DNA from: Thermorudis peleae
Lineage (GTDB): Bacteria; Chloroflexota; Chloroflexia; Thermomicrobiales; Thermomicrobiaceae
DNA length: 64,000 bases
Direction of reading: 5' to 3'
Assembly (NCBI RefSeq): GCF_000744775.1
Contig: NZ_JQMP01000004.1
Location: 558,001-622,000, forward strand
Below the pieces are notes generated by a model, which was given only the letters and a program-made list of their open reading frames with translations, had not been told where the DNA came from and ran no database searches. The first letter of the stretch is position 1. Each line of letters opens with the position of its first letter. Positions 1 to 64,000 of this stretch are shown piece after piece. The translations under genes and the position numbers were made by a program.

Positions 1-1
1 C

Positions 2-1837
2 GTCAAAGCACTGACGGGGATTGACCCAGATCGACTGCGTGAAGAAAAAGAACGCGAAATGACGATTGACCTCGGTTTTGCTTGGCTCACGTTGCCAAGC
101 GGCCGACGGGTCAGCATGATCGATGTGCCCGGCCATGAACGCTTCATCCGCAATATGCTGGCTGGAGTCGGTGGCTTCGACGCAGCGCTCCTCGTTATTG
201 CAGCTGACGAAGGGCCAATGCCCCAGACACGCGAGCACTTGGCTATTCTTGATCTTCTCGAGATTCGCCAGGGTATTGTTGCGATCACCAAACGTGACCT
301 TGTCGAGCCAGACTGGCTTGAGCTTGTGATGAATGAAACGATTGAACTGCTCCAAGGTACGACACTTGAAGGGGCACCGCTCATCCCAGTCTCGGCGATC
401 ACTGGCGAAGGCTTGGCGGAACTCATCCAGACGCTGGATACACTGCTGGCGACGCTTCCACCACATCCAGCAGACGGCAAGCCGCGCCTCGCAGTCGATC
501 GCGTCTTTACCATAGCGGGCTTTGGCACCGTTGTCACTGGCACACTTCGCGATGGGCCGCTTAGCGTTGGCCAAGAGATTGAGATTCTGCCTGCCGGGAA
601 ACGCGGGCGCATCCGCGGTTTACAACGCCATCGGGAAAAAGTTGAGCATGCCTCTCCTGGCGCCAGAACGGCGGTGAACATTAGCGGCATAGCCGTCGAG
701 GAGATCAGTCGAGGAGATGTGCTCACGATCCCAGGCTGGCTTACTCCAACCCAGCGGATCGACGCCCGGATCCGTTTGCTGGCAGATGCTCCAGCCATCC
801 TCGAGCAAGATGATGAAGTGATGCTCTTCATCGGGACAAGCGAGACGCTTGCACAACTCACGTTGCTGGATGCGGAGAAGCTCACCCCAGGCGATACTGG
901 TTGGGTCCAGCTCCGCCTGCGTAAACCGGTCGTCGCCGTTCGTGGGGATCGTTTCATCCTTCGTCGCCCCTCACCAAGTGCGACCTTGGGAGGCGGTGTG
1001 GTCGTGGACGCACACCCGCCGCGTCACCGGCGCTTTCATCCCGCAACAATTGCGACACTCGAACTGCTCGCTCGTGGTGAACCAGTGGAACTCGTCCGCC
1101 ACGCGCTCGCTGAGGAACCACGTGACGTTGCGACATTAACCCGGCAATTGACATTGCATGAGCACCATGTAGCGGACGCCCTTGAGGTACTGCAAGCACA
1201 AGGCGAAATCATTGCACTCGTATCCCCAACTCCACACACGCCGACGCTTTACCTTCAGCGGGAAGCGCTCGAAGCATGGCGTAGCCGTCTTGTTGCACTG
1301 TTAGCTGATTACCATCAACAGTATCCCTTGCGCCGTGGCATGCCGAAGGAAGCTGCCCGTAGCCAGCTCGAGATTGCACCGCGGGCGTTTGATGCACTTG
1401 TCGCAACATTCGCTGGCATGGGAGCAATCGTTGACGATGGTGATGTCCTCCGCCTGCCAACACACGCGATTCAATTGACTCCACAACAAGAGGCAGCAGC
1501 TCAGCGGTTGCTAGCCGCGCTGCATGAGACACCCTATACGCCACCGTCACCTTCGACGCTTGGTGTGGATCCAGAACTCGTCAATGCCCTGATTGAGCTT
1601 GGATACATCGTTCGTGTCGACGAAGATATCGTTTTCCCAACCGATGTTATGCAGGAAATCGAGCAAACGGTCCTGACGCTCATTGACGCAAACAATGGCC
1701 TGACGCTCGCGCAGTTCCGGGACCATTTCAATACGAGCCGCAAGTATGCACAGGCAGTTCTTGAATATCTCGATCGAAAGCGAGTGACACGTCGTGTCGG
1801 TGACGTACGAGTACGATATGCGCAACCCCAAAGCTAA
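2..1837 (+). CDS. selB: Selenocysteine-specific elongation factor SelB (5' end outside window)
   Basis: SelB is the EF-Tu-like GTPase that delivers Sec-tRNA(Sec) to the ribosome at UGA codons followed by a SECIS hairpin. The frame is open from the left edge, so roughly the first 20 residues including the P-loop are missing; the first visible residues run VKALTGIDPDRLREEK, then DVPGHERF (G3), ITKRD (G4) and SAITG (G5). EF-Tu-like domains 2 and 3 follow, with a C-terminal half of winged-helix type that in SelB binds the SECIS RNA. About 611 residues are visible, which fits a full-length SelB less its N-terminus. The likely selenoprotein near 14.4-15.1 kb shows that this gene has a target. The gene overlaps the next one by 20 bp. 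Confidence 0.95.
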   Translation, partial: VKALTGIDPDRLREEKEREMTIDLGFAWLTLPSGRRVSMIDVPGHERFIRNMLAGVGGFDAALLVIAADEGPMPQTREHLAILDLLEIRQGIVAITKRDLVEPDWLELVMNETIELLQGTTLEGAPLIPVSAITGEGLAELIQTLDTLLATLPPHPADGKPRLAVDRVFTIAGFGTVVTGTLRDGPLSVGQEIEILPAGKRGRIRGLQRHREKVEHASPGARTAVNISGIAVEEISRGDVLTIPGWLTPTQRIDARIRLLADAPAILEQDDEVMLFIGTSETLAQLTLLDAEKLTPGDTGWVQLRLRKPVVAVRGDRFILRRPSPSATLGGGVVVDAHPPRHRRFHPATIATLELLARGEPVELVRHALAEEPRDVATLTRQLTLHEHHVADALEVLQAQGEIIALVSPTPHTPTLYLQREALEAWRSRLVALLADYHQQYPLRRGMPKEAARSQLEIAPRAFDALVATFAGMGAIVDDGDVLRLPTHAIQLTPQQEAAAQRLLAALHETPYTPPSPSTLGVDPELVNALIELGYIVRVDEDIVFPTDVMQEIEQTVLTLIDANNGLTLAQFRDHFNTSRKYAQAVLEYLDRKRVTRRVGDVRVRYAQPQS

Positions 1838-2666
1838 TCTCCGTCCAGTTTTCCTCGCTCCCCACTATGACGATGTTGCGCTCTCGTGTGGAGGCACTGT
1901 CGCGCTCCTGGCCGAGCGCGGTCTGCGACCGGTTATCATCACGTGCTTCGGCGGTGAACCGCCAGCAACCTTAAGCGCATTCGCGCGATTCCAGCATCAG
2001 TGGCGAGGGCTCGACGATCACAACGCACTTGCTGTTCGCCGTCAAGAGGAACGTTCTGCTGCCACGTTGCTTGGCGCAGAGCCACTCTGGCTGGGCTTGC
2101 CAGACGCAATTTACCGTGGCGACCACTACCAAAGTGATGCCGAACTCTTTGGTGCAATCCATCCGGACGAGTGGTCACTGCTTGATGAACTCGAGCAGGC
2201 ACTGACGTCGCTCCTTGACAAGGCCGGTATTCAGCCCGCCTGGTATGCCGTGCCACTGGGCATCGGCAACCACGTTGATCACCAACTGGTTCGCCTGCTT
2301 GGTCAACGGCTTCGGGCACATGGACAGGTGGTTTGGAGCTATGAAGATTTCCCCTACGTCCTGTTGCCTGGTGGTGAAGACCAACGCCACGCGCTTGTGA
2401 CCCAATATTGCGAGCAAACGCCGTGGATGATCGAGCTGTCGGCCGAGCACCTTGAGCGCCGCATCGCCGCTATCGCCTGCTACGAGTCGCAACTCGCAGT
2501 TATCTTTCGTGATCTTGGCGACCCAGCAGAAGCAGTGAAGCGCGCAGCGCAGCGCGTGCGACAGGGACAATTGATAGAGCGGCTTTGGCTTTTACGTTCA
2601 CGCGTAAAAGAGCATTCCGAGGCCATAGCCCACGTTCCGTGGCTCCTGAGCCAACCCGAGCACTGA
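1818..2666 (+). CDS. PIG-L/LmbE-family deacetylase
   Basis: This is a zinc-dependent N-deacetylase of the LmbE/PIG-L superfamily, which acts on N-acetylglucosamine-type substrates such as mycothiol or bacillithiol precursors and glycolipids; the substrate here is unknown. The metal-binding motif PHYDDVALSCGG lies near the N-terminus and a second motif, NHVDHQ, near residue 155. The length of about 282 residues is normal. I chose the ATG at 1818; a GTG at 1794 in the same frame would lengthen the overlap with selB, and neither has a strong ribosome site. The last 69 bp overlap the 3' end of the convergent carboxypeptidase gene, so the two transcripts must be antisense there. Confidence 0.85.
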   Translation: MRNPKANLRPVFLAPHYDDVALSCGGTVALLAERGLRPVIITCFGGEPPATLSAFARFQHQWRGLDDHNALAVRRQEERSAATLLGAEPLWLGLPDAIYRGDHYQSDAELFGAIHPDEWSLLDELEQALTSLLDKAGIQPAWYAVPLGIGNHVDHQLVRLLGQRLRAHGQVVWSYEDFPYVLLPGGEDQRHALVTQYCEQTPWMIELSAEHLERRIAAIACYESQLAVIFRDLGDPAEAVKRAAQRVRQGQLIERLWLLRSRVKEHSEAIAHVPWLLSQPEH

Positions 2667-4295
2667 CGACAGTGTCGCTGTCTGTAGCCAATGGAGATAG
2701 TGCTGACCAATATTGCCCATTTCGACTTGCCATCCTGGTGGATTATCCGGCGTATAGCTTAAACAGCGACGTTCAAAGCACTGGATTAGTACGTCGTGGA
2801 CACGCCCTCCTACCGGTACCCGTACCCAGTACGGATCCGTGATCGGCAGACCAAGAAGCGCAACCGGAGGATTGAGCAGCGGTTCGGAGCGGACATGGCC
2901 GGCAACTTGCACAAGTCCCCACTGGGCAGTGAAGCTCGCAAAGACATCAGCAATCCCGTGTCCAGTGGCTGGATCAGGCGCTCCCGCATGGACGTTGTAC
3001 ACTGCAAGCTGCGGATCATCCGTCACTGTACCATTCGCAGTAAGCACTTGGGTAATGACCGAACCGGGTGGTGGGGCTGGAGCCGATAAGAGTGGCCGGA
3101 GCGTGGCATACGTCGGTGATCCCGCTACGACATCACCAGCAACTGGAATGGCAGCAGGGCCAAGTGCAATAAACTGGCTATCGCCAATCTGTCGCTGGCC
3201 AGTAATCATTTCCCACGCGAGCCGGCCCCCCGTGATCGCCCAGCGAGCGTCGATCGGTTGATCAGGATGTGTCAACTCCATACGCCCCTTATCAAAATAC
3301 TGTACCCACCGCTCGCCACCGGGTGATTCCTGATATGACTCGCTCACGACACCACTGATTGGATTGCCCCAGAGCCACGTACGATGATCAAGACCAGCTG
3401 CGACCGGTCCATCAACACGGTCATGCCACCACGCGAAAAGCGCAGCTGCCCGCTCAGGAGTCGTGATGGGATCGAGCAGCACCCAGCCAGCATTCAGCAA
3501 GGCAGCGCCGTCAGCAAACCAGGCATCGCCAGTTGAATGAAGCAACACTACAATTTCGCGTTTGCCAGCGCGCTCGGCAACCAGCACCAGACACCGACCA
3601 GCATTGTCTGTCCAGCCAGTTTTGCCCCCGATCAAGCCAGGATAGCTGCCGAGCAACTGGTTCGTATTCTGGAGCGTGAAGCCCTCAGCGCTGTAGCGGA
3701 GTGTGCCAAAGATAGTAACGAGCGTTGGATTGTTCAGCACAGCGCGCGCAAGTAAAGCAAGGTCATACGCGGAGCTGTAGTGGCCATCCGCATCTAAGCC
3801 ATGCGGATTGATGTACTGCGTATCGCTCATGCCAAGGCTCGCTGCCCGAGCATTCATCCAGTCGATAAATTGCTGGCGTGCAAGCGCGCTCTCCTGAGCG
3901 GGACTACCGCCAACAGCCCGGGCAATAGCCATTGCAGCGTCATTGCCACTGCGAAGGAGCAGACCATAGAGCAACGTCCGTAAGGTTACCTGTTGCCCAG
4001 GAACGAGTCCCATCGATGACTCGCCAATTACATCCCCCGAGGTAATTGTGACAACTTGGTCGAGATTCCCTCGCTCCACCGCAACGAGCGCAGTCATCAA
4101 CTTCGTCAAGCTTGCCATCGCTCGACGCTCATGGCTCGCTTGCTCGGCAAGCACCTTACCAGAATCGGCATCCATAATGACCCAGCTTGTAGCAGCGACC
4201 GCTGGTAACGATGCCGCCTGGACTGGGCTTACCTGCAGGAAAAGAGTCAGCAAGCAGCCAAGAAAGACGTATTGCCACTGCCGTCGGTTGATCAT
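2598..4295 (-). CDS. Secreted D-alanyl-D-alanine carboxypeptidase (peptidase S11) with Chloroflexota C-terminal tail
   Basis: This penicillin-binding-protein type serine peptidase trims D-Ala from peptidoglycan peptides outside the membrane. The ATG at 4295 has a GAGGAGGGG ribosome site six bases upstream and opens a signal peptide (MINRRQWQYVFLGCLLTLFL, then cleavage near VQA-AS). The three active-site motifs are present: SLTK at about residue 62, SGN at about 116 and KTG at about 225. After about residue 290 comes an extra region with VQYFDKGRMELTHP (about 331) and CFERRCLSYTPDNPP (about 506), the aromatic repeat type often appended to secreted proteins in Chloroflexota. The total of 565 residues is longer than a plain DacA. 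The family assignment is firm; the role of the tail is unknown. Confidence 0.9.
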   Translation of the reverse strand: MINRRQWQYVFLGCLLTLFLQVSPVQAASLPAVAATSWVIMDADSGKVLAEQASHERRAMASLTKLMTALVAVERGNLDQVVTITSGDVIGESSMGLVPGQQVTLRTLLYGLLLRSGNDAAMAIARAVGGSPAQESALARQQFIDWMNARAASLGMSDTQYINPHGLDADGHYSSAYDLALLARAVLNNPTLVTIFGTLRYSAEGFTLQNTNQLLGSYPGLIGGKTGWTDNAGRCLVLVAERAGKREIVVLLHSTGDAWFADGAALLNAGWVLLDPITTPERAAALFAWWHDRVDGPVAAGLDHRTWLWGNPISGVVSESYQESPGGERWVQYFDKGRMELTHPDQPIDARWAITGGRLAWEMITGQRQIGDSQFIALGPAAIPVAGDVVAGSPTYATLRPLLSAPAPPPGSVITQVLTANGTVTDDPQLAVYNVHAGAPDPATGHGIADVFASFTAQWGLVQVAGHVRSEPLLNPPVALLGLPITDPYWVRVPVGGRVHDVLIQCFERRCLSYTPDNPPGWQVEMGNIGQHYLHWLQTATLSSVLGLAQEPRNVGYGLGMLFYA

Positions 4296-4377
4296 TTGCC
4301 CCTCCTCAAGGCCGATCATCGCAGACTGCCGCAACGACGGCAAGTGGCAACCCGATACGCCAGTGCAGACCACAAGG

Positions 4378-5625
4378 TCAAAATAGTGGCAATTGCGGGA
4401 AGGACTGCCCTAGCACCGCTTGCGGGTCAGCCTCAAGCCAGCCGGCAAGCACAGTGGCATAGACGCTTCGAAAATCGACGGCAAACTTCAGGTTGCCGTT
4501 CTCATCGAGGTTCTGCAAGTCAGGAGGTTCACCGTAGATCCCACTCTTCACTCCTGGCCCAACAACGAACAATGGAGCAGCTGTGCCATGGTCAGTGCCA
4601 TGACTCGCATTTTCTTTTACACGCCGGCCAAACTCTGACCAGGTCATAACGAGCGTATTCTGGGCATGCCCTTTGGCCTGGAGATCTGCATAAAACGCTG
4701 CGACAGCATCGCCCAAAGTCTTCAGCAATTGAGCATGGTGATCTGCTTGGAGTGCATGGGTGTCGAATCCTCCAAGAATGATGTAGCCAATCCGCAGACC
4801 ATAGCCGCCAGTGATCAATGCCGCGAAAAGCTTCAACCCATCAGCAAGTGAGGTTGAGGGATAGGACACACTTGGCTGGTAGCTCGTAAGTACCTGTTGC
4901 ATCTGGACGCTGGCGAGGGCAGCGCTCTCGGCAGTAGCCTGAAGCAGTGCTGCGTATGGGGCCGGTGGCTGATATGCCTGGTAAAGCTGGCGCAAGGCTG
5001 CTTCACGTGCTTTGGTAAGGCTCACTGAACGAGGATCGGCTTCGAGCCGAAACTATTTGGGATTTTCTAGCACAGGTGGAGGGGTTGGCGGGCAGCAGAG
5101 TGCTGGCGGGAGCGTCGCCCCCAGCGCAACGGTGCTCAGCGGGTGTCCTTGACTATCCACCAATCCCTCGACCAACTTTGATAACCAGCCATCGTGTCGC
5201 GCCAGCTATGGATCCGCCGTTTGCCAAATATCCATCGCCTGAAAATGGGAAAGGCTGGGATGGTCATAACCGACGCCGTCAATGATCGCGAGTTGCCCTT
5301 GCGACCAGAGTGAGTGCAACGCACTGAGCGAAGGATGCAAGCCAAGTTGATCATTTAACGGGATGACTGATTCCGGGGCAATCGCCAAAGTTGGTCGGGC
5401 AGCATAATACTCACCGCTCTGGTACGGGATGACCGTGTTCAATCCATCATTCCCGCCAGCAAGTTGAATGATAATGAGCGTGCGATCCAGCACTGCAGCA
5501 TTGGGCCCGGACACACGGTGATCAGCAGCTGCCACTTCAAGTGCTCGCGCAAAGAGGTTTGGCATAACGATGCCACTCGCGAGTGAAACCACTGAGGCAC
5601 GAAGCAATTCACGCCGGGAGAGCAC
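4378..5625 (-). pseudogene. DUF1501 family secreted protein interrupted by two in-frame UAG codons
   Basis: The reading frame runs 416 codons from a GTG with an AAGGAGGTG ribosome site at 5625 to 4378, and is a DUF1501 protein throughout: twin-arginine-like start (MLSRRELLRAS), IIQLAGGNDGLNTVIPY, HPSLSHFQAMDIWQTADP, then GWLSKLVEGLVDSQG, FRLEADPRS, and the C-terminal block TLVMTWSEFGRRVKENASHG. The frame is broken only by TAG at 5208-5206 (codon 140) and TAG at 5055-5053 (codon 191), with no frameshift. It lies 11 bp after DUF1800, its usual partner. UAG ends other genes here (17030-18187, 18272-19852), so the simplest reading is a recent pseudogene; read-through or sequence error remain possible. 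Without suppression only a 139-residue N-terminal piece would be made. Confidence 0.8.
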
Positions 5626-5636
5626 GTGACACCTCC

Positions 5637-7070
5637 TTAGTTTAGGTGATACTCAGGCAGAGCGAGAAAAAGATAGACAAGGCTACGACCTTGCTGATCA
5701 AGCCATTGATCCGGACTTTGGTGATATGCTGCAGCTGGACCAGCATGGTCATAGAGAATCTGACGCTGCGGATCAGCGAGTTGCCCGTCAACGAAGACCT
5801 CTGCGAGACGATCAACGACTCCTTGTGGGTCTTGGGGTAGCGGATCACCAAGCAGCGAATGGAAATCAAACTGCACCATCGCGCGCTGGGTTACGAGCGT
5901 ATTCGCTGCATTCAGACGGGCTAGCCACGTTCCACTGTTAAGCCAGCTTGTTCCCCCAGGCCACCCGGCAACATTCGGCGGAGCAAAGAGATCTTGGCCC
6001 ATCAGCTTGAGTGCTTGGGGAGCAAATTGCAGATTCCCATGAGCTCCAAGTTGACGGATCGCTCCTACAAGATATTCAACGGGAGATTTGATGAGAGAGC
6101 GGTAGGCACTCGGTTCACGAAACTCTGGCAGCAACAATATATCCTTTACTGCCGCCTTGATTGAATAATTTGTCTTTTGGAGCGTCGTCGCAATTCGTTG
6201 CACGAGATCTGGTGATGGCGTTGGCGTGACAAAGAAGCGCAGGAGTTTTGTCGCAAGGAAAGGAGCAGTGGCAGGTTGCTCGAGGATGATGTCAACAATA
6301 TCATCCGGGCCAAAATTTCCGGTGCGCCCCAAAAAGGTTTTGGAACCACGATCATGCTGTGAAGGAACGAAGGCCGAGACATAGTCATTGCCGTCTTTGC
6401 GGAGGACGAGGCCGGTAAAGGCACGAGCCGCTTCCCGAACATCGACTTCAGTGTAATGGCCAGGCCCCATGGTAAAGAGCTCCATTAACTCCCGAGCATA
6501 GTTCTCATTCGGGTGACCAACACGATTCTCTGCAAGATCAAGCCAGCGCATCATGGCGACATCGCGTGAAATTCCCTTCAAAATGACCCCATAATTGTCC
6601 AGCGCGTGCTCACGGAAAAACTGATTCTGGCGTATCATCTCGCTTGGTGTCGCCTTGCCCAACGACGAAGTTAAGAGGCCATGCCAAAACAGCGTCATCT
6701 TCTCTTCAAGTGGCCGTGCGGTGTATGCCATGCGCACAAGCCACCATAAGCGAATACCGTTTGGTGTTGTGAGGTCGAAGTGGTACTGAGCGAGGAGTGC
6801 TTCAAGATCGTGATTGGCAACCTGTTCGTAGTTAACCAAACGACCAACAGCATTATCCCATCCGAGGCTCTGCCAGGTCGTCACTTCATTCGGCGCAAGA
6901 CCAAAACCGGCTCGACGCAGGAGATGGCGGAATAATGTTCGCTCATCGAGCGAGGAAGAGGAAACGCGCGAATCAGCATAGTAGGCGGCAAGAAGCGCAC
7001 TTAAGCCAGCAGCAACAAGCCCAGCGACAGCTTTGCGCCGACGAAGCGGTTGTTGCAGTAAGCGTTCCAC
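5637..7070 (-). CDS. DUF1800 family protein
   Basis: The protein belongs to the large DUF1800 family, usually exported and almost always encoded beside a DUF1501 protein; biochemical function is not established. It starts at a GTG (7070) behind AGAGGAG and has an N-terminal hydrophobic stretch (AVAGLVAAGLSALLAAYYA) that probably exports or anchors it. Family blocks visible are LFRHLLRRAGFG, PLEEKMTLFWHGLLTSS, NENYARELMELFTMG, and FLATKLLRFFVTPTPS. At 477 residues it is full length and uninterrupted, in contrast to its broken DUF1501 neighbour. Its stop codon overlaps the ribosome site of that gene, so they were built as one transcription unit. Confidence 0.85.
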   Translation of the reverse strand: MERLLQQPLRRRKAVAGLVAAGLSALLAAYYADSRVSSSSLDERTLFRHLLRRAGFGLAPNEVTTWQSLGWDNAVGRLVNYEQVANHDLEALLAQYHFDLTTPNGIRLWWLVRMAYTARPLEEKMTLFWHGLLTSSLGKATPSEMIRQNQFFREHALDNYGVILKGISRDVAMMRWLDLAENRVGHPNENYARELMELFTMGPGHYTEVDVREAARAFTGLVLRKDGNDYVSAFVPSQHDRGSKTFLGRTGNFGPDDIVDIILEQPATAPFLATKLLRFFVTPTPSPDLVQRIATTLQKTNYSIKAAVKDILLLPEFREPSAYRSLIKSPVEYLVGAIRQLGAHGNLQFAPQALKLMGQDLFAPPNVAGWPGGTSWLNSGTWLARLNAANTLVTQRAMVQFDFHSLLGDPLPQDPQGVVDRLAEVFVDGQLADPQRQILYDHAGPAAAYHQSPDQWLDQQGRSLVYLFLALPEYHLN

Positions 7071-7159
7071 AGCTGCTCCTCTTCTTTCGATTCCAGAATG
7101 AACCTAATCAGCAACTGTAACAGCGATGTAAACAGAGCAGCCAGGAACGCGGGATGTTT

Positions 7160-7687
7160 TCATCGATCTGTTGTCTGTGAGGCGATCGCGACCATATCGA
7201 GTTGGGCGAGCACACTCGCCATCTCAAGGGCTGCGAGCGCTGCCTCGGCTCCCTTATTCGCCATGCGTGTCCCAGCACGTTCGATTGCTTGTTCGATCGT
7301 GTCGGTGGTCAGCACGCCAAAAATGACCGGTACGCCCGTCTCGAGGGCAACATTCGCGATCCCCTTCGAGACTTCTGCTGCAACGTAATCGAAGTGCGGC
7401 GTTGACCCGCGTATCACCGCCCCAAGGCAAATCACGGCATGATAGCGCTGGCTCTGCGCAAGCCGTTTGGCGACGAGCGGCAACTCAAACGCGCCAGGAG
7501 TCCAGACAACATCAACTGCTGAGAGATCCGTTTCATGCCGAGCAAGCGCATCGAGCGCACCCTCGAGCAGCTTACTCGTGATGAAGTCGTTGTATCGGCT
7601 TACAATAATCGCAAAACGGCGATCACGACCGTTGAGTAGGCCAGCAATGGTGCGTGGGTGGCTACCATTTGTTGAAAGCAGTGTCAT
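7160..7687 (-). CDS. ribH: 6,7-dimethyl-8-ribityllumazine synthase
   Basis: RibH condenses 5-amino-6-ribitylaminouracil with 3,4-dihydroxy-2-butanone 4-phosphate to give the direct precursor of riboflavin, usually as a 60-mer shell. Family blocks are [51 protein letters not shown] (catalytic His in the TPHFDY segment) and [17 protein letters not shown] place the start at ATG 7687, six bases after TAGGAGG; ATG 7693 abuts that site too closely. The length is 175 residues. It is the last gene of the rib operon, beginning 10 bp after ribBA ends. Confidence 0.95.
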
Positions 7688-7697
7688 CGCCATCCTC

Positions 7698-8942
7698 CTA
7701 TTCAGCTGCTGCACTGACGCGAGGCGACAATTCTCCGAGCAGGTGACCAAGTTTGGTGCGCTTTGTCTCAAGGTAATGCCGGTTGTGGTCATTTGGGGGA
7801 ATCACAAGCGGCACCCGCACAACACTCGCAAAGCCATAGCAGGCGAGGGCACGCAATTTGGCTGGGTTATTCGTCAGCAGTTGCACATGCTGCACGCCAA
7901 GATCATGGAGGATGATCGCAGCTGCTCGATAATCGCGGGCATCAACTGGCAATCCAAGGCGCAGGTTCGCTTCGACCGTATCGAGGCCTTCTGCATCCTG
8001 AACATGGTACGCCCGGAGCTTGTTGACTAAGCCAATGCCGCGCCCCTCCTGGCGAAGGTAGACCAGTACGCCGCGACCGTGCTGTCCAATCCGCTCCAGG
8101 GCCGCCTCCAGCTGGGCACCACAATCACAGCGCAGGGAGCCGAATACATCACCGGTGAGGCATTCAGAATGAAGACGGACAAGCACCGGCTGTCCATCGT
8201 CAACAGCCCCGCACCAGAGCGCCAGGTCGATCTCATCGCTACCAATGCGACGATAGGCTCGGAGTGAAAAGGTCCCGTATCGGGTTGGCAGCTGCGTTTC
8301 GGCGACACGTTGGGCAAGTCGCTCGTGGGCAATACGGTAGGCAACGATGTCAGCGACATGCACGATGGGAATATCATGCTCGGCAGCAAAGCGCTCTAAC
8401 TCGGGTAATCGGGCCATCTGGCCATCGGCACGCATGACTTCGCACAGGGCTGCAACAGGATGCAAGCCAGCTAACCGTGCGAGGTCAACTGAGGCTTCTG
8501 TCTGTCCACCGCGTTCAAGCACGCCACCTGGACGAGCACGCAAGGGGAAGACGTGCCCAGGCGTGACGAAGTCGGCGCGTGTCGCTGTGGGGTCGGCCAG
8601 TTTCCGAATGGTTGTCGCACGATCATAGGCTGAAATCCCTGTTGTTACCCCATAGCGCGCCTCGACCGACACCAGGAACGCGGTCCCAAATGGCGCTTCA
8701 TCTTCACTCGGAGCGACCATTGGTCGGAGCCCAAGCCGGTCAGCCCACTCCGGCGCCATGGGAACACAGATTAAGCCGCGTGCTTCGCGCGCCATGAAGG
8801 CAACGGTCTCAGGAGTAACAAATTGAGCAGCAATGGCCAGATCGCCCTCATTTTCTCGGTCAGCGTCGTCAACGATGAGCACGAAGCCACCAGACCGAAA
8901 CGCAGCGCATGCACGCTCAACACGCTCCCAACGCTCATCCAT
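7698..8942 (-). CDS. ribBA: Bifunctional 3,4-dihydroxy-2-butanone-4-phosphate synthase / GTP cyclohydrolase II
   Basis: The N-terminal RibB domain makes DHBP from ribulose 5-phosphate ([42 protein letters not shown]); the C-terminal RibA domain opens GTP ([20 protein letters not shown] with zinc-binding cysteines, and [11 protein letters not shown]). Both active-site sets are intact, so this is a true fusion with two working halves. The start at ATG 8942 is embedded in the ribE stop codon (TAATG), which indicates translational coupling. The protein is 414 residues. Confidence 0.96.
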
Positions 8943-9595
8943 TAGTGCGCCTCCCAAAAGCCAGCCCGCACAAGCAACTCAGGCGTCACGCCATCAGGCG
9001 CGGCTGACTGTGCCGCCAATAACCGCTCGACATACTTGGCCATGACATCAACTTCGAGATTGACCAGCGCGCCAACCGGCTTCTGCGGCAGCGTAATATG
9101 CTGCTGGGTATACCGTACGAGTGAGACACTCAACCCGTCAGGATGCACCGTCATAATGGTCAAGCTGGCGCCATCAACTGCAATGTAGCCGCGCTCGACG
9201 AGGTAGCGCTGAATCGCCGGGGGAACAGTAATGCGTACAATCATGGCTTCACCATGGGGCTGCTTGCTGGTGATGCGGCCAACGCCATCGACATGCCCCT
9301 GGACGTAGTGACCGCCGAGCCGGCCATTCACAGCAAGCGCTCGTTCGAGATTGACCCGATCACCGGGCTTGAGCTGGCCGAGCGTCGTTCGTTCCAACGT
9401 GACAGGCTGAAGTCCTACGGTAAACCCGTCAGTGGTGCAATCCGTCACGGTGAGACAGACGCCATCGACACTGATACTGTCGCCCAGGCGCGTGCCCTCG
9501 AGCACCGTTCGGCACGCAATCGTGATCTCAGCCCCACCGGGGCGATGGACAACGCGGCGCACCGTACCGACTTCTTCAATAATGCCTGTGAACAT
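8942..9595 (-). CDS. ribE: Riboflavin synthase, alpha subunit
   Basis: The enzyme dismutates two 6,7-dimethyl-8-ribityllumazine molecules into riboflavin and the RibH substrate. It has the classical two tandem lumazine-binding barrels: MFTGIIEEVGTV opens the first, and GHYVQGHVDGVGRI the second. Its 217 residues match the family. The ATG at 9595 lies six bases behind a GGAGGG site, 13 bp after the ribD stop, and its own stop overlaps the start of ribBA. Confidence 0.95.
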   Translation of the reverse strand: MFTGIIEEVGTVRRVVHRPGGAEITIACRTVLEGTRLGDSISVDGVCLTVTDCTTDGFTVGLQPVTLERTTLGQLKPGDRVNLERALAVNGRLGGHYVQGHVDGVGRITSKQPHGEAMIVRITVPPAIQRYLVERGYIAVDGASLTIMTVHPDGLSVSLVRYTQQHITLPQKPVGALVNLEVDVMAKYVERLLAAQSAAPDGVTPELLVRAGFWEAH

Positions 9596-9608
9596 CCTGT
9601 ATCCCTCC

Positions 9609-10766
9609 CTATACCGTAGGCAGCGGATGGATGCGGCCGTGTACCATGATGTCTGGCCCTAACCGGCGAACGCGCACATGGTGGAGTCGCCATGCGTGGG
9701 CAAGCAGCGCGACGCCGTCGCCTCCGACTGGCCCCGGAGCTGTCCGACCACCGACAATCAGTGGTGCGATGAGCGCATAGACCTGGTCGACCAGATCATC
9801 GTCGAAAAGCGAACCGATGAGTGTACCGCCACCTTCAACGAGCACCCGGTTGATGCCTACGTTGCCGAGGTGACAGAGCAGAGCGCGCAGGTCAACACCG
9901 CGATCAGACCGCGGCACTACGACAACATCTGCTCCAGCCGCTGCAAGCGCCTGTCGCCGCTCGACTGGAGCCTCATCGGTGCAGGCAATGACAGTCCGTC
10001 CAGGCAGATCGGGCGCAAGGAGTGCGGCCGTGGGAGGAGTACGAGCGAGTCGGTCAACGATGACACGAAGCGGATGGTGTGGCCCGCCCAGCCCGGCATG
10101 CTCAGCCGGTATGCGCGTTGTCAGCAAGGGATCATCGGCAAGGACGGTACCAATGCCGACCATGATCGCGTCATGTTGGTCACGGAGTTGATGCGCAAGC
10201 AGCCGCGCAGGTGCACTGGTGATCCATCGACTGTTGCCAGTTCGGGTAGCAATACGCCCGTCAAGCGTTATAGCGTACTTGACGGTCACCTCGGGCATAC
10301 CCGTCTGCAGCCGTTTCAGATAGCCAGCGTTGACTTCAACCGCCCGCCGCTTCTCAAGCCCAACGGTAACGGCAACACCAGCCTCCCGCAGCTGAGCAAG
10401 ACCTCGCCCATTGACCGCCGGAAACGGATCACGGAGCGCAGCGACGACGCGCGCAATACCAGCCGCAAGCAACGCTTCGGTACAGGGCGGAGTACGGCCG
10501 TAGTGGGCGCAAGGTTCCAGTGTCACGTAGAGCGTAGCACCACGAGCCTGTTCGCCAGCTTGGCGTAGCGCGACGATTTCAGCATGTGGGCCGCCAGGGG
10601 GATGCGTACAGCCAGCGCCAACGACCATCCCATCGCGCACGATGACAGCACCGACAGCGGGGTTCGGCGCAACCCGCCCCTGCGCTTGCCAGGCAAGTGC
10701 GAGTGCTTGTCGCATGAAGCGGCGGTCATCAGTCGACCAGCGTTGGTGCTGTGGCATGTACGCCAT
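9609..10766 (-). CDS. ribD: Bifunctional riboflavin deaminase/reductase
   Basis: RibD deaminates the GTP cyclohydrolase II product and reduces its ribosyl side chain. The N-terminal deaminase carries the zinc motif HAEIVALRQAG and TLEPCAHYGRTPPCTEALL; the C-terminal reductase has VKYAITLDGRIATRTGNSRW and LVEGGGTLIGSLF. I chose ATG 10766, preceded by GGGAGA, rather than ATG 10790, which directly follows the attenuator's U tract and lacks a ribosome site. The length is 385 residues. It is the first gene of the rib operon, so its expression depends on read-through of the attenuator between it and the riboswitch. Confidence 0.95.
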   Translation of the reverse strand: MAYMPQHQRWSTDDRRFMRQALALAWQAQGRVAPNPAVGAVIVRDGMVVGAGCTHPPGGPHAEIVALRQAGEQARGATLYVTLEPCAHYGRTPPCTEALLAAGIARVVAALRDPFPAVNGRGLAQLREAGVAVTVGLEKRRAVEVNAGYLKRLQTGMPEVTVKYAITLDGRIATRTGNSRWITSAPARLLAHQLRDQHDAIMVGIGTVLADDPLLTTRIPAEHAGLGGPHHPLRVIVDRLARTPPTAALLAPDLPGRTVIACTDEAPVERRQALAAAGADVVVVPRSDRGVDLRALLCHLGNVGINRVLVEGGGTLIGSLFDDDLVDQVYALIAPLIVGGRTAPGPVGGDGVALLAHAWRLHHVRVRRLGPDIMVHGRIHPLPTV

Positions 10767-10792
10767 CCATTCTCCCGGCCGATCCGGCATAG

Positions 10793-10822
10793 AAAAATCC
10801 CGGAGGACAAGCCTCCGGGGAT
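10793..10822 (-). terminator. Intrinsic terminator (attenuator) of the rib leader
   Basis: On the minus strand arms CCCGGAGG and CCTCCGGG enclose a short loop and are followed by ATTTTTC. It sits between the FMN riboswitch and the ribD start, exactly where a ligand-controlled terminator is expected, and the first possible ribD ATG (10790) comes right after the U tract. Confidence 0.88.
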
Positions 10823-10870
10823 GATGGCGATCGCGGTGTGCTGCAAACGCCGGATACCGGCCGGTGCAAC

Positions 10871-10996
10871 AACCTTCTCCCATCCGGACTATACCGTCGG
10901 CTCCGGAGTTTCACCGGATCCTGCGGCCGAAGCCGCTCGCGGGCTTTACCGCCGGTCGGGAATTGGCGCCGCGCGCCTCACCCTGCCCCGAAGGTC
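10871..10996 (-). promoter_or_regulatory. FMN riboswitch (RFN element)
   Basis: The minus strand carries the conserved RFN blocks in order: CTTCGGGGCAGGGTGA, ATTCCCGACCGGCGGTA, AGCCCGCGAGC, GATCCGGTGAAACTCCGG, and AGTCCGGATGGGAGAAGG. It precedes ribD and is followed by an intrinsic terminator, so FMN binding should stop transcription of the riboflavin genes. Confidence 0.97.
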
Positions 10997-11006
10997 TTGC
11001 ATAGCA

Positions 11007-11036
11007 ATTCTACCGTTCTCGTACGGTGACCGTCAA
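11007..11036 (-). promoter_or_regulatory. Predicted sigma-70 promoter of the rib operon, inside the end of the preceding gene
   Basis: TTGACG (11036-11031) and TAGAAT (11012-11007) are separated by 18 nt, placing transcription start just ahead of the riboswitch. The -35 box forms codons of the upstream flavoprotein gene and the first three bases of the -10 box are that gene's TAG stop. Confidence 0.7.
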
Positions 11037-12449
11037 GCGAGCAAGGGCTGAGCGGGCGGCCCAGTAGCCACACATGCCATGAACGCCGCCACCAGGTGGC
11101 GTTGCTGACGAGCACAGAAACAGTTGAGGATGCGGTGTGGCATAAGGGTTACGCCGCGGTGCCGGGCGAAAGAACAGCTGACGGAGATCCATTACGCCAC
11201 AGTTGATGTCACCCCCGATCATATTCGGCTCGCGCTCAGCAAGTTGAGCGGCTGTTTGGACATGACGGGCAAGAATCCGCTTGCGAAAGCCAGGAGCAAA
11301 TCGCTCGATCTGTTCTTCAATCGCCGCACTCAAGTCACGATCTGAGCCAGCGGGCACATGGCAGTAGGCCCAAACAACCTGACGTGTCCCAGGGGCTCGC
11401 GTCGGATCAAATCGGCTCGGTTGCACGAGGATGACAAACGGGCGATCAGGGCATTGACCATGCGCAACCGCACGTTCAGCTTCAGCGATCTCCTCTGCTG
11501 TACCGCCGAGATGGACTGTCGCTGCGTCATGACAGTCAACAGCCCGCCAAGGCACTGGCCCATCGAGGACGTAATCAACTTTGCATACGCCTGGCCCAAA
11601 GCGATAGCGTCGCAGCCAACGCCGATAGGAAACGGGTAGCCAGGAGCGAGCAAGAGAAAGCACATGCGGCGGTGCGAGGTCAAGCAGTAGCGCTCGTGCA
11701 CGTGGCAGTTCTGCAAGGCTCGTAACCCTCGTGTTGGTCCGTAATTCGCCGCCATATTCGAGCAGCGTCGCAACTAAAGCGTCCGCAACACGCTGTGCCC
11801 CGCCGCGTGGCAGCGGCCACCCCACGGTGTGGGCAAGGAGCAAGAGGACCAGGCCAAAGGCAGCTGATGGCGGCTGGTCAAGCGGCAACATGCCATGTGC
11901 TGCAACACCAGCAAAGAGTGCACGTGCCTGCGGGGTTCGAAACCAGGTGTTGGCTAGCCGTTGCGCAGACTGCAGGGCGACAAGCCCGAAACGCGCTATT
12001 AGTGCTGGCCGCGATGGCCAGCGAAGTGGACCAAGAATCCAGCGAAAAAGGGGATCCGCTTGATCAACGAAGATTTCAAGGAGGCGACGGTAGGCCGGAC
12101 CGTCTTCAGCAAGACGCGCTGCTGTCTCATTCAGCCGACGGCTGAGAACCGCGGCGGTACCGTCTTCAAAAGGATGAGCAAGGACAAAGGGCGACTCGAC
12201 CCATCCGAGGCCATTGCGGCCCAGGGGCAATGCTCGCAAGAACGGCGACACCCGAACGAACGGTAAGACTGCCGCACAGAGATCATGCACGACGCCAGGC
12301 AGCGTCAGTGGTTCGCTGCGGAGGCCGCCTCCAGCGACTGGCGCTGCTTCAATGACAACAACTCGCTGGCGTGCCATCGCCAACGCAATAGCAGCCGCAA
12401 GCCCATTAGGGCCAGCGCCAACCACCACGGCATCATAGGCTGTTTCCAT
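11010..12449 (-). CDS. Phytoene-desaturase-like FAD-dependent oxidoreductase
   Basis: The protein opens with a dinucleotide-binding fold (VVVGAGPNGLAAAIALA, then an acidic VVVIEAAP strand end and GGGLRSEPL), and ends with PPGGGVHGMCGYWAA, the FAD-contacting tail of the COG1233 phytoene dehydrogenase/CrtI-related group. Its 479 residues are typical. The exact substrate is not predictable: relatives act on carotenoids, but many are uncharacterised. It follows the M28 peptidase gene by 30 bp on the same strand, so the two are probably cotranscribed. Its final codons hold the rib promoter. Confidence 0.75.
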   Translation of the reverse strand: METAYDAVVVGAGPNGLAAAIALAMARQRVVVIEAAPVAGGGLRSEPLTLPGVVHDLCAAVLPFVRVSPFLRALPLGRNGLGWVESPFVLAHPFEDGTAAVLSRRLNETAARLAEDGPAYRRLLEIFVDQADPLFRWILGPLRWPSRPALIARFGLVALQSAQRLANTWFRTPQARALFAGVAAHGMLPLDQPPSAAFGLVLLLLAHTVGWPLPRGGAQRVADALVATLLEYGGELRTNTRVTSLAELPRARALLLDLAPPHVLSLARSWLPVSYRRWLRRYRFGPGVCKVDYVLDGPVPWRAVDCHDAATVHLGGTAEEIAEAERAVAHGQCPDRPFVILVQPSRFDPTRAPGTRQVVWAYCHVPAGSDRDLSAAIEEQIERFAPGFRKRILARHVQTAAQLAEREPNMIGGDINCGVMDLRQLFFRPAPRRNPYATPHPQLFLCSSATPPGGGVHGMCGYWAARSALARLTVTVRER

Positions 12450-12479
12450 CGCTCGCCCTTCACCGCTGACGCCACGTCG

Positions 12480-13736
12480 TTATGCACCATCGGCCATCTC
12501 GTCAATCGCCTGAAGCATTGCCCAGACAAACGCGTGCACTCGTGCTAGGCACGGCAGTTCAATCTTGTCCACTGTATCCGACTGCTGATGCCAGTACCCC
12601 ATATATGGCACAGCTGGATGGCCTGTTGGCAACTGTGAGTCAATCGTGAGGCCACGAAACCCACGCCGCACGACGACGCCGGTATCAGTATAGGCTCCAC
12701 CACGATGCTCTCCGCCAAGCCATCCTGGATAGTGAGCTGCTACCTTGCGTGCAAGCGCGAGCACAGATCGGTCAGGTCGTGCCGGTAGCAAGAGTCCTTC
12801 ACGGAGGAGAAGCGTAGGGAAGCCGATGCCAACCATGTCGAGGTCGATGAACACAGCATTGTGGAGCGCATCGCGATGTTGCTCAAGGAAGGCAGCAATG
12901 CCATAGGCACCGACTTCTTCACAGCCATTGGCAACCACCCACACTTCGGTTCCGTTGAGTGGCTGCCGCACTAAGCGCTCGCCAAGCGCGAGCACGCTTG
13001 CTGCACCACTAGCGTTGTCGTTCGCGCCTGGAGTATAGGGTGTGCGATCGGCATGTAATGTCATAGCAAGGGCAAAGAGTTGCATTCCTGTCGCAGGCAA
13101 GAGCCAGAACGGAAGCGGGCTACGGCCACGCCATGCTGCGCGGCCGAAGCCTACCGTGTTTGCAATGAGGCTTAGGAAACTTACCCCGACAAGTCCGGAG
13201 AACGCCCTCAGCCAACGCGGACTGCTGTAAAACACAGGAGTTCGATGCGTATCAAGATGCCCATAGATGACAACGCGTTGCCGTACCGGACCAGTTGGTG
13301 GCACAACGGCGACGACGTTCTGACTTTGTCCGTGGGGAGCTAAGCGTCGTGCCCAGTGATCACGAAATTCGGTTTCGCACAAGAAGGCCCATGCCCCAAG
13401 ACCGTTGAGCGCCGAGGCCAAGAGTGCGCGCAGTCGACCTGGCTCAACCGCCCAGACAACCGTGCCAACCAGTCCAGCAGCAAACGCAAGTGCATACGGA
13501 CGATAGGTCGATCGGCCACTGCGGAATGGTTCGATGGAGGTCAAAAGTCCTGCTTGCCGCCATATTGACGCCGCATAGTCTGCAGCGCGCCGTTCACCAA
13601 CGCCGGTTGACGGGCGTGGGCCAATCTCCTCAGCCAATACGCGGATGTGCACCAATGCTCGCTCGGCCCACTGCCATGCTTCGTCAGGGATCGATGCTCG
13701 CTCCTGTGCTGCAAGGCGATGATCACCGCCCACCAT
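12480..13736 (-). CDS. M28-family zinc peptidase with membrane segments
   Basis: Zinc aminopeptidase-like fold with the expected ligands: GHLDTH, ANDNASG, CEEVGAYG, DLDMVG and a C-terminal HQQSDT. Two hydrophobic stretches (near residues 80-110 and 190-240), between the N-terminal region and the metal ligands, look like membrane segments, so the peptidase is probably membrane-attached. The start at ATG 13736 has GAGGGAG seven bases upstream; the frame extends further upstream but lacks a better site. The length is 418 residues. Substrate unknown. Confidence 0.8.
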   Translation of the reverse strand: MVGGDHRLAAQERASIPDEAWQWAERALVHIRVLAEEIGPRPSTGVGERRAADYAASIWRQAGLLTSIEPFRSGRSTYRPYALAFAAGLVGTVVWAVEPGRLRALLASALNGLGAWAFLCETEFRDHWARRLAPHGQSQNVVAVVPPTGPVRQRVVIYGHLDTHRTPVFYSSPRWLRAFSGLVGVSFLSLIANTVGFGRAAWRGRSPLPFWLLPATGMQLFALAMTLHADRTPYTPGANDNASGAASVLALGERLVRQPLNGTEVWVVANGCEEVGAYGIAAFLEQHRDALHNAVFIDLDMVGIGFPTLLLREGLLLPARPDRSVLALARKVAAHYPGWLGGEHRGGAYTDTGVVVRRGFRGLTIDSQLPTGHPAVPYMGYWHQQSDTVDKIELPCLARVHAFVWAMLQAIDEMADGA

Positions 13737-13841
13737 TCTGTGACTCCCTCGGCTCTCTTCCAGCACTGGGCATACCAGAACTGCATTCCAGTATAGTGGC
13801 CAACTGGCAGTCCGGCGAAGCATTGCTGCTCTGTCATACTA

Positions 13842-13871
13842 TTGCAGACTTGTTACCATGCTAGGTATAAT
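13842..13871 (+). promoter_or_regulatory. Predicted sigma-70 promoter
   Basis: TTGCAG at 13842-13847 and a perfect TATAAT at 13866-13871 are spaced by 18 nt, about 80 bp upstream of the small membrane-protein gene at 13954. Confidence 0.6.
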
Positions 13872-13953
13872 TGATTATGGAAAGCAAAAGAGAACCAACG
13901 GCCTTGCGCAGCCCTGCGGGCGATGGGGAGCGTAGACCGAAAGGAGGCTGGCT

Positions 13954-14247
13954 ATGCAGTTCGGGACGTTCCTCTTGATGCTGGCGCTCAGCTATGCCTT
14001 TGGTGTGCTGTGGTATGACTTGCTGCCGGGCAAGCTGTCGATGAAGCCCTGGCGGGTGGCGGCGTATCCGTTCCTCGGCATGTGGGTGGCTGAAGTCTTC
14101 TTCCACCGCGGTCCTGCCTTCGGCGACCTGCACCTGATTCCGCTGGTCATTGGTTCACTCGTTGCAGTCATTATTGACTGGATTATCACGGCGGCTCGTC
14201 ATCCAGCGAGCGTGCCGGATTACGAGGCGCGGGCAACTGCTGCGTAA
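13954..14247 (+). CDS. Small membrane protein of unknown function
   Basis: A 97-residue protein with three hydrophobic segments (residues about 3-24, 32-50 and 60-82). I do not recognise a family. The ATG has a strong AAAGGAGG site and a promoter about 80 bp upstream, and a clear terminator follows, so it is a real monocistronic gene. The charged C-terminus (ARHPASVPDYEARA) is likely cytoplasmic or disordered. Confidence 0.75.
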   Translation: MQFGTFLLMLALSYAFGVLWYDLLPGKLSMKPWRVAAYPFLGMWVAEVFFHRGPAFGDLHLIPLVIGSLVAVIIDWIITAARHPASVPDYEARATAA

Positions 14248-14285
14248 ACGCAGCGGAGCAGCGAAGCCACCCCGTCACCCACAGG

Positions 14286-14340
14286 GCAAGCATCCGGGTC
14301 GTGAGAAGCGACCCGGATGCTTGCATTTTGGATACTCACG
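14286..14340. terminator. Bidirectional intrinsic terminator
   Basis: A perfect 16-bp inverted repeat, GCAAGCATCCGGGTCG and its complement at 14319-14334, with a short loop, followed by ATTTTG on the plus strand. It lies between two genes that converge on it (13954-14247 and 14357-15055) and can end both. Confidence 0.9.
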
Positions 14341-14356
14341 ATTGGGCGGTTCCCCG

Positions 14357-15055
14357 TTAGCGTTGACCAGCGTGATCTGCCTCGGGCGGACGAACAGCTG
14401 CCTCAACCGCAGCAACAAACGCTTCCTCAGGTCGTGCGCCTTCAAGGCGAAGCCGTTCGTTAATAACAATCGTCGGCACGGCGTAGACTTGATAGCGCTG
14501 CGCCAGATGCGGGAATTCCGCTACTTCAATCACATCAGCGGTGACCTTCTCGCTCTCAATCGCCATCATGTGCGCCAACCTGGCGGCACTTGGGCAGTGC
14601 GGTCAAGTTGGAGTAACGAAGACTTTAATATGCGCCGGTGCAGGGAGCTTCGCTAAGGTCTCACGGCTGAGGGGAGTCAGCCGTGTTGTGCCGCGAGAGA
14701 GATCGGCCAGATCCTCAATGAGCACGGCGAATTCATAGCCCGCCGGCAGGCCTACATAGCGAACAGTGCCAGCGTTCTTGCCTGAGAAGACCGCCGTAGG
14801 AATGTCCGTCACGCCAGCCGTTCGGGCCTCAGCCTGTGCTTGCAGAAAGTCGACAACCTCAAGCTTCACTTTCTCTGAGAGCTGAGCAAGCTCACTATAC
14901 AATTCGTTCGCTTCTCGACATGTTGCGCACTCGTATCCTGGTAGTTGCAACTGGGCAAGCCGTTGGGTATAGAGCGTAATGGTGACTGGGTCAACGAGTT
15001 CTTCAGCAAAACGCTTCCGCAAGTAGTCTTGATCGCGCGCTGAGAGTAGTGGCAT
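14357..15055 (-). CDS. Glutaredoxin-like two-domain disulfide oxidoreductase, predicted selenoprotein (UGA at codon 151)
   Basis: The gene runs from ATG 15055 (GGAGGGCGGGATC ahead of it) to a stop at 14357-14359 if the in-frame TGA at 14605-14603 is read as selenocysteine. Two thioredoxin folds are in tandem, as in protein disulfide oxidoreductases of thermophiles. The first has C43-A-T-C46; the second reads KVFVTPT-U151-P-H-C154-P, then continues with family sequence including the cis-Pro loop AVPTIVIN. The UGA stands exactly where the nucleophilic cysteine of CPxC should be, and 82 codons of normal sequence follow. A hairpin 14-33 nt after the UGA fits a bacterial SECIS, and selB is in this window. 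Total 232 residues including Sec. Reading it as two separate genes would destroy the second active site. Confidence 0.9.
14570..14589 (-). promoter_or_regulatory. Candidate bacterial SECIS hairpin
   Basis: Starting 14 nt after the UGA, arms GTGCCGCC and GGCGCAC pair (seven base pairs with one bulged C) around the loop AGGTT. Loop sequence, bulge and distance resemble the E. coli fdhF element, whose loop also reads AGGU and sits about 19-21 nt from UGA. It lies wholly within coding sequence, as bacterial SECIS elements do. Confidence 0.75.
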
Positions 15056-15078
15056 GATCCCGCCCTCCTTTCCCATGC

Positions 15079-15108
15079 AGTATACCCCTCTAGGCTATTT
15101 TGCACCAA
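15079..15108 (-). promoter_or_regulatory. Predicted promoter of the selenoprotein gene
   Basis: On the minus strand TTGGTG (15108-15103), 18 nt, TATACT (15084-15079). A weaker plus-strand candidate (TTGCAC, 17 nt, GATATA) for the divergent DUF72 gene overlaps it, so the two genes may be controlled together. Confidence 0.5.
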
Positions 15109-15143
15109 GATATGCAGAGCACGATATACCGAGGGAGGAACAA

Positions 15144-16010
15144 ATGGGCGAGTTACGGATTGGCACCTCGGCATGGCACGATCACCAAGGGTTCTACCCG
15201 CCGACGCTTTCGTCAACTGAGCGACTCCGGTTTTACGCCCAATACTTTCCCGTCGTCGAGGTCAATAGCACGTACTATCACTTACCAAGCGTGCATACCG
15301 TTGAAGGATGGGTTGAGCGGACTCCACCGGGGTTTCTTTTCCACGTGAAACCGCCTCGTTTGCTAACACACACACCAGAGCACCCTGGAGCACCATCACC
15401 TGCCTTTGACCCGAACGTTGCTCGAGCATTTCGCGAGATCGTTAAGCCCTTGCAAGAAGCTCGAAAACTCGGCGCGTTGACCTTCCAATTTCCGCCATCG
15501 TTTCGCAACACTCCGCAACACTGCGAGTATCTCAAACGATTACGGGAATTCTTCCCCGATCATCTTATTGCTATCGAATTTCGCCGGCGAGACTGGCTGG
15601 ATGAACGTCATGCGGAACGCACACTTGCACTACTTCAGGCACTCGGCTATAGCTTCACGATGGTCGATGAGCCACAAGTTGGGATCGGAAGTGTTCCACC
15701 TGTCTATGCTGTCACGAATCCTCAACTCGCCTTAATCCGCTTCCACGGACGAAACGCGGAGAAGTGGTACCATGTTGGAACGTCAAGCACTGAGCGTTTC
15801 GATTGGAACTACCAACCAGCGGAGCTTGAGGAGTGGCGCCCTCGGATCAACCGCGCCCTGGCTGACGCACACGCCGTCCACGTCTTGTTCAACACCAATG
15901 CCGGTAACCAGGGACCGCGTAATGCCTTTCTGCTGATGGATGTACTTGGTGTCCCACACCCACCACCGCCTTGGGAACATCTAAGCCAGCCGCCACTCTT
16001 CTCAGAGTAG
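15144..16010 (+). CDS. DUF72 family protein
   Basis: A TIM-barrel-like DUF72 protein: IGTSAWHDHQGFYPP at the N-terminus, YFPVVEVNSTYY, FLFHVKPPRLLTH, FPPSFR and LIRFHGRN follow the family order. Its biochemical role is unknown. The start at ATG 15144 follows GAGGGAGGAAC; the frame extends upstream into the divergent promoter region but without family sequence. 288 residues. Its last 9 bp overlap the convergent LysR gene. Confidence 0.88.
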   Translation: MGELRIGTSAWHDHQGFYPPTLSSTERLRFYAQYFPVVEVNSTYYHLPSVHTVEGWVERTPPGFLFHVKPPRLLTHTPEHPGAPSPAFDPNVARAFREIVKPLQEARKLGALTFQFPPSFRNTPQHCEYLKRLREFFPDHLIAIEFRRRDWLDERHAERTLALLQALGYSFTMVDEPQVGIGSVPPVYAVTNPQLALIRFHGRNAEKWYHVGTSSTERFDWNYQPAELEEWRPRINRALADAHAVHVLFNTNAGNQGPRNAFLLMDVLGVPHPPPPWEHLSQPPLFSE

Positions 16011-16901
16011 CGCATGACGATACTGCAGGAAGAAATGCCAGAGCGCTTCAGCTGCGGGCGTTGTTGGCCGGCCACGTCGACGGACGATTGACCATGAACG
16101 ACGCACCGGGAAGCCTTCAACATCGAGAATAACGAGCCGGCCAAGTTCAAGTTCTAGCATAATCGCGTCTCGTGGCATGACCGCGATACCAAGGTCAACT
16201 GCCACTGCTTGCTTAATTGCCCCGTTGCTCCGTAGTTCCATCCCAATCCGCAACGGGACACCGGCTTCGGCAAAGATCCGCTCCGTATCAGCCCGGGTAC
16301 CAGAGCCAACCTCACGGACCAGAAGCAACTCGTCCCCCAGGGCAGTGAGCGGAATTTGACGCCGCCTTGCCAGGGGATGGCGCGGTGAAGCAATAACCAC
16401 TAATTCATTGGGGAGAAATTCAGCGATCTCGAGTCCTTCACGATTTTCGATCAACCCCATAATCGCTACATCAACCTCGCCAGCGAAGAGCTTCTGTTGC
16501 ACTGCAAAACGGTTCAATACGTCGAGGGAGAGCGTAACGCCAGGATAGGCGCGGTGAAACGCCCCAAGAATGCGAGGCACGACATAGATGCCAGCTGTCG
16601 TGCTTGCGGCAAGCGCAACATGGCCGCGTTCAGCCGCCCGAAGAGCTTGCACGCCCGCAAGCCCTTGCATCAAGAGCTCGAGCACTTGCTCAACACACGG
16701 CAGGAGATGCTTCCCGGCTTCGGTAAGCTCGACGATACGCCCCTCGCGGACAAACAGCGGCAGGCCCAGCGCCTGCTCCAGCGCACGGACTTGCGAGGAG
16801 ACTGCTGGTTGGCTCACACAGAGTTCTTCCGCCGCTTTTGAGAAGCTCCGGTTACGCGCAACCGCGCGAAACACTTCCAGCTGGCGCAACGTGATGTCCA
16901 T
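16002..16901 (-). CDS. LysR-type transcriptional regulator
   Basis: An N-terminal winged helix-turn-helix (LRQLEVFRAVARNRSFSKAA, then QPAVSSQVRALE) is followed by a two-lobed periplasmic-binding-like effector domain, with 299 residues in total, normal for LysR regulators of the CysB/CbbR sort. It is divergent from the isocitrate lyase and malate synthase genes across 128 bp that hold two palindromes, so control of the glyoxylate bypass is the likely job; the effector is unknown. Confidence 0.9.
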   Translation of the reverse strand: MDITLRQLEVFRAVARNRSFSKAAEELCVSQPAVSSQVRALEQALGLPLFVREGRIVELTEAGKHLLPCVEQVLELLMQGLAGVQALRAAERGHVALAASTTAGIYVVPRILGAFHRAYPGVTLSLDVLNRFAVQQKLFAGEVDVAIMGLIENREGLEIAEFLPNELVVIASPRHPLARRRQIPLTALGDELLLVREVGSGTRADTERIFAEAGVPLRIGMELRSNGAIKQAVAVDLGIAVMPRDAIMLELELGRLVILDVEGFPVRRSWSIVRRRGRPTTPAAEALWHFFLQYRHALL

Positions 16902-16934
16902 GCTGCCCCCCGATCTATAAGTGAATGCAATACG

Positions 16935-16995
16935 GCAATCACAAATTGCTATTGGACATTATAGCGCTGACACGGTACGCTGTGAAGTGATTCAC
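16935..16995. promoter_or_regulatory. Candidate operator palindromes between the LysR gene and aceA
   Basis: GCAAT-N5-ATTGC at 16935-16949 contains the T-N11-A pattern of LysR sites, and GTGAA-N4-TTCAC lies at 16982-16995. The two are about one-half to four helical turns apart from each other and from the aceA start. Both are in the only non-coding segment separating the divergent genes. Confidence 0.5.
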
Positions 16996-17029
16996 AAAGT
17001 GGAGGTTGCACTACTGACAGGAGGGAACG

Positions 17030-18187
17030 ATGGACCACAGGTTACTGCCGATGCCTGACGAGCCTGTTGAACTAGTGGAAACGCCACTCCTTCCGCCTGG
17101 ATATCGTGTGCCGTCTAGTCGTTGGGAACAGCCAAGCACGCGACTGCGCCGGCTGCTCGCAACGTTACCGTATGTGTTTGCCCCAGGCGTCTATGATCCG
17201 CATGGTGCAGAACTAGTGATGTACTACCAGTTCCCAGCTGTGTACTTCAGCGGCTATTCGTTTGCGATTGGGCATCTGGGCACTACCGACATGGACCTCT
17301 ACACCGGCGTCGAAATTGCTGATGCCGCACGCCGGGTCGTCATGGCTCTGCGCAAGTTTCAGCTCACGATGGCAGTCGGTGATCCTGACAAAGGCATTCC
17401 ACCACGCCACTTGCACATTCCGCCAGTTGTCGTGGACATGGATACTGGGTATGGCAATGTCTTCAACGTGCAACGCATTGCTGAACTCTATGTGACCGCT
17501 GGCGTTGCGGGAGCACACATCGAAGACCAGGTGATGCCGAAGCGCTGTGGCCATATTGTGGGCAAGGCGCTGATCCCAATCGAGGAGATGCTGGGCAAGC
17601 TGAAGATGCTGCGAGCGGTCGCCGACGACTTGGGAAATCGGGACTTCGTCATCATCGCCCGCACTGACGCCGTCTCGGCTGTCGACGCACCAGAAGGGCG
17701 TGGTGGCTTGGACTGCGCAATTAACCGCGCGCTGCGCTACTTAGACAGCGGCATTCCTGATCTCGTCTGGTGCGAGTTCCCAACAGCAGAACGCGGCCCG
17801 ACTGAGCGATTTGCCGAAGAAGTGCGCAAGCGCTTCCCCGATGCCCAACTCGCATTCAACTGGTCCTCGTCATTCAAGTGGTTCACCGAACCAAATCCGT
17901 TGACGTTTGCTGAGCTTGGCGAGATGGGCTTTCGCTTCATCTTCATTACCCTGGCCGCTCAGCACGCCATGGGCGCCGGCTTCAGCCGACTGCTCCAGGG
18001 ACTCGCGCACGAGCAAGAACAGGCGTATATTGCGCTCCAGCGAGAAGAGTGGGCCGAAGAACTGCCGACCCGCAGTCACCATCTCTTCACGGGCGTTCCC
18101 TACCATCAACTCACAGGGGAATGCTATGCCGCTCCACGGCTGGGACGCAACGTTGGGGAGAAGCCACCGGAAGAGGCAGTAGTCTAG
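17030..18187 (+). CDS. aceA: Isocitrate lyase (ICL/PEP-mutase superfamily)
   Basis: The enzyme cleaves isocitrate to glyoxylate and succinate. Visible family features are VVVDMDTGYGNVFNVQR, GAHIEDQVMPKRCGHIVGK (the KRCGH motif with the catalytic Cys), IIARTDAV and FNWSSSFKW. The last replaces the NCSPSFNW motif of classical ICL, and the 385-residue length is shorter than the 430-550 of well-studied enzymes. Because malate synthase follows 84 bp downstream, isocitrate lyase is more likely than 2-methylisocitrate lyase. The start at ATG 17030 has an excellent ACAGGAGGG site. Confidence 0.85.
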   Translation: MDHRLLPMPDEPVELVETPLLPPGYRVPSSRWEQPSTRLRRLLATLPYVFAPGVYDPHGAELVMYYQFPAVYFSGYSFAIGHLGTTDMDLYTGVEIADAARRVVMALRKFQLTMAVGDPDKGIPPRHLHIPPVVVDMDTGYGNVFNVQRIAELYVTAGVAGAHIEDQVMPKRCGHIVGKALIPIEEMLGKLKMLRAVADDLGNRDFVIIARTDAVSAVDAPEGRGGLDCAINRALRYLDSGIPDLVWCEFPTAERGPTERFAEEVRKRFPDAQLAFNWSSSFKWFTEPNPLTFAELGEMGFRFIFITLAAQHAMGAGFSRLLQGLAHEQEQAYIALQREEWAEELPTRSHHLFTGVPYHQLTGECYAAPRLGRNVGEKPPEEAVV

Positions 18188-18271
18188 CGCCAGACTTTGC
18201 ATCAGCGAGCACCTCAGGTACACTGCCGGCAGAAAGCGGCAGTGGATGAGGGAGCGAGAGGGAGGCGCATC

Positions 18272-19852
18272 ATGATGCCGGCAATTCCCGGGATGCTTGT
18301 CCCCAAGGTGGACACACCGGAGCAGCAGGCGATCTTATCACCTGAAGCCTTGGAGTTTGTCGCCAACTTACACCGCACGTTCAACAAGCGGCGGCTGGAA
18401 CTGTTAGTACGCCGAGCGGAGCGCCAGGCTGAACTCGACGCTGGCGCACTGCCTGACTTCCGGGCTGACACTGCCGAAATCCGTGCTAGCGATTGGCGCG
18501 TGCCACCGGCTCCACCTGATCTGCAAGACCGGCGAGTCGAGATCACGGGCCCCGTTGACCGTAAGATGATGATCAACGCGCTCAATTCGGGGGCAAGTGT
18601 GTTCATGGCAGATTTTGAGGATGCGCTTGCCCCGAGTTGGGCAAACGTTATCCAAGGCCAAGTGAACCTGTACGATGCTGTGCGGCGAACCATCTCGTTT
18701 GAGAGCCCCGATGGTCGCGTCTATCGGCTTGCCGAGAAAACGGCTACGCTCCTTGTACGGCCACGCGGCTGGCATCTCGACGAGCGCCACGTGTTGATTG
18801 ATGGCGAACCGATCAGCGCTAGCCTTTTTGACTTTGGGCTCTATGTCTTCCACAACGCGCACGAACTTGTGCGCCGGGGCACCGGACCGTATTTCTACCT
18901 GCCGAAACTCGAAAGTGCCGAAGAGGCCGCGCTCTGGCACGACGTCTTCTGTGCGGCTGAAGATGCGCTTGCGTTGCCAAGAGGCACGATTCGGGCCACT
19001 GTCCTTATTGAGACAATTCTTGCTGCCTTTGAAATGGATGAAATCCTCTATATGCTTGGCGAGCATGCCACTGGGCTGAACGCTGGCCGCTGGGACTATA
19101 TCTTCAGCATCATCAAGAAGTTCCGGCGCCGCTCTGACTTTGTGCTCCCCGATCGGGCTCAAGTGACGATGACCGTGCCCTTTATGCGAGCGTATACCGA
19201 ACTGCTTGTGAAGACCTGCCATCGGCGTGGAGCACACGCGATTGGCGGCATGGCAGCATTCATTCCAAGTCGTCGCGACCCTCAGGTCAATGAAGTCGCG
19301 CTCGCCAAGGTGCGCGAAGACAAAGAGCGAGAAGCAGGAGATGGCTTCGATGGCACCTGGGTTGCTCACCCGGACCTGGTGCCAGTGGCGAAAGCAGTGT
19401 TTGACCGCGTTCTTGGCGAACGTCCTAACCAACTTGATCGCCAGCGCGATGACGTTCAGGTCAGCGCTCGCGATTTGCTGAATATCCAGGTACCAGGGGG
19501 GCAAATTACTGAGGCCGGCTTCCGGAACAATGTAAGCGTCGCATTGCAATATCTCAACTCGTGGCTCCAGGGGCAAGGCGCTGCAGCTATTTTCAATCTC
19601 ATGGAAGATACGGCAACTGCCGAGATTTCGCGCGCGCAGCTCTGGCAATGGCGCTTCCACAGTGCCAAGCTCAACGACGGCCGTCCAGTCACACGCGAGC
19701 TGTATGAGTCCATTCGTGATGAAGAGGTTGCCAAACTTGGCGGACGTAACGCCGGGCGGATGGCTGATGCGGTTGAAATTCTCGATGAACTTGTACTGCG
19801 CGACGAATTCGTCGAGTTCCTGACCTATCTGGCCTATCCGAAGCTTGATTAG
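18272..19852 (+). CDS. aceB: Malate synthase A
   Basis: Condenses glyoxylate and acetyl-CoA to malate, the second step of the glyoxylate bypass. Family blocks are [77 protein letters not shown] and, near the C-terminus, [13 protein letters not shown], which holds the catalytic Asp. The start at ATG 18272 follows GAGGGAGGCG; the frame is open upstream of it but unconserved. 526 residues, as expected for the A form. Probably cotranscribed with aceA. Confidence 0.95.
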
Positions 19853-19860
19853 CTGTAGCG

Positions 19861-19898
19861 GTGCAGGGAGGTGAGCAGACAGTAGAGCCTCCCTGCAC
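19861..19898. terminator. Hairpin between convergent genes
   Basis: Arms GTGCAGGGAGG and CCTCCCTGCAC (11 bp) enclose a 16-nt loop between aceB and the convergent Nudix gene. There is no U tract on either strand, so it may only be a barrier or RNA-stabilising hairpin. Confidence 0.45.
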
Positions 19899-19905
19899 CA
19901 TTGCT

Positions 19906-20568
19906 TCACGGTAGCCGGAAGCCAAGAGCTTGGGCGGCGCGCTCCGGCCCCCACTGCCAGTACTGATCAGTCACTGGAACAAAACTGTGATGATCAAGTT
20001 CAACCGCCATGGGCATGCCAAGCGTATGGTCCGGGCACACCGGCCAATACTGGCTGGTGATCATCTCATCGCGCGATCGGCTCCACGCACGGAGCGCCGC
20101 AAAGGAGACCAACACGAGCGCCGCAACCTCCCGAGGGTCAGGACGTAGCTGCTCGATCGGAACCGGCAGGAGCGTGGCATAGATCTCTTGAATTTCTCGA
20201 TCAATCCAGCTGGATCCTCTCCGCTCCATCCGCCGTATTCCAACATAATGCAACTGATCAGGCTGGAGCTGAAGCCCAAGCTCCTCAGCCGCTTCACGAA
20301 CAAGGCCATAGCGAGCATCCTCACCCGGACGCGCATGCCCTCCCACCGCAACGTCGATTTTGCCTGGCTCAGTATCCTTGCCAAGACTGCGTTGTTGGAG
20401 GAGCACGTGAAGTCCACTAGCCGTTTGGGCAAAAAGCCAGAGGTGAAACGCGCGGTGCCAATCTCCTTCTCGGTGTACAGCCGCACGCTGCTTACGCTGA
20501 CCAGTGGGTTGCCCATGGGCATCGACGAGTTCAAAGAGTTCATCCGGTGGATCAACAGGCAGGCTCAT
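19906..20568 (-). CDS. Nudix hydrolase
   Basis: A pyrophosphohydrolase-type protein of 220 residues with a complete Nudix box, [20 protein letters not shown] followed by LGL. The N-terminal [16 protein letters not shown] and the layout resemble the isopentenyl-diphosphate-isomerase-like Nudix group, but the isomerase active-site cysteine region is not evident, so the substrate stays open. ATG 20568 follows GGGGTGAG. Confidence 0.88.
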
Positions 20569-20652
20569 GCTTTCTCACCCCCGTATGCCTCCCTCGGTCA
20601 TGATAGGCTTAGTCGGGCAAACGCGCGAGTGAAGAGGCAGAAAGGAGTACGT

Positions 20653-21006
20653 ATGGAGCCGGCCAAGCCGCAAATTACCGTCGACGTTTTTCAGCAGGTT
20701 GATATCCGGGTCGGTCGCATCATCGCAGCTGAGCCATTTCCCGAGGCTCGCAAGCCGTCACTGAAGCTCACGATTGATTTTGGCCCGCTTGGTATTCGAC
20801 GCTCTTCGGCTGGTATTCAACCGTGGTATACCCCAGAAGAACTGATTGGCCGGCTGATTGTGGCTGTCGTCAACTTCCCCCCACGGCGTGTGGCAGGCTT
20901 TCCCTCGGAAGTGCTTGTCCTTGGGGCTGTTCAAGAAGATGGTCGCGTTGTCCTCCTTGAGCCCGACAATCCCGATATCGCAAAACCCGGTAGCCCAATT
21001 GCCTGA
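20653..21006 (+). CDS. csaA: CsaA-like tRNA-binding-domain protein
   Basis: A single OB-fold of the EMAP/Phe-tRNA-synthetase beta type: [38 protein letters not shown], and [10 protein letters not shown]. With 117 residues it matches CsaA, described as a secretion-related chaperone, and similar tRNA-binding proteins. The ATG at 20653 follows AAAGGAG. It overlaps nothing and converges on the membrane-protein gene 3 bp away. Confidence 0.88.
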
Positions 21007-21009
21007 ACC

Positions 21010-21714
21010 TTAGTGCCAGCTGAGCCATCCGATCACACCAACAAGCAGCCCGACGACGAGCGCGAGCGCTTCAGCCAAGGCCACCGAACGACGAATGAGT
21101 CGCATCACAAGCAGATTGAGGGCACTGTGGAGCGGCACCGTCAACAGTACCCACCACGGAGAAGCCGCGAGGAGCAACGTACAGCCAATATGAAATGCCG
21201 TTGCGGCAAGTCGCTCGATAAGGCCGAACGCCGGTGAGGCCTGCAGCAACCCAAGTTCAGCAAGTGCCTGCCGCACAGACTGTGCTTGTTCATCCTGCCG
21301 GCGCAGGATACGCGTGGTCAAAACCAGCGACAGCGCCGCATACCAGACTTCGATGCCTGCCCACCCTTGACCGACATTAATCGCTGCTGGCAAGCTCGCT
21401 GCCCAGTAACGGACAACGGCAAGCCGCACCAGTTCCTCAGCTGGCCCTGAAGCCGCAATCACGGCCCATTGCTGGGCACGCTGTGCGAGACGTCGTACGA
21501 GCAAGATGACTGGCCCACGAAGTGCTAACGCAACGAGCCAGCCGACCACGCCAAGAAGCCAGCGTGAGAGCAGCAGAGGCTGACCAAGAACGGCGAAGGC
21601 CACTGCAACCACGAACGGCAACAGCACGAGCGCGAGCACCCACCCCCACAATGGGCTCGACACACGTGTTGTGCTCGATGCCAGCTCAACTGCCACGCGA
21701 CGATCGTTCATCAT
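21010..21714 (-). CDS. Polytopic membrane protein, YhfC-like
   Basis: About 234 residues with several hydrophobic segments. A conserved-looking pattern of GPAEELVRLAVVRYW, GWAGIEVWY, AFHIGCTLLL and PLHSALNL recalls the YhfC/CPBP-like intramembrane proteases (EE, E, H, H in membrane helices); this is a pattern match, not proof of activity. I chose ATG 21714, with GGGAGCAGCA ahead; ATG 21726 is possible. Confidence 0.6.
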   Translation of the reverse strand: MMNDRRVAVELASSTTRVSSPLWGWVLALVLLPFVVAVAFAVLGQPLLLSRWLLGVVGWLVALALRGPVILLVRRLAQRAQQWAVIAASGPAEELVRLAVVRYWAASLPAAINVGQGWAGIEVWYAALSLVLTTRILRRQDEQAQSVRQALAELGLLQASPAFGLIERLAATAFHIGCTLLLAASPWWVLLTVPLHSALNLLVMRLIRRSVALAEALALVVGLLVGVIGWLSWH

Positions 21715-21749
21715 TGCTGCTCCCATTCTGTACCTGCGCCGTTTACACC

Positions 21750-21778
21750 TTGCATTGCATGTCCTGACAGCGTATACT
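21750..21778 (+). promoter_or_regulatory. Predicted promoter of the DHA2 transporter gene
   Basis: TTGCAT (21750-21755), 17 nt, TATACT (21773-21778), about 40 bp ahead of the start codon. An alternative TTGACG, 16 nt, TAAACT overlaps it at 21778-21805. Confidence 0.5.
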
Positions 21779-21820
21779 TGACGCTGGGTTAGGGAAGGAT
21801 AAACTAAAGGTAGGTAAATT

Positions 21821-23482
21821 ATGCAGAATCAGACACTTTCCGCTCCGCAACGTACACCAGGTCGAAGCCGCTGGCTTGGCCTCGGCGCCATTGCCCTCGG
21901 CGTCGCTATGATCATTGTCGATGCAACGATTGTCAACGTTGCTGTACCAGCAATTATTGACGAACTGCACGTCAACCTTACCGATGCCGAGTGGATTAAC
22001 TCGATTTACTCCCTCATCTTCGCTGCCTTGCTTATTACGCTTGGGCGACTCGGCGATCTCCGTGGGCGAAAACGTCTCTACCTCTTTGGCCTTGTCCTCT
22101 TCGTGGGATCAAGTATGCTTGCCGGCATAGCTCCCAATGGTGGCACACTCATTGCCGCTCGCGCGCTGCAAGGAATTGGTGCCGCAGCGATTTCGCCGTC
22201 GACCCTTTCGAGCCTCAATACGCTCTTCCGTGGGCGGGAACGTGCGATTGCCTTTGGCATTTGGGGATCAATTATTGGTGGGATGGCCGCACTTGGACCG
22301 CTCATCGGCGGTTGGCTGACAACCAACCTGTCATGGCGGTGGGCGTTCTATATCAATGTCCCGGTTGGGCTCATCGCCTTCCTCGGCGCACTACGCTTTG
22401 TCCCGGAAAGCCGCGATGAGCATATCCGGCCAGGATTCGATCTTTCGGGCATCGTATTGAGCATCATTGGATTTGGTGGACTCGTCTTCGGTCTTATTGA
22501 AGGTGAACGATACGGCTGGTGGAAACCTGCTGAGCAATTCTCGCTTTTCGGCTGGCAATGGCCACTCTCTCAGATCTCTATCGTTCCAGTTGCGCTGACC
22601 CTTGGCATGCTTGGCTTACTGTGCTTCACGCTGGTTGAACGCCGTCGTGCGCGCCGGAACCAAGTGGTGCTTGTTGACTTTGCCCTGTTTCGCTTGCGGA
22701 GCTTTGGCTGGGGGAACGTAACAGCCCTGATCGTCAGTCTCGGCGAGTTTGGCCTGATCTTCGTGCTCTCGTTGTATCTCCAAGGAGTACGGGGGTATTC
22801 CGCCTTTGCGACTGGCGTCGGACTGTTGCCGCTTGCACTGGCCTCTTTCATTGCTGGTCCATCAGCGGCATCTCTTTCGCAGCGTTTTGGGGCGCGCCGA
22901 GTTGTCAGCGTTGGCATGTTCTGCGAAGCGATCGGTTTGCTCCTCCTCGGACTTTTGCTTTCGCCAACAGTCAGCCGGCTGACGCTCTTACCTGCGCTTG
23001 CAATCTACGGCATTGGGGTTGGCTTCGCGACGGCCCAACTCACGAGCGTCATCCTCGCTGATGTGCCTGTTGCGGCCTCTGGACAAGCGTCAGGCATTCA
23101 GAGCACAACACGCCAGGTCGGTGCCGCGCTCGGCATCGCCTTGCTCGGCACCTTGCTTAGCATAGGGCTCCGTGACGGCATGCGCGATCGGCTTGCTCAG
23201 ATTCCAGGTCTCCCGCCACAACAGCAGGTCGCGATCACACGCGTCATCCAGCGCAGTGCCGGACAAGCGCTCGGACAGCTCCGACAACAGCCAGGCACCC
23301 AGCCAATTGTGCGCGCGGCCGAGGAGGCATTTACTGACGCTGCCCGGCGTGATGCCTTTGTTGCTGCTGGCTTCATCCTGGCTGGTTTTGCTGCAAGCTG
23401 GCTGCTGCCCAACACCCGTCCTGAGCCAGAGCGTCGCGCGGCGCGTCAGCCAGCGGCAGCAACTGCCACAGAGAAACCTTAG
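21821..23482 (+). CDS. Major facilitator exporter, DHA2 (EmrB/QacA) family
   Basis: A drug:H+ antiporter-type protein of 553 residues with about 14 membrane segments. Family marks are DATIVNVAVPAI in helix 1, GRLGDLRGRKRLY (motif A), and the DHA2 hallmark WRWAFYINVPVG, plus GIQSTTRQVGAALG late in the protein. The C-terminus is a charged tail. The substrate is unknown; no regulator gene is adjacent. The last 4 bp overlap the convergent uppP. Confidence 0.9.
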   Translation: MQNQTLSAPQRTPGRSRWLGLGAIALGVAMIIVDATIVNVAVPAIIDELHVNLTDAEWINSIYSLIFAALLITLGRLGDLRGRKRLYLFGLVLFVGSSMLAGIAPNGGTLIAARALQGIGAAAISPSTLSSLNTLFRGRERAIAFGIWGSIIGGMAALGPLIGGWLTTNLSWRWAFYINVPVGLIAFLGALRFVPESRDEHIRPGFDLSGIVLSIIGFGGLVFGLIEGERYGWWKPAEQFSLFGWQWPLSQISIVPVALTLGMLGLLCFTLVERRRARRNQVVLVDFALFRLRSFGWGNVTALIVSLGEFGLIFVLSLYLQGVRGYSAFATGVGLLPLALASFIAGPSAASLSQRFGARRVVSVGMFCEAIGLLLLGLLLSPTVSRLTLLPALAIYGIGVGFATAQLTSVILADVPVAASGQASGIQSTTRQVGAALGIALLGTLLSIGLRDGMRDRLAQIPGLPPQQQVAITRVIQRSAGQALGQLRQQPGTQPIVRAAEEAFTDAARRDAFVAAGFILAGFAASWLLPNTRPEPERRAARQPAAATATEKP

Positions 23483-24312
23483 CGAAGAAACACGAGGACG
23501 AGCAATACAAGACCAGCGAGGACACGATAGCCGACAAAAACGAGCGTTGATCGACGCTGGAGATAACGCAACAGAAAGGCGATGGCGAGATACCCGGTGA
23601 GCGCAGCCGTCAAAAAACCAAGAAGGAATGCGCCGCGCTCACTGGGATCGAGCCCTGCAGCAAGGAGCTTGCGGCTTTCGAGGAGACCAGCGCCGAGAAT
23701 AGCTGGCGTACCAAGCAAGAAGGAAAAACGTGCAGCCGCTTCGCGCCGTAGTCCAAGGAACAGCCCTGCGGTGATCGTACTGCCAGAACGTGACACACCT
23801 GGGACGAGCGCAGTCATTTGGGCCAACCCAATGAGTAATCCATCACGGCCAGTGATGGAAGAAAGAGGGCGCCGATGGGTAGCGAGGCGTTCAGCAAGCA
23901 CGAGGAGGAGCGCAACGAGCATCAAGACCAGGGCAATGAGTGCAATGGCACTTCGGCCACCCTCGCCAGCGTGAAAAAAGCGATCAACCGCGTCTTGCAA
24001 GACAATGCCGGCAATCGCTGCCGGAATTGACCCGAGCACAATAATCCACCCAAGTCTGCCCATCGGGTCGGCAAATGGTCGGCGCAACCAGAGCCCACGC
24101 AAGACGCCGTGAAGAATCTCAAGCAAGTCACGCCAGAAGTAGGCAATGACGGCAGTGAGCGTTCCAAGGTGCAGCGCCACGTTGAATGCCAGCCCCGGTT
24201 CTGGCCAGTGAAAGAGCCAGGGGACAACAATCAGATGGGCCGAGCTGCTAACCGGCAAAAACTCCGTGAGGCCCTGGACAACTCCAAGGACGACAGCGTG
24301 CAGCATGTCCAT
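23479..24312 (-). CDS. uppP: Undecaprenyl-diphosphatase (BacA family)
   Basis: Recycles undecaprenyl diphosphate to the monophosphate lipid carrier for wall synthesis. Family motifs are GVVQGLTEFLPVSSSAHL at the N-terminus and ALVPGVSRSGSTITAGLFLG centrally, with about eight membrane helices and 277 residues. It starts 3 bp after the preceding gene's stop, at the end of a leftward envelope cluster. Confidence 0.95.
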   Translation of the reverse strand: MDMLHAVVLGVVQGLTEFLPVSSSAHLIVVPWLFHWPEPGLAFNVALHLGTLTAVIAYFWRDLLEILHGVLRGLWLRRPFADPMGRLGWIIVLGSIPAAIAGIVLQDAVDRFFHAGEGGRSAIALIALVLMLVALLLVLAERLATHRRPLSSITGRDGLLIGLAQMTALVPGVSRSGSTITAGLFLGLRREAAARFSFLLGTPAILGAGLLESRKLLAAGLDPSERGAFLLGFLTAALTGYLAIAFLLRYLQRRSTLVFVGYRVLAGLVLLVLVFLR

Positions 24313-24315
24313 CAG

Positions 24316-25299
24316 TTAACTTGTCACCCTTTCTGTGGTTGATGCCCGAATCACTCGCCAAGACAAACTTTCACGCCACCAGAAGACGAGGCCAAGCAAC
24401 GTAATTGGCACATACAGTGCCACATGCAGCACAAGGGCATAGGAAAGCGCACGCTCGCGCGCAATAGCGGCCACACCGGTCAACACAAGCGTCACGCCAG
24501 CTTCAAAGGGGCCAACATACCCAGGCGAGCTCGGCAGAAGAGTTGCCAGGTTCGCGATTGCTGTCGTCAGGAGCACGAGCGGGATGCTTAGCGGAAGTCC
24601 AAAACCACGAGCAATGATGCCGTACATTCCTGCTTCGCAGAGCCACGCGGCAAGCGACGTCGCGCTTGCCACTGCCAAGGTTGGCCCATCTTGGAGTGAG
24701 CGAAGGCCCTGTGCAACGGTATGCGCAAGTTGCAGCACGCGCGTCTGGATTCGAGCAGGGAGCCAATCAAGCAACCGTGGCAGGACACGTTCCCGTACGT
24801 CGTCTCGACTAAGGAGGGCAAGCAGGGCAAGTGCTGGCAGGAAGATGACGAAGGCAACAAGCGCAAGCCGCCACAGGGTACCAGTGAGCGCAATAAACAA
24901 AGAGGCAACGAGTAAAAATCCGAGCATCGTCAGGCCGTCAAGTAATCGCTCTAAAGCAATTGACGCTAAGGCAGCGCTTGTGCGCACCTGCGATCGCTGG
25001 GCAAGTGTATACGCGCGAACGACCTCACCCGTCCGCAATGGCAATACATTGTTGGCCATATACCCAATGGCAACAACCGGGAAAAGCCGCACCCAGGAAA
25101 GCCGTTCAACAGGCCGCAACAGCGCAGACCACCGCACAGCACGCCACGCGACCCCGGCGAAGTAACAGGCAAGTGCCGGAATCAGCACCCAGTAGTTTGC
25201 TGTACGGAGTGCAGCAAGGACCGTTGCAAGATGCAAGCCACGAAACGCGAGCCAGAGAAAGAGCAAACTCACCGCAATACCGAGGATTGTTCGCTTCAC
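24316..25299 (-). CDS. UPF0104/lysylphosphatidylglycerol-synthase TM-region family membrane protein
   Basis: A polytopic protein with the family signature MANNVLPLRTGEVVRAY and SIALERLLDGLTML, and a late SPGYVGPFEAGVTLVL segment. Such proteins are flippase-like or act with polyprenyl glycosyltransferases. I start it at GTG 25299 with GGGAGG upstream; an earlier start would run into the preceding gene. About 327 residues. It is followed by uppP after 3 bp, which ties it to lipid-linked envelope synthesis. Confidence 0.78.
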   Translation of the reverse strand: MKRTILGIAVSLLFLWLAFRGLHLATVLAALRTANYWVLIPALACYFAGVAWRAVRWSALLRPVERLSWVRLFPVVAIGYMANNVLPLRTGEVVRAYTLAQRSQVRTSAALASIALERLLDGLTMLGFLLVASLFIALTGTLWRLALVAFVIFLPALALLALLSRDDVRERVLPRLLDWLPARIQTRVLQLAHTVAQGLRSLQDGPTLAVASATSLAAWLCEAGMYGIIARGFGLPLSIPLVLLTTAIANLATLLPSSPGYVGPFEAGVTLVLTGVAAIARERALSYALVLHVALYVPITLLGLVFWWRESLSWRVIRASTTERVTS

Positions 25300-25375
25300 G
25301 CGCTGTTCGTCCTCCCACACGGTATTCACCGCGCCGCCGAAGTATAGCGTTCGGTCTCGTACCCAAACCACATGA

Positions 25376-27394
25376 TTAGGCGGCGCAATCTGCACGCCAA
25401 AGCAGCATGAGCCCTCCTTCACGTGCCCGCACCATTGCACCTGCCCAGCCTACTCCCGCCGGATCGCTGCCGTCCGGTACGATAGCGGCGCAGACGGTCG
25501 GCCCGGGCGCAGGGATATGCCAGAAGCCCAGCGTTCCTGGTCCATACACATGGTGACCTGTTCGCTGCAGGATCGCTGCGAGCAAGCCAAACGTTGCCGG
25601 ATCGCGAGCGAGTGCAGGCAAGGCGACCGGCGCTCCGGCTGGTACCGCTTCCGCAAGCCGCCACAGCCACGGATCAGATGAGAGCATGAAGACGTAGTCA
25701 GGCCAACCAACGACCTGGGTGACACCGGGTTGTGCCAGCAGCGCGTTCACGATCGGATCGCGGTCAGCAGGCTGGCTCCGATCCGCGTGATAGACGATAG
25801 CTTGCACTCCAATTCCCCGGAGCAGATGGAGCGTCTCTGCCGAGGGGAACGCCCGCATCTGCTCATACAGAGGAGCATAGGCCGGAGGCGTAATGCCACT
25901 GTAGCCGTTGACTAATGGCGCCCAATGGAAAGTAGACCAGAAATTTGGCCATGGTGCTGGTGCCGCTGGGTCAGCCATTGGCAGCTCAATTGCGGGGACG
26001 GGATGGGCGGCAAGCCAGGCATAATCAGGCCGCTGCAATTCCTGCCAGGTGACCGGCAATGGGGGTGTGACCGGGAGAGAACGAAGACCTTCAGCTGTTA
26101 ACGCAACGACGGCAAGGCACGCGACACCAACGCGAAGCCAGCGGAAACGGGGACCGAGCCAATCATTTATCGTTGCCATGCCAAAACCAGCGAGCGCAGC
26201 TAACCCAACGAGGGCGAGAAGCGCAAAACGGGCCGGGACGCGAACAGCACGAAAGCCCGGCAAATGGTTGTAGAGGAGGTTATATGGGAGTGTAACCGGT
26301 TTCTCATTCACAAGCCCAATCGGGCCAAAGCTCAACGTGACTGCGACGACAATCAGCGCAAGCATAGCCCAGCGGAGCCAGCCTGCTCGCCGGGCAAAGA
26401 ACAGGCCGAGTAAAGCGAAGAAGAGGACCGTCACACCGGGAAACAGGTCGCGCTCGATGTGACGATGGTAGAGGGGAGCGAGGACGCTACCATACAGCCA
26501 ATTCTCTGGTGGAACAGCCAGATAGTCCGTCCAGCGCGCATGCCAGTAGACAACCTCATCAATGCTCCGTTCCGCACCAAGCTCTTGGTGAACCCGCCAG
26601 TACGGAAGGAGGATGGGGATCAAGAGCAGGAGGCTGAGACTACAGGTAACTCCCGCCCAAAGCGTGCCACGAACTGCTCGCCAGGAATGCTCAGCAATGA
26701 ACCCAATTGCCCAAACGACGACCAGCAAAACTGGTAAGAAGAGGAAGTAGTAAATCCCGAAAAGCCCTTGCAGCAGAACAACCACGCCAAGCCCAAGGGC
26801 CCATCGCCAACTGCCAGTGCGTACCGTCTTCCAGGTCGTAAGCGCTGCGAGAGGCAGCCATTCAGCAGACAGCAAGTGCAGGTGCTCAATTTGGGCAAGC
26901 CGAGCCGGTGCGACAATGTAGGCTACGCCAGCGACCAGCCCGCCCAGCCAGCTGCCAGAAACGGCACGAACGAGAAGAGCCATCGCACATCCTGAGAGGA
27001 CGAAAGCGAGCCAGGTTGCCAGGTTGTCGGCTAAGACTGGGTTATGCGTGGCAAGAACGATTGGCGCAACCAGTATTGCTTGTCCAAAGAGATAATCAGA
27101 GTAGGCCAGCGTGTTGTGATACGGATAGAAGATGTTGGCATCGAAAATCTGACGCGGGGCAGTCTGCACGGCATGAATATCCCACGCAATCGTCCATGCT
27201 TGAAAAACCGGGTCCCCAGCGCTGATCAATCGATGTACAGGATCCCGGACAACCGGGAAGGTGATAAGCACGCTCAACGTGAGGCAGCACAGGGCAACAC
27301 TGACCGCAGCAATACCTTCGCGCCAACGGCCATGCAATCTGCTCCCAGGAATAGCAGCGGTTTCTGGCAGACCTGCCGCTGTTGACTCCGCCAC
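25376..27394 (-). CDS. Large polytopic membrane protein, GT-C glycosyltransferase-like
   Basis: About 672 residues: a dozen hydrophobic segments in the first two thirds and a soluble C-terminal domain. The first periplasmic loop has GDPVFQAWTIAWDIH and ANIFYPYHNTLAYSDYLFG, which resembles GT-C membrane glycosyltransferases that use polyprenyl-phosphate sugars, but I cannot name the substrate. Start taken as GTG 27394 with AAGGATGAGG ahead; TTG 27409 has no ribosome site. It lies 35 bp after the PIG-L deacetylase gene. Confidence 0.65.
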   Translation of the reverse strand: MAESTAAGLPETAAIPGSRLHGRWREGIAAVSVALCCLTLSVLITFPVVRDPVHRLISAGDPVFQAWTIAWDIHAVQTAPRQIFDANIFYPYHNTLAYSDYLFGQAILVAPIVLATHNPVLADNLATWLAFVLSGCAMALLVRAVSGSWLGGLVAGVAYIVAPARLAQIEHLHLLSAEWLPLAALTTWKTVRTGSWRWALGLGVVVLLQGLFGIYYFLFLPVLLVVVWAIGFIAEHSWRAVRGTLWAGVTCSLSLLLLIPILLPYWRVHQELGAERSIDEVVYWHARWTDYLAVPPENWLYGSVLAPLYHRHIERDLFPGVTVLFFALLGLFFARRAGWLRWAMLALIVVAVTLSFGPIGLVNEKPVTLPYNLLYNHLPGFRAVRVPARFALLALVGLAALAGFGMATINDWLGPRFRWLRVGVACLAVVALTAEGLRSLPVTPPLPVTWQELQRPDYAWLAAHPVPAIELPMADPAAPAPWPNFWSTFHWAPLVNGYSGITPPAYAPLYEQMRAFPSAETLHLLRGIGVQAIVYHADRSQPADRDPIVNALLAQPGVTQVVGWPDYVFMLSSDPWLWRLAEAVPAGAPVALPALARDPATFGLLAAILQRTGHHVYGPGTLGFWHIPAPGPTVCAAIVPDGSDPAGVGWAGAMVRAREGGLMLLWRADCAA

Positions 27395-27429
27395 ATCCTC
27401 ATCCTTCAAAGCGAGAACGATGCGGCAGA

Positions 27430-28173
27430 TTATTCGTCGAGGCGGAAGTACTTAAACGCCTCAGCGAGCTGGATAAACTCGGCACCTGGGAAGCCGCGGC
27501 GCCGAGCCTCGGCAGCGCTATCCTGGGCCCAAAGGCGAATCCACTGCTCGAGTTGGGGATCTTCGCTAATCTGGCTCTTGTGCGCCCGCAAGGCCTCAAT
27601 TTTCTTCGCAAACGTCGTGCTAATATCGATCCAAACATCCGGTTGGGCCGGATTCATCAACAAGACCTCCCGAACCGCATGCGGCTCGAGCCCCTCAGCA
27701 AGGTGCTCGGGGAACGTCAACCGGTCACGTGCACTGGGGAAGACCGCTGCAAGCGTTGCTTCTCCCATCGCAATATGATCAGGATGCTGAATGTAGTGCT
27801 GGCCATGCCATCGCGCTGTTGGGTCCTGGCAAATGACCGCATCCGGCTTATATTTACGGATCATGCGCACAATGGCACCACGCAACTCAAGCGAGGGGAG
27901 CAGCTCAGCATCGCGAAAACGGAGAAACTCGACCTGCTGCACACCAAGAATTTTCGCTGCCTCACGCTGCTCAGCTTCACGAATAGCGGCCAACCGATCG
28001 GGCGTCATCGTGGGATCATGACTCCCTTTGTCTCCGCTCGTCCCCAGGACATAAACAATTTCACAGCCTTCAGCAGCCCATTTGGCTACCGTCCCAGCGC
28101 ATCCAAACTCGGCATCATCAGGATGCGCCACCACAACCATTGCCCGCTTCGGCGTCTTGACAACCGCAGTCAT
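27430..28173 (-). CDS. PIG-L/LmbE-family deacetylase
   Basis: Zinc-dependent N-deacetylase with the motif AHPDDAEFGCAGT near the N-terminus and HPDHIAMGE near residue 125, plus FLRFRDAEL, typical of the BshB/MshB-like branch. 247 residues. It starts at ATG 28173, which overlaps the upstream stop (TGATG); a GTG one codon earlier is possible. Its neighbours suggest an N-acetyl sugar in an envelope glycolipid or a low-molecular-weight thiol; this is inference. It is a separate paralogue from the one at 1818-2666. Confidence 0.88.
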   Translation of the reverse strand: MTAVVKTPKRAMVVVAHPDDAEFGCAGTVAKWAAEGCEIVYVLGTSGDKGSHDPTMTPDRLAAIREAEQREAAKILGVQQVEFLRFRDAELLPSLELRGAIVRMIRKYKPDAVICQDPTARWHGQHYIQHPDHIAMGEATLAAVFPSARDRLTFPEHLAEGLEPHAVREVLLMNPAQPDVWIDISTTFAKKIEALRAHKSQISEDPQLEQWIRLWAQDSAAEARRRGFPGAEFIQLAEAFKYFRLDE

Positions 28174-28682
28174 CACCTGTTCCTTCCATGCTCTGCATCC
28201 ACATGCTCATGTATGACAATCGTCGGTACCAATCTCCAGGGAAATGCTCCAGAGCGCTCTGGGCCGAGCGTGATCAGTTGCTCGAGGCACACCCGCGCCT
28301 GCGCTACCAGCCGCGCTGTATCAACCCCCTGACAACATGGCTGGAAAGGTTCGACTCGCGCAAGACCGCGTTCGAGGAGACGCACGGCGCCGATCCAGTT
28401 CCCACGCTGAAGATGATGGAATGCAACGCCGATCTGCAGAATACCTTGATAAAGCCCTCGGACTGGGCGTAGCTCGGCACGCCAAAGCTCCTCGAGAACC
28501 TCATGACAGGTAAAGTACTCGCCAGCATTGAAGAGGGCAACACCTTCACGTAATTCAGCTGGTGGTGGCTCACAGCAAGCCGAATCAGCAGCTTGACAGC
28601 ACACGGCCGGCAGCTCCTGCTTGTTCCCTGCATACTCAATCGCATTATCGACATGCCGTGCAACCAGGGCCACGCGGGGCAT
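28173..28682 (-). CDS. DUF309 family protein
   Basis: A small helical protein with the DUF309 pattern ALFNAGEYFTCHEVLEELWR, then GLYQGILQIGVAFHHL, and GNWIGAVRLLERGL. Function unknown. The N-terminus has a run of cysteines (AVCCQAADSACCEPPP) not usual for the family. Its start overlaps the 3' end of the S41 protease gene by 38 bp and its stop overlaps the PIG-L start, so the three are translationally linked. Confidence 0.85.
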   Translation of the reverse strand: MPRVALVARHVDNAIEYAGNKQELPAVCCQAADSACCEPPPAELREGVALFNAGEYFTCHEVLEELWRAELRPVRGLYQGILQIGVAFHHLQRGNWIGAVRLLERGLARVEPFQPCCQGVDTARLVAQARVCLEQLITLGPERSGAFPWRLVPTIVIHEHVDAEHGRNR

Positions 28683-29949
28683 CGGCTGGTAGTGGAGCCC
28701 CGGTTAGTACAGCGATCGCGGTTTGGAGCTGATTATCCTGGCTCAGGGCCTGGGAATCGAGCGACGCCCCAGCAACAAGGGTGAATGGCTGAGCTTGGTC
28801 CGGCAGTGACACTGCAATGTCGGGTGAAATGCCATTCTTCCAGATTTGACGGCCGTTTGGCGTAAGCCAGAGTTCAGTGCCCAACAAGAGTGCCGATCCG
28901 TCTTTCAGTCGATACTCCGTCAGCACCGTTCCAGTGCCAAACGTGCGCTCACCGATAATTTTGGCACGCTGGTTATCCTGTAACGCTCCGGCAACGATCT
29001 CCGCCGCAGAGGCAGTCCCTTTGTTCACCAGCACGACAAGCGGCTGGTCAACGCGCACCTCACTCGCCTCGGTGCGATAGATCGTCTGATTCCCATCCCG
29101 CGTCTTTGCAATAAAGACCGGTGTCTGGGGAGGCAAAAAGACCGAAGCAGTACCAATTGCTTCATTGACAAGTCCACCAGGATTATTCCGCAAGTCAAGA
29201 ATAAAGCTTGTTGCTCCAGCACGCTGCGCATCTTGCACAGCACGGCGTAAATCCGCTGCTGTTCCATCCGAGAACTGGCTGATGCGCACAAGGGCGATCG
29301 TGCTCTGCGGCAGCATTGCCCAGGAAACCGAGCTGACTTTAATCTGAGCCCGGGTCAGTGTTACGCGGACTAAGTCCGTCTGTCCAGGACGACGGAAGAC
29401 AAGGGTAACCGTTGAGCCAGCCGGACCACGAACGCGCTGGACAACGTCATCAAGGCTCAAGCCTTGCACTGATTGCCCGTCGACTTCGAGCAGAATATCG
29501 CCAGCACGAATGCCTGCTCGCTGTGCTGGCGATCCATCAAGTGGTGCAACGACGACGACTTGCCCGTCCCGCTGCTCAACCTGGATCCCAACACCAACAT
29601 ACTGACCGGAGAGTTCCTGGCTGTGTGTCGTCACTTCATCTGGTGTGAGATAACGGGTGTGTCCTGTATCACCAAGGGTGTCAAGCATGCCGTTAATTGC
29701 GGCAGCGAGCATTTTCTGATCGTTGATCGCGCTCGGGTCAACGTAATGACTGTGGACAAGATCCCAGGCCTCGTCAAAGACCTGTACAGGCGTCGTGGCA
29801 GCTGGTGCGGCCTGCGAGCGGGACTGAGGCTGGAGGAGCGTATTGAGGGTGGCTCCAGCGCCCATGCCGAGCGCGAAGACCATAATCAAGAGCAACAGAC
29901 CAAACGGCAATCGACGGAGCAGCCGACGCGGGGTTCGTGGCTCATCCAC
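28645..29949 (-). CDS. Membrane-anchored S41 (CtpA-like) protease with Lys-to-Thr change
   Basis: An N-terminal membrane segment (PFGLLLLIMVFALGMGAGA), a PDZ domain (GVGIQVEQ to GQSVQGLSLDDVV) and a C-terminal-processing-protease domain with LDLRNNPGGLVNEA and KGTASAAEIVAGAL (Ser at about residue 314). At +25 from that Ser, where CtpA/Prc has the general-base Lys of FGKG, the sequence is TFGTG, so the canonical Ser-Lys dyad is incomplete. GTG 29949 with AAGGAGG is the likely start; 434 residues. First gene of the envelope cluster. Confidence 0.9.
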   Translation of the reverse strand: MDEPRTPRRLLRRLPFGLLLLIMVFALGMGAGATLNTLLQPQSRSQAAPAATTPVQVFDEAWDLVHSHYVDPSAINDQKMLAAAINGMLDTLGDTGHTRYLTPDEVTTHSQELSGQYVGVGIQVEQRDGQVVVVAPLDGSPAQRAGIRAGDILLEVDGQSVQGLSLDDVVQRVRGPAGSTVTLVFRRPGQTDLVRVTLTRAQIKVSSVSWAMLPQSTIALVRISQFSDGTAADLRRAVQDAQRAGATSFILDLRNNPGGLVNEAIGTASVFLPPQTPVFIAKTRDGNQTIYRTEASEVRVDQPLVVLVNKGTASAAEIVAGALQDNQRAKIIGERTFGTGTVLTEYRLKDGSALLLGTELWLTPNGRQIWKNGISPDIAVSLPDQAQPFTLVAGASLDSQALSQDNQLQTAIAVLTGAPLPADAPRGPGCTACR

Positions 29950-30068
29950 GAGTGAAAGCCTCCTTCGTTTTCCCAATCCCGCCCTGCCCTGCCCAAGGAT
30001 ACCGCGTTCTGCACGGTCAGCGGAAGCAAGCAAACCAGCTGGCACGTCACGACGCCGTCACAGCGGAA

Positions 30069-30488
30069 CTACGACGTTTGGGTATAAATCCGGTACACGC
30101 CGGTGCACGTCGCACAGACGTTGCCTGCTTCGTCCATCACCTCGCCTTCAGCGAACACCAAATTGCGTCCGCCACTCACTACGCGCGCCGTGCCAACCAC
30201 GCGATGCTCAGCTTGGAGCATGCGGAGGTAGTGAATCGTCAACGTTACTGTGACTTGGCCGACGATGTCTTCTCGACTCGAGAACACTGCGGCACCAAGC
30301 AAACCATCAAACATGTATGCCAGAATGCCGCCATTAATCGCACGTGTGCCGCCCCCGCCACGGTGATGATCTTGAACATCGAGTTCGACCCGTGCTTGAC
30401 CGGCATGTGCCTCAACAATCCGAAACCCAGGCCAGCGATAGAACGGCTTCGCGTTCCACTCCGCAAGCCAGCGATCGCCCTCGGTCAT
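30069..30488 (-). CDS. PaaI-like hotdog thioesterase
   Basis: A 139-residue single hotdog domain. Features are AINGGILAYMFDGLLGAAVF, and LTIHYLRML, with the helix following the GG turn as in acyl-CoA thioesterases of the PaaI/YbgC group. It probably hydrolyses an acyl- or aryl-CoA; the acyl-CoA synthetase gene lies 110 bp upstream on the same strand. Confidence 0.82.
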   Translation of the reverse strand: MTEGDRWLAEWNAKPFYRWPGFRIVEAHAGQARVELDVQDHHRGGGGTRAINGGILAYMFDGLLGAAVFSSREDIVGQVTVTLTIHYLRMLQAEHRVVGTARVVSGGRNLVFAEGEVMDEAGNVCATCTGVYRIYTQTS

Positions 30489-30529
30489 ACCTCACCCCTA
30501 TTCCATTTCATCCCTATCTCGGCACACAA

Positions 30530-30562
30530 TGCCGCCTCCCAAGAGCAAGTTGAGAGGCGGCA
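30530..30562 (-). terminator. Hairpin after the acyl-CoA synthetase gene
   Basis: Arms TGCCGCCTC and GAGGCGGCA (9 bp) with a 15-nt loop, followed on the minus strand by TTGTGT. It sits between the synthetase stop and the thioesterase start. The U tract is poor. Confidence 0.5.
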
Positions 30563-30598
30563 GTACCGTAGAGATTCTAGCGAAGCATCAACGAGAAA

Positions 30599-32308
30599 TC
30601 AGGCGCGCGTCCGCAACTCAGGAAAGTCCTCTTCCCAAAATTCTAGCGCGGCCCGGCCACCTTCCGACCGCAGTTGCTGCTCGTATGCACGCAACTCAAC
30701 ACGGCGAATCTTGCCGGAGATCGTCTTCGGCAACTCAGCAAACTGCAGGCGACGCACACGCTTATACGGAGCAAGGCGTTCACGCAGGAAGCGGAACAAT
30801 TCACGGGCAGTCTCGGCTGATGGCTCGACACCCGGTTTGAGCACAACAAACGCCTTTGGCACCGTGAGGCGGATGGGGTCAGGGCTTGGCACCACCGCAG
30901 CCTCTGCCACTGCGTCGTGCTCAATGAGAGCACTCTCGATCTCAAAGGGGCTAATGCGATAGTCAGCGCTCTTAAAGACGTCGTCGGCGCGGCCAATGTA
31001 CCAGAAATAACCATCTTCATCGATACTCGCGACATCACCAGTGCGATAATATCCGCCGGTTGCAACAGCCCGGGTAGGATCGTCAGCATAGCCAGCCATC
31101 AGCCCAACAGGACGCGGCTCGACGCGTACTGCGATTTCCCCTTCATTCGCGGGCTGGCCAGCCTCGTCAAGCGCGACGACGGCATAACCTGGCAATGGTC
31201 GTCCCATTGAGCCTGGCTTGACCGGCTGTCCGGGCGAGTTGCCGACGAGGGCAGTGGTTTCAGTCTGGCCATAGCCATCGCGAATCGTTCGCCCCCAGGC
31301 TGTTTGCACTTGCTCAATGACTTCAGGATTGAGTGGCTCGCCAGCACTGACGAGTTCACGGAGTGCCAGGTTGCGATATGCTGCTAAATCTTCAAGAATA
31401 ACCATGCGCCAAACAGTGGGCGGAGCACAGAGCGTCGTAATCTCACCGCGGTTCAGCAACTCCAGTAACTTCTTGGCCTGAAACCGCGCCTGGTTGTAGG
31501 CCACGATCGTCGCGCCAGCATTCCATGGAGCAAAGAAGCTGCTCCATGCATGCTTCGCCCAACCAGGAGAGCTAATATTCAAATGTTGATCACCTTCACG
31601 GAGACCAATCCAGTACATCGTCGAGAGATGCCCGACGGGATAGCTTGCATGCGTATGCAAGACCATTTTCGGCTTTGCCGTCGTGCCGGACGTGAAGTAC
31701 AGCAAGAACGGATCAGTAGCCCGAGTCGGCGGATCGTCCGCTTGGAAGGTCACTGATTGGCCATCAACCTCGTCATAGCTGATCCAACCTGGCAACGTCT
31801 CACCAACAAGGATCTTGGCCTGTAGGCCATTGATCGATGCAAACTTGCCAGCACATGATGGGTCAGTGACAGCGATGGTGATGTGACCGCGTGTGACACG
31901 ATCTTGGAGATCAGCGGGGGTCAATAGCGTTGCAGCTGGGCTGACAACCGCTCCAAGCTTCATTGCACCGAGGGTCAGCTCCCAGAGTTGTGGCTGATTT
32001 CCAAGCATTAGCAGGATGCGATCACCGCGCCGAACTCCGAGGCGCTTGAGGAAATTTGCCACTTGGTTCGAGCGCTCACGTACGGTATCAAAGCTCAACG
32101 TGACTTCAGAACCATCCTCTTCGATAATGCGCAATGCTGGCTGCTGATTACCACGGGCATAAACATCAAAGTAATCGAGTGCCCAATTGAACGTTTCAAA
32201 CTGCGGCCAGGCAAACTGGCGATAGGCCGCTTCATAGTCCTCACGATAAGTGATGAGTAGATCCCGCGCCTGGAGAAACAGCGTGGTCGCCCGTGCTGTA
32301 GTGCCCAT
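30599..32308 (-). CDS. AMP-forming acyl-CoA synthetase
   Basis: Activates a carboxylic acid to its CoA thioester through an acyl-adenylate. The ATP-binding loop reads YFTSGTTAKPKMVLHTH, then GYGQTETT, YRTGDVASIDEDG and the late lysine motif GKIRRVELR. With 569 residues and FDVYARGNQQPALRI near the start it looks like the medium-chain/acetoacetyl branch, but chain length cannot be read from sequence. ATG 32308 follows GGAGGG. With the glyoxylate bypass elsewhere in the window it supports growth on fatty acids. Confidence 0.85.
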   Translation of the reverse strand: MGTTARATTLFLQARDLLITYREDYEAAYRQFAWPQFETFNWALDYFDVYARGNQQPALRIIEEDGSEVTLSFDTVRERSNQVANFLKRLGVRRGDRILLMLGNQPQLWELTLGAMKLGAVVSPAATLLTPADLQDRVTRGHITIAVTDPSCAGKFASINGLQAKILVGETLPGWISYDEVDGQSVTFQADDPPTRATDPFLLYFTSGTTAKPKMVLHTHASYPVGHLSTMYWIGLREGDQHLNISSPGWAKHAWSSFFAPWNAGATIVAYNQARFQAKKLLELLNRGEITTLCAPPTVWRMVILEDLAAYRNLALRELVSAGEPLNPEVIEQVQTAWGRTIRDGYGQTETTALVGNSPGQPVKPGSMGRPLPGYAVVALDEAGQPANEGEIAVRVEPRPVGLMAGYADDPTRAVATGGYYRTGDVASIDEDGYFWYIGRADDVFKSADYRISPFEIESALIEHDAVAEAAVVPSPDPIRLTVPKAFVVLKPGVEPSAETARELFRFLRERLAPYKRVRRLQFAELPKTISGKIRRVELRAYEQQLRSEGGRAALEFWEEDFPELRTRA

Positions 32309-32442
32309 GGCTCTGCCCTCCGGCAATGTGTTGCCTAAGCCCTCTGATCACCCTGCTGGATTACCGCACACTGGGGATGCCAAGCACGTACACGATCCCT
32401 GTCCTGGCAATTCCCGCCCGCAGCATCTGCTCAATCCCACAG

Positions 32443-32539
32443 GGGATCTGTTGGGACTATTGTACCCGGCAGAGGCGTCCCAGCGCACCGGATGGCCAGC
32501 GATTTCCCGGGATCAGTTGGGATCCTGTACTCGGCAGAG
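32443..32539. repeat. Two imperfect direct repeats in the 241-bp spacer ahead of the acyl-CoA synthetase gene
   Basis: A 32-bp unit at 32443-32474 and a 31-bp unit at 32509-32539 share the blocks GGGATC, GTTGGGA, TGTAC and CGGCAGAG. In the first copy TGGGAC and GTCCCA (32452-32482) form an inverted repeat; in the second only TTGG and CCAA can pair. The spacer 32309-32549 holds no other gene or known riboswitch that I can see. Confidence 0.65.
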
Positions 32540-32549
32540 CCAATCGAGC

Positions 32550-32933
32550 CTAGCCTGACGACGGACGTTCAGGCGGGACAGCGTGTGTCTGTTCGGCACG
32601 GAGCAGGTCGAGCGTTTCAATCGCGTGCCGCAAGTGTGGGATAACAATGCTCCCACCGACGACCAGCGCAACATTCAGCGCATCATAGAGCTCTTCGTCT
32701 GTCCAGCCCGCCTTCACACACTGATCGAGATGGTAGTCGATGCAGTCGTTGCACCGTAGCACCGTCGATGCAACAAGGCCAAGGAGTTCTTTCGTTTTCG
32801 CATCAAGCGCACCGTCACGATATGCAGCACTATCAAGGCTGAAGAAGCGATTGATATCACGATGCCCAATCTCACTGATCCGCGCGTTCATCCGTGCACG
32901 GTATTCCCGAAATGCATCGAGCCGAGTCGGCAT
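32550..32933 (-). CDS. AhpD/carboxymuconolactone-decarboxylase family protein
   Basis: A 127-residue AhpD-like fold with the redox motif CNDCIDYHLDQC (CxxC followed by His) and LNVALVVGGSIVIPHLRHA. Relatives are alkylhydroperoxidases or disulfide reductases. ATG 32933 follows GGGGAGGAAGG and lies 40 bp beyond the aldo/keto reductase stop on the same strand. Both active cysteines are Cys, not Sec. Confidence 0.88.
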   Translation of the reverse strand: MPTRLDAFREYRARMNARISEIGHRDINRFFSLDSAAYRDGALDAKTKELLGLVASTVLRCNDCIDYHLDQCVKAGWTDEELYDALNVALVVGGSIVIPHLRHAIETLDLLRAEQTHAVPPERPSSG

Positions 32934-32973
32934 TTCGCCTTCCTCCCCAAGATTTGCCCTGTTCGCACCATAC

Positions 32974-33930
32974 TCATACTGCTGCAGCGTCAACCTCGTG
33001 CAGCCGGCGTGTCAGTTCGGCAAGGTCGTCCGGTGTCAGCTTCCAGGAAGCTGCTGTGACGTTGGCTTCAACTTGTTCAGGCTTGGTCACCCCAGCAATA
33101 ACAGAGGAAACAATGGGCTGGGCAACAAGCCACGCAACAGCCAATTCGGCAACCGTGTGATCCCGTTCAGCGGCAAACGCCTCAAGCACGCTGAGCAGAC
33201 GGAAGTTACGCGGCGTAAGCCAACGCCGTTGAAACGCTTCGTTGTCATAGCCACGCGTACCAGGTGGTACCGGCGTGTCAGGCCGATACTTTCCCGTCAA
33301 GAACCCTCCAGCGAGCGGTGAATAGGGGATGATGCCCAGACCGAATGCCTCGCAGGCTGGGATGAGTTCCGCTTCAATGCTACGGTCGATGAGATTGTAG
33401 GGCGATTGACTGACGATTGGAACAACGTAGCCAGCTCGTTCGCAGCGGTGGACAATGTCAGCGATTTGCCAGCTCGCGTAATTCGAGATGCCGGCATAGC
33501 GAACCTTACCACTGCGCACGAGATCATCCAGTGCGCGCAGCGATTCATCAATCGGGGTATGGGGATCCGGACGATGGAGATAGAAAAGATCGATGTAGTC
33601 CGTCCCAAGGCGACGCAGGCTTGCTTCGACACTTGCGATGATGCGCCGCCGCGACAGCCCCTGCCCATTTGGGCCCTCGTGCAGCGGGAACCCTGTCTTG
33701 GTTGCAAGCACAACCTCGTCGCGCCGACCAGCGATCGCTTTCCCAATATACTCCTCGGAAAGCCCACGACTATAGGTATCAGCAGTGTCGATATGGTTAA
33801 TGCCTAACTCAAGTGCGCGGTGAATCACTGCTGCAGTCTGCTGGGCATCACAGTACCGGCCGAACGTGTTGCCACCGAGGCCGATCACTGAGACAAGGAC
33901 GCCGCTACGGCCAAGCCGTCGATATTCCAT
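32974..33930 (-). CDS. Aldo/keto reductase
   Basis: An NADPH-dependent oxidoreductase on a TIM barrel. The catalytic set is seen as DTADTYS (Asp, Tyr), VVLATKTG (Lys) and DLFYLHRPD (His). 318 residues, normal length, of the YajO/YghZ-like group. Probably cotranscribed with the AhpD-like gene downstream. The substrate is unknown. Confidence 0.9.
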   Translation of the reverse strand: MEYRRLGRSGVLVSVIGLGGNTFGRYCDAQQTAAVIHRALELGINHIDTADTYSRGLSEEYIGKAIAGRRDEVVLATKTGFPLHEGPNGQGLSRRRIIASVEASLRRLGTDYIDLFYLHRPDPHTPIDESLRALDDLVRSGKVRYAGISNYASWQIADIVHRCERAGYVVPIVSQSPYNLIDRSIEAELIPACEAFGLGIIPYSPLAGGFLTGKYRPDTPVPPGTRGYDNEAFQRRWLTPRNFRLLSVLEAFAAERDHTVAELAVAWLVAQPIVSSVIAGVTKPEQVEANVTAASWKLTPDDLAELTRRLHEVDAAAV

Positions 33931-34053
33931 GCTTCGTTCCCCTCGCTGTGCACGATCGATCGTGCTCTACTCTCACGCAAGGGTAAAACTCATCTCGGGG
34001 CAGTCTATTCCCCGTTCTGGAATAGCACTCGCCTCTTCAAGCCATACAGCAAC

Positions 34054-34086
34054 GGCGCTGCCTGTGCAGTACGCGCAGGCAACGCC
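34054..34086 (-). terminator. Candidate hairpin terminator after pntB
   Basis: On the minus strand GGCG-T-TGCCTG pairs with CAGGCA-G-CGCC around an 11-nt loop, 27 bp after the pntB stop. There is no U tract. The rest of 33931-34112 shows no gene. Confidence 0.45.
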
Positions 34087-34112
34087 GAGCATGGTACATC
34101 GCAAGACGAACG

Positions 34113-35513
34113 CTACGCCGCTTTCACCGCTTCGATAAGTCGCGCAAGAACCTCTTTGGCATCTCCAAAGAGCATTCGTGTCTGCGGCATGTGGAACAGT
34201 TCATTCTCAATTCCGGCAAAACCTGGACGCATGCTCCGCTTGATCACGATGACGTTGCGCGCCTGGTCAACATTGAGAATCGGCATTCCGTAAATTGGGC
34301 TGCCTGGATCACTCCGCGCTGCTGGATTGACGACGTCGTTGGCACCAACGACCAGAGCAACATCGGCACGCTGAAACTCTTCGTTAATCTGCTCCATTTC
34401 GTACAGCTTGTCATACGGGACATTGGCTTCGGCGAGCAAAACATTCATATGACCCGGCATCCGGCCAGCAACCGGATGAATGGCAAACTTGACCTCAACT
34501 CCACGGCGTTCGAGTTCGGCGGCTAACTCAGCAGTCTGATGTTGTGCCTGCGCAACCGCGAGCCCGTAACCAGGCACGATGATGACCTCATTGGCATAGG
34601 CCATGAGCACAGCCACGTCCTCAACCGTCGCCTCGCGAATTGGCTTGGCTTCAGCCGTCGCAGTGCCACGTCGTGCCGCCTGGAAGGCACCAAAGAGGAC
34701 ATTGGCCAGCGAGCGATTCATCGCGCGGCTCATCAGGACAGTCAGGAGCGACCCAGACGCTCCAACAAGTGCGCCAGCGATGACGAGAATCTGGTTGCCA
34801 ACGACGAAACCTGCCGCCGCAGCTGCCAAACCTGTCATGGAGTTCAACACTGAAATGACAACGGGCATATCAGCGCCACCGACTGGCAGAACGAGGAGCA
34901 CACCAAAGATGAGCGCCAAGGCAAAGAGCAACCACTCGGCAACAGCACTGGTAAAGCCAAGGAGCCATACCCAGAGCACAACAATGCCAACAAACGCGGC
35001 GACATTAATCGGCAGTTGGAGCGGGAATCGCACTGGCCGCCCCGTCATGAGCTCCTGGAGCTTTGCGAAGGCAATCAAGCTGCCTGTCAACGCAATTGAA
35101 CCGATTGTCGTACCGAATGCGACGGAGACCAGTTCGCCGGTACTCAGCGATCCCTCGCTCGCGTAGCGATAGAACTCCGCGACGGAGACGAGCGCCGCCG
35201 TGCCACCGCCCATGCCGTTAAACAGCGCAACCATCTGCGGCATCGCCGTCATCGGAACGATGCGCGCGATGTAGATACTCACAACAGCGCCGATACCGAC
35301 GCCAAGGACCATGATCAGAATGTTCGGGAGACGCCAGTGAATAGCAGGATCGAGCAACGTGACCAGTAAGGCCAACAACAGCGCACCGGCGACAATCTGA
35401 TTACCCGAGCGAGCAGTTCGTGGTGCACTGAGCCGGCGCAAGCCAAAGATCAAGCCAACTGCGGAAATGAGATACGTCAGATCAATGACCGCAAGACGTG
35501 CATTCTCGATCAC
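34113..35513 (-). CDS. pntB: NAD(P) transhydrogenase, beta subunit
   Basis: PntB spans the membrane and binds NADP(H), coupling hydride transfer from NADH to proton entry. About nine hydrophobic segments (for example IVAGALLLALLVTLL and NILIMVLGVGIGAVVSI) are followed by a Rossmann domain with IIVPGYGLAVAQAQH and VVGANDVVNPAA. 466 residues, full length. GTG 35513 overlaps the pntA2 stop by 4 bp. Confidence 0.96.
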   Translation of the reverse strand: MIENARLAVIDLTYLISAVGLIFGLRRLSAPRTARSGNQIVAGALLLALLVTLLDPAIHWRLPNILIMVLGVGIGAVVSIYIARIVPMTAMPQMVALFNGMGGGTAALVSVAEFYRYASEGSLSTGELVSVAFGTTIGSIALTGSLIAFAKLQELMTGRPVRFPLQLPINVAAFVGIVVLWVWLLGFTSAVAEWLLFALALIFGVLLVLPVGGADMPVVISVLNSMTGLAAAAAGFVVGNQILVIAGALVGASGSLLTVLMSRAMNRSLANVLFGAFQAARRGTATAEAKPIREATVEDVAVLMAYANEVIIVPGYGLAVAQAQHQTAELAAELERRGVEVKFAIHPVAGRMPGHMNVLLAEANVPYDKLYEMEQINEEFQRADVALVVGANDVVNPAARSDPGSPIYGMPILNVDQARNVIVIKRSMRPGFAGIENELFHMPQTRMLFGDAKEVLARLIEAVKAA

Positions 35514-35869
35514 GACTTGCCCACCAATTCCTTCTGCGCTACCGCTGCACGCTGTGCTGGCTGAGCCGCTGGACGCTCAGACTCGGCCGGCTTCTTCTTG
35601 AACATCTCCAGCATGCGATCCGTCACGACAATGCCACCAAAGAGGTTGCCAGCTCCAAGCAGGCAACCAAGAAAGCCAATCACGTAGAGTAAAGGCCGAT
35701 CGGCTGTACCAGCAACGAGGATACCGCCGAGCAGCACGATGCCATGAATCGCGTTTGTGCCTGACATCAGCGGCGTGTGGAGCAACGCTGGTACGCGCGA
35801 AATGACCTCAAACCCCAAGAACACGGTGAGAATCAAGACGTAAAGGCTTAACAGGAGTTCATGGTTCAC
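35510..35869 (-). CDS. pntA2: NAD(P) transhydrogenase, alpha subunit part 2 (membrane part)
   Basis: A 119-residue protein that carries the membrane helices normally fused to the C-terminus of E. coli PntA: FEVISRVPALLHTPLMSGTN, then IHGIVLLGGILVAG and VIGFLGCLLGAGNLFGGIVV. The split alpha subunit is the usual arrangement outside enterobacteria. Start GTG 35869 follows GGAGGG. It overlaps its neighbours by 4 bp on each side. Confidence 0.95.
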   Translation of the reverse strand: MNHELLLSLYVLILTVFLGFEVISRVPALLHTPLMSGTNAIHGIVLLGGILVAGTADRPLLYVIGFLGCLLGAGNLFGGIVVTDRMLEMFKKKPAESERPAAQPAQRAAVAQKELVGKS

Positions 35870-37032
35870 CGCACACCCTCCTTCAGCCGCTCACGCGTTG
35901 GCTCATGCAAAATCTCGCCATCTTTTGCCAAGACCACACCCCGGATAATCTCATCGTCCAAGTTGAGATTCAGCTGGCCATTCGGGGCAAGGAGTTCCAG
36001 TAAGGCCGTCAGGTTACGGGCGTACATCTGGCTCGCAGTGAACGCCATTTCGCTCGGCAAGTTGAGCGGCCCCATAATCGTTACGCCATGTCGCACCACC
36101 GTCTCACCGGGAACCGTGAGCTCACAGTTACCACCCTGTTCAGCAGCGAGGTCGACGATCACCGAGCGTGGCCGCATCGCCTCAACCGTTGAGGCGCGAA
36201 TTAACAGCGGTGCGCGACGACCTGGTACCAGCGCAGTGGTAATGACGACATCAGCTTCGACACAGTGGTTATGGATGAGCTCTTGTTCAAGCCGTAAGTG
36301 CTCTTCAGCAAGTTCCTTCGCGTAGCCGCCGACCTCTTCGGACTTAATCTCAATCTCCAGGAATTTTGCCCCGAGGCTCTCAACTTGCTCTTTGACGACA
36401 GGACGCGTGTCGAAAGCTTCAACAACGGCACCAAGCCGGCGCGCCATCGCGATTGCCTGGAGCCCGGCAACCCCAGCACCAAGGACGAGCACCTTGGCTG
36501 GGCGGATCGTCCCAGCAGCCGTCATGAGCAGAGGGAAGAACTTGGGCAAGGCATTGGCGGCCAACAACACCGCCTTATAGCCTGCCACTGTGCTCATCGA
36601 TGACAGCGCGTCCATTGGTTGCGCGCGGGTAATGCGGGGAATGGTATCAACGCTAATAGCGATCACGTGGCGAGCGGCGAGCTGAGCGACAAGCTCGGGA
36701 TAGAGGAGCGGTTGGAGAAACGCGATCACGGCTGTGCCAGGGCGAAGCTGCGCGATTTCCTCCTCCGTTGGCCGCTGCACCTTCGTAATGACTTCGGCTT
36801 GCTGGTAGACCGCTGCGGCATCGGGTGCGATCACCGCCCCAGCTGCCTCATATTCGGCATCGGGGAACCCCGCGGCAAGTCCAGCTTCGCGTTCAACCAC
36901 TACCTGGAAACCACGGCCACGGAGCTTGCGGACCGCTTCCGGCGTGAGGGCAACACGCCGCTCACCTGGCATCGTCTCACGGGGTACGCCGATCGTTAGT
37001 CCTGTTCCTTCTGCACGCTGCACGGTTTGCAC
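35866..37032 (-). CDS. pntA1: NAD(P) transhydrogenase, alpha subunit part 1 (NAD-binding part)
   Basis: Soluble NAD(H)-binding subunit of the alanine-dehydrogenase/PntA family: IGVPRETMPGERRVALTPEA at the N-terminus, VLVLGAGVAGLQAIAMARRL for the dinucleotide fold, and the loop region VVIDL. 388 residues. The GTG at 37032 or the one at 37023 may be the start; the latter has better spacing to GAAGGGG. First gene of pntA1-pntA2-pntB, which supplies NADPH. Confidence 0.94.
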   Translation of the reverse strand: MQTVQRAEGTGLTIGVPRETMPGERRVALTPEAVRKLRGRGFQVVVEREAGLAAGFPDAEYEAAGAVIAPDAAAVYQQAEVITKVQRPTEEEIAQLRPGTAVIAFLQPLLYPELVAQLAARHVIAISVDTIPRITRAQPMDALSSMSTVAGYKAVLLAANALPKFFPLLMTAAGTIRPAKVLVLGAGVAGLQAIAMARRLGAVVEAFDTRPVVKEQVESLGAKFLEIEIKSEEVGGYAKELAEEHLRLEQELIHNHCVEADVVITTALVPGRRAPLLIRASTVEAMRPRSVIVDLAAEQGGNCELTVPGETVVRHGVTIMGPLNLPSEMAFTASQMYARNLTALLELLAPNGQLNLNLDDEIIRGVVLAKDGEILHEPTRERLKEGVR

Positions 37033-37226
37033 CCCTTCACGCTACCCCCCGGCCCGCGCGAAAGAAAGCCCTGAACGCTGCGACACCAACGTCCGGGCAT
37101 GTTCTGTAAAAAATCTGCGCGTAGACTACCAAGCCGGAGCGCCATGCGACTTCCTGCCTGCTCGCCGCAAGCGTACTTGGCGCATTGCAGGACTGTCAAT
37201 AGCTGTGAAAGAGGAAGGGGATCACC

Positions 37227-37727
37227 ATGGTCTGGGTGTGGGCGGGGATTCGATGGATCCACTTGCTTGCCGCCATGATCTGGGTTGGCGGCCAGTTGTT
37301 TCTTGTGCTGGTCTTACAGCCAGTGTTACGTCGTGAGCTACCAGCGGCACAGCGCATCCAGCTTGTTGCAACGGTCGGACGACGCTACGGCCACATCTCC
37401 TGGGCTGCCTTAGCGTTGCTCGTCATTACCGGATTCCTGAACGGTGTGCACCGACATCTTCACTGGGCGGCGCTGCCAACAGCCGATTCACCGTACGCGC
37501 ATACCCTGCTTGTGAAACTCGGCTTTGTTGTGCTGGTCTTGATCATGACTATCCTTCACGGACAAGTCGTGGGTCCACGCCTCACGCGCCTCGCCACAAG
37601 TGCAGGATCGAACCCGAGCGTTGCAGCATCCTATCGTCGCATGCTGCGCCTCTCAGTCGCCATCACAAGTCTGAACCTGTTGCTCAATCTCGCTATTGTT
37701 TTCCTGTCAGCACGACTCGTTTCTTAG
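37227..37727 (+). CDS. CopD-like membrane protein
   Basis: A 166-residue protein with four hydrophobic segments. IRWIHLLAAMIWVGGQLFL, GHISWAALALLVITGFLNG and VKLGFVVLVLIMTILHG match the CopD/YcnJ-type domain seen in copper-handling and in cytochrome-like membrane proteins; three His residues lie in or near the helices. Function is not assigned. ATG follows GAAGGGG; the last 4 bp overlap the convergent LysM gene. Confidence 0.65.
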   Translation: MVWVWAGIRWIHLLAAMIWVGGQLFLVLVLQPVLRRELPAAQRIQLVATVGRRYGHISWAALALLVITGFLNGVHRHLHWAALPTADSPYAHTLLVKLGFVVLVLIMTILHGQVVGPRLTRLATSAGSNPSVAASYRRMLRLSVAITSLNLLLNLAIVFLSARLVS

Positions 37728-39022
37728 CCCCATTGCGCTGGTACAACGAGGAGGGCCATCCCATCAAAATACCCCCATGCCCGCATAAAGTCATCCCAAG
37801 AGAACGTGCGGTATTGACCATCGCCAGGATCGACAACATAGACCTGCGTGTCATCGTAACCGTAGACTACGACGACATGCTCTTGAGGAACCAGCGTAAA
37901 GGACTCGCCGTTATAGCTGGCTCGCAGCCGCTGCTGGACACTCGCATTGTTGGTTATCCAGACGATGACGGGATGTCCCGCAGCAATCTCACGCGTGAGA
38001 ACACTGCGGTCGCCCTGGGCATAGACAGCCTGGGCATGAAAGCCATAGCGAGCCAGCAGGGGAACGAGCGGCTCAGCATAAACACCATAGTTATCGATGC
38101 CACCAAAAGCTCCGCTCATGTTGCCGCGGAACCCATAGTGTGGATTCGGATGATGCGGCATGTTTTCGATAAACACCCATTCAGAAATCGGTCGCCCGTA
38201 ATAGGCAGTGACGATACTCAATGCTGCTGCTTCACAGCTGAGTGGTAACGACTGGCGATAGGCAGGGACACCACTGAGTTGGACACCGCGCTGATCCTGG
38301 TATGTTGCCTGGCCAGTTGGAATGATCAGTTTTTGACCGACCACAATTCGATTGGGATCAGGCAAGTGGTTCGTCTCAATTACGGCATCCAAGCTGACCC
38401 CGTAGTGTTGTGCAATATCCCACAGCGATTCTCCTGCTTGGACAATATGCGTCATGAACTGTGTTTGTTCACCCGATGGAGACGCATTGGACGATGGAGA
38501 AACGATTGGGACAAGCAGCACCTGTCCCGGCATCAAGCGATTCGGATTGACGCCAGGGTTAGCTTGTTGCAGAGCAGAGAGCGACACTCCATATTGCTGC
38601 GCGATCAAGGAAAGGGTTTCGCCAGCCTGGACAGTATGGCGATACTGAATTCCATCAGTTCCGCTCGCCACCGTTAACCGCATACCGGGGAGAATCAGAT
38701 TCGGATTGCTGAGCTGGTTGATACGCGCAAGGGTATCAACGGTTGTTCCATATTGCTGCGCAATGCCCCAAAGGGTCTCGCCTGGCTGGACGACATGGAC
38801 CGTCGCGGCCGCTGCTGGGCTAACCAGCAGCGCACTCAGCCCGCCAGCTAGCGCAGCAGCACGCCATCGGTAACCACGGCGACGTCGTGAGCGACCAAAG
38901 GTCTGAGCTGGACGCGGTGGTACGGGAGAAACAGGAGGATGAGATACTGTTCGCGACGACAATCGGGTCGCATACAGCGTCACGATTCCTCGCGCACTCT
39001 CGTCGCCCCTCGCTTGAACCAT
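37724..39022 (-). CDS. Secreted LysM-repeat protein with C39-type cysteine peptidase domain
   Basis: After a basic start and one hydrophobic export segment (AAALAGGLSALLVSPAAAA) come three LysM wall-binding repeats: VVQPGETLWGIAQQYG, TVQAGETLSLIAQQYG and IVQAGESLWDIAQHYG. The C-terminal domain is of peptidase C39_2 type with Cys in SLPLSCEAAALSIV, His in PQEHVVVVYGYDD and VVDPGDGQ. It probably binds and cuts in the cell wall. ATG 39022 follows GGAAGGAG; 432 residues. Confidence 0.88.
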   Translation of the reverse strand: MVQARGDESARGIVTLYATRLSSRTVSHPPVSPVPPRPAQTFGRSRRRRGYRWRAAALAGGLSALLVSPAAAATVHVVQPGETLWGIAQQYGTTVDTLARINQLSNPNLILPGMRLTVASGTDGIQYRHTVQAGETLSLIAQQYGVSLSALQQANPGVNPNRLMPGQVLLVPIVSPSSNASPSGEQTQFMTHIVQAGESLWDIAQHYGVSLDAVIETNHLPDPNRIVVGQKLIIPTGQATYQDQRGVQLSGVPAYRQSLPLSCEAAALSIVTAYYGRPISEWVFIENMPHHPNPHYGFRGNMSGAFGGIDNYGVYAEPLVPLLARYGFHAQAVYAQGDRSVLTREIAAGHPVIVWITNNASVQQRLRASYNGESFTLVPQEHVVVVYGYDDTQVYVVDPGDGQYRTFSWDDFMRAWGYFDGMALLVVPAQWG

Positions 39023-39125
39023 ACCCCGCTCCTTCCCCCAACTGCCCGGACATAGTGTACGTACATCATACTTGAAGAGAAGCGGCGGTGACAAGGGGGC
39101 AACGAGGAGAGAATGTGTGATCAGC

Positions 39126-39818
39126 CTACTTCTGCAGTGTACGGACGCCCTCCGGTTCACCAACAATGACGAGGTCAGCGAGGTTCAGGAAAAGGCCATG
39201 ATCAACCACGCCAGTTATCACTTTCATTGCTGTCGCAAGGCCGGCTGGGTCGGCAATTGGCCCAAAGTGCACATCAAGGATGTAGTTGCCATTATCACTT
39301 CGAAAAGGGGTACCATCACGCTTACGGCGAAGCTGCGGCTGGCCTCCAAGCGCAGTCAATGCACGGGCTGGGTACTGCCATGCAAACGGGACGACCTCAA
39401 CCGGAACCGGAGAGCGCGTTCCCAATTGGTCAACAAGCTTGGTTGGATCAATCACAATAACGCGCCGGCGTGCGAGCGACGCAACAAGCTTTTCACGGAC
39501 AAGTGCTCCACCATGGCCTTTGATTAAGGCTAACGTTTGCGGCTCAACCTCGTCTGCGCCATCGATCACCATGTCAATTGTGGTGACCGCTCCGGGATCA
39601 AGCAGGGGGATGCCGAGCCGTCGCGCCAGGCGGGCTGAGCGCAACGAAGTCGGCACCCCTTGAAACAAGAGCCCCTGGCGCATGCGCTCAGCCAATGCGC
39701 GAATCGCAAGCTCGGCCGTAGTCCCGCTGCCAAGGCCGACAACCATGCCAGACTCAACAAGGGTGGCAGCATAATTTGCTGCCACCGCTTTGAGGCGCTC
39801 GCGCTCAGCCAGCCGCAT
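39126..39818 (-). CDS. rpiA: Ribose-5-phosphate isomerase A
   Basis: Interconverts ribose 5-phosphate and ribulose 5-phosphate. Motifs are GMVVGLGSGTTAELAIRAL, IDMVIDGADEVEPQ, LIKGHGGALVREKLVA and NYILDVHFG. The start at ATG 39818 has GAGGGA; earlier codons of the frame belong to the end of the transketolase gene. 230 residues. It is 10 bp after transketolase part C, making a pentose-phosphate operon. Confidence 0.95.
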   Translation of the reverse strand: MRLAERERLKAVAANYAATLVESGMVVGLGSGTTAELAIRALAERMRQGLLFQGVPTSLRSARLARRLGIPLLDPGAVTTIDMVIDGADEVEPQTLALIKGHGGALVREKLVASLARRRVIVIDPTKLVDQLGTRSPVPVEVVPFAWQYPARALTALGGQPQLRRKRDGTPFRSDNGNYILDVHFGPIADPAGLATAMKVITGVVDHGLFLNLADLVIVGEPEGVRTLQK

Positions 39819-39828
39819 GCTTGTCCCT

Positions 39829-40794
39829 CTATTCGGCGCGCTCGAGGAGTGATGTCGCAGCTGCCACAATCCGCTCGGCCGTCAAGCCATAGTGAACGAG
39901 GAGTGCATCAGGATCTCCTGATTCAGCATAGGTATCACCAAGGTCAACGAAGCGGATTGGGCACGGGCTGTGCTCAGCAACAGCCATCGCGACAGCACTT
40001 CCAAGTCCACCGTGGTGCAGGTGCTCTTCAGCAACGACGATGCCACGCGTTTCACGGGCAGCTGCTCCAAGGGCCTCTGTATCAATCGGCTTCACCGTTG
40101 GCATGTCGAGAACCCGAGCAGAGATCCCCTGTTCGGCAAGCATCTCCGCAGCATCCAACGCGGCCGCGACCATAATACCGTTGGCGACGAGTGTCACGTC
40201 ATGGCCATCCCGAAGCTGGTAGGCTTTGCCAATCTCAAACTTCATATCAGGATCGTGGACAATTGGCACAGGCGGACGACCAAGGCGCAAATACGTTGGC
40301 CCATCGTGCTCAAGCATGGCACGGACAGCAGCACGTGTCGCATGCTCGTCAGCCGGGACAAGTACCGCAACCCCTGGCAAGGCACAGGCCAACGCGACAT
40401 CCTCAATGCCCATCTGCGAGGGGCCATCCTCACCAATGCTAATACCGGCGTGGCTCCCCACGAGTTTGACATTCAGATGGGGAAAGGCAACGCCCATGCG
40501 AATTTGATCAAAGGCATTACAGAGCAGGAAGCAGGCAAAACTTGCCGCAACCGCAATCTTCCCGTTTGCTGCCAACCCGGAGGCGACACTCACCAGATTA
40601 GACTCCGCAATACCGACGTTGAAGAAGCGATCAGGAAAGGCCTGGGCGAACCACTCGGTTCGCGTCGAATTACTTACATCGCCGTCAACGACGACAAGAT
40701 TCGGAAATTCGTGACCAAGATCACGCAGTGCCTCACCAAATGCATCCCGGGTTGCCTTGCCAAGCTTCAACCCAACACGTGTCCCAAGCTTCAT
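39829..40794 (-). CDS. Transketolase, C-terminal subunit
   Basis: Pyrimidine-binding and C-terminal domains of transketolase: VVVDGDVSNSTRTEWFAQAF, FNVGIAESNLVSVASGLA, GEDGPSQMGIEDVALACALP and VVAEEHLHHGGLGSAVAM. 321 residues. The start ATG overlaps the stop of the N-terminal half (ATGA), so the two subunits are made together. Split transketolases are common in thermophiles and archaea. Confidence 0.93.
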   Translation of the reverse strand: MKLGTRVGLKLGKATRDAFGEALRDLGHEFPNLVVVDGDVSNSTRTEWFAQAFPDRFFNVGIAESNLVSVASGLAANGKIAVAASFACFLLCNAFDQIRMGVAFPHLNVKLVGSHAGISIGEDGPSQMGIEDVALACALPGVAVLVPADEHATRAAVRAMLEHDGPTYLRLGRPPVPIVHDPDMKFEIGKAYQLRDGHDVTLVANGIMVAAALDAAEMLAEQGISARVLDMPTVKPIDTEALGAAARETRGIVVAEEHLHHGGLGSAVAMAVAEHSPCPIRFVDLGDTYAESGDPDALLVHYGLTAERIVAAATSLLERAE

Positions 40795-41633
40795 TGCAGC
40801 GCCTCCAACGCTTCCTGCAGCCGATCCTTCGGAACAGCCCGTCCATGCCAGGTGAAATCTTTCTCAAGGAACGGCACGCCCTTCCCTTTAACAGTGTAGG
40901 CAATCACGGCAACCGGCCCATCGTGATAGTCGCGCGCAAAACGCAGCGTCTCATGGACGGCCAGCAGGTCGTGTCCATTGACTTCTACCACTTTCCAACC
41001 AAACGCTCGCCATTGATCAGCGTAGCGCTGTGGATCGGCAACTGCAGTGACCGGAGAAGTCTGCTGGAAGCGGTTATGATCGACAATGGCAACAAGGTTG
41101 CCCAGTCGGCGACGGCCAGCCGCAAGGGCCGCTTCCCACACTTGGCCTTCTTCAATTTCTCCATCACCAAGCAGGACATAGACTTGATAGTCTCGGCCAT
41201 CAAGCTGGCCGGCGAGCGCGTGTCCAATCCCAATCGAGAGTCCTTGCCCCAGGCTTCCGGTCGACGCTTCAACCCCGGGAAGGCGACGCATATTTGGATG
41301 GCCCTCGAGCGGACTGCCCAGCTTGCGCAACGTTTTCAGCTGTTCCTTGGGGAAATAGCCGGCCTCAGCGAGCACGGCGTAGAGGATTGGTGCGGCATGG
41401 CCCTTTGACAGGATGAAACGATCACGGTCGGGCCAATCGGGCCGATGTGGGTCGTAGCGCAGAATGCCACCAAAATAGAGCGCCACCATGATCTCAACAG
41501 CAGACATCGAGCTTGTTGGGTGTCCTGAGCCTGCCTCCGTCGTCATGATTAACACTTCACGGCGTAACTCACGAGCAAGCGTTGTCAAGCGATCGATTTC
41601 CTGCGCGTTCAGGAGCAATGTTTGCTGTCCCAT
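40791..41633 (-). CDS. Transketolase, N-terminal subunit
   Basis: Thiamine-diphosphate-binding half of transketolase: GSGHPTSSMSAVEIMVAL, FILSKGHAAPILYAVLA, GSLGQGLSIGIGHALAG and the ThDP motif LLGDGEIEEGQVWEAAL to VDHNRFQ. 280 residues. ATG 41633 follows GGAGGGAGG. First gene of the operon with transketolase C and rpiA. Confidence 0.94.
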   Translation of the reverse strand: MGQQTLLLNAQEIDRLTTLARELRREVLIMTTEAGSGHPTSSMSAVEIMVALYFGGILRYDPHRPDWPDRDRFILSKGHAAPILYAVLAEAGYFPKEQLKTLRKLGSPLEGHPNMRRLPGVEASTGSLGQGLSIGIGHALAGQLDGRDYQVYVLLGDGEIEEGQVWEAALAAGRRRLGNLVAIVDHNRFQQTSPVTAVADPQRYADQWRAFGWKVVEVNGHDLLAVHETLRFARDYHDGPVAVIAYTVKGKGVPFLEKDFTWHGRAVPKDRLQEALEALQ

Positions 41634-41848
41634 GCGGCCTCCCTCCGCCGACCATTCCACCATACCGCCATTCTACTCCGGCCAACATGAACAGGCTGCG
41701 TTCACCCGCATGGAATAGGCTTGACAGCACGGGTAGCTTCCTGCAAGATGTGCAATGAAAATACGGGGATAATCAGCACAAAGCCTTTCACCCTTGCATT
41801 CAGACCCGTGCAGCGCACTCTCGATATATGAAAACAGGGAAGGGAAAG

Positions 41849-43549
41849 ATGGGGAATTGGCGGGTAGGGAGTATCGGGAGAATAGTCCTTACACTCGTAC
41901 TTCTTGGAATCCTTCTCAGCAGTCTCTCGTTCGGCACAGCAGCAGCGACAACCGCAGTTGTTACCGGCACCAACGGCGATGGCCTACGATTACGTCAACA
42001 ACCAAGCCTTGATGCGATGACGCTCACGGTTATGCCTGAAGGCGCAACGGTGACCGTGACCGGCTCACCCGTAACTGACAGCGATGGCCACCAGTGGCTG
42101 CCAGTACGCTACAACGGCCTCGACGGCTTTGCCATGAGCACATTTCTCAAGCCCGCAGGCGACAGCACTGCACAGCTTCAAGGACAAGCATTCCAGGTTG
42201 GCCAAGCGGTTGTCGTCACCCACACTGATGGTGACGGTGTGAACATCCGGCAAGGGCCAAGTTACCAGATGCCTGTTATCACCGCTGTCCCCGAAGGGAC
42301 GGTCCTTAAGATCGCTGGCGAGGCCCAAACTGACACTGACGGGAACACTTGGTGGCCAGTGCAGTATAGTGGCGTAAAAGGCTGGGTGAATGGCCAATAT
42401 CTGGCACCAACGAATCAGCCCTCAGCCGCTTCTGCGCTACCTAGCGCCTCAGGGGTGACATTTCGTGTCTATGCCCATCGGGAAGGGTTGATCGGCTCAA
42501 CGACAGCCAATGGACATACGATCCAACCGACCGATATCTTCGTTGCGCTTCCCTGTGCCTGTGCACTCGCGAGCAACGGTGGTGGAGAATTCAAGGTGCT
42601 TATCACCTACAATGGCCGGGCGATTGTGGCGCCAGTGTGGGATGTCGGTCCGTGGAATGTTGATGACAACTACTGGGATCCGCCGACGGTTCGACGCTGG
42701 AAGGATCTGCCTCAAGGCGTGCCAGAAGCGATGGCAGCGTATTACCAGGGATACAACAACGGACAAGACGGCAGTGGACGTAAGGTTGCAAGTCCAGCTG
42801 GCATCGACATTTCTGATGCCGCGTTCTATGCCCTCGGGATGACGGATTCCGACTGGGTCACGGTTACCTTCCTCTGGGTTGGCCAGCCGGCTGATCTAAA
42901 CCCTTCCCTACCCGCAGGGTATGACGCACCGACCGTTCAACCTGGGCAACGGCCACCCCTTGATCCTACGCCCCCCAAAGATGCACGGTACTATACCTTC
43001 TATGCACAAACTGGGCACAATGTGCCAGCCTTCTTCCAGGCCTTCTGGTCAGCGCACGGAGGGCTCGAAGCGTTCGGCTTACCCATGAGCGAAGTATTCC
43101 GCGAAGCACGAATCGATGGCACAACACGCATCGTCCAGTACTTCGAGCGCGCTATCTTCGTCTACAACCCGAGCGCACCAGCCGATCAGCGTGTCCAACT
43201 CGCGCCAATTGGCTACTATGCGACCGCGCCTGATCAAGCCTGGCTTCCAGTTGCTCCGTTCGCCAGCAACGCTGACCATGAATACAACTCACAAACCGGC
43301 CATTCGCTAAATTTCGGATTAAAACAGTATTGGCATGACCATGACGGCATGACAACCCTTGGCCCGCCGATTACGGAAGAATTTCGGGTTACCTTGCCGG
43401 ACGGGCGGTGGTATATTGCGCAACTCTTTGTCTATGGTCGGCTCGAATGGTGGCCCGACCGAGCCGGCCAACCCGACGCAATCACCCGTGGACGATTGAC
43501 CGTTGAGCTGTTACAGCAAGCTGGCTGGCTGAACCCTTCAGGTTCATAA
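41849..43549 (+). CDS. Secreted protein with two SH3b domains, a barwin-like middle and Chloroflexota tail repeats
   Basis: Signal peptide (RIVLTLVLLGILLSSLSFGT) then two bacterial SH3 domains with the pattern GDGLRLRQQPSLDAMTL and GDGVNIRQGPSYQMPVI. The middle contains VLITYNGRAIVAPVWDVGPW and AGIDISDAAFYALG, the signature of double-psi/RlpA-like wall proteins. The C-terminus repeats a tail of the type IVQYFERAIFVYNP and IAQLFVYGRLEWWP. Likely an extracellular wall-associated protein. ATG 41849 with GGGAAGGG is preferred over ATG 41828. 566 residues. Confidence 0.8.
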   Translation: MGNWRVGSIGRIVLTLVLLGILLSSLSFGTAAATTAVVTGTNGDGLRLRQQPSLDAMTLTVMPEGATVTVTGSPVTDSDGHQWLPVRYNGLDGFAMSTFLKPAGDSTAQLQGQAFQVGQAVVVTHTDGDGVNIRQGPSYQMPVITAVPEGTVLKIAGEAQTDTDGNTWWPVQYSGVKGWVNGQYLAPTNQPSAASALPSASGVTFRVYAHREGLIGSTTANGHTIQPTDIFVALPCACALASNGGGEFKVLITYNGRAIVAPVWDVGPWNVDDNYWDPPTVRRWKDLPQGVPEAMAAYYQGYNNGQDGSGRKVASPAGIDISDAAFYALGMTDSDWVTVTFLWVGQPADLNPSLPAGYDAPTVQPGQRPPLDPTPPKDARYYTFYAQTGHNVPAFFQAFWSAHGGLEAFGLPMSEVFREARIDGTTRIVQYFERAIFVYNPSAPADQRVQLAPIGYYATAPDQAWLPVAPFASNADHEYNSQTGHSLNFGLKQYWHDHDGMTTLGPPITEEFRVTLPDGRWYIAQLFVYGRLEWWPDRAGQPDAITRGRLTVELLQQAGWLNPSGS

Positions 43550-43693
43550 CGTGTAGGCAGCGACGACTGTGTTACAGTTGACATACGTGCAGGCGCGAGG
43601 CAGGGAGTGGCGGGCAGCGATGTCCGTATCGCTCACAGGGCATCAACCAGCAGCACGAGAAGGCGCCCAGTGTGAGCGCCGGGACGGCCTTGT

Positions 43694-44707
43694 GTGGTGA
43701 AGCGCTTCCTCATCTTTGGTGCGATTACCACGTCTTTCGCTGTCCTTGGCTTTATGGACTGGCGCTCGTTCGTGAATGCACTGATGGCTATTCCCGTCAG
43801 TGCTATTGGGCTTGTCTTCGGTATCCTCTTCGCCGTTGAACTTCTCAAAAGCCTTCGATGGGCACTATATCTGCGTGCAGCGCGACTCCCGATCTCAGTC
43901 CTGGATGCGGTGACGAGCTACCTTGCCGCCCAAACAGCATGTACTCTGCCTGGTGGCAGTGTCTTCAGTGCTCGCTTGGCCGAAGAGCACCATCCAGGCG
44001 TACGGATGCGCCAAGCTGCAGCTGGCCTCGTTATCCAGAGTCTGTGTGATTGGGTTGCCCTCGCGCTTGTTGCAGCGGGTGCCGTGCTCCTCACCCACCA
44101 GTGGCGCCTGCAGCTTGCTTTCCCAGCCTTGACACTTTGCGTATCGCTTGGGGCCATGGTGCTCTTACGGAGCGAAGCACTCGGCAAGTGGACCCTGCAG
44201 AGTCTCAGTCGGTGGCGGCTGACGCGCCGGTTCACGTCCGTTGAGGAAGATTTTCGCACCCACCTCGTCAGGATGCTTCGGCTCCCCGTTATTAGCAATG
44301 GGGTCTTACTCAGCATAGCGACTACCTTCCTTTCCATTACAGCGATTACGGTGCTTGCCAACGGCATGACTGCGCGTGGTTTGGCCTTTAGCGAAGGCAT
44401 GTATGCCCATACCTTCAGCATGATGGCGCAAGCCGCGTTACCATCAGTTGGTGGCGTCTCTGCTGGGGACATCGGCTTAGCTGGAATGCTCCGTTACCTC
44501 GGCATGGGGTTCGGGCATGCGGCAATGGTATCGTTCACCTATCGCTCGCTGAGCACCCTCTTCCGAACGCTCACTGGAGTGGTGACACTCGTCTTCCGTT
44601 ATCCACACTTGCTGGTCGGCACGGAGCATCCATCGCGGTGGCTTGGCCTGCGAGCAGTACTCCGTGGTCTGCCGAGTGGCTCACCCGCATCGGGCGGCGA
44701 GGATTAG
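43694..44707 (+). CDS. UPF0104/LPG-synthase TM-region family membrane protein
   Basis: A second protein of this family, 337 residues, seven to eight hydrophobic segments, with the family-like core TACTLPGGSVFSARLAEEHH and AALPSVGGVSAGDIGLAGML. Similar proteins are flippases or partners of lipid glycosyltransferases. GTG 43694 or 43697 is the start, with only a weak ribosome site. The last 137 bp overlap the convergent unknown gene 44571-45164, so one end may be overcalled. Confidence 0.68.
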   Translation: MVKRFLIFGAITTSFAVLGFMDWRSFVNALMAIPVSAIGLVFGILFAVELLKSLRWALYLRAARLPISVLDAVTSYLAAQTACTLPGGSVFSARLAEEHHPGVRMRQAAAGLVIQSLCDWVALALVAAGAVLLTHQWRLQLAFPALTLCVSLGAMVLLRSEALGKWTLQSLSRWRLTRRFTSVEEDFRTHLVRMLRLPVISNGVLLSIATTFLSITAITVLANGMTARGLAFSEGMYAHTFSMMAQAALPSVGGVSAGDIGLAGMLRYLGMGFGHAAMVSFTYRSLSTLFRTLTGVVTLVFRYPHLLVGTEHPSRWLGLRAVLRGLPSGSPASGGED

Positions 44708-45164
44708 CCGCAGCTGTGTGGTGCATCGTTCGTGGTAATGCTGCTTGCCATTCCCTCACCAACGGCTCGACAACGATGATGAACTGCGCAAGGTGGCGAG
44801 CAAGACGCTGAACCAACGTCTCGCTCAGTGGCTGATAGGGCCAGAGTTGAAAGAGATGGCCCCAACTTGGCGTCCATCGCTCAAGTTCGGTTTCTGGACC
44901 AAGCAGATCCTTAAGTTCCACGCTGTATTGATCCAGCCAGTCCAGGAGTTGCTCAACCAACTCTGGCCCAATCTCAAAATGAAAGCCAAGCTCAATCTGC
45001 CGTACTGCACCATTGAGCCAGACTTCATAGTGCAGCCGCGGATCGGTATAGTAGACCTTCACAAGGTGCGGCGCATGACGAACGTGGAATGTACTGAGCG
45101 CCGGTGGCAAGTGCTCGCGAAGAGCTGTGATCAGATCATGGAAGAATTCTCGATGCGTCAGCAT
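44571..45164 (-). CDS. Protein of unknown function
   Basis: A 197-residue protein beginning MLTHREFFHDLITALREHL behind GGTGGAG. I do not recognise a family. The first 145 residues look like real folded sequence (VKVYYTDPRLHYEVWLNG, LGFHFEIGPELVEQLLDWL); the last 50 are low in pattern and overlap the convergent gene. Its start overlaps the divergent APH-type gene by 12 bp. Confidence 0.6.
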   Translation of the reverse strand: MLTHREFFHDLITALREHLPPALSTFHVRHAPHLVKVYYTDPRLHYEVWLNGAVRQIELGFHFEIGPELVEQLLDWLDQYSVELKDLLGPETELERWTPSWGHLFQLWPYQPLSETLVQRLARHLAQFIIVVEPLVREWQAALPRTMHHTAAANPRRPMRVSHSADHGVLLAGQATAMDAPCRPASVDNGRRVSPLQ

Positions 45165-46112
45165 CAGCCAAACTCCACCCAAGAGCATGATACGCCTGAA
45201 CCACTGCTCCAGCGCTATCGGGCAGCCATCGCTGCTGCCTTTCCAGAGTTCGACACGCGCCCGATGCGCCTGCTTGGCCAGGGCTGGGACAACGACGCCG
45301 TCTGTGTTGATGAGCAACTCGTCTTCCGCTTCCCGCGGCGTGCTGATGTTGTCCCGCACGTGAAACGCGAACGGTGCCTTCTCGAGGTCATTGCCCCACG
45401 GCTTCCGCTCCCTATCCCGAAATTTAGCCACTATGGACACGTTCCAACGGTGTTCCCGTGGCCCTTTGCCGGGTATCCACTTCTTCCTGGTGTCCCGTTA
45501 GCCGAGATTGGATTCGACCGGCTTGATCTTGTAGCGGCGGGGAAAAGCCTTGGGCAGTTCTTGCACGCGCTCCACCAGACCCCAACAGACCTGCTCGCAT
45601 CATGTGACCTGAGGGTTTACACACCGGCAGCATGGGTTGATCGGCACCTCGAGCTTCTTGCACATCTTCGTCCAGAGCTTCGTCGCTTTTTCGCTCCTGC
45701 GCTTGCAGATCGTCTCATTGATCATTGGCAACGGGTGTGGTCTGCTCAGCATGTTCAGGCATTTACCCCTTGCCTTATCCACAGCGACCTTAACCCCGAC
45801 CATTTGCTGGTTGACCCACAGACAGGACAACTGACTGGCATTATTGACTTTAGTGACGCATGTCTTGCTGATCCGGCAACCGACTTCGCTGAACTTCCAG
45901 ATCCCTTAGCCGCAATCGCTTTTGAACACTATGCATGCGCCGACAACCAGTTTTGGGAGCGTCGAGCAGTACTTCGCGCTATGGTCCCATTCCATGCCCT
46001 TGCGTTTGGACTCGAGACCGCCAATCAGCAGATCATCGCTGATGCGCTGGCCGCCTTACAGCAGCAGGTCGCTCAGCTCGACTGCGAGAACAGGACAAGC
46101 GGAGGGCACTGA
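45153..46112 (+). CDS. Aminoglycoside-phosphotransferase-like kinase
   Basis: A small-molecule kinase of the APH/ChoK fold: RLLGQGWDNDAVCVDEQLVF for the nucleotide loop, LIHSDLNPDHLLVD for the catalytic loop (HSD in place of HGD), and GIIDFSDACLADPATDFAEL for the metal loop. 319 residues. Substrate unknown; such genes often phosphorylate sugars or amines rather than drugs. ATG 45153 follows GGAAG. Its stop overlaps the next start (TGATG). Confidence 0.8.
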   Translation: MRQHQPNSTQEHDTPEPLLQRYRAAIAAAFPEFDTRPMRLLGQGWDNDAVCVDEQLVFRFPRRADVVPHVKRERCLLEVIAPRLPLPIPKFSHYGHVPTVFPWPFAGYPLLPGVPLAEIGFDRLDLVAAGKSLGQFLHALHQTPTDLLASCDLRVYTPAAWVDRHLELLAHLRPELRRFFAPALADRLIDHWQRVWSAQHVQAFTPCLIHSDLNPDHLLVDPQTGQLTGIIDFSDACLADPATDFAELPDPLAAIAFEHYACADNQFWERRAVLRAMVPFHALAFGLETANQQIIADALAALQQQVAQLDCENRTSGGH

Positions 46113-48136
46113 TGCGCAACCTGCTCGGTCGGCTTGTCACACGCACGAACGCGCAGCTGAGTGCCATCGCCGCCTTCTGGGACGTCGCGATCACGCATAC
46201 TGATCCACATCGCGATGCAGGTCTGCTCTACCCTGTGCTCACGGATCCCTGGGCCCTGGCACTCGTCTGGGAACGTCTCCCCTCGGCTGCACGCCAGATA
46301 CTCCAGATGGCAGCCGAGACGTTGACCCTGACCGAGACAGCATTACTGCACCTACCGGATGGTCCGACAGCGGTCAAAGAAGGCGTGCAAGCGCTGCTTC
46401 GTGCTGGGCTGCTCTTCGTTGAACGCGATGACAATCGCGTGGATCATGCCGAACGCACGACGCGCTATATGCTGCCGGCTGAAATTGCCCATCTTGTCAA
46501 GCGATTAGCCCAAGAGCGCGAGCAGCCGCTTACGCTGAACTCGTCTCTTGCAGAAGCGTTGGCGACGTTGACCGATGCCGAAGTGCTCGCCTTGGCCGAA
46601 CGTCTTGGTATGCGGGTTTTGCCAGCAACAACAAGTCGGGAGGAAGCCCTCAGCTTTTGCCAAGCAGCATTAGCCGACCCAGCACATCGGACACAGCTTG
46701 CGCGGCGACGGAGCGGGACTGCGCAACGCCTTTGGGACTGGCTTGTTAGCCGCGGCGGCCTGGCCGCTCCCGCCGTTGCCCAGCATGCACTCGGGCTTCG
46801 ACTCGGGCAATTGCGCACTGCTGTTCACGAACTCGCTGACTACGGGCTGCTATGGCGGAGTTATCGCCCAGACGGCGAACTCCGCTTACTCGTTCCGAAG
46901 GCTTTCCAACCCCAGGCCATCACAACTGCGACAGCGGCAACCCTTTCTCTAGGGCGGACTGATGTAGCGGCACTGACGATCCCGTTCACCTGGCCGGTTG
47001 CCTGGGACGTCATCGTTACGCTCCAGACGCTTGAGTGGGTTGGAGGCCGCTGGCAACCAACTGCTGCTCCCGCTGCGTTGCTCCAACGAGCCCTGCCACT
47101 TCTTTGGATCGTCGATCAGGCAATGACCCCAAGCGGCTACCTTGCTTGGCTCTGCCAGGTGTGCATGATGCTCGGGTTGCTCACGCCACAAGGCCAACTG
47201 GTGGAACCAGCATGGGAACGCTGGCGTCGACTCTCCTTTGCCGACCAAACCCGCCGTCTCCTCCAGGCGTGGATCCGAGCTACCACGGTACCGAGCGCGG
47301 GCGAGCCAGCCCAACGGCCAACAGCAATCCCGAGCTGGCCAGCATTGAAACGCGCCTTGCTCGCCACACTGCGTACCCTCCCGCCGCATTCCTGGCAGCC
47401 GTTTGACGATGTCGTGCACTGGTGTCTGCAGCAACTACCAGAGCATGCCCGGCTGAGTGCCCCGTTCCTTCCAGGAAGCGAAGAGCACCGCATAGCTCAG
47501 CGTGCCGTGCTTGCCTTGCTGCGTACGAGCGTGCGGTGGCTCGGCATTCTTGAGCATGGGCAAGCAAGCGATGGAACACCGGCGATTCAACTTGGCCACC
47601 GAGGATGCTGGCTTCTTGGCTTACAACCAAGCCTGCCAGCACAGGAAGAACAGGAGAAGACGGCATCGTTCGCTGCAGATGGTCGCTGCACGCTCAGCTT
47701 ACCCCAACGTCCAGCCGCGCTGTACACCCTGCTCTGCCTGAGCGACATCATTCAGCGAGGACCACCGTTAATCGTGCACTTCTCGCGGAAGCGCTTGACA
47801 GAGGCATTGCAACATGGTTGGGATGCCAATCAGGCGATGGAAGCACTCCGACACGCTGTTGGGGGTGAGTTCCCCGAGACGGTTGCTAAGAACATCGCCC
47901 ACTGGCTCGCAAGTCATCGACCGGCTCGGATCCAGCGAGCGTGCGTGATTACCTTTCCCGACCGTGACGCCCTTGCAGAGGCTGATGAGCGACTTCGGCG
48001 GGCAGGCTTGCAGACTGCACAGATTGAGGGACATCAACTCTGCGTATGGACCACTGAAGCAGGACAAGGGGCAACACTTCTCCGGCGCATCCAGGCCATT
48101 CTTCGTGCTGCAGGGCTCCAACCAAAGAGCGACTAG
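46112..48136 (+). CDS. Large protein with helicase-associated (XPB/Ssl2-like) C-terminal domain
   Basis: 674 residues, mainly helical with several winged-helix-like stretches (for example LWERLPSAARQILQMAAET at the N-terminus). The end, HFSRKRLTEALQHGWDANQA through FPETVAKNIAHWLASHRPAR and ACVITFPDRDALAEADERL, matches the helicase-C-like 'XPB/Ssl2' domain found in bacterial proteins of unknown role. There is no visible helicase motor (no Walker A). It overlaps the APH-type gene by 1 bp. Confidence 0.55.
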   Translation: MRNLLGRLVTRTNAQLSAIAAFWDVAITHTDPHRDAGLLYPVLTDPWALALVWERLPSAARQILQMAAETLTLTETALLHLPDGPTAVKEGVQALLRAGLLFVERDDNRVDHAERTTRYMLPAEIAHLVKRLAQEREQPLTLNSSLAEALATLTDAEVLALAERLGMRVLPATTSREEALSFCQAALADPAHRTQLARRRSGTAQRLWDWLVSRGGLAAPAVAQHALGLRLGQLRTAVHELADYGLLWRSYRPDGELRLLVPKAFQPQAITTATAATLSLGRTDVAALTIPFTWPVAWDVIVTLQTLEWVGGRWQPTAAPAALLQRALPLLWIVDQAMTPSGYLAWLCQVCMMLGLLTPQGQLVEPAWERWRRLSFADQTRRLLQAWIRATTVPSAGEPAQRPTAIPSWPALKRALLATLRTLPPHSWQPFDDVVHWCLQQLPEHARLSAPFLPGSEEHRIAQRAVLALLRTSVRWLGILEHGQASDGTPAIQLGHRGCWLLGLQPSLPAQEEQEKTASFAADGRCTLSLPQRPAALYTLLCLSDIIQRGPPLIVHFSRKRLTEALQHGWDANQAMEALRHAVGGEFPETVAKNIAHWLASHRPARIQRACVITFPDRDALAEADERLRRAGLQTAQIEGHQLCVWTTEAGQGATLLRRIQAILRAAGLQPKSD

Positions 48137-48555
48137 TGCTCGTCCTGCTCGTTCGCTCCACCAGATGGTCCAGCCTTGTCACTTGCCGCGTTCGCCGCAC
48201 GCTCAGTCTGGACAAAGACAAGGGCGCGCAGAACCGCTTCTTCTGGCGTACGAGCGACAACATTTGCCAGGGGTCGCCCTGCTTCGTCAAAAGCGAGGCA
48301 GGCATATTCACCGCCAGCATAGTCAATGACAAACGTTTCGACTTCAGCAGCAAGAAGCTGAAGGAGCCGGCTCAGCCGTGGCAGAACGACGTCCTGTGGG
48401 GTACAAGCAACTGGCTCGGTACCAACAAGGCGGAGCCCGTTTGGTCCAACTAGCCAATCACCGGGCTCAGGCGCGAGCGTACGGGTGAGCCGACGCGCTA
48501 CGCCCGAACAGAGGCGGATATAGCCTGACGATGGCGCTCCCGGCAAATCAGTCAC
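48133..48555 (-). CDS. Protein of unknown function
   Basis: A 140-residue protein with central ETFVIDYAGGEYACLAFDEA and a charged C-terminus (ASDKAGPSGGANEQDEH). I do not recognise it. GTG 48555 follows AAAGGAGG, a strong site. It converges on the preceding gene with a 4-bp overlap. Confidence 0.6.
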   Translation of the reverse strand: MTDLPGAPSSGYIRLCSGVARRLTRTLAPEPGDWLVGPNGLRLVGTEPVACTPQDVVLPRLSRLLQLLAAEVETFVIDYAGGEYACLAFDEAGRPLANVVARTPEEAVLRALVFVQTERAANAASDKAGPSGGANEQDEH

Positions 48556-48610
48556 AGCTCCTCCTTTCACCCCTCTGATGCTAGTAGAGCAAGATCCTTG
48601 GATCCAACCC

Positions 48611-48704
48611 TTGACAACAGACTGGTGGAGAGCGCATGCTACAGAGGGTTGTGAAGACGTTCACGGAAGGACGTCTTGACAGCCGAGAAACGGCGGCGCA
48701 TGCT
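48611..48704 (+). promoter_or_regulatory. Candidate tandem promoters ahead of the ACIII operon
   Basis: TTGACA occurs at 48611-48616 and 48676-48681, each followed after 18 or 17 nt by the same CATGCT hexamer (48635 and 48699). Between them lies an inverted repeat, AAGACGT (48654-48660) and ACGTCTT (48671-48677). CTACAGAG and CTCTGTAG, complementary to each other, follow the two CATGCT boxes. Confidence 0.5.
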
Positions 48705-48768
48705 CTGTAGTGAGCGACCACGGCCGCCCTCAGGCAACGGCGTGGACGTGGTTTGAGGGGGATGACAG

Positions 48769-49059
48769 ATGACGATCAAAGAGCTGACGACGGCGGACTG
48801 GCAGCACGTAAGCGCCGCCCTGACTGCGTTGTGGGTGCTGCTCACGCTCGTTGTCCTCTTCGCCGCATGCTTCATCGTGTCGTACGTGCTCATCCCATCA
48901 CTTGTTTCAACGCGTGACCTGCCTCGTCGCGCAACGGCAGTCCGGCCAATCTTCCTGATCCTTGCTCTCCTCTTCGCAGCTGGAGCCATCGCAACTTTTG
49001 TCGTTTTCGTCACGCGTATTGGTTTCCTCTGGAATCTCTGGCCGGCAACCTGGTACTAA
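48769..49059 (+). CDS. Small membrane protein at the head of the ACIII operon
   Basis: A 96-residue protein with two hydrophobic segments (residues about 16-44 and 60-86). I do not recognise a family. It is on the same strand as actA and 80 bp upstream, after the candidate promoters, so it may be an accessory subunit or assembly factor of ACIII. ATG 48769 has GAGGGG upstream. Confidence 0.65.
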   Translation: MTIKELTTADWQHVSAALTALWVLLTLVVLFAACFIVSYVLIPSLVSTRDLPRRATAVRPIFLILALLFAAGAIATFVVFVTRIGFLWNLWPATWY

Positions 49060-49139
49060 CGGTGCGGAAAAGGCAAGGCGCTCGGTAATCGGGCGCCTTG
49101 TCAGTGGATGGATAGGGTTAGCAGAATGGAGCCTTGCGC

Positions 49140-49676
49140 ATGGAGCGCTATTTTCGGCTCATCCTGTTCATCGCGATCCTGCTCATCCTGCTCTTAATTC
49201 CCGTCGGGCTTGTGCTGGCACGGTCATATTTCCTTGCGCCAGCCGCCCAGCCCGTGAAGGCCCAGCCAATTCAGTTCCCGCACTCGGTGCACGTTCAAGC
49301 GCTGGGCTTGCAATGCACGTACTGCCACCGCGATGTAACGCAGGATGCGCATGCCACGTTGCCAGCCCTGGAGCTGTGCATGGGCTGCCATAAGATCGTC
49401 CCAGCCGAGGGACGGCCAGAACTCCAGAAGCTGGTTAGCGCATTTACGAGCGGCCAGCCAGTTGACTGGAACCGCGTGCATCAATTGCCTGATCACGTGC
49501 ACTTCGTGCATGCCGTTCACATTGCAGCTGGCTTCCAGTGCTCAACGTGCCACGGCGATGTCGGAGCAATGGGGAAGCCGGGTGACAAGCAGGTACGTGA
49601 CCTTCGCATGGGCGACTGCATTGCTTGTCACAAGCAGAACGGCGCACGAACTGACTGTGCAGTGTGCCACTACTAG
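49140..49676 (+). CDS. actA: ACIII subunit ActA, pentahaem cytochrome c
   Basis: ActA anchors and passes electrons within Alternative Complex III. One N-terminal membrane helix (YFRLILFIAILLILLLIPVG) is followed by five haem-binding motifs: CTYCH, CMGCH, CSTCH, CIACH and CAVCH. Extra histidines (PHSVHV, HFVHAVH) may serve as axial ligands. Start at ATG 49140, behind GGAG. 178 residues; the first of the seven ACIII structural genes. Confidence 0.92.
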   Translation: MERYFRLILFIAILLILLLIPVGLVLARSYFLAPAAQPVKAQPIQFPHSVHVQALGLQCTYCHRDVTQDAHATLPALELCMGCHKIVPAEGRPELQKLVSAFTSGQPVDWNRVHQLPDHVHFVHAVHIAAGFQCSTCHGDVGAMGKPGDKQVRDLRMGDCIACHKQNGARTDCAVCHY

Positions 49677-49700
49677 TTGAACACGTGCGGGAGGCAGAGC

Positions 49701-51962
49701 GTGGAGAAAGCCATGCGGCGGCGTGATTTCCTCAAGTTGGCTGCGGTGTCGAGCACGGGCGCGGTGCTCTTTACTGGATGCTCGCTCGGCACGATCGGCG
49801 ATGGCGACCCCGCCCATGAGTTCAAACTGGAAAGTCCCGTCTATAACCCAAATGACTTGCGCTATGGGCGGGATAACTGGTATGCAACGGCGGCCCCTGC
49901 TTCGCTTGGCGGTGATGGGCTGATCGTCCGTGTCTTTGAAGGCCGCGCAAAGAAAGTCGATGGGAATCCTGACTTCCCGACAAACCGAGGCAAGAGTTCT
50001 GCAGTCATTCAGGCTCTGGTGACTGAGCTGTATCACCCAGACCGCGTCGCAAGCCCAGTCAAGCGCTCAGGAGATCGAGGGAGTGGCCAGTTCCAGCCGC
50101 TGAACTGGAATGATGCGCTCGCGCAAGTCGCGAATGCAATCAAGGCTGCACCACAGGCTACCTTACTCATTACCGAGCCTCTGAATGGCGCACTTGGAGC
50201 GGTCATTAACGCGTTCGTGAAAGCGACCGGGGTGCAGCTTGCTACCTTCGAGCCAGATGAGCGCATTGTCCTGCGTGAGGCAATGCGCCGGACGTTTGGC
50301 GTTGCAACGTTGCCAACGCTCGACCTTGCCAATGCCAACTTCCTGCTTGATTTCGGCGCTGATTTCCTGCATGGCTGGATTGCTCCTGTCCAATTTGCTC
50401 GGGCCTTTGGGCAGTTTCGCCAGGGACGATCGAATGCTCGCGGTCTCTTCTACTTCCTTGGCCCACGCATGGCTGCCACAGCAGCCAACGCTGACCGCTG
50501 GTACGCCATTAAGCCAGGGAGCGAGGGGCTGATCGCCCTGGCAATGGCCCAAGTGATACTCTCGGAGAATCTCGCTGACAGCACGGGAAGCAATGCCTTT
50601 CTACAGGCACTTGGTCTCACACGACAGCAACTTGACCAGAACTTCACTCCTGAGAAAGTCGCTGATGCGGCGGGAATCAGCGCGGATCAAATTCGCACGA
50701 TCGCTCGGCTCTTTGCTCAGCGTAAGCCAAGTATCGCCATCGCTGGCACAACGGCTGCGGCGCACACGAATGGCCTGTTCAACCTCGTCGCCGTCTTTGC
50801 GTTGAACTATCTTGTCGGCAGCGTCAATACGCAGGGGGGAGTCATCTTGAATCCCCCTGTTCCGCTTGGTGATCAACTCCCGGCGCACCAGAACGGAACG
50901 CCGTACACCACGTGGGTGCAACTGAGCAATGCGATCAAGAGCGGACAAATCAAGACTGTCCTCATCCACCGCGTGAACCCGGTCTATCACTTGCCGCCAG
51001 CAAGTGGCTTTGCTGATGCGCTCCGTAACGCTGGCACGGTCATCAGTGTTGGCACAGTCTTCGACGACACCGCGCTCCTTGCGGATATCGTGCTGCCTGA
51101 GCACACCATCTTCGAAGAGTGGGACATTGTTGTTCCCGATCCCGGTCCAGGCTTTCCGGCGCTGACGCTGCGACAGCCGGTTGTGAATCCCTTCGTCGAT
51201 AGCCGAGCGTTTGGTGATATTCTCATTCAGCTCGGAAAGCAGCTTGGCGCCAGCATGCCATGGGATAGCCAAGAAGCCGCCGTACGCGCACTGGCTGATA
51301 CGCTCCGCCAGCGGGGCGGTGGCAACATTACCGCCAGCGATCCACGCGAGTACTTCATGATTATGCAAACGCAAGGAGGCTGGTGGAACGAACAACAGAA
51401 GGTCACCAGCACGCCTCAACCGAGCAAGGCTACAGCACCAGCGAATCCTGAGTTTGCAGGCGACAGCGGGCAATATCCATTCTATCTCTTGCCCTTCCCA
51501 TCAGGTGTTGTGGGCTACGGGCAATGGAGTCACTTGCCGTGGGTTCAGGGCCTGCAAGACCAGATGTCAACGATCGCCTGGCAAACGTGGGTAGAGGTGA
51601 ACCCCAAGACCGGGGAGCAACTTGGCATCGGAACTGGCGACATTATTCGGATTGAGACGCCTCAAGGAAGTATCGAGGTGCCGGTCTACATCAACCCTGC
51701 TGCGCCGCCTGATGTGCTTGCTGTGCCCCTTGGCCAAGGGCATACGGGCGGTGGACGCTATGCCAAGGGCTTTGGCGTGAACATCCTGAACGTCGTACAG
51801 CCAGCGACTGAGAAAGAGACAGGCGCACTCGCTTGGGCCGCGACACGTTGTCGTATCGCGAAGACTGGGCGGCGAGCGCGTATCTCCCAGTTTGAGGGTG
51901 CAGTGCCAGCCTTCCAGCTTGAGGAAGCACCGATCGTGCAACTCAAGCCGATGAAGGTGTAA
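49701..51962 (+). CDS. actB1: ACIII subunit ActB, molybdopterin-oxidoreductase-like part
   Basis: A protein of the molybdopterin oxidoreductase fold that has probably lost its cofactor, as in ACIII of other bacteria. The N-terminus is a twin-arginine signal with a lipobox (RRRDFLKLAA to FTGC). The body has LPEHTIFEEWDIV and a C-terminal domain with GIGTGDIIRIETPQG. There is no N-terminal 4Fe-4S motif. GTG 49701 has the best ribosome site (GGGAGG); ATG 49713 is possible. In Rhodothermus it is fused to the ferredoxin part; here it is separate. 753 residues. Confidence 0.88.
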   Translation: MEKAMRRRDFLKLAAVSSTGAVLFTGCSLGTIGDGDPAHEFKLESPVYNPNDLRYGRDNWYATAAPASLGGDGLIVRVFEGRAKKVDGNPDFPTNRGKSSAVIQALVTELYHPDRVASPVKRSGDRGSGQFQPLNWNDALAQVANAIKAAPQATLLITEPLNGALGAVINAFVKATGVQLATFEPDERIVLREAMRRTFGVATLPTLDLANANFLLDFGADFLHGWIAPVQFARAFGQFRQGRSNARGLFYFLGPRMAATAANADRWYAIKPGSEGLIALAMAQVILSENLADSTGSNAFLQALGLTRQQLDQNFTPEKVADAAGISADQIRTIARLFAQRKPSIAIAGTTAAAHTNGLFNLVAVFALNYLVGSVNTQGGVILNPPVPLGDQLPAHQNGTPYTTWVQLSNAIKSGQIKTVLIHRVNPVYHLPPASGFADALRNAGTVISVGTVFDDTALLADIVLPEHTIFEEWDIVVPDPGPGFPALTLRQPVVNPFVDSRAFGDILIQLGKQLGASMPWDSQEAAVRALADTLRQRGGGNITASDPREYFMIMQTQGGWWNEQQKVTSTPQPSKATAPANPEFAGDSGQYPFYLLPFPSGVVGYGQWSHLPWVQGLQDQMSTIAWQTWVEVNPKTGEQLGIGTGDIIRIETPQGSIEVPVYINPAAPPDVLAVPLGQGHTGGGRYAKGFGVNILNVVQPATEKETGALAWAATRCRIAKTGRRARISQFEGAVPAFQLEEAPIVQLKPMKV

Positions 51963-51985
51963 GCAGAGCAGAAAGGGTTGTCGGC

Positions 51986-52735
51986 ATGCCACGCTGGGGA
52001 ATGGTCATAGACCTCGACCGGTGCATCGGCTGTGGTGCATGCGTTGTTGCATGCCAAGCAGAGAACAACATTCCGATTAACACAGCCGATGCCTACTTCC
52101 AGCGACGCGTCATCGAATGGATTCGGGTTGAGCGCTACTGGGAGGGTGAATACCCTGACATCCACGCATACCACATCCCTGTGCCTTGTCAGCAGTGCAC
52201 CAATGCGCCATGCGAACCTGTCTGCCCGGTGTATGCAACGGTGCACAACTCTGAAGGGATTAACACGCAGATTTATAATCGGTGCATCGGCACGCGATAC
52301 TGCTCGATTAACTGCCAATGGCACGTCCGGTTCTTCAACTTCTGGGAGCCCAAGTGGCCCGACTCGCTGAAACAGCAACTGAATCCTGATGTGACGGTGC
52401 GAAGTCGCGGCATTATGGAGAAGTGCAGCTTCTGCCTTCATCGCATTGAGAAGGCTGAGTGGAAGGCGCGCGTTGAAGGTCGGCCACTCAAGACCGATGA
52501 AGTGACGACTGCCTGCGCACAGGCGTGCCCAACAGACGCCATCGTGTTCGGCGATCTAGATGACCCCAATAGCAAGATCTCCCAGCTGCTTAAGTCAGCT
52601 GGTAAGGATCGAGGGTACCAACTGCTTGCCGACCTCAACACGGAGCCGAATGTCACATACCTGAAGCGGATTCAGGCTGGGGAGCCGGGTGAAGCAGATG
52701 TTGCTGAGCCGGCACTCGCGCAGGTGAAAGGGTAA
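51986..52735 (+). CDS. actB2: ACIII subunit ActB, iron-sulfur part
   Basis: A ferredoxin-like electron-transfer subunit. Four cysteine groups are visible: CIGCGACVVAC, CQQCTNAPCEPVC, CIGTRYCSINC and CSFC with CAQACPTD, 15 cysteines in all. That fits three 4Fe-4S clusters and one 3Fe-4S cluster, as known for ActB. 249 residues, ending 6 bp before the next gene. Confidence 0.92.
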   Translation: MPRWGMVIDLDRCIGCGACVVACQAENNIPINTADAYFQRRVIEWIRVERYWEGEYPDIHAYHIPVPCQQCTNAPCEPVCPVYATVHNSEGINTQIYNRCIGTRYCSINCQWHVRFFNFWEPKWPDSLKQQLNPDVTVRSRGIMEKCSFCLHRIEKAEWKARVEGRPLKTDEVTTACAQACPTDAIVFGDLDDPNSKISQLLKSAGKDRGYQLLADLNTEPNVTYLKRIQAGEPGEADVAEPALAQVKG

Positions 52736-52741
52736 GGCGCA

Positions 52742-54115
52742 ATGGCAGCACACGAGCACGAGCTACAGCATACGTGGGAGCTGTCGCCGTCCGAAGTGCT
52801 GGAGGCTGGGCTGCGCTGGGTGCGGCGAATCGGTGCAGGACGGCGACAGTGGCCCCTCATCGCAGGCATCGTTGGGATCATTGGGCTGATTGCGCTTGTT
52901 GTCGGGCCGCTGCTTCACGGCTACGCAAACCGGCAAGCCTGGACCTATGTGGGGGTGGCATTTCTCTACTTGATGTCAACTGCAGCCGCCGCTCCGTGCG
53001 TCTCGACAGCGTTGCGTGTTGCGCGGAGCCATTGGCGCCGACCAATTAACCGCGCGTCAGAAATTTGGGCGATTACACTGATTATTCCACTGGTGCTCTT
53101 CCTGCTCTTGCTCGGGACATTACCAGGAACGAAGTATCGCCTTTCGATCTGGTTTGGTTGGCCGCTCTCTCCCTGGCTCTGGGATGGCTTGCTCGTCCTC
53201 GGTACTGTCATCTGCGGCTACCTGTTCCTGTGGTACAGCAGCATCCCAGATCTCGCGATCGTGCGTGATCAGCGAGACGGAGCTGCACGGGGATGGATCG
53301 CGCGGCTGGCACTGGGCTGGCGTGGCTCGCACCGAGAGTGGCGCACGTTTGAGAAATTTGTGAACAACATTGGCGTGCTCTATGTCTTCTTCTACGTTGC
53401 GACAATGACTGTACTCGCCAGCGACTTCATCATCGCGATGATTCCTGGATACTTTACGGCAATCTTCCCCGCCTACTTCACGATCACCTCGTTCGAAGCA
53501 GGCATTGCGCTCACAATCGTGACCATGGCAGCACTGCGACGTTGGGGTGGCGCGGAGGATTTCATTGGACTCGAGCAATTCTGGGCACTGGGCAAACTGC
53601 AGCTCGCGTTTGGCCTGCTCTGGTTCTACTTCTGGTGGTCGGAATTCATCATCTTCTGGTATGGGCGCACAGAGCGCGAGATTAATGTCCTGAACTACCT
53701 CGTCGCACAGGTTTATCGCTGGCCATTTATTCTCACATTCGTCCTCTGCTTCCTAGCTCCACTGCTCCTTTTGATGTGGAATCCAATTCGGCGGAGCATT
53801 AAGGGTCCAACGGTTGTGGCAATCCTCGTCTTAATTGGGAATCTGATCGACCGGATTCGGCTGGTCTCAGCTGGCTTCTCCGTGCCAAACATCACCGAGC
53901 GCGAACTGCACACACCACTGCCAGCGATGTATTTTCCGAATGTTATTGATCTTCTGATCTTGCTCGGTGCCGTTGCTGGTGCGTTGGCTCTGGTCTTGCT
54001 TGCACTGCGCGCACTGCCATTCCCATCAATCGCAGAAGTGACTGGCGGACTCTGGCTGCGACGCCATCTACCCTTTAAGCACACGCGAGTTATTACGATC
54101 GGCAAGCCGGAATAG
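52742..54115 (+). CDS. actC: ACIII subunit, NrfD-type membrane protein (ActC-like)
   Basis: A polytopic quinol-binding subunit of the NrfD/PsrC family: about ten hydrophobic segments over 457 residues, for example WTYVGVAFLYLMSTAAAAPC and WPFILTFVLCFLAPLLLLMW. The inner motif RPINRASEIWAITLIIPLVL parallels the second NrfD protein (RPVTRAAEIMTIFSLM). Which of the two is ActC and which ActF cannot be set by sequence alone; I follow gene order. Confidence 0.86.
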   Translation: MAAHEHELQHTWELSPSEVLEAGLRWVRRIGAGRRQWPLIAGIVGIIGLIALVVGPLLHGYANRQAWTYVGVAFLYLMSTAAAAPCVSTALRVARSHWRRPINRASEIWAITLIIPLVLFLLLLGTLPGTKYRLSIWFGWPLSPWLWDGLLVLGTVICGYLFLWYSSIPDLAIVRDQRDGAARGWIARLALGWRGSHREWRTFEKFVNNIGVLYVFFYVATMTVLASDFIIAMIPGYFTAIFPAYFTITSFEAGIALTIVTMAALRRWGGAEDFIGLEQFWALGKLQLAFGLLWFYFWWSEFIIFWYGRTEREINVLNYLVAQVYRWPFILTFVLCFLAPLLLLMWNPIRRSIKGPTVVAILVLIGNLIDRIRLVSAGFSVPNITERELHTPLPAMYFPNVIDLLILLGAVAGALALVLLALRALPFPSIAEVTGGLWLRRHLPFKHTRVITIGKPE

Positions 54116-54145
54116 GACGGCACGAGAGAGGCGGAGGAGACAGCC

Positions 54146-55519
54146 ATGCTGGAGCGACGCGAGCTCAGCGAAGAGCAAATTACTCAAGAGCTCATGCGCC
54201 CGCTCGTGACCACAACCCCGTGGATGTGGGTTGGGTTTATTGGCCTCGGCGCAGTTCTGCTGGTCTTTCTGTTTGCCGTGAGCTGGATGATCTACTGGGG
54301 CCTTGGCGTGACCGGTCTGAACCGCCCGAATATGTGGGGGTTCATGATCGTCAACTTCGTGTTCTGGATCGGTATTAGCCATGCAGGCGTCATGATTTCC
54401 GCAATTCTGCGCCTAACCCAAGCTGAATGGCGCCGACCAGTCACCCGTGCTGCCGAAATCATGACGATCTTCAGTCTGATGACGGCGATGATTCACCCAG
54501 TCATTCACACGGGGCGTCCCTGGCGAACACTCTATTGGGTGTTCCCCTACGACTTCTGGCGCAATATTTGGCCCGACGTCCGTGGTCCGCTTGTCTGGGA
54601 CCCAAGCGCGATTTTGACGTACCTGACGGGAAGCTCGCTGTTCCTCTACACGACCATTATCCCGGACATGGCCCTCGCTCGCGATCGCTCAACAGGATGG
54701 CGGCGGGTCTTCTACTCAATTCTGGCTCTCGGTTGGCGCGGGAATGAGCGCCAATGGAAGATGCAGACTATCGCCGGCTTCCTGCTGTCGGGCCTCATCC
54801 TACCAGTGTTCGTCTCCGTGCACAGCATCGTCTCCTGGGACTTCGCGGTTTCGCTTGTCCCAACCTGGCATACAACGATTTTTGCCCCCTACTTCGTTAT
54901 CGGTGCCATTCACTCGGGTGTCTCGGCAGTTGTCACGTTGATGGCACTGATGCGCTGGCTCTTCCGCTTTGACAACTACATTCGGCTTGAACACTTCGAT
55001 GCCATTGGTCGACTACTGATTGCTGTGGGCACTGGCTGGCTCTGGTTCTTCCTGCTCGATATCTTCTTCGCCATTTATCCCCAGGAAGAGCGTGAGTTCC
55101 AGATCATGGACTTCCGTATCTTCCACTGGCCATTCAACGTGCTTTTTGCCATGATCTTCATCTTCAGTTATTTCATTCCCGTGCCAATCTGGGTCTTCCA
55201 ACGATTCCGCCGCAATGTCCGGATTATGTTCTGGACATCAATTGCGGTGAACGTCGGAATGTGGGCTGAGCGCTACTGGATTATCAAGCCAGGGCTAATG
55301 CGGAAGTACGAGTTCACGTTTGACTGGGGCTGGTATCGCCCAAGCATCGTTGAAGTGAGCATCGTTATGGGCACCTTCGCCCTCGTTGGGTTCCTGCTGC
55401 TCGTCTTTGCGAAGCTTGTGCCACCTGTGTCAGTCTGGGAAGAGAAAGAAGGGCGACGCTTTGTCCAGGCCTGGGAGGTCGGCAAGCGTCGGCTGTACGC
55501 GATTATTCGTGAGTTTTAA
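54146..55519 (+). CDS. actF: ACIII subunit, NrfD-type membrane protein (ActF-like)
   Basis: The second quinol-related NrfD protein of the complex, the same length as the first (457 residues). Typical stretches are WVGFIGLGAVLLVFLFAVSW, WIGISHAGVMISAILRL and VVTLMALMRWLFRF. The pair is the membrane core of ACIII. ATG 54146 follows GGAGGAG. The assignment as ActF rather than ActC is tentative. Confidence 0.84.
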   Translation: MLERRELSEEQITQELMRPLVTTTPWMWVGFIGLGAVLLVFLFAVSWMIYWGLGVTGLNRPNMWGFMIVNFVFWIGISHAGVMISAILRLTQAEWRRPVTRAAEIMTIFSLMTAMIHPVIHTGRPWRTLYWVFPYDFWRNIWPDVRGPLVWDPSAILTYLTGSSLFLYTTIIPDMALARDRSTGWRRVFYSILALGWRGNERQWKMQTIAGFLLSGLILPVFVSVHSIVSWDFAVSLVPTWHTTIFAPYFVIGAIHSGVSAVVTLMALMRWLFRFDNYIRLEHFDAIGRLLIAVGTGWLWFFLLDIFFAIYPQEEREFQIMDFRIFHWPFNVLFAMIFIFSYFIPVPIWVFQRFRRNVRIMFWTSIAVNVGMWAERYWIIKPGLMRKYEFTFDWGWYRPSIVEVSIVMGTFALVGFLLLVFAKLVPPVSVWEEKEGRRFVQAWEVGKRRLYAIIREF

Positions 55520-55552
55520 GCGGAGCGAGCTGGAGCGAGAGGGGTCGAGACG

Positions 55553-56089
55553 ATGGCGATTAAGGAAGTACTCGGGCTCTATCCCGACCTCGACTCAGCC
55601 GTCGCGGCAACCGACGCGTTGCGCGAGGCCGGGTTTGAGCGCAGTGAGATTGAAGTCCTGTCCAATGCTCCCTTCCCGGAGGGAACCTTTGGCGAAGAGT
55701 CGGGAATTCATCGCCTCTTTATCTTCCCGCTCATCGGCGCGTGCTGTGGCTTCGCCGCAGGGTTACTGATCACCGGTGGCACGCAGCTTGCCTACCCACT
55801 CCTCACAGGCGGGAAGCCGCTCTTCTCCATTCCACCTATGGTCATCATCATGTATGAGGGCACGATGTTGGGCGCGTTGCTTTTCACCGTGCTTGGCGTG
55901 CTCTTCGAATCACGCTTGCCATGGATCGGCAAGGCCCTCTATGATCCGCGCATTACCGCTGGTTACATTGGCATCCTGGTGCGGACGGCACCAGAGCGGG
56001 TCTCCGCAGCAATTAACGCACTGCAGAAGGCAAAGCCCGAGGATATTTTGACTGAAGATGGCCGCGTTTCGCTGGCCTCCAGCTCGTAG
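55553..56089 (+). CDS. actD: ACIII subunit ActD (DUF3341)
   Basis: A 178-residue DUF3341 protein: N-terminal soluble part EVLGLYPDLDSAVAATDAL and FERSEIEVLSNAPFPEG, then two hydrophobic helices (FIFPLIGACCGFAAGLLITG and MYEGTMLGALLFTVLGVLFE). It forms the periplasm-membrane ActD part of the complex. Start follows GAGAGGGG. Confidence 0.9.
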   Translation: MAIKEVLGLYPDLDSAVAATDALREAGFERSEIEVLSNAPFPEGTFGEESGIHRLFIFPLIGACCGFAAGLLITGGTQLAYPLLTGGKPLFSIPPMVIIMYEGTMLGALLFTVLGVLFESRLPWIGKALYDPRITAGYIGILVRTAPERVSAAINALQKAKPEDILTEDGRVSLASSS

Positions 56090-56117
56090 CGTCGGCGCAG
56101 GCGGCGGAAGGGTAGCG

Positions 56118-56708
56118 ATGATGCTGAAGGGGATCCGACAGGCAACGCGACGCTGGTGGCTTGGGTTCGCCCTGCTGAGCCTCGGGCTACTGGTTGCGGC
56201 AGCCTGCGACTCAACCAATACCTACCCCATCGACTTCTTCAGTGAGATGCACTATCAGAAGTCCTGGCGCTTCCAGGAACCACCCCGGCTTGATTCACCC
56301 GCAAGTGCGGTGCCGATCACGGGTGGCGAAATCGCGTACACACGTGATGAGGCCAAGAACTTGCAAAATCCGCTGGCCAACGACCCCAACGCGCGCAAGC
56401 TAGGCCAGCAGCTCTATCAAACGAATTGTGTCGCTTGCCACGGCCCACAGGGACAGGGCAATGGACCGCTGGCAGCTATTTGGAAAGCACGCCAGGGCGC
56501 TGTTCCCCCAGCAAATTTGACTGATCAAGCAGTGGCCAGCCTCACCGACGGCGAACTGTACTGGGTACTGACGAACGGCTATACGTCACCAAATAATCAA
56601 ATCCAGTACCCAGGCGGACTCACTAACATGCCAGCCTTCGGCAAGCTACTTACTCCACAGGAGCGCTGGGCACTTGTGACGTACATCCGCCAGCTTGAAG
56701 GCAAGTAG
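56118..56708 (+). CDS. actE: ACIII subunit ActE, monohaem cytochrome c lipoprotein
   Basis: Signal peptide with lipobox (LVAAAC), then a single c-type haem motif CVACH and a distal Met in NMPAFGKLL. The domain GQQLYQTNCVACHGPQGQG and LTPQERWALVTYIRQL is a class-I cytochrome c. It should deliver electrons to a terminal oxidase or to a soluble carrier; oxidase genes are not in this window. ATG 56118 follows GGAAGGG. 196 residues. Confidence 0.92.
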   Translation: MMLKGIRQATRRWWLGFALLSLGLLVAAACDSTNTYPIDFFSEMHYQKSWRFQEPPRLDSPASAVPITGGEIAYTRDEAKNLQNPLANDPNARKLGQQLYQTNCVACHGPQGQGNGPLAAIWKARQGAVPPANLTDQAVASLTDGELYWVLTNGYTSPNNQIQYPGGLTNMPAFGKLLTPQERWALVTYIRQLEGK

Positions 56709-56740
56709 TCCCCCGTTTAGTAGTCTTCCACTACCCCGCA

Positions 56741-56777
56741 GTGAACGTGCCGGCTGATTAGCCGGCACGTTCACTTT
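56741..56777 (+). terminator. Intrinsic terminator of the ACIII operon
   Basis: A perfect 14-bp stem, GTGAACGTGCCGGC and its complement at 56761-56774, loop TGATTA, then TTT. It lies 33 bp after the actE stop and 72 bp before the next gene. Confidence 0.92.
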
Positions 56778-56848
56778 CAGCTCTTGCTTGCTTGCGCAAC
56801 TTCCCGCATGATCCAGACAACAATGATCGATCACCATGGAGGGTGTGC

Positions 56849-58423
56849 ATGAGTACCCACTACGATGCCATTATCATCGGCAGCGGACACAACGGCCTGA
56901 TCGCCGCAGGCTACTTGGCACGTGCTCGCAAGCGCGTGCTCGTCCTTGAGCGACGGTCGGTCATCGGAGGCGCGACGGTAACCGAAGAGCACTTCCCAGG
57001 CTACCGGCTCTCTACCTGCTCCTATGTCTGCAGCTTGCTTCTCCCGGAAGTTGTGCGTGACCTCGAACTCACACGGTACGGCTATCAAGTCCGGCCTTTT
57101 GATCCACAATACTTCGTTCCCTTCCCCGATGGACGCTTCCTCATGGTGTTCCTTGATGAACGGAAGACGCAAGAAGAACTGCGCAAGTTCTCACGTCGTG
57201 ACGCTGAGCGTTGGGATGACTACTGGGCAATGTGGAATAGGCTCATTGCGCGCGTTCGCCCTCTGTATCTCCGCCCAGCGCCAACGCTCGATGAACTTGC
57301 AGCGTGTTTTCGTGGGCCACAGGGTATGGAGGATTTTCGGACCCTCTTCTTCAGTAGCATCGCTGAGGTCCTTGATCGTTTCTTTGAATCTGAGGAGATC
57401 AAAGCACCACTGTGTACTGGCGGCGTGATTGGCGTCAACGCTGGGCCTTACAGCCCGGGCACAGCGTACGTGAAGTTCCATCACCTTCTCGGGCAGATTC
57501 ACGGGCACCAGGGAGCATGGGGATTTGTCCGTGGAGGCATGGGCATGATTGCCGAAGCTGCAGCGCGCTCGGCAACCGCCCATGGCGCAACGATTCTGAC
57601 CGATGCGCCGGTCGCCGAAATCGACGTCCACGATGGAGTCGCTCGTGGCGTCCGGCTTGAGGATGGACGGCGGTTTACGGCTGATGCCATTCTGTCGAAT
57701 GCTGATCCACACCACACGTTCCTCAAGCTTGTTGACCGGCGCCACTTGCCATCGGATTTTGTCGAGGGTATCAGCCGACTCCGCACGAAAGGCTCGGTCG
57801 TCAAAGTCCTTCTCGGCCTGCGGGGACTGCCAAACTTCACGTGCTGCCCTGGAACAGCCGTCGGGCCACAACATACTGGCGGTATTGTGATTAACCCATC
57901 GGTCGATTACCTCGAGCGGGCCTGGGAGGATTGCAAGCATGGCCGGCCTTCGGCTGAACCGTTCATGGATTGTTACATCCAGAGTGCGACGGAAGAAGGT
58001 CTCGCACCGGCAGGACGCCATACCCTCTCACTCTACGTCCAATATGCGCCCTATGACTTGGCTGACGGCAACTGGGAGAGTCGGAAAGACGACATTGGTC
58101 AAACAATTCTGAAGACCTTTGCCCACTATGCGCCGAACCTCTGGGACATTCTCGAGCATGTGCGGGTGCTTGGGCCACGGGATATCGAAGCAACGATGGG
58201 CATCAGCGGCGGCAACATCTTCCATGGGGAGATCCTGCCTGACCAGATGTTTTGCTTCCGGCCAGTCCCGGGCTATAGCGGATATGAATCACCAGTGGAA
58301 CGGCTCTACCTTTGCGGCTCAGGGGCATGGCCAGGCGGCGCCGTTTTTGGCGCGCCGGGGCGAAACTGCGCGCTGCAGGTTCTTGAAGACTTAGAGCGCC
58401 GCGCAAGCACACGGGCAGGGTAA
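56849..58423 (+). CDS. Phytoene-desaturase-like FAD-dependent oxidoreductase (PYROXD2-like)
   Basis: A flavoprotein with IIIGSGHNGLIAAGYLARA, VLVLERRSVIGGATVTEE and, near the C-terminus, YLCGSGAWPGGAVFGAPGRN. It is closer to the PYROXD2 branch than to the protein at 11010-12449, so the window has two different members of COG1233. ATG 56849 lies behind GGAGGG. 524 residues. Substrate unknown; a role in carotenoids is possible but not shown by its neighbours. Confidence 0.82.
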   Translation: MSTHYDAIIIGSGHNGLIAAGYLARARKRVLVLERRSVIGGATVTEEHFPGYRLSTCSYVCSLLLPEVVRDLELTRYGYQVRPFDPQYFVPFPDGRFLMVFLDERKTQEELRKFSRRDAERWDDYWAMWNRLIARVRPLYLRPAPTLDELAACFRGPQGMEDFRTLFFSSIAEVLDRFFESEEIKAPLCTGGVIGVNAGPYSPGTAYVKFHHLLGQIHGHQGAWGFVRGGMGMIAEAAARSATAHGATILTDAPVAEIDVHDGVARGVRLEDGRRFTADAILSNADPHHTFLKLVDRRHLPSDFVEGISRLRTKGSVVKVLLGLRGLPNFTCCPGTAVGPQHTGGIVINPSVDYLERAWEDCKHGRPSAEPFMDCYIQSATEEGLAPAGRHTLSLYVQYAPYDLADGNWESRKDDIGQTILKTFAHYAPNLWDILEHVRVLGPRDIEATMGISGGNIFHGEILPDQMFCFRPVPGYSGYESPVERLYLCGSGAWPGGAVFGAPGRNCALQVLEDLERRASTRAG

Positions 58424-58458
58424 GGCTACGCGGCGCTCTGGATGCGAAACGCCGACCT

Positions 58459-59424
58459 TCATGCTGATTGGAAGGCTGGCATCACCTCGCGCGCAATGAG
58501 CTCGAGTGGCGAGAGGTCATCGAGATCGTAAGTCTGGAGCATGATTCGGCTAATGCCGAGTGCTTCGCGCTCAGCAATCTGGTCAATAACCTCTTTGGGC
58601 GTGCCAACGATCCAGCCGCGCTCACGCTGTCGTGCGATGACCTCGTCAGGAGTGAATGTCTCAGGCAATCGTAGCCACCGTTGAAGCCAGCGCGCACGCT
58701 CACGTAACTCGCCCTGATCGCGGCCAACAAGATAACCAACCATCCAGGAGCGCGCTATCGAGGACGGATCACGCCCTACAGCGCGGCAATGCGCCTCAAG
58801 GGCAGCAACCTTGGCAGGATACTGCTCAACCGTGATGCTCGTTGTGTTCCATTCGTCTGCCGCCTGCGCAACAAGGCGCAGCAGTCGTCGCTCCCCACCA
58901 CCGCCAATGACAATCGGGACGCGGCCGTTGCGAGGCGTTGGCCGCATTTGCGCGCGTTCGAGTTGGAAGAAGCGACCGGTGTATGTCACCGGCTCACCGG
59001 TCCAGAGTTGGAGAATAACGTCAATCGCTTCCGCAAGGCGATCCATCCGCTCACTGACGGGAGGTAACGGAAAGCCAAAGGCCGAGTGTTCTGGTACATT
59101 CCAACCCGCACCAAGACCAAGCCAGTATCGCCCTCCCGAGAGATGATCAAGGGCGACAGCATTTTGCGCAAGCTCAACCGGGTGGCGAAAGGTTGTCGGT
59201 GAAACGAGCTGGCCAAAAGCAATGCGCTGCGTACGCAACGCGACTGCTGCGAGCGATGGCCAGAGCGCAAGGGTCTCACGTTCAGGCATGCCAATGACAG
59301 ACCACAGGTGATCTGAGCGCCAGAGCGAATCAAAGCCAAGGGCTTCCGTCGCATCGACAATGCGTAACCACCGCTCCCACGTTACAGCCTCCTGACCTTC
59401 AATCATGACAGCAAAGCGCATCAT
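58459..59424 (-). CDS. Luciferase-like (LLM) F420-dependent oxidoreductase
   Basis: A TIM-barrel flavin/F420 oxidoreductase: GFDSLWRSDHLW, TQRIAFGQLVSPTTFRHP, LAQNAVALDHLSGGRYWLGL, GAGWNVPEHSAFGFPLPP, VPIVIGGGGERRLLRLVA. 321 residues. Start ATG 59424 after GGAAGGG; the second ATG (59421) is equal. Many relatives use F420 but the cofactor cannot be read from sequence. Confidence 0.87.
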   Translation of the reverse strand: MMRFAVMIEGQEAVTWERWLRIVDATEALGFDSLWRSDHLWSVIGMPERETLALWPSLAAVALRTQRIAFGQLVSPTTFRHPVELAQNAVALDHLSGGRYWLGLGAGWNVPEHSAFGFPLPPVSERMDRLAEAIDVILQLWTGEPVTYTGRFFQLERAQMRPTPRNGRVPIVIGGGGERRLLRLVAQAADEWNTTSITVEQYPAKVAALEAHCRAVGRDPSSIARSWMVGYLVGRDQGELRERARWLQRWLRLPETFTPDEVIARQRERGWIVGTPKEVIDQIAEREALGISRIMLQTYDLDDLSPLELIAREVMPAFQSA

Positions 59425-59461
59425 TGGGCATTCCCTTCCACTTCCCACCGTCCTGGAGCAA

Positions 59462-59489
59462 ACCGGGCTGGAGCAGGTTCCAGCCCGGT
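59462..59489 (-). terminator. Intrinsic terminator after ybaB
   Basis: An 11-bp stem, ACCGGGCTGGA and TCCAGCCCGGT, loop of 6 nt, followed by TTTGC on the minus strand. It lies 30 bp after the ybaB stop and before the luciferase-like gene. Confidence 0.75.
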
Positions 59490-59518
59490 CGATGCACCAT
59501 TGCGCAATGATACGATCA

Positions 59519-59824
59519 CTACGGGAAAAGGCCAGGGAGTTGTAACCCCCCAGCGAGCGCACCGAGTTTCGACGAGGCAAGCTCTTCAGCCCGCTTCATG
59601 GCATCGTTGAGCGCGGCGAGAATGAGATCCTCAAGCATGCCGACATCCTGTGGATCAACAACGCCGGGGTCAATATGGATCTGTTGGACAGCGCGGAGCC
59701 CATTGACGACAACGCGCACTGCACCGCCACCAGCAGTCCCTTCGACCGTGGATTCGGCCAACTCCTGCTGGATTTGCGCTAAGCGGGCTTGCATTTGCTG
59801 CAGCAGGCGCATGTTTGGCTGCAT
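59519..59824 (-). CDS. ybaB: YbaB/EbfC-family nucleoid-associated protein
   Basis: A 101-residue DNA-binding protein: N-terminal helix MRLLQQMQARLAQIQQELAE, then VRVVVNGLRAVQQIHIDPGV and ILAALNDAMKRAEELASSKL, the YbaB pattern. In many genomes the gene sits beside dnaX and recR; here neither is adjacent. ATG 59824 follows GGAG. Confidence 0.93.
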   Translation of the reverse strand: MQPNMRLLQQMQARLAQIQQELAESTVEGTAGGGAVRVVVNGLRAVQQIHIDPGVVDPQDVGMLEDLILAALNDAMKRAEELASSKLGALAGGLQLPGLFP

Positions 59825-59919
59825 CTCTCGCTCCTTTGACAAACGACCATCACGACTCCGCTGCAGTATACCGGTTGAGCAGGAAAACGCGCAGGGGATG
59901 ACACGACTGAAGAAGATGT

Positions 59920-59942
59920 GGGCACGGGCCATACCCGTGCCC
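59920..59942. terminator. Hairpin between the ybaB and aldehyde dehydrogenase genes
   Basis: A 9-bp perfect stem GGGCACGGG and CCCGTGCCC with a 5-nt loop, 37 bp after the aldehyde dehydrogenase stop. No U tract, so terminator status is uncertain. Confidence 0.55.
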
Positions 59943-59978
59943 AACACCAGCGTAGGAGCGGAATGGGATAGGCAAACG

Positions 59979-61505
59979 TTAGAGCGCCACCACCACAGCT
60001 TTGACCTCGGTGTAGTTTTGCAAGACGTGGTGGCCCATCTCACGGCCCCAGCCTGATTGCTTATACCCACCAAAGGGCAACGCTGCATCAAAGACGTTGT
60101 GGCAATTGATCCAGACGGTACCATCACGCAACCCGTGGGCGATTGTGTGGGCTTTCCGGATATCGCGCGTCCACACGCTCGCTGCGAGGCCGTAGATCGT
60201 GTCATTGGCTCGACGCAACAGATCATCAAGATCATCAAAGGGCGCTGCGCACAATACTGGTCCAAAGATTTCTTCTTGCACGACCCGTGAGGACTCATTC
60301 TCGCCAACGAGCACGGTTGGCATGAAGAAGTAGCCACGGTTCCCATAGCGCTGTCCACCGACGATCGGCCGCCACCCTTCCTGCTGGCCGATCTGGACAT
60401 AGCCGGAAACACGCTCCAATTGTTCCTGGGAGACGAGCGGGCCCATCGTCGCCTCAGGGTCAAAGGCATGACCGAGGCGAATCTTCTTGGCTTCGTTTGC
60501 AACGCCCTCAACAACGGTATCGAAAACCTTCTTGTTGACGTAGAGACGTGAACCGGCGCAGCAGCACTGTCCGTGGTTGAAGAAAATGGCTTGGGCAACA
60601 CCAGGAATCGTTATGTCAAGATCGGCATCGTCAAAGACAATCGCTGGTGACTTGCCGCCCAACTCAAGGGTTACACGCTTGAGGTTGCCGGCAGCGGCCT
60701 GGACAATGAGTTTGCCGACTTCGGTCGAGCCAGTAAAGGCAACTTTGTCAACGCCAGGATGGGCAGCAAGCGCTGCGCCAGCTTTTTCACCATACCCTGG
60801 CACAATGTTGACGACACCATCCGGGAAGCCAGCCTCCTGCACCAGCTCGCCAAGTCGCAGTGCTGACAGTGGGGTTTGCTCAGCTGGCTTTAACACCACC
60901 GTGCAGCCAGCAGCCAGAGCGGGGCCAAGCTTCCAAGCAGCCATGAGCAGCGGGAAGTTCCAAGGAATAATTTGCCCAACAACCCCAACTGGCTCACGGC
61001 GCGTGTAGGCAAAAAAGCGCGTCCCCTCTACACCGGCAACCGGAACAGAGATGGGAATCGTCTCGCCCTCGATCTTTGTCGCCCAGCCGGCCATATAGCG
61101 AAAGAGGTCAACAGCAAGCGGTACATCAGCAGCACGAGCGATCTGGACAGGCTTGCCGTTATCAAGCCCTTCAAGTTGCGCAAACTCTTCAGCATGCTGT
61201 TCAACCAGCTCAGCAAGCTTCCACAGCAGCTTTCCGCGATCAGACGGTGTCAGCTTGGGCCAAGGACCGTGCTCGAATGCCTGCCGTGCTGCTGCAACCG
61301 CCCGATCGATGTCCGGTGCATCACCAGATGGCACGTGCGCGATGATTTCGCCAGTAGCTGGGTCATAGACGGGGAATGTCTCGCCGGAGGCAGCCTCGAC
61401 CCACTGGCCTCCAATCAGCATACGATGGGGTTTGGCGACCCACTCGCGAACGCGCGAATCGGCAAACTCAAGAACGCTGCGTTGCGGGGCAACCGACTGT
61501 ACCAT
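59979..61505 (-). CDS. NAD(P)-dependent aldehyde dehydrogenase
   Basis: Oxidises an aldehyde to an acid. The catalytic Cys lies in FFNHGQCCCAGSRLYV, the general-base Glu in VTLELGGKSPAIVF, and the cofactor loop in FTGSTEVGKLI. 508 residues. The sequence is of the ALDH1/2-like betaine or retinal dehydrogenase group; substrate unknown. Start ATG 61505 is weakly supported by a GAGGGATC site. Confidence 0.93.
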   Translation of the reverse strand: MVQSVAPQRSVLEFADSRVREWVAKPHRMLIGGQWVEAASGETFPVYDPATGEIIAHVPSGDAPDIDRAVAAARQAFEHGPWPKLTPSDRGKLLWKLAELVEQHAEEFAQLEGLDNGKPVQIARAADVPLAVDLFRYMAGWATKIEGETIPISVPVAGVEGTRFFAYTRREPVGVVGQIIPWNFPLLMAAWKLGPALAAGCTVVLKPAEQTPLSALRLGELVQEAGFPDGVVNIVPGYGEKAGAALAAHPGVDKVAFTGSTEVGKLIVQAAAGNLKRVTLELGGKSPAIVFDDADLDITIPGVAQAIFFNHGQCCCAGSRLYVNKKVFDTVVEGVANEAKKIRLGHAFDPEATMGPLVSQEQLERVSGYVQIGQQEGWRPIVGGQRYGNRGYFFMPTVLVGENESSRVVQEEIFGPVLCAAPFDDLDDLLRRANDTIYGLAASVWTRDIRKAHTIAHGLRDGTVWINCHNVFDAALPFGGYKQSGWGREMGHHVLQNYTEVKAVVVAL

Positions 61506-61619
61506 GCGGATCCCTCCAATCTGCCAAGGGCCAGCGGATACTACGACCTTCCACCAAGCAACGACACATCCTGATGCACGAGCAGGCTCACCTCCCTTCG
61601 CGTTGAGACCACCGTCAGA

Positions 61620-62219
61620 TCACGATGAGATAGCTGGAGTTGATGCGGGGACAGACTCAAGGAGGTGAAGAAAAGCTGCGAGCCAAGCAACATGAGCTGA
61701 CCAAGCTGGAGCAGTCACGAGGTTGCCATCAGTTACCGCCTGATCCCAGGCTAGCTCAACCCATTCGCCCCCTGCGGCACGTACTTCCGGCTCAACTGTC
61801 GGATAGCCGTTGATGCGTCGCCCGCGTACTACATCCGCAGCGGTTAACAGCTGAACGCCATGGCAGACGGCTGCGACGGGCTTGTCGTGCTGCACAAAGT
61901 GCCGCACAATCTCAAGCACGCGAGGGTTCAGCCGGAGATATTCAGGAGCTCGACCACCAGGCAAGACCAAAGCATCATACTCAGCCGGATCAATATCGTT
62001 AAAGGTCGCGTTGAGCGTAAAGTTGTGCCCGCGCTTCTCGGTATAGGTCTGGTCGCCCTCAAAGTCATGAATGGCTGTCGGTACACGATCGCCAGCGCGC
62101 TTGTTCGGACAGACTGCATGGACCGTGTGGCCAACAGCCTGGAGTGCCTGGAAGGGAACCATCACTTCAGAGTCTTCAGCGTAGTCTCCGACAATCATGA
62201 GAATCTTTTTGCCGGCCAT
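61620..62219 (-). CDS. DJ-1/PfpI-family protein
   Basis: A cysteine hydrolase or glyoxalase-type protein of the DJ-1/PfpI superfamily: [35 protein letters not shown], and the nucleophile elbow [10 protein letters not shown]. 199 residues. ATG 62219 follows AAAGGAAGGGG. It is divergent from a PadR-like regulator, with a promoter and palindrome between them. Confidence 0.9.
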
Positions 62220-62302
62220 CGTCCCCTTCCTTTCTTGCAAGCTCCGGGTACGTAGACACACCGGATATGCGGATTGCCTGGGTAGTCAATTTGACACTAT
62301 TC

Positions 62303-62340
62303 AGTATACGCCGCCACCGTGATTTAGTCAAGAGATGACT
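62303..62340 (-). promoter_or_regulatory. Promoter of the DJ-1/PfpI gene with overlapping palindrome
   Basis: On the minus strand TTGACT (62331-62326), 17 nt, TATACT (62308-62303). The palindrome AGTCA-N5-TGACT at 62326-62340 covers the -35 box, a natural site for repression by the divergent PadR-like regulator. Nothing else is seen in 62220-62423. Confidence 0.6.
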
Positions 62341-62423
62341 ATTCGCGCGTGCTCGCCATGTCGATGCTGAGCTGTTAAGATCCCAGCGCGAGGATGACCC
62401 CAGGAGGCGGGGAGGGAAAGTGC

Positions 62424-62996
62424 ATGGCGTTGCCACAGCTCTCCCTTACAGAGTGGGCAGTGCTTTGCTTGCTCGCTGAGCGGCCAACCCATGGGTTTGA
62501 CCTTGCCCGCGCACTTGCCCCTGGCAGTGAGCTTGGCTGGGTGTGGACAGCACCTCGACCATTGGTCTACCACGCGCTTGATCGCTTACACGCGCTCGGA
62601 CTCATCACTGCCCAACGAGAGGAACCAGGCAAACGCGGTCCGCGGCGCACCATTATGGTCCTCACGCCAGCTGGGCACGAAGCAGTTGAAGCCTGGCTGG
62701 TGCAGCCAGTAGCACACGTCCGCGATATGCGTGCCGCGTTACTCCTCAAGCTCGTACTGCTGCAGCGTGCTGGCCGAGATATCCGTCCACTGTTGCAGGC
62801 CCAACAGCAGGTTCTTGCTCCAATCGTGCAGCACCTGGAGCAACGAGCCAAAGAGAGTCAAGGGGCAGCACGCATTGTCGCACTGTTTCGGCTTGCCATG
62901 GCACAAGCTGTATTGGAGTTCCTAACGCGGATGCTCGCAGAGACTGCAGAACCGTCCTTGGGGAAGACAGCTACGTCACCTGACGCACTGGCGTAA
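62424..62996 (+). CDS. PadR-family transcriptional regulator
   Basis: A winged helix-turn-helix of PadR type: EWAVLCLLAERPTHGFDLA, then VYHALDRLHALGLI and RTIMVLTPAGHEAVEAWL, with a C-terminal helical dimerisation region (LLQAQQQVLAPIVQHLEQRA). 190 residues. ATG 62424 follows GGAGGGAA. Divergent from the DJ-1/PfpI gene, which it probably controls. The last 26 bp overlap the convergent recN. Confidence 0.85.
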   Translation: MALPQLSLTEWAVLCLLAERPTHGFDLARALAPGSELGWVWTAPRPLVYHALDRLHALGLITAQREEPGKRGPRRTIMVLTPAGHEAVEAWLVQPVAHVRDMRAALLLKLVLLQRAGRDIRPLLQAQQQVLAPIVQHLEQRAKESQGAARIVALFRLAMAQAVLEFLTRMLAETAEPSLGKTATSPDALA

Positions 62997-64000
62997 GGGC
63001 AAGTTCGGCTTTACGGGTCTGAACACGCTGATAGAGCGCCTCGGCGTTCGCCCGCGCCTGTGGTGTTACAGGGAGCCCGTCGAGCATTGCTGCAAGTTCA
63101 TTAATCCGTTCATCCTGGTTGAGCGGTAGGACTTGTGTCTCCGTGATGCCATCCACGTCGACTTTGATAATTCGGAAATGCTGATCAGCAAATGCGGCGA
63201 CTTGCGGGAGGTGGCTAATAACCAGCACCTGGTGGTGCTGGGCAAGGCGCCAGAGCTGCTCGCCAACGACTTGGCCGCTCCGTCCACCAACGCCAACGTC
63301 AACCTCGTCGAACACGAGCGTCGGGGTTGCGTCAGCTTCTGACAGCACCGTCTTCAACGCGAGCAAAATGCGCGCCATCTCACCGCCCGAGGCTACCCGG
63401 GCAAGCGGACGAGGCTCTTGCCCGGCATTGGCTGCCAACAAGAATTCGACTCGCTCCTGTCCAAACTCGTCGATTCCCAGCCGTCCCGTGTGATCGGATT
63501 CACCAGCCAATGGCTCGAGAGCGACAACAAAACGTGCTCGTGCAAGGTTCAATGCCGCGAGTGTTTCCGCTACCTGCTGTTCAAGCTGCTCTGCCGCAGC
63601 ACGACGCCGAGCAGTCAGAGCATCGGCCTGTTCCCGAATGGTTGCAAGCAAGGCACGCAACGTTTCTTGAAGGTGCTCGATCGTTTCAGTGCTGTGCTCA
63701 AGCGTTTGCAGCTCACGAGCCACGCGCTCGGCGTAGGACAGAATCTCAGGAATCGTATCGCCATATTTGCGCTTCAACAGTTTGATGCGTTGTAGGCGAT
63801 CTTCGACAGCAGCGAGACGGTCAGGATCAGCTTCAAGTTGCTCGCCATAGTCGCGGATCGTCTGCGCAAGATCCTCAAGCGCATAGCGAGCTTCTTCGAG
63901 CTGGGACAGGAGATGTGCTTGGGACGGATCAAGCCGAGTCAGTTCAGCCAACCGGCTCGCAGCCAACCGCAGCGCGTCAAGTGCGCTAGCAGTTCCGCCT
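62971..64000 (-). CDS. recN: DNA repair protein RecN (C-terminal part; 5' end outside window)
   Basis: SMC-like ATPase involved in double-strand-break repair. Visible are part of the coiled coil, RVASGGEMARILLALKTVL (ABC signature), TLVFDEVDVGVGGRSG (Walker B) and HHQVLVISHLPQVAAFADQH. About 343 residues are seen and the frame stays open to the right edge (GGTASALDALRLAASRL), so the N-terminal Walker A part is beyond it. The C-terminal tail overlaps the PadR gene by 26 bp. Confidence 0.95.
   Translation of the reverse strand, partial: GGTASALDALRLAASRLAELTRLDPSQAHLLSQLEEARYALEDLAQTIRDYGEQLEADPDRLAAVEDRLQRIKLLKRKYGDTIPEILSYAERVARELQTLEHSTETIEHLQETLRALLATIREQADALTARRRAAAEQLEQQVAETLAALNLARARFVVALEPLAGESDHTGRLGIDEFGQERVEFLLAANAGQEPRPLARVASGGEMARILLALKTVLSEADATPTLVFDEVDVGVGGRSGQVVGEQLWRLAQHHQVLVISHLPQVAAFADQHFRIIKVDVDGITETQVLPLNQDERINELAAMLDGLPVTPQARANAEALYQRVQTRKAELALTPVRQVT

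Follow-up and report, generated by a model that had tools for sequence, protein, structure and literature searches.

The window analysed here, a 64,000-nucleotide stretch of the Thermorudis peleae genome, carries a predicted selenocysteine (Sec)-containing protein disulfide oxidoreductase (PDO) gene on the minus strand and the 3' part of a selB gene on the plus strand. The relevant features are as follows.

14357..15055, minus strand: coding sequence of the putative Sec-containing PDO, 232 amino acids with two thioredoxin folds, assigned by homology
14918..14929, minus strand: first-domain active-site motif C-A-T-C, codons 43-46, read from the frame
14603..14605, minus strand: in-frame UGA, codon 151, assigned as probable Sec from the UGA/Cys column of the homologues; it opens the second active-site motif, U-P-H-C
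14573..14585, minus strand: putative apical hairpin of a bacterial SECIS, CGCCA-GGU-UGGCG, enriched in UGA forms
2..1837, plus strand: selB, Sec-specific elongation factor (TIGR00475), 5'-truncated at the edge of the window

The minus-strand frame 15055-14357 consists of 150 codons, a UGA, 81 sense codons and a TAA at 14357. The continuous frame, the ATG at 15055, the CATC motif, VFVTPT-UGA-PHCP at codon 151 and the AVPTIVIN segment described in the original prediction were all confirmed on re-reading. Its count of 82 codons after the UGA holds as a total, of which 81 are sense codons and the last is the stop. The UGA is the only one in the frame (VFVTPT-U-PHC). In the second CxxC motif it stands in place of the attacking Cys, the first of the pair; this is the third of the four active-site cysteines, and not the second active-site Cys as had been proposed. 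The start codon at 15055 matches the M-P/A-I-L/I starts of homologues, and GGAGG is found immediately 5' of it. The neighbours of the PDO gene are a divergent gene at 15054-16010 and a small convergent one (13954-14247). The predicted terminator beside the stop is present as a T-tailed hairpin (14286-14324); however, it is oriented in the plus direction and is thus assigned to the convergent gene, although the inverted repeat could be used by both.

Translation table 11 reads UGA as a stop, in which case the product would be a one-domain protein of 150 residues, and the remainder of the frame a decaying remnant or untranslated. An open run of 82 codons behind a stop is expected about 10% of the time under a dinucleotide model of the window, and 21 of the 101 long ORFs in the window have such a run behind them. 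Thus, open runs of this length are not rare in this GC-rich DNA, and the frame by itself is weak evidence for read-through. The read-through is significant because homology covers the whole length of the read-through protein. The full-length sequence matches the NCBIfam model TIGR02187 (PDO_seleno_TRX) with 238.5 bits against a cut-off of 185 (E 4.6e-71, residues 7-219 of 232), and the solved archaeal PDOs 1J08 and 1A8L also match over their full length (E about 1e-37), with a Cys aligned to the UGA. Alignment with these two structures gives two thioredoxin folds, with the motifs CATC at residues 43-46 and UPHC at 151-154, and on this comparison the protein is a member of the PDO family with two predicted thioredoxin folds. 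The N-terminal domain of AhpF is likewise a double thioredoxin fold and is related at the profile level (TIGR03140); however, the protein scores far below the AhpF cut-off (53 bits against 502.9) and, at only 232 amino acids, is without the flavoprotein reductase domain, so that identification as AhpF was rejected.

When 400 Chloroflexota genomes were searched with the TIGR02187 profile, 102 proteins scored above the cut-off, counted among the matches listed. Exactly one internal TGA is found in 49 of these, and the other 53 have no internal stop. None of the 102 carries TAA or TAG. The codon at this position was read in 53 loci, those listed being the best-scoring ones and three of them repeats of loci on contigs already represented. 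In all 53, Bacillota included, it is TGA, TGC or TGT, which is the Cys-or-UGA pattern that the original prediction had set beforehand as its check. Among close homologues of the same family that span the site (L003-L014), all have TGA but one, which has Cys. A sequencing error, or a nonsense mutation in a single strain of an ordinary Cys-type PDO, would require only one base change (TGC or TGT to TGA), but the same UGA recurs in independently assembled genomes from five genera of the family, as well as in other families and phyla, making this explanation extremely unlikely. Comparison across genera also bears on the reading of the UGA as a true stop. Identity is 50-53 of 66 residues after the UGA against 64-77 of 110 before it, substitutions after the UGA are mostly at third codon positions, and UGA recurs in this one column over many genera and phyla without ever being replaced by another stop codon. 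With the downstream sequence conserved in this way, termination at codon 151 is very unlikely.

A tree of 50 PDO proteins calls for some 5-6 Sec/Cys switches, and in it the Thermorudis protein shares a clade with three Sec homologues from a different genus. The single Cys form among the close homologues belongs to a Thermomicrobium sister species (L003, genome G013) and is 70% identical over 221 residues; its residue 151 is Cys (TGC), and the bases downstream no longer form the hairpin. The simplest reading of the tree is that this Cys is a reversion from Sec. Presence of SelA and SelB was rejected as a feature separating this Cys species from its Sec sisters, as G013 still has both, and the switch thus lies in the PDO gene rather than in loss of the Sec system. 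Four Chloroflexota genomes (G217, G265, G165 and G096) have two PDO copies each, of which one carries an internal TGA and the other is free of internal stops; these genomes lend themselves to a comparison of the Sec and Cys forms within one cell.

SelA, SelB, SelD and a tRNA-Sec with anticodon UCA are all encoded in the Thermorudis genome. SelB (G000:C4:557957-559807, in the window's genome) scores 332.9 bits with TIGR00475, above the cut-off, and in eight relatives selB and the PDO gene share a contig and lie within about 7-18 kb of each other. SelD (L075, G000:C3:56074-57009, outside the window) has an in-frame UGA of its own in HCAG-U-AGKLGP and is therefore likely to be a selenoprotein itself, as SelD is in many bacteria. 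UGA-151 might instead be decoded as an amino acid other than Sec (Trp, or another through near-cognate read-through). However, Cys is the sole replacement of UGA among the homologues, the genome has the SelA, SelB, SelD and tRNA-Sec set, and Trp would destroy the CxxC chemistry, so that such decoding appears quite improbable. The column of Cys and UGA, together with the full Sec machinery, upholds the original reading of the gene as encoding a selenoprotein.

The putative SECIS has five pairs and a GGU loop, with the stem starting 17 nt and the loop 22 nt past the UGA. A criterion was set after inspection of the data: a compact hairpin whose loop has G within its first two bases and lies 16-24 nt past the UGA. 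Of the 21 distinct UGA forms, 20 have such a hairpin, compared with 5 of the 27 Cys forms (Fisher p 6e-8, kinship ignored). Outside the family, the numbers are 10 of 11 and 5 of 26, respectively (Fisher p 8e-5, again ignoring kinship). One UGA form, L063, is without a hairpin under the chosen criterion. A compensatory change of one pair from C-G to G-C, with both substitutions synonymous, is seen in L057, L067, L071 and L073, and possibly represents one event. When synonymous codons are shuffled, an equally good hairpin arises in 7% of shuffles for the Thermorudis sequence and in 1-37% over single sequences; being short (five pairs) and often reached by shuffles, the hairpin is weak evidence for any single sequence. 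The free energy of the best hairpin was tried as a separator of UGA and Cys forms and rejected (Mann-Whitney p 0.22), separation being obtained only with the compact G-loop hairpin at the set distance. An Rfam scan of the gene region gave no match at the hairpin; its only hits were to two eukaryotic families, both below threshold and attributable to chance.

Comparison of frame, homology, UGA/Cys exchange, machinery and hairpin points to a gene that almost certainly encodes a Sec-containing PDO of the thermophile type, in which UGA-151 would be decoded through SelB and tRNA-Sec with the hairpin, Sec would be the attacking and Cys154 the resolving residue. The product is predicted to be a cytosolic PDO in which the CATC and U-P-H-C motifs belong, respectively, to the first and second of two tandem thioredoxin folds. 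SelB and Sec-tRNA(UCA) would insert Sec at codon 151, aided by the hairpin just 3' of it. At the second centre, the Sec151 selenolate most likely makes the first nucleophilic attack on substrate disulfides, and Cys154 would then resolve the selenylsulfide; the CATC centre of domain one may relay electrons. The protein is predicted to be redox-active. By analogy with other Sec/Cys thiol oxidoreductases, such as selenoprotein thioredoxins and glutaredoxins (PMC13188914), Sec would give the second centre a higher reactivity. Archaeal PDOs receive electrons from thioredoxin reductase and deliver them to peroxiredoxin, among other proteins (review PMC7278568), and homology with these makes a role as general thiol-disulfide carrier the most likely one.

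Among possible electron donors, no thioredoxin reductase above the TIGR01292 cut-off is found in the Thermorudis genome or in most relatives, and a search of the Thermorudis genome found no ferredoxin-thioredoxin reductase. As the Thermorudis genome is about 97% complete, this does not prove absence of a canonical reductase, and a divergent one scoring below the cut-off is possible. The best TIGR01292 match, L080, is without CxxC and resembles the ferredoxin-NADP reductase type. A tentative and rather doubtful suggestion is that the Sec-PDO serves as a central hub of thiol redox and takes its electrons from a source other than a classical thioredoxin reductase. Elsewhere in the genome, outside the window, a flavoprotein resembling CoA-disulfide reductase (L084, G000:C4:321511-322359), below the TIGR03385 cut-off, has an in-frame UGA in SYSA-U-GLPY. 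This fits the UGxP CoA-disulfide reductases, a known selenoprotein family (PMC13188914), and L084 is a conceivable redox partner of the Sec-PDO.

Standard translation would end the PDO gene at 150 residues, and the Sec reading corrects this gene model. The Sec form is common in Chloroflexota, at 49 of the 102 sampled copies, with several switches between Sec and Cys. This frequency and the repeated switches make the PDO family a good natural series on the benefit of selenium to a thermophile disulfide enzyme.

The protein had been described as a new-looking selenoprotein; however, Sec forms of this family have been reported since 2006. In that year, Zhang et al. listed two selenoproteins of the type 'homolog of AhpF N-terminal domain', in Carboxydothermus and Symbiobacterium (PMC1794560), reviews of 2022 (PMC9312934) and 2026 (PMC13188914) tabulate the selenoprotein family as TIGR02187 with UxxC, and the NCBI model itself is named 'seleno'. 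As these already cover the Sec forms, the Thermorudis protein adds to a known selenoprotein family and is not a new one. A literature search on selenoproteins in Thermomicrobium found nothing on the PDO gene, and what is added here is modest: the presence of the family in Thermomicrobiaceae, and its switches between Sec and Cys. The archaeal and Aquifex PDOs (1A8L, 1J08, 2AYT and 2YWM) have the same layout of two folds and two motifs, with full or near-full-length homology, but carry Cys at the site of the predicted Sec in the Thermorudis protein. The published Sec members (Grx-like domain protein, ABB15282.1; Carboxydothermus hydrogenoformans and Symbiobacterium thermophilum) are from a different phylum than the Thermorudis protein (Thermomicrobiaceae, Chloroflexota), and are likened to it by architecture and motif, sharing the same TIGR02187 architecture and the same U-x-x-C.
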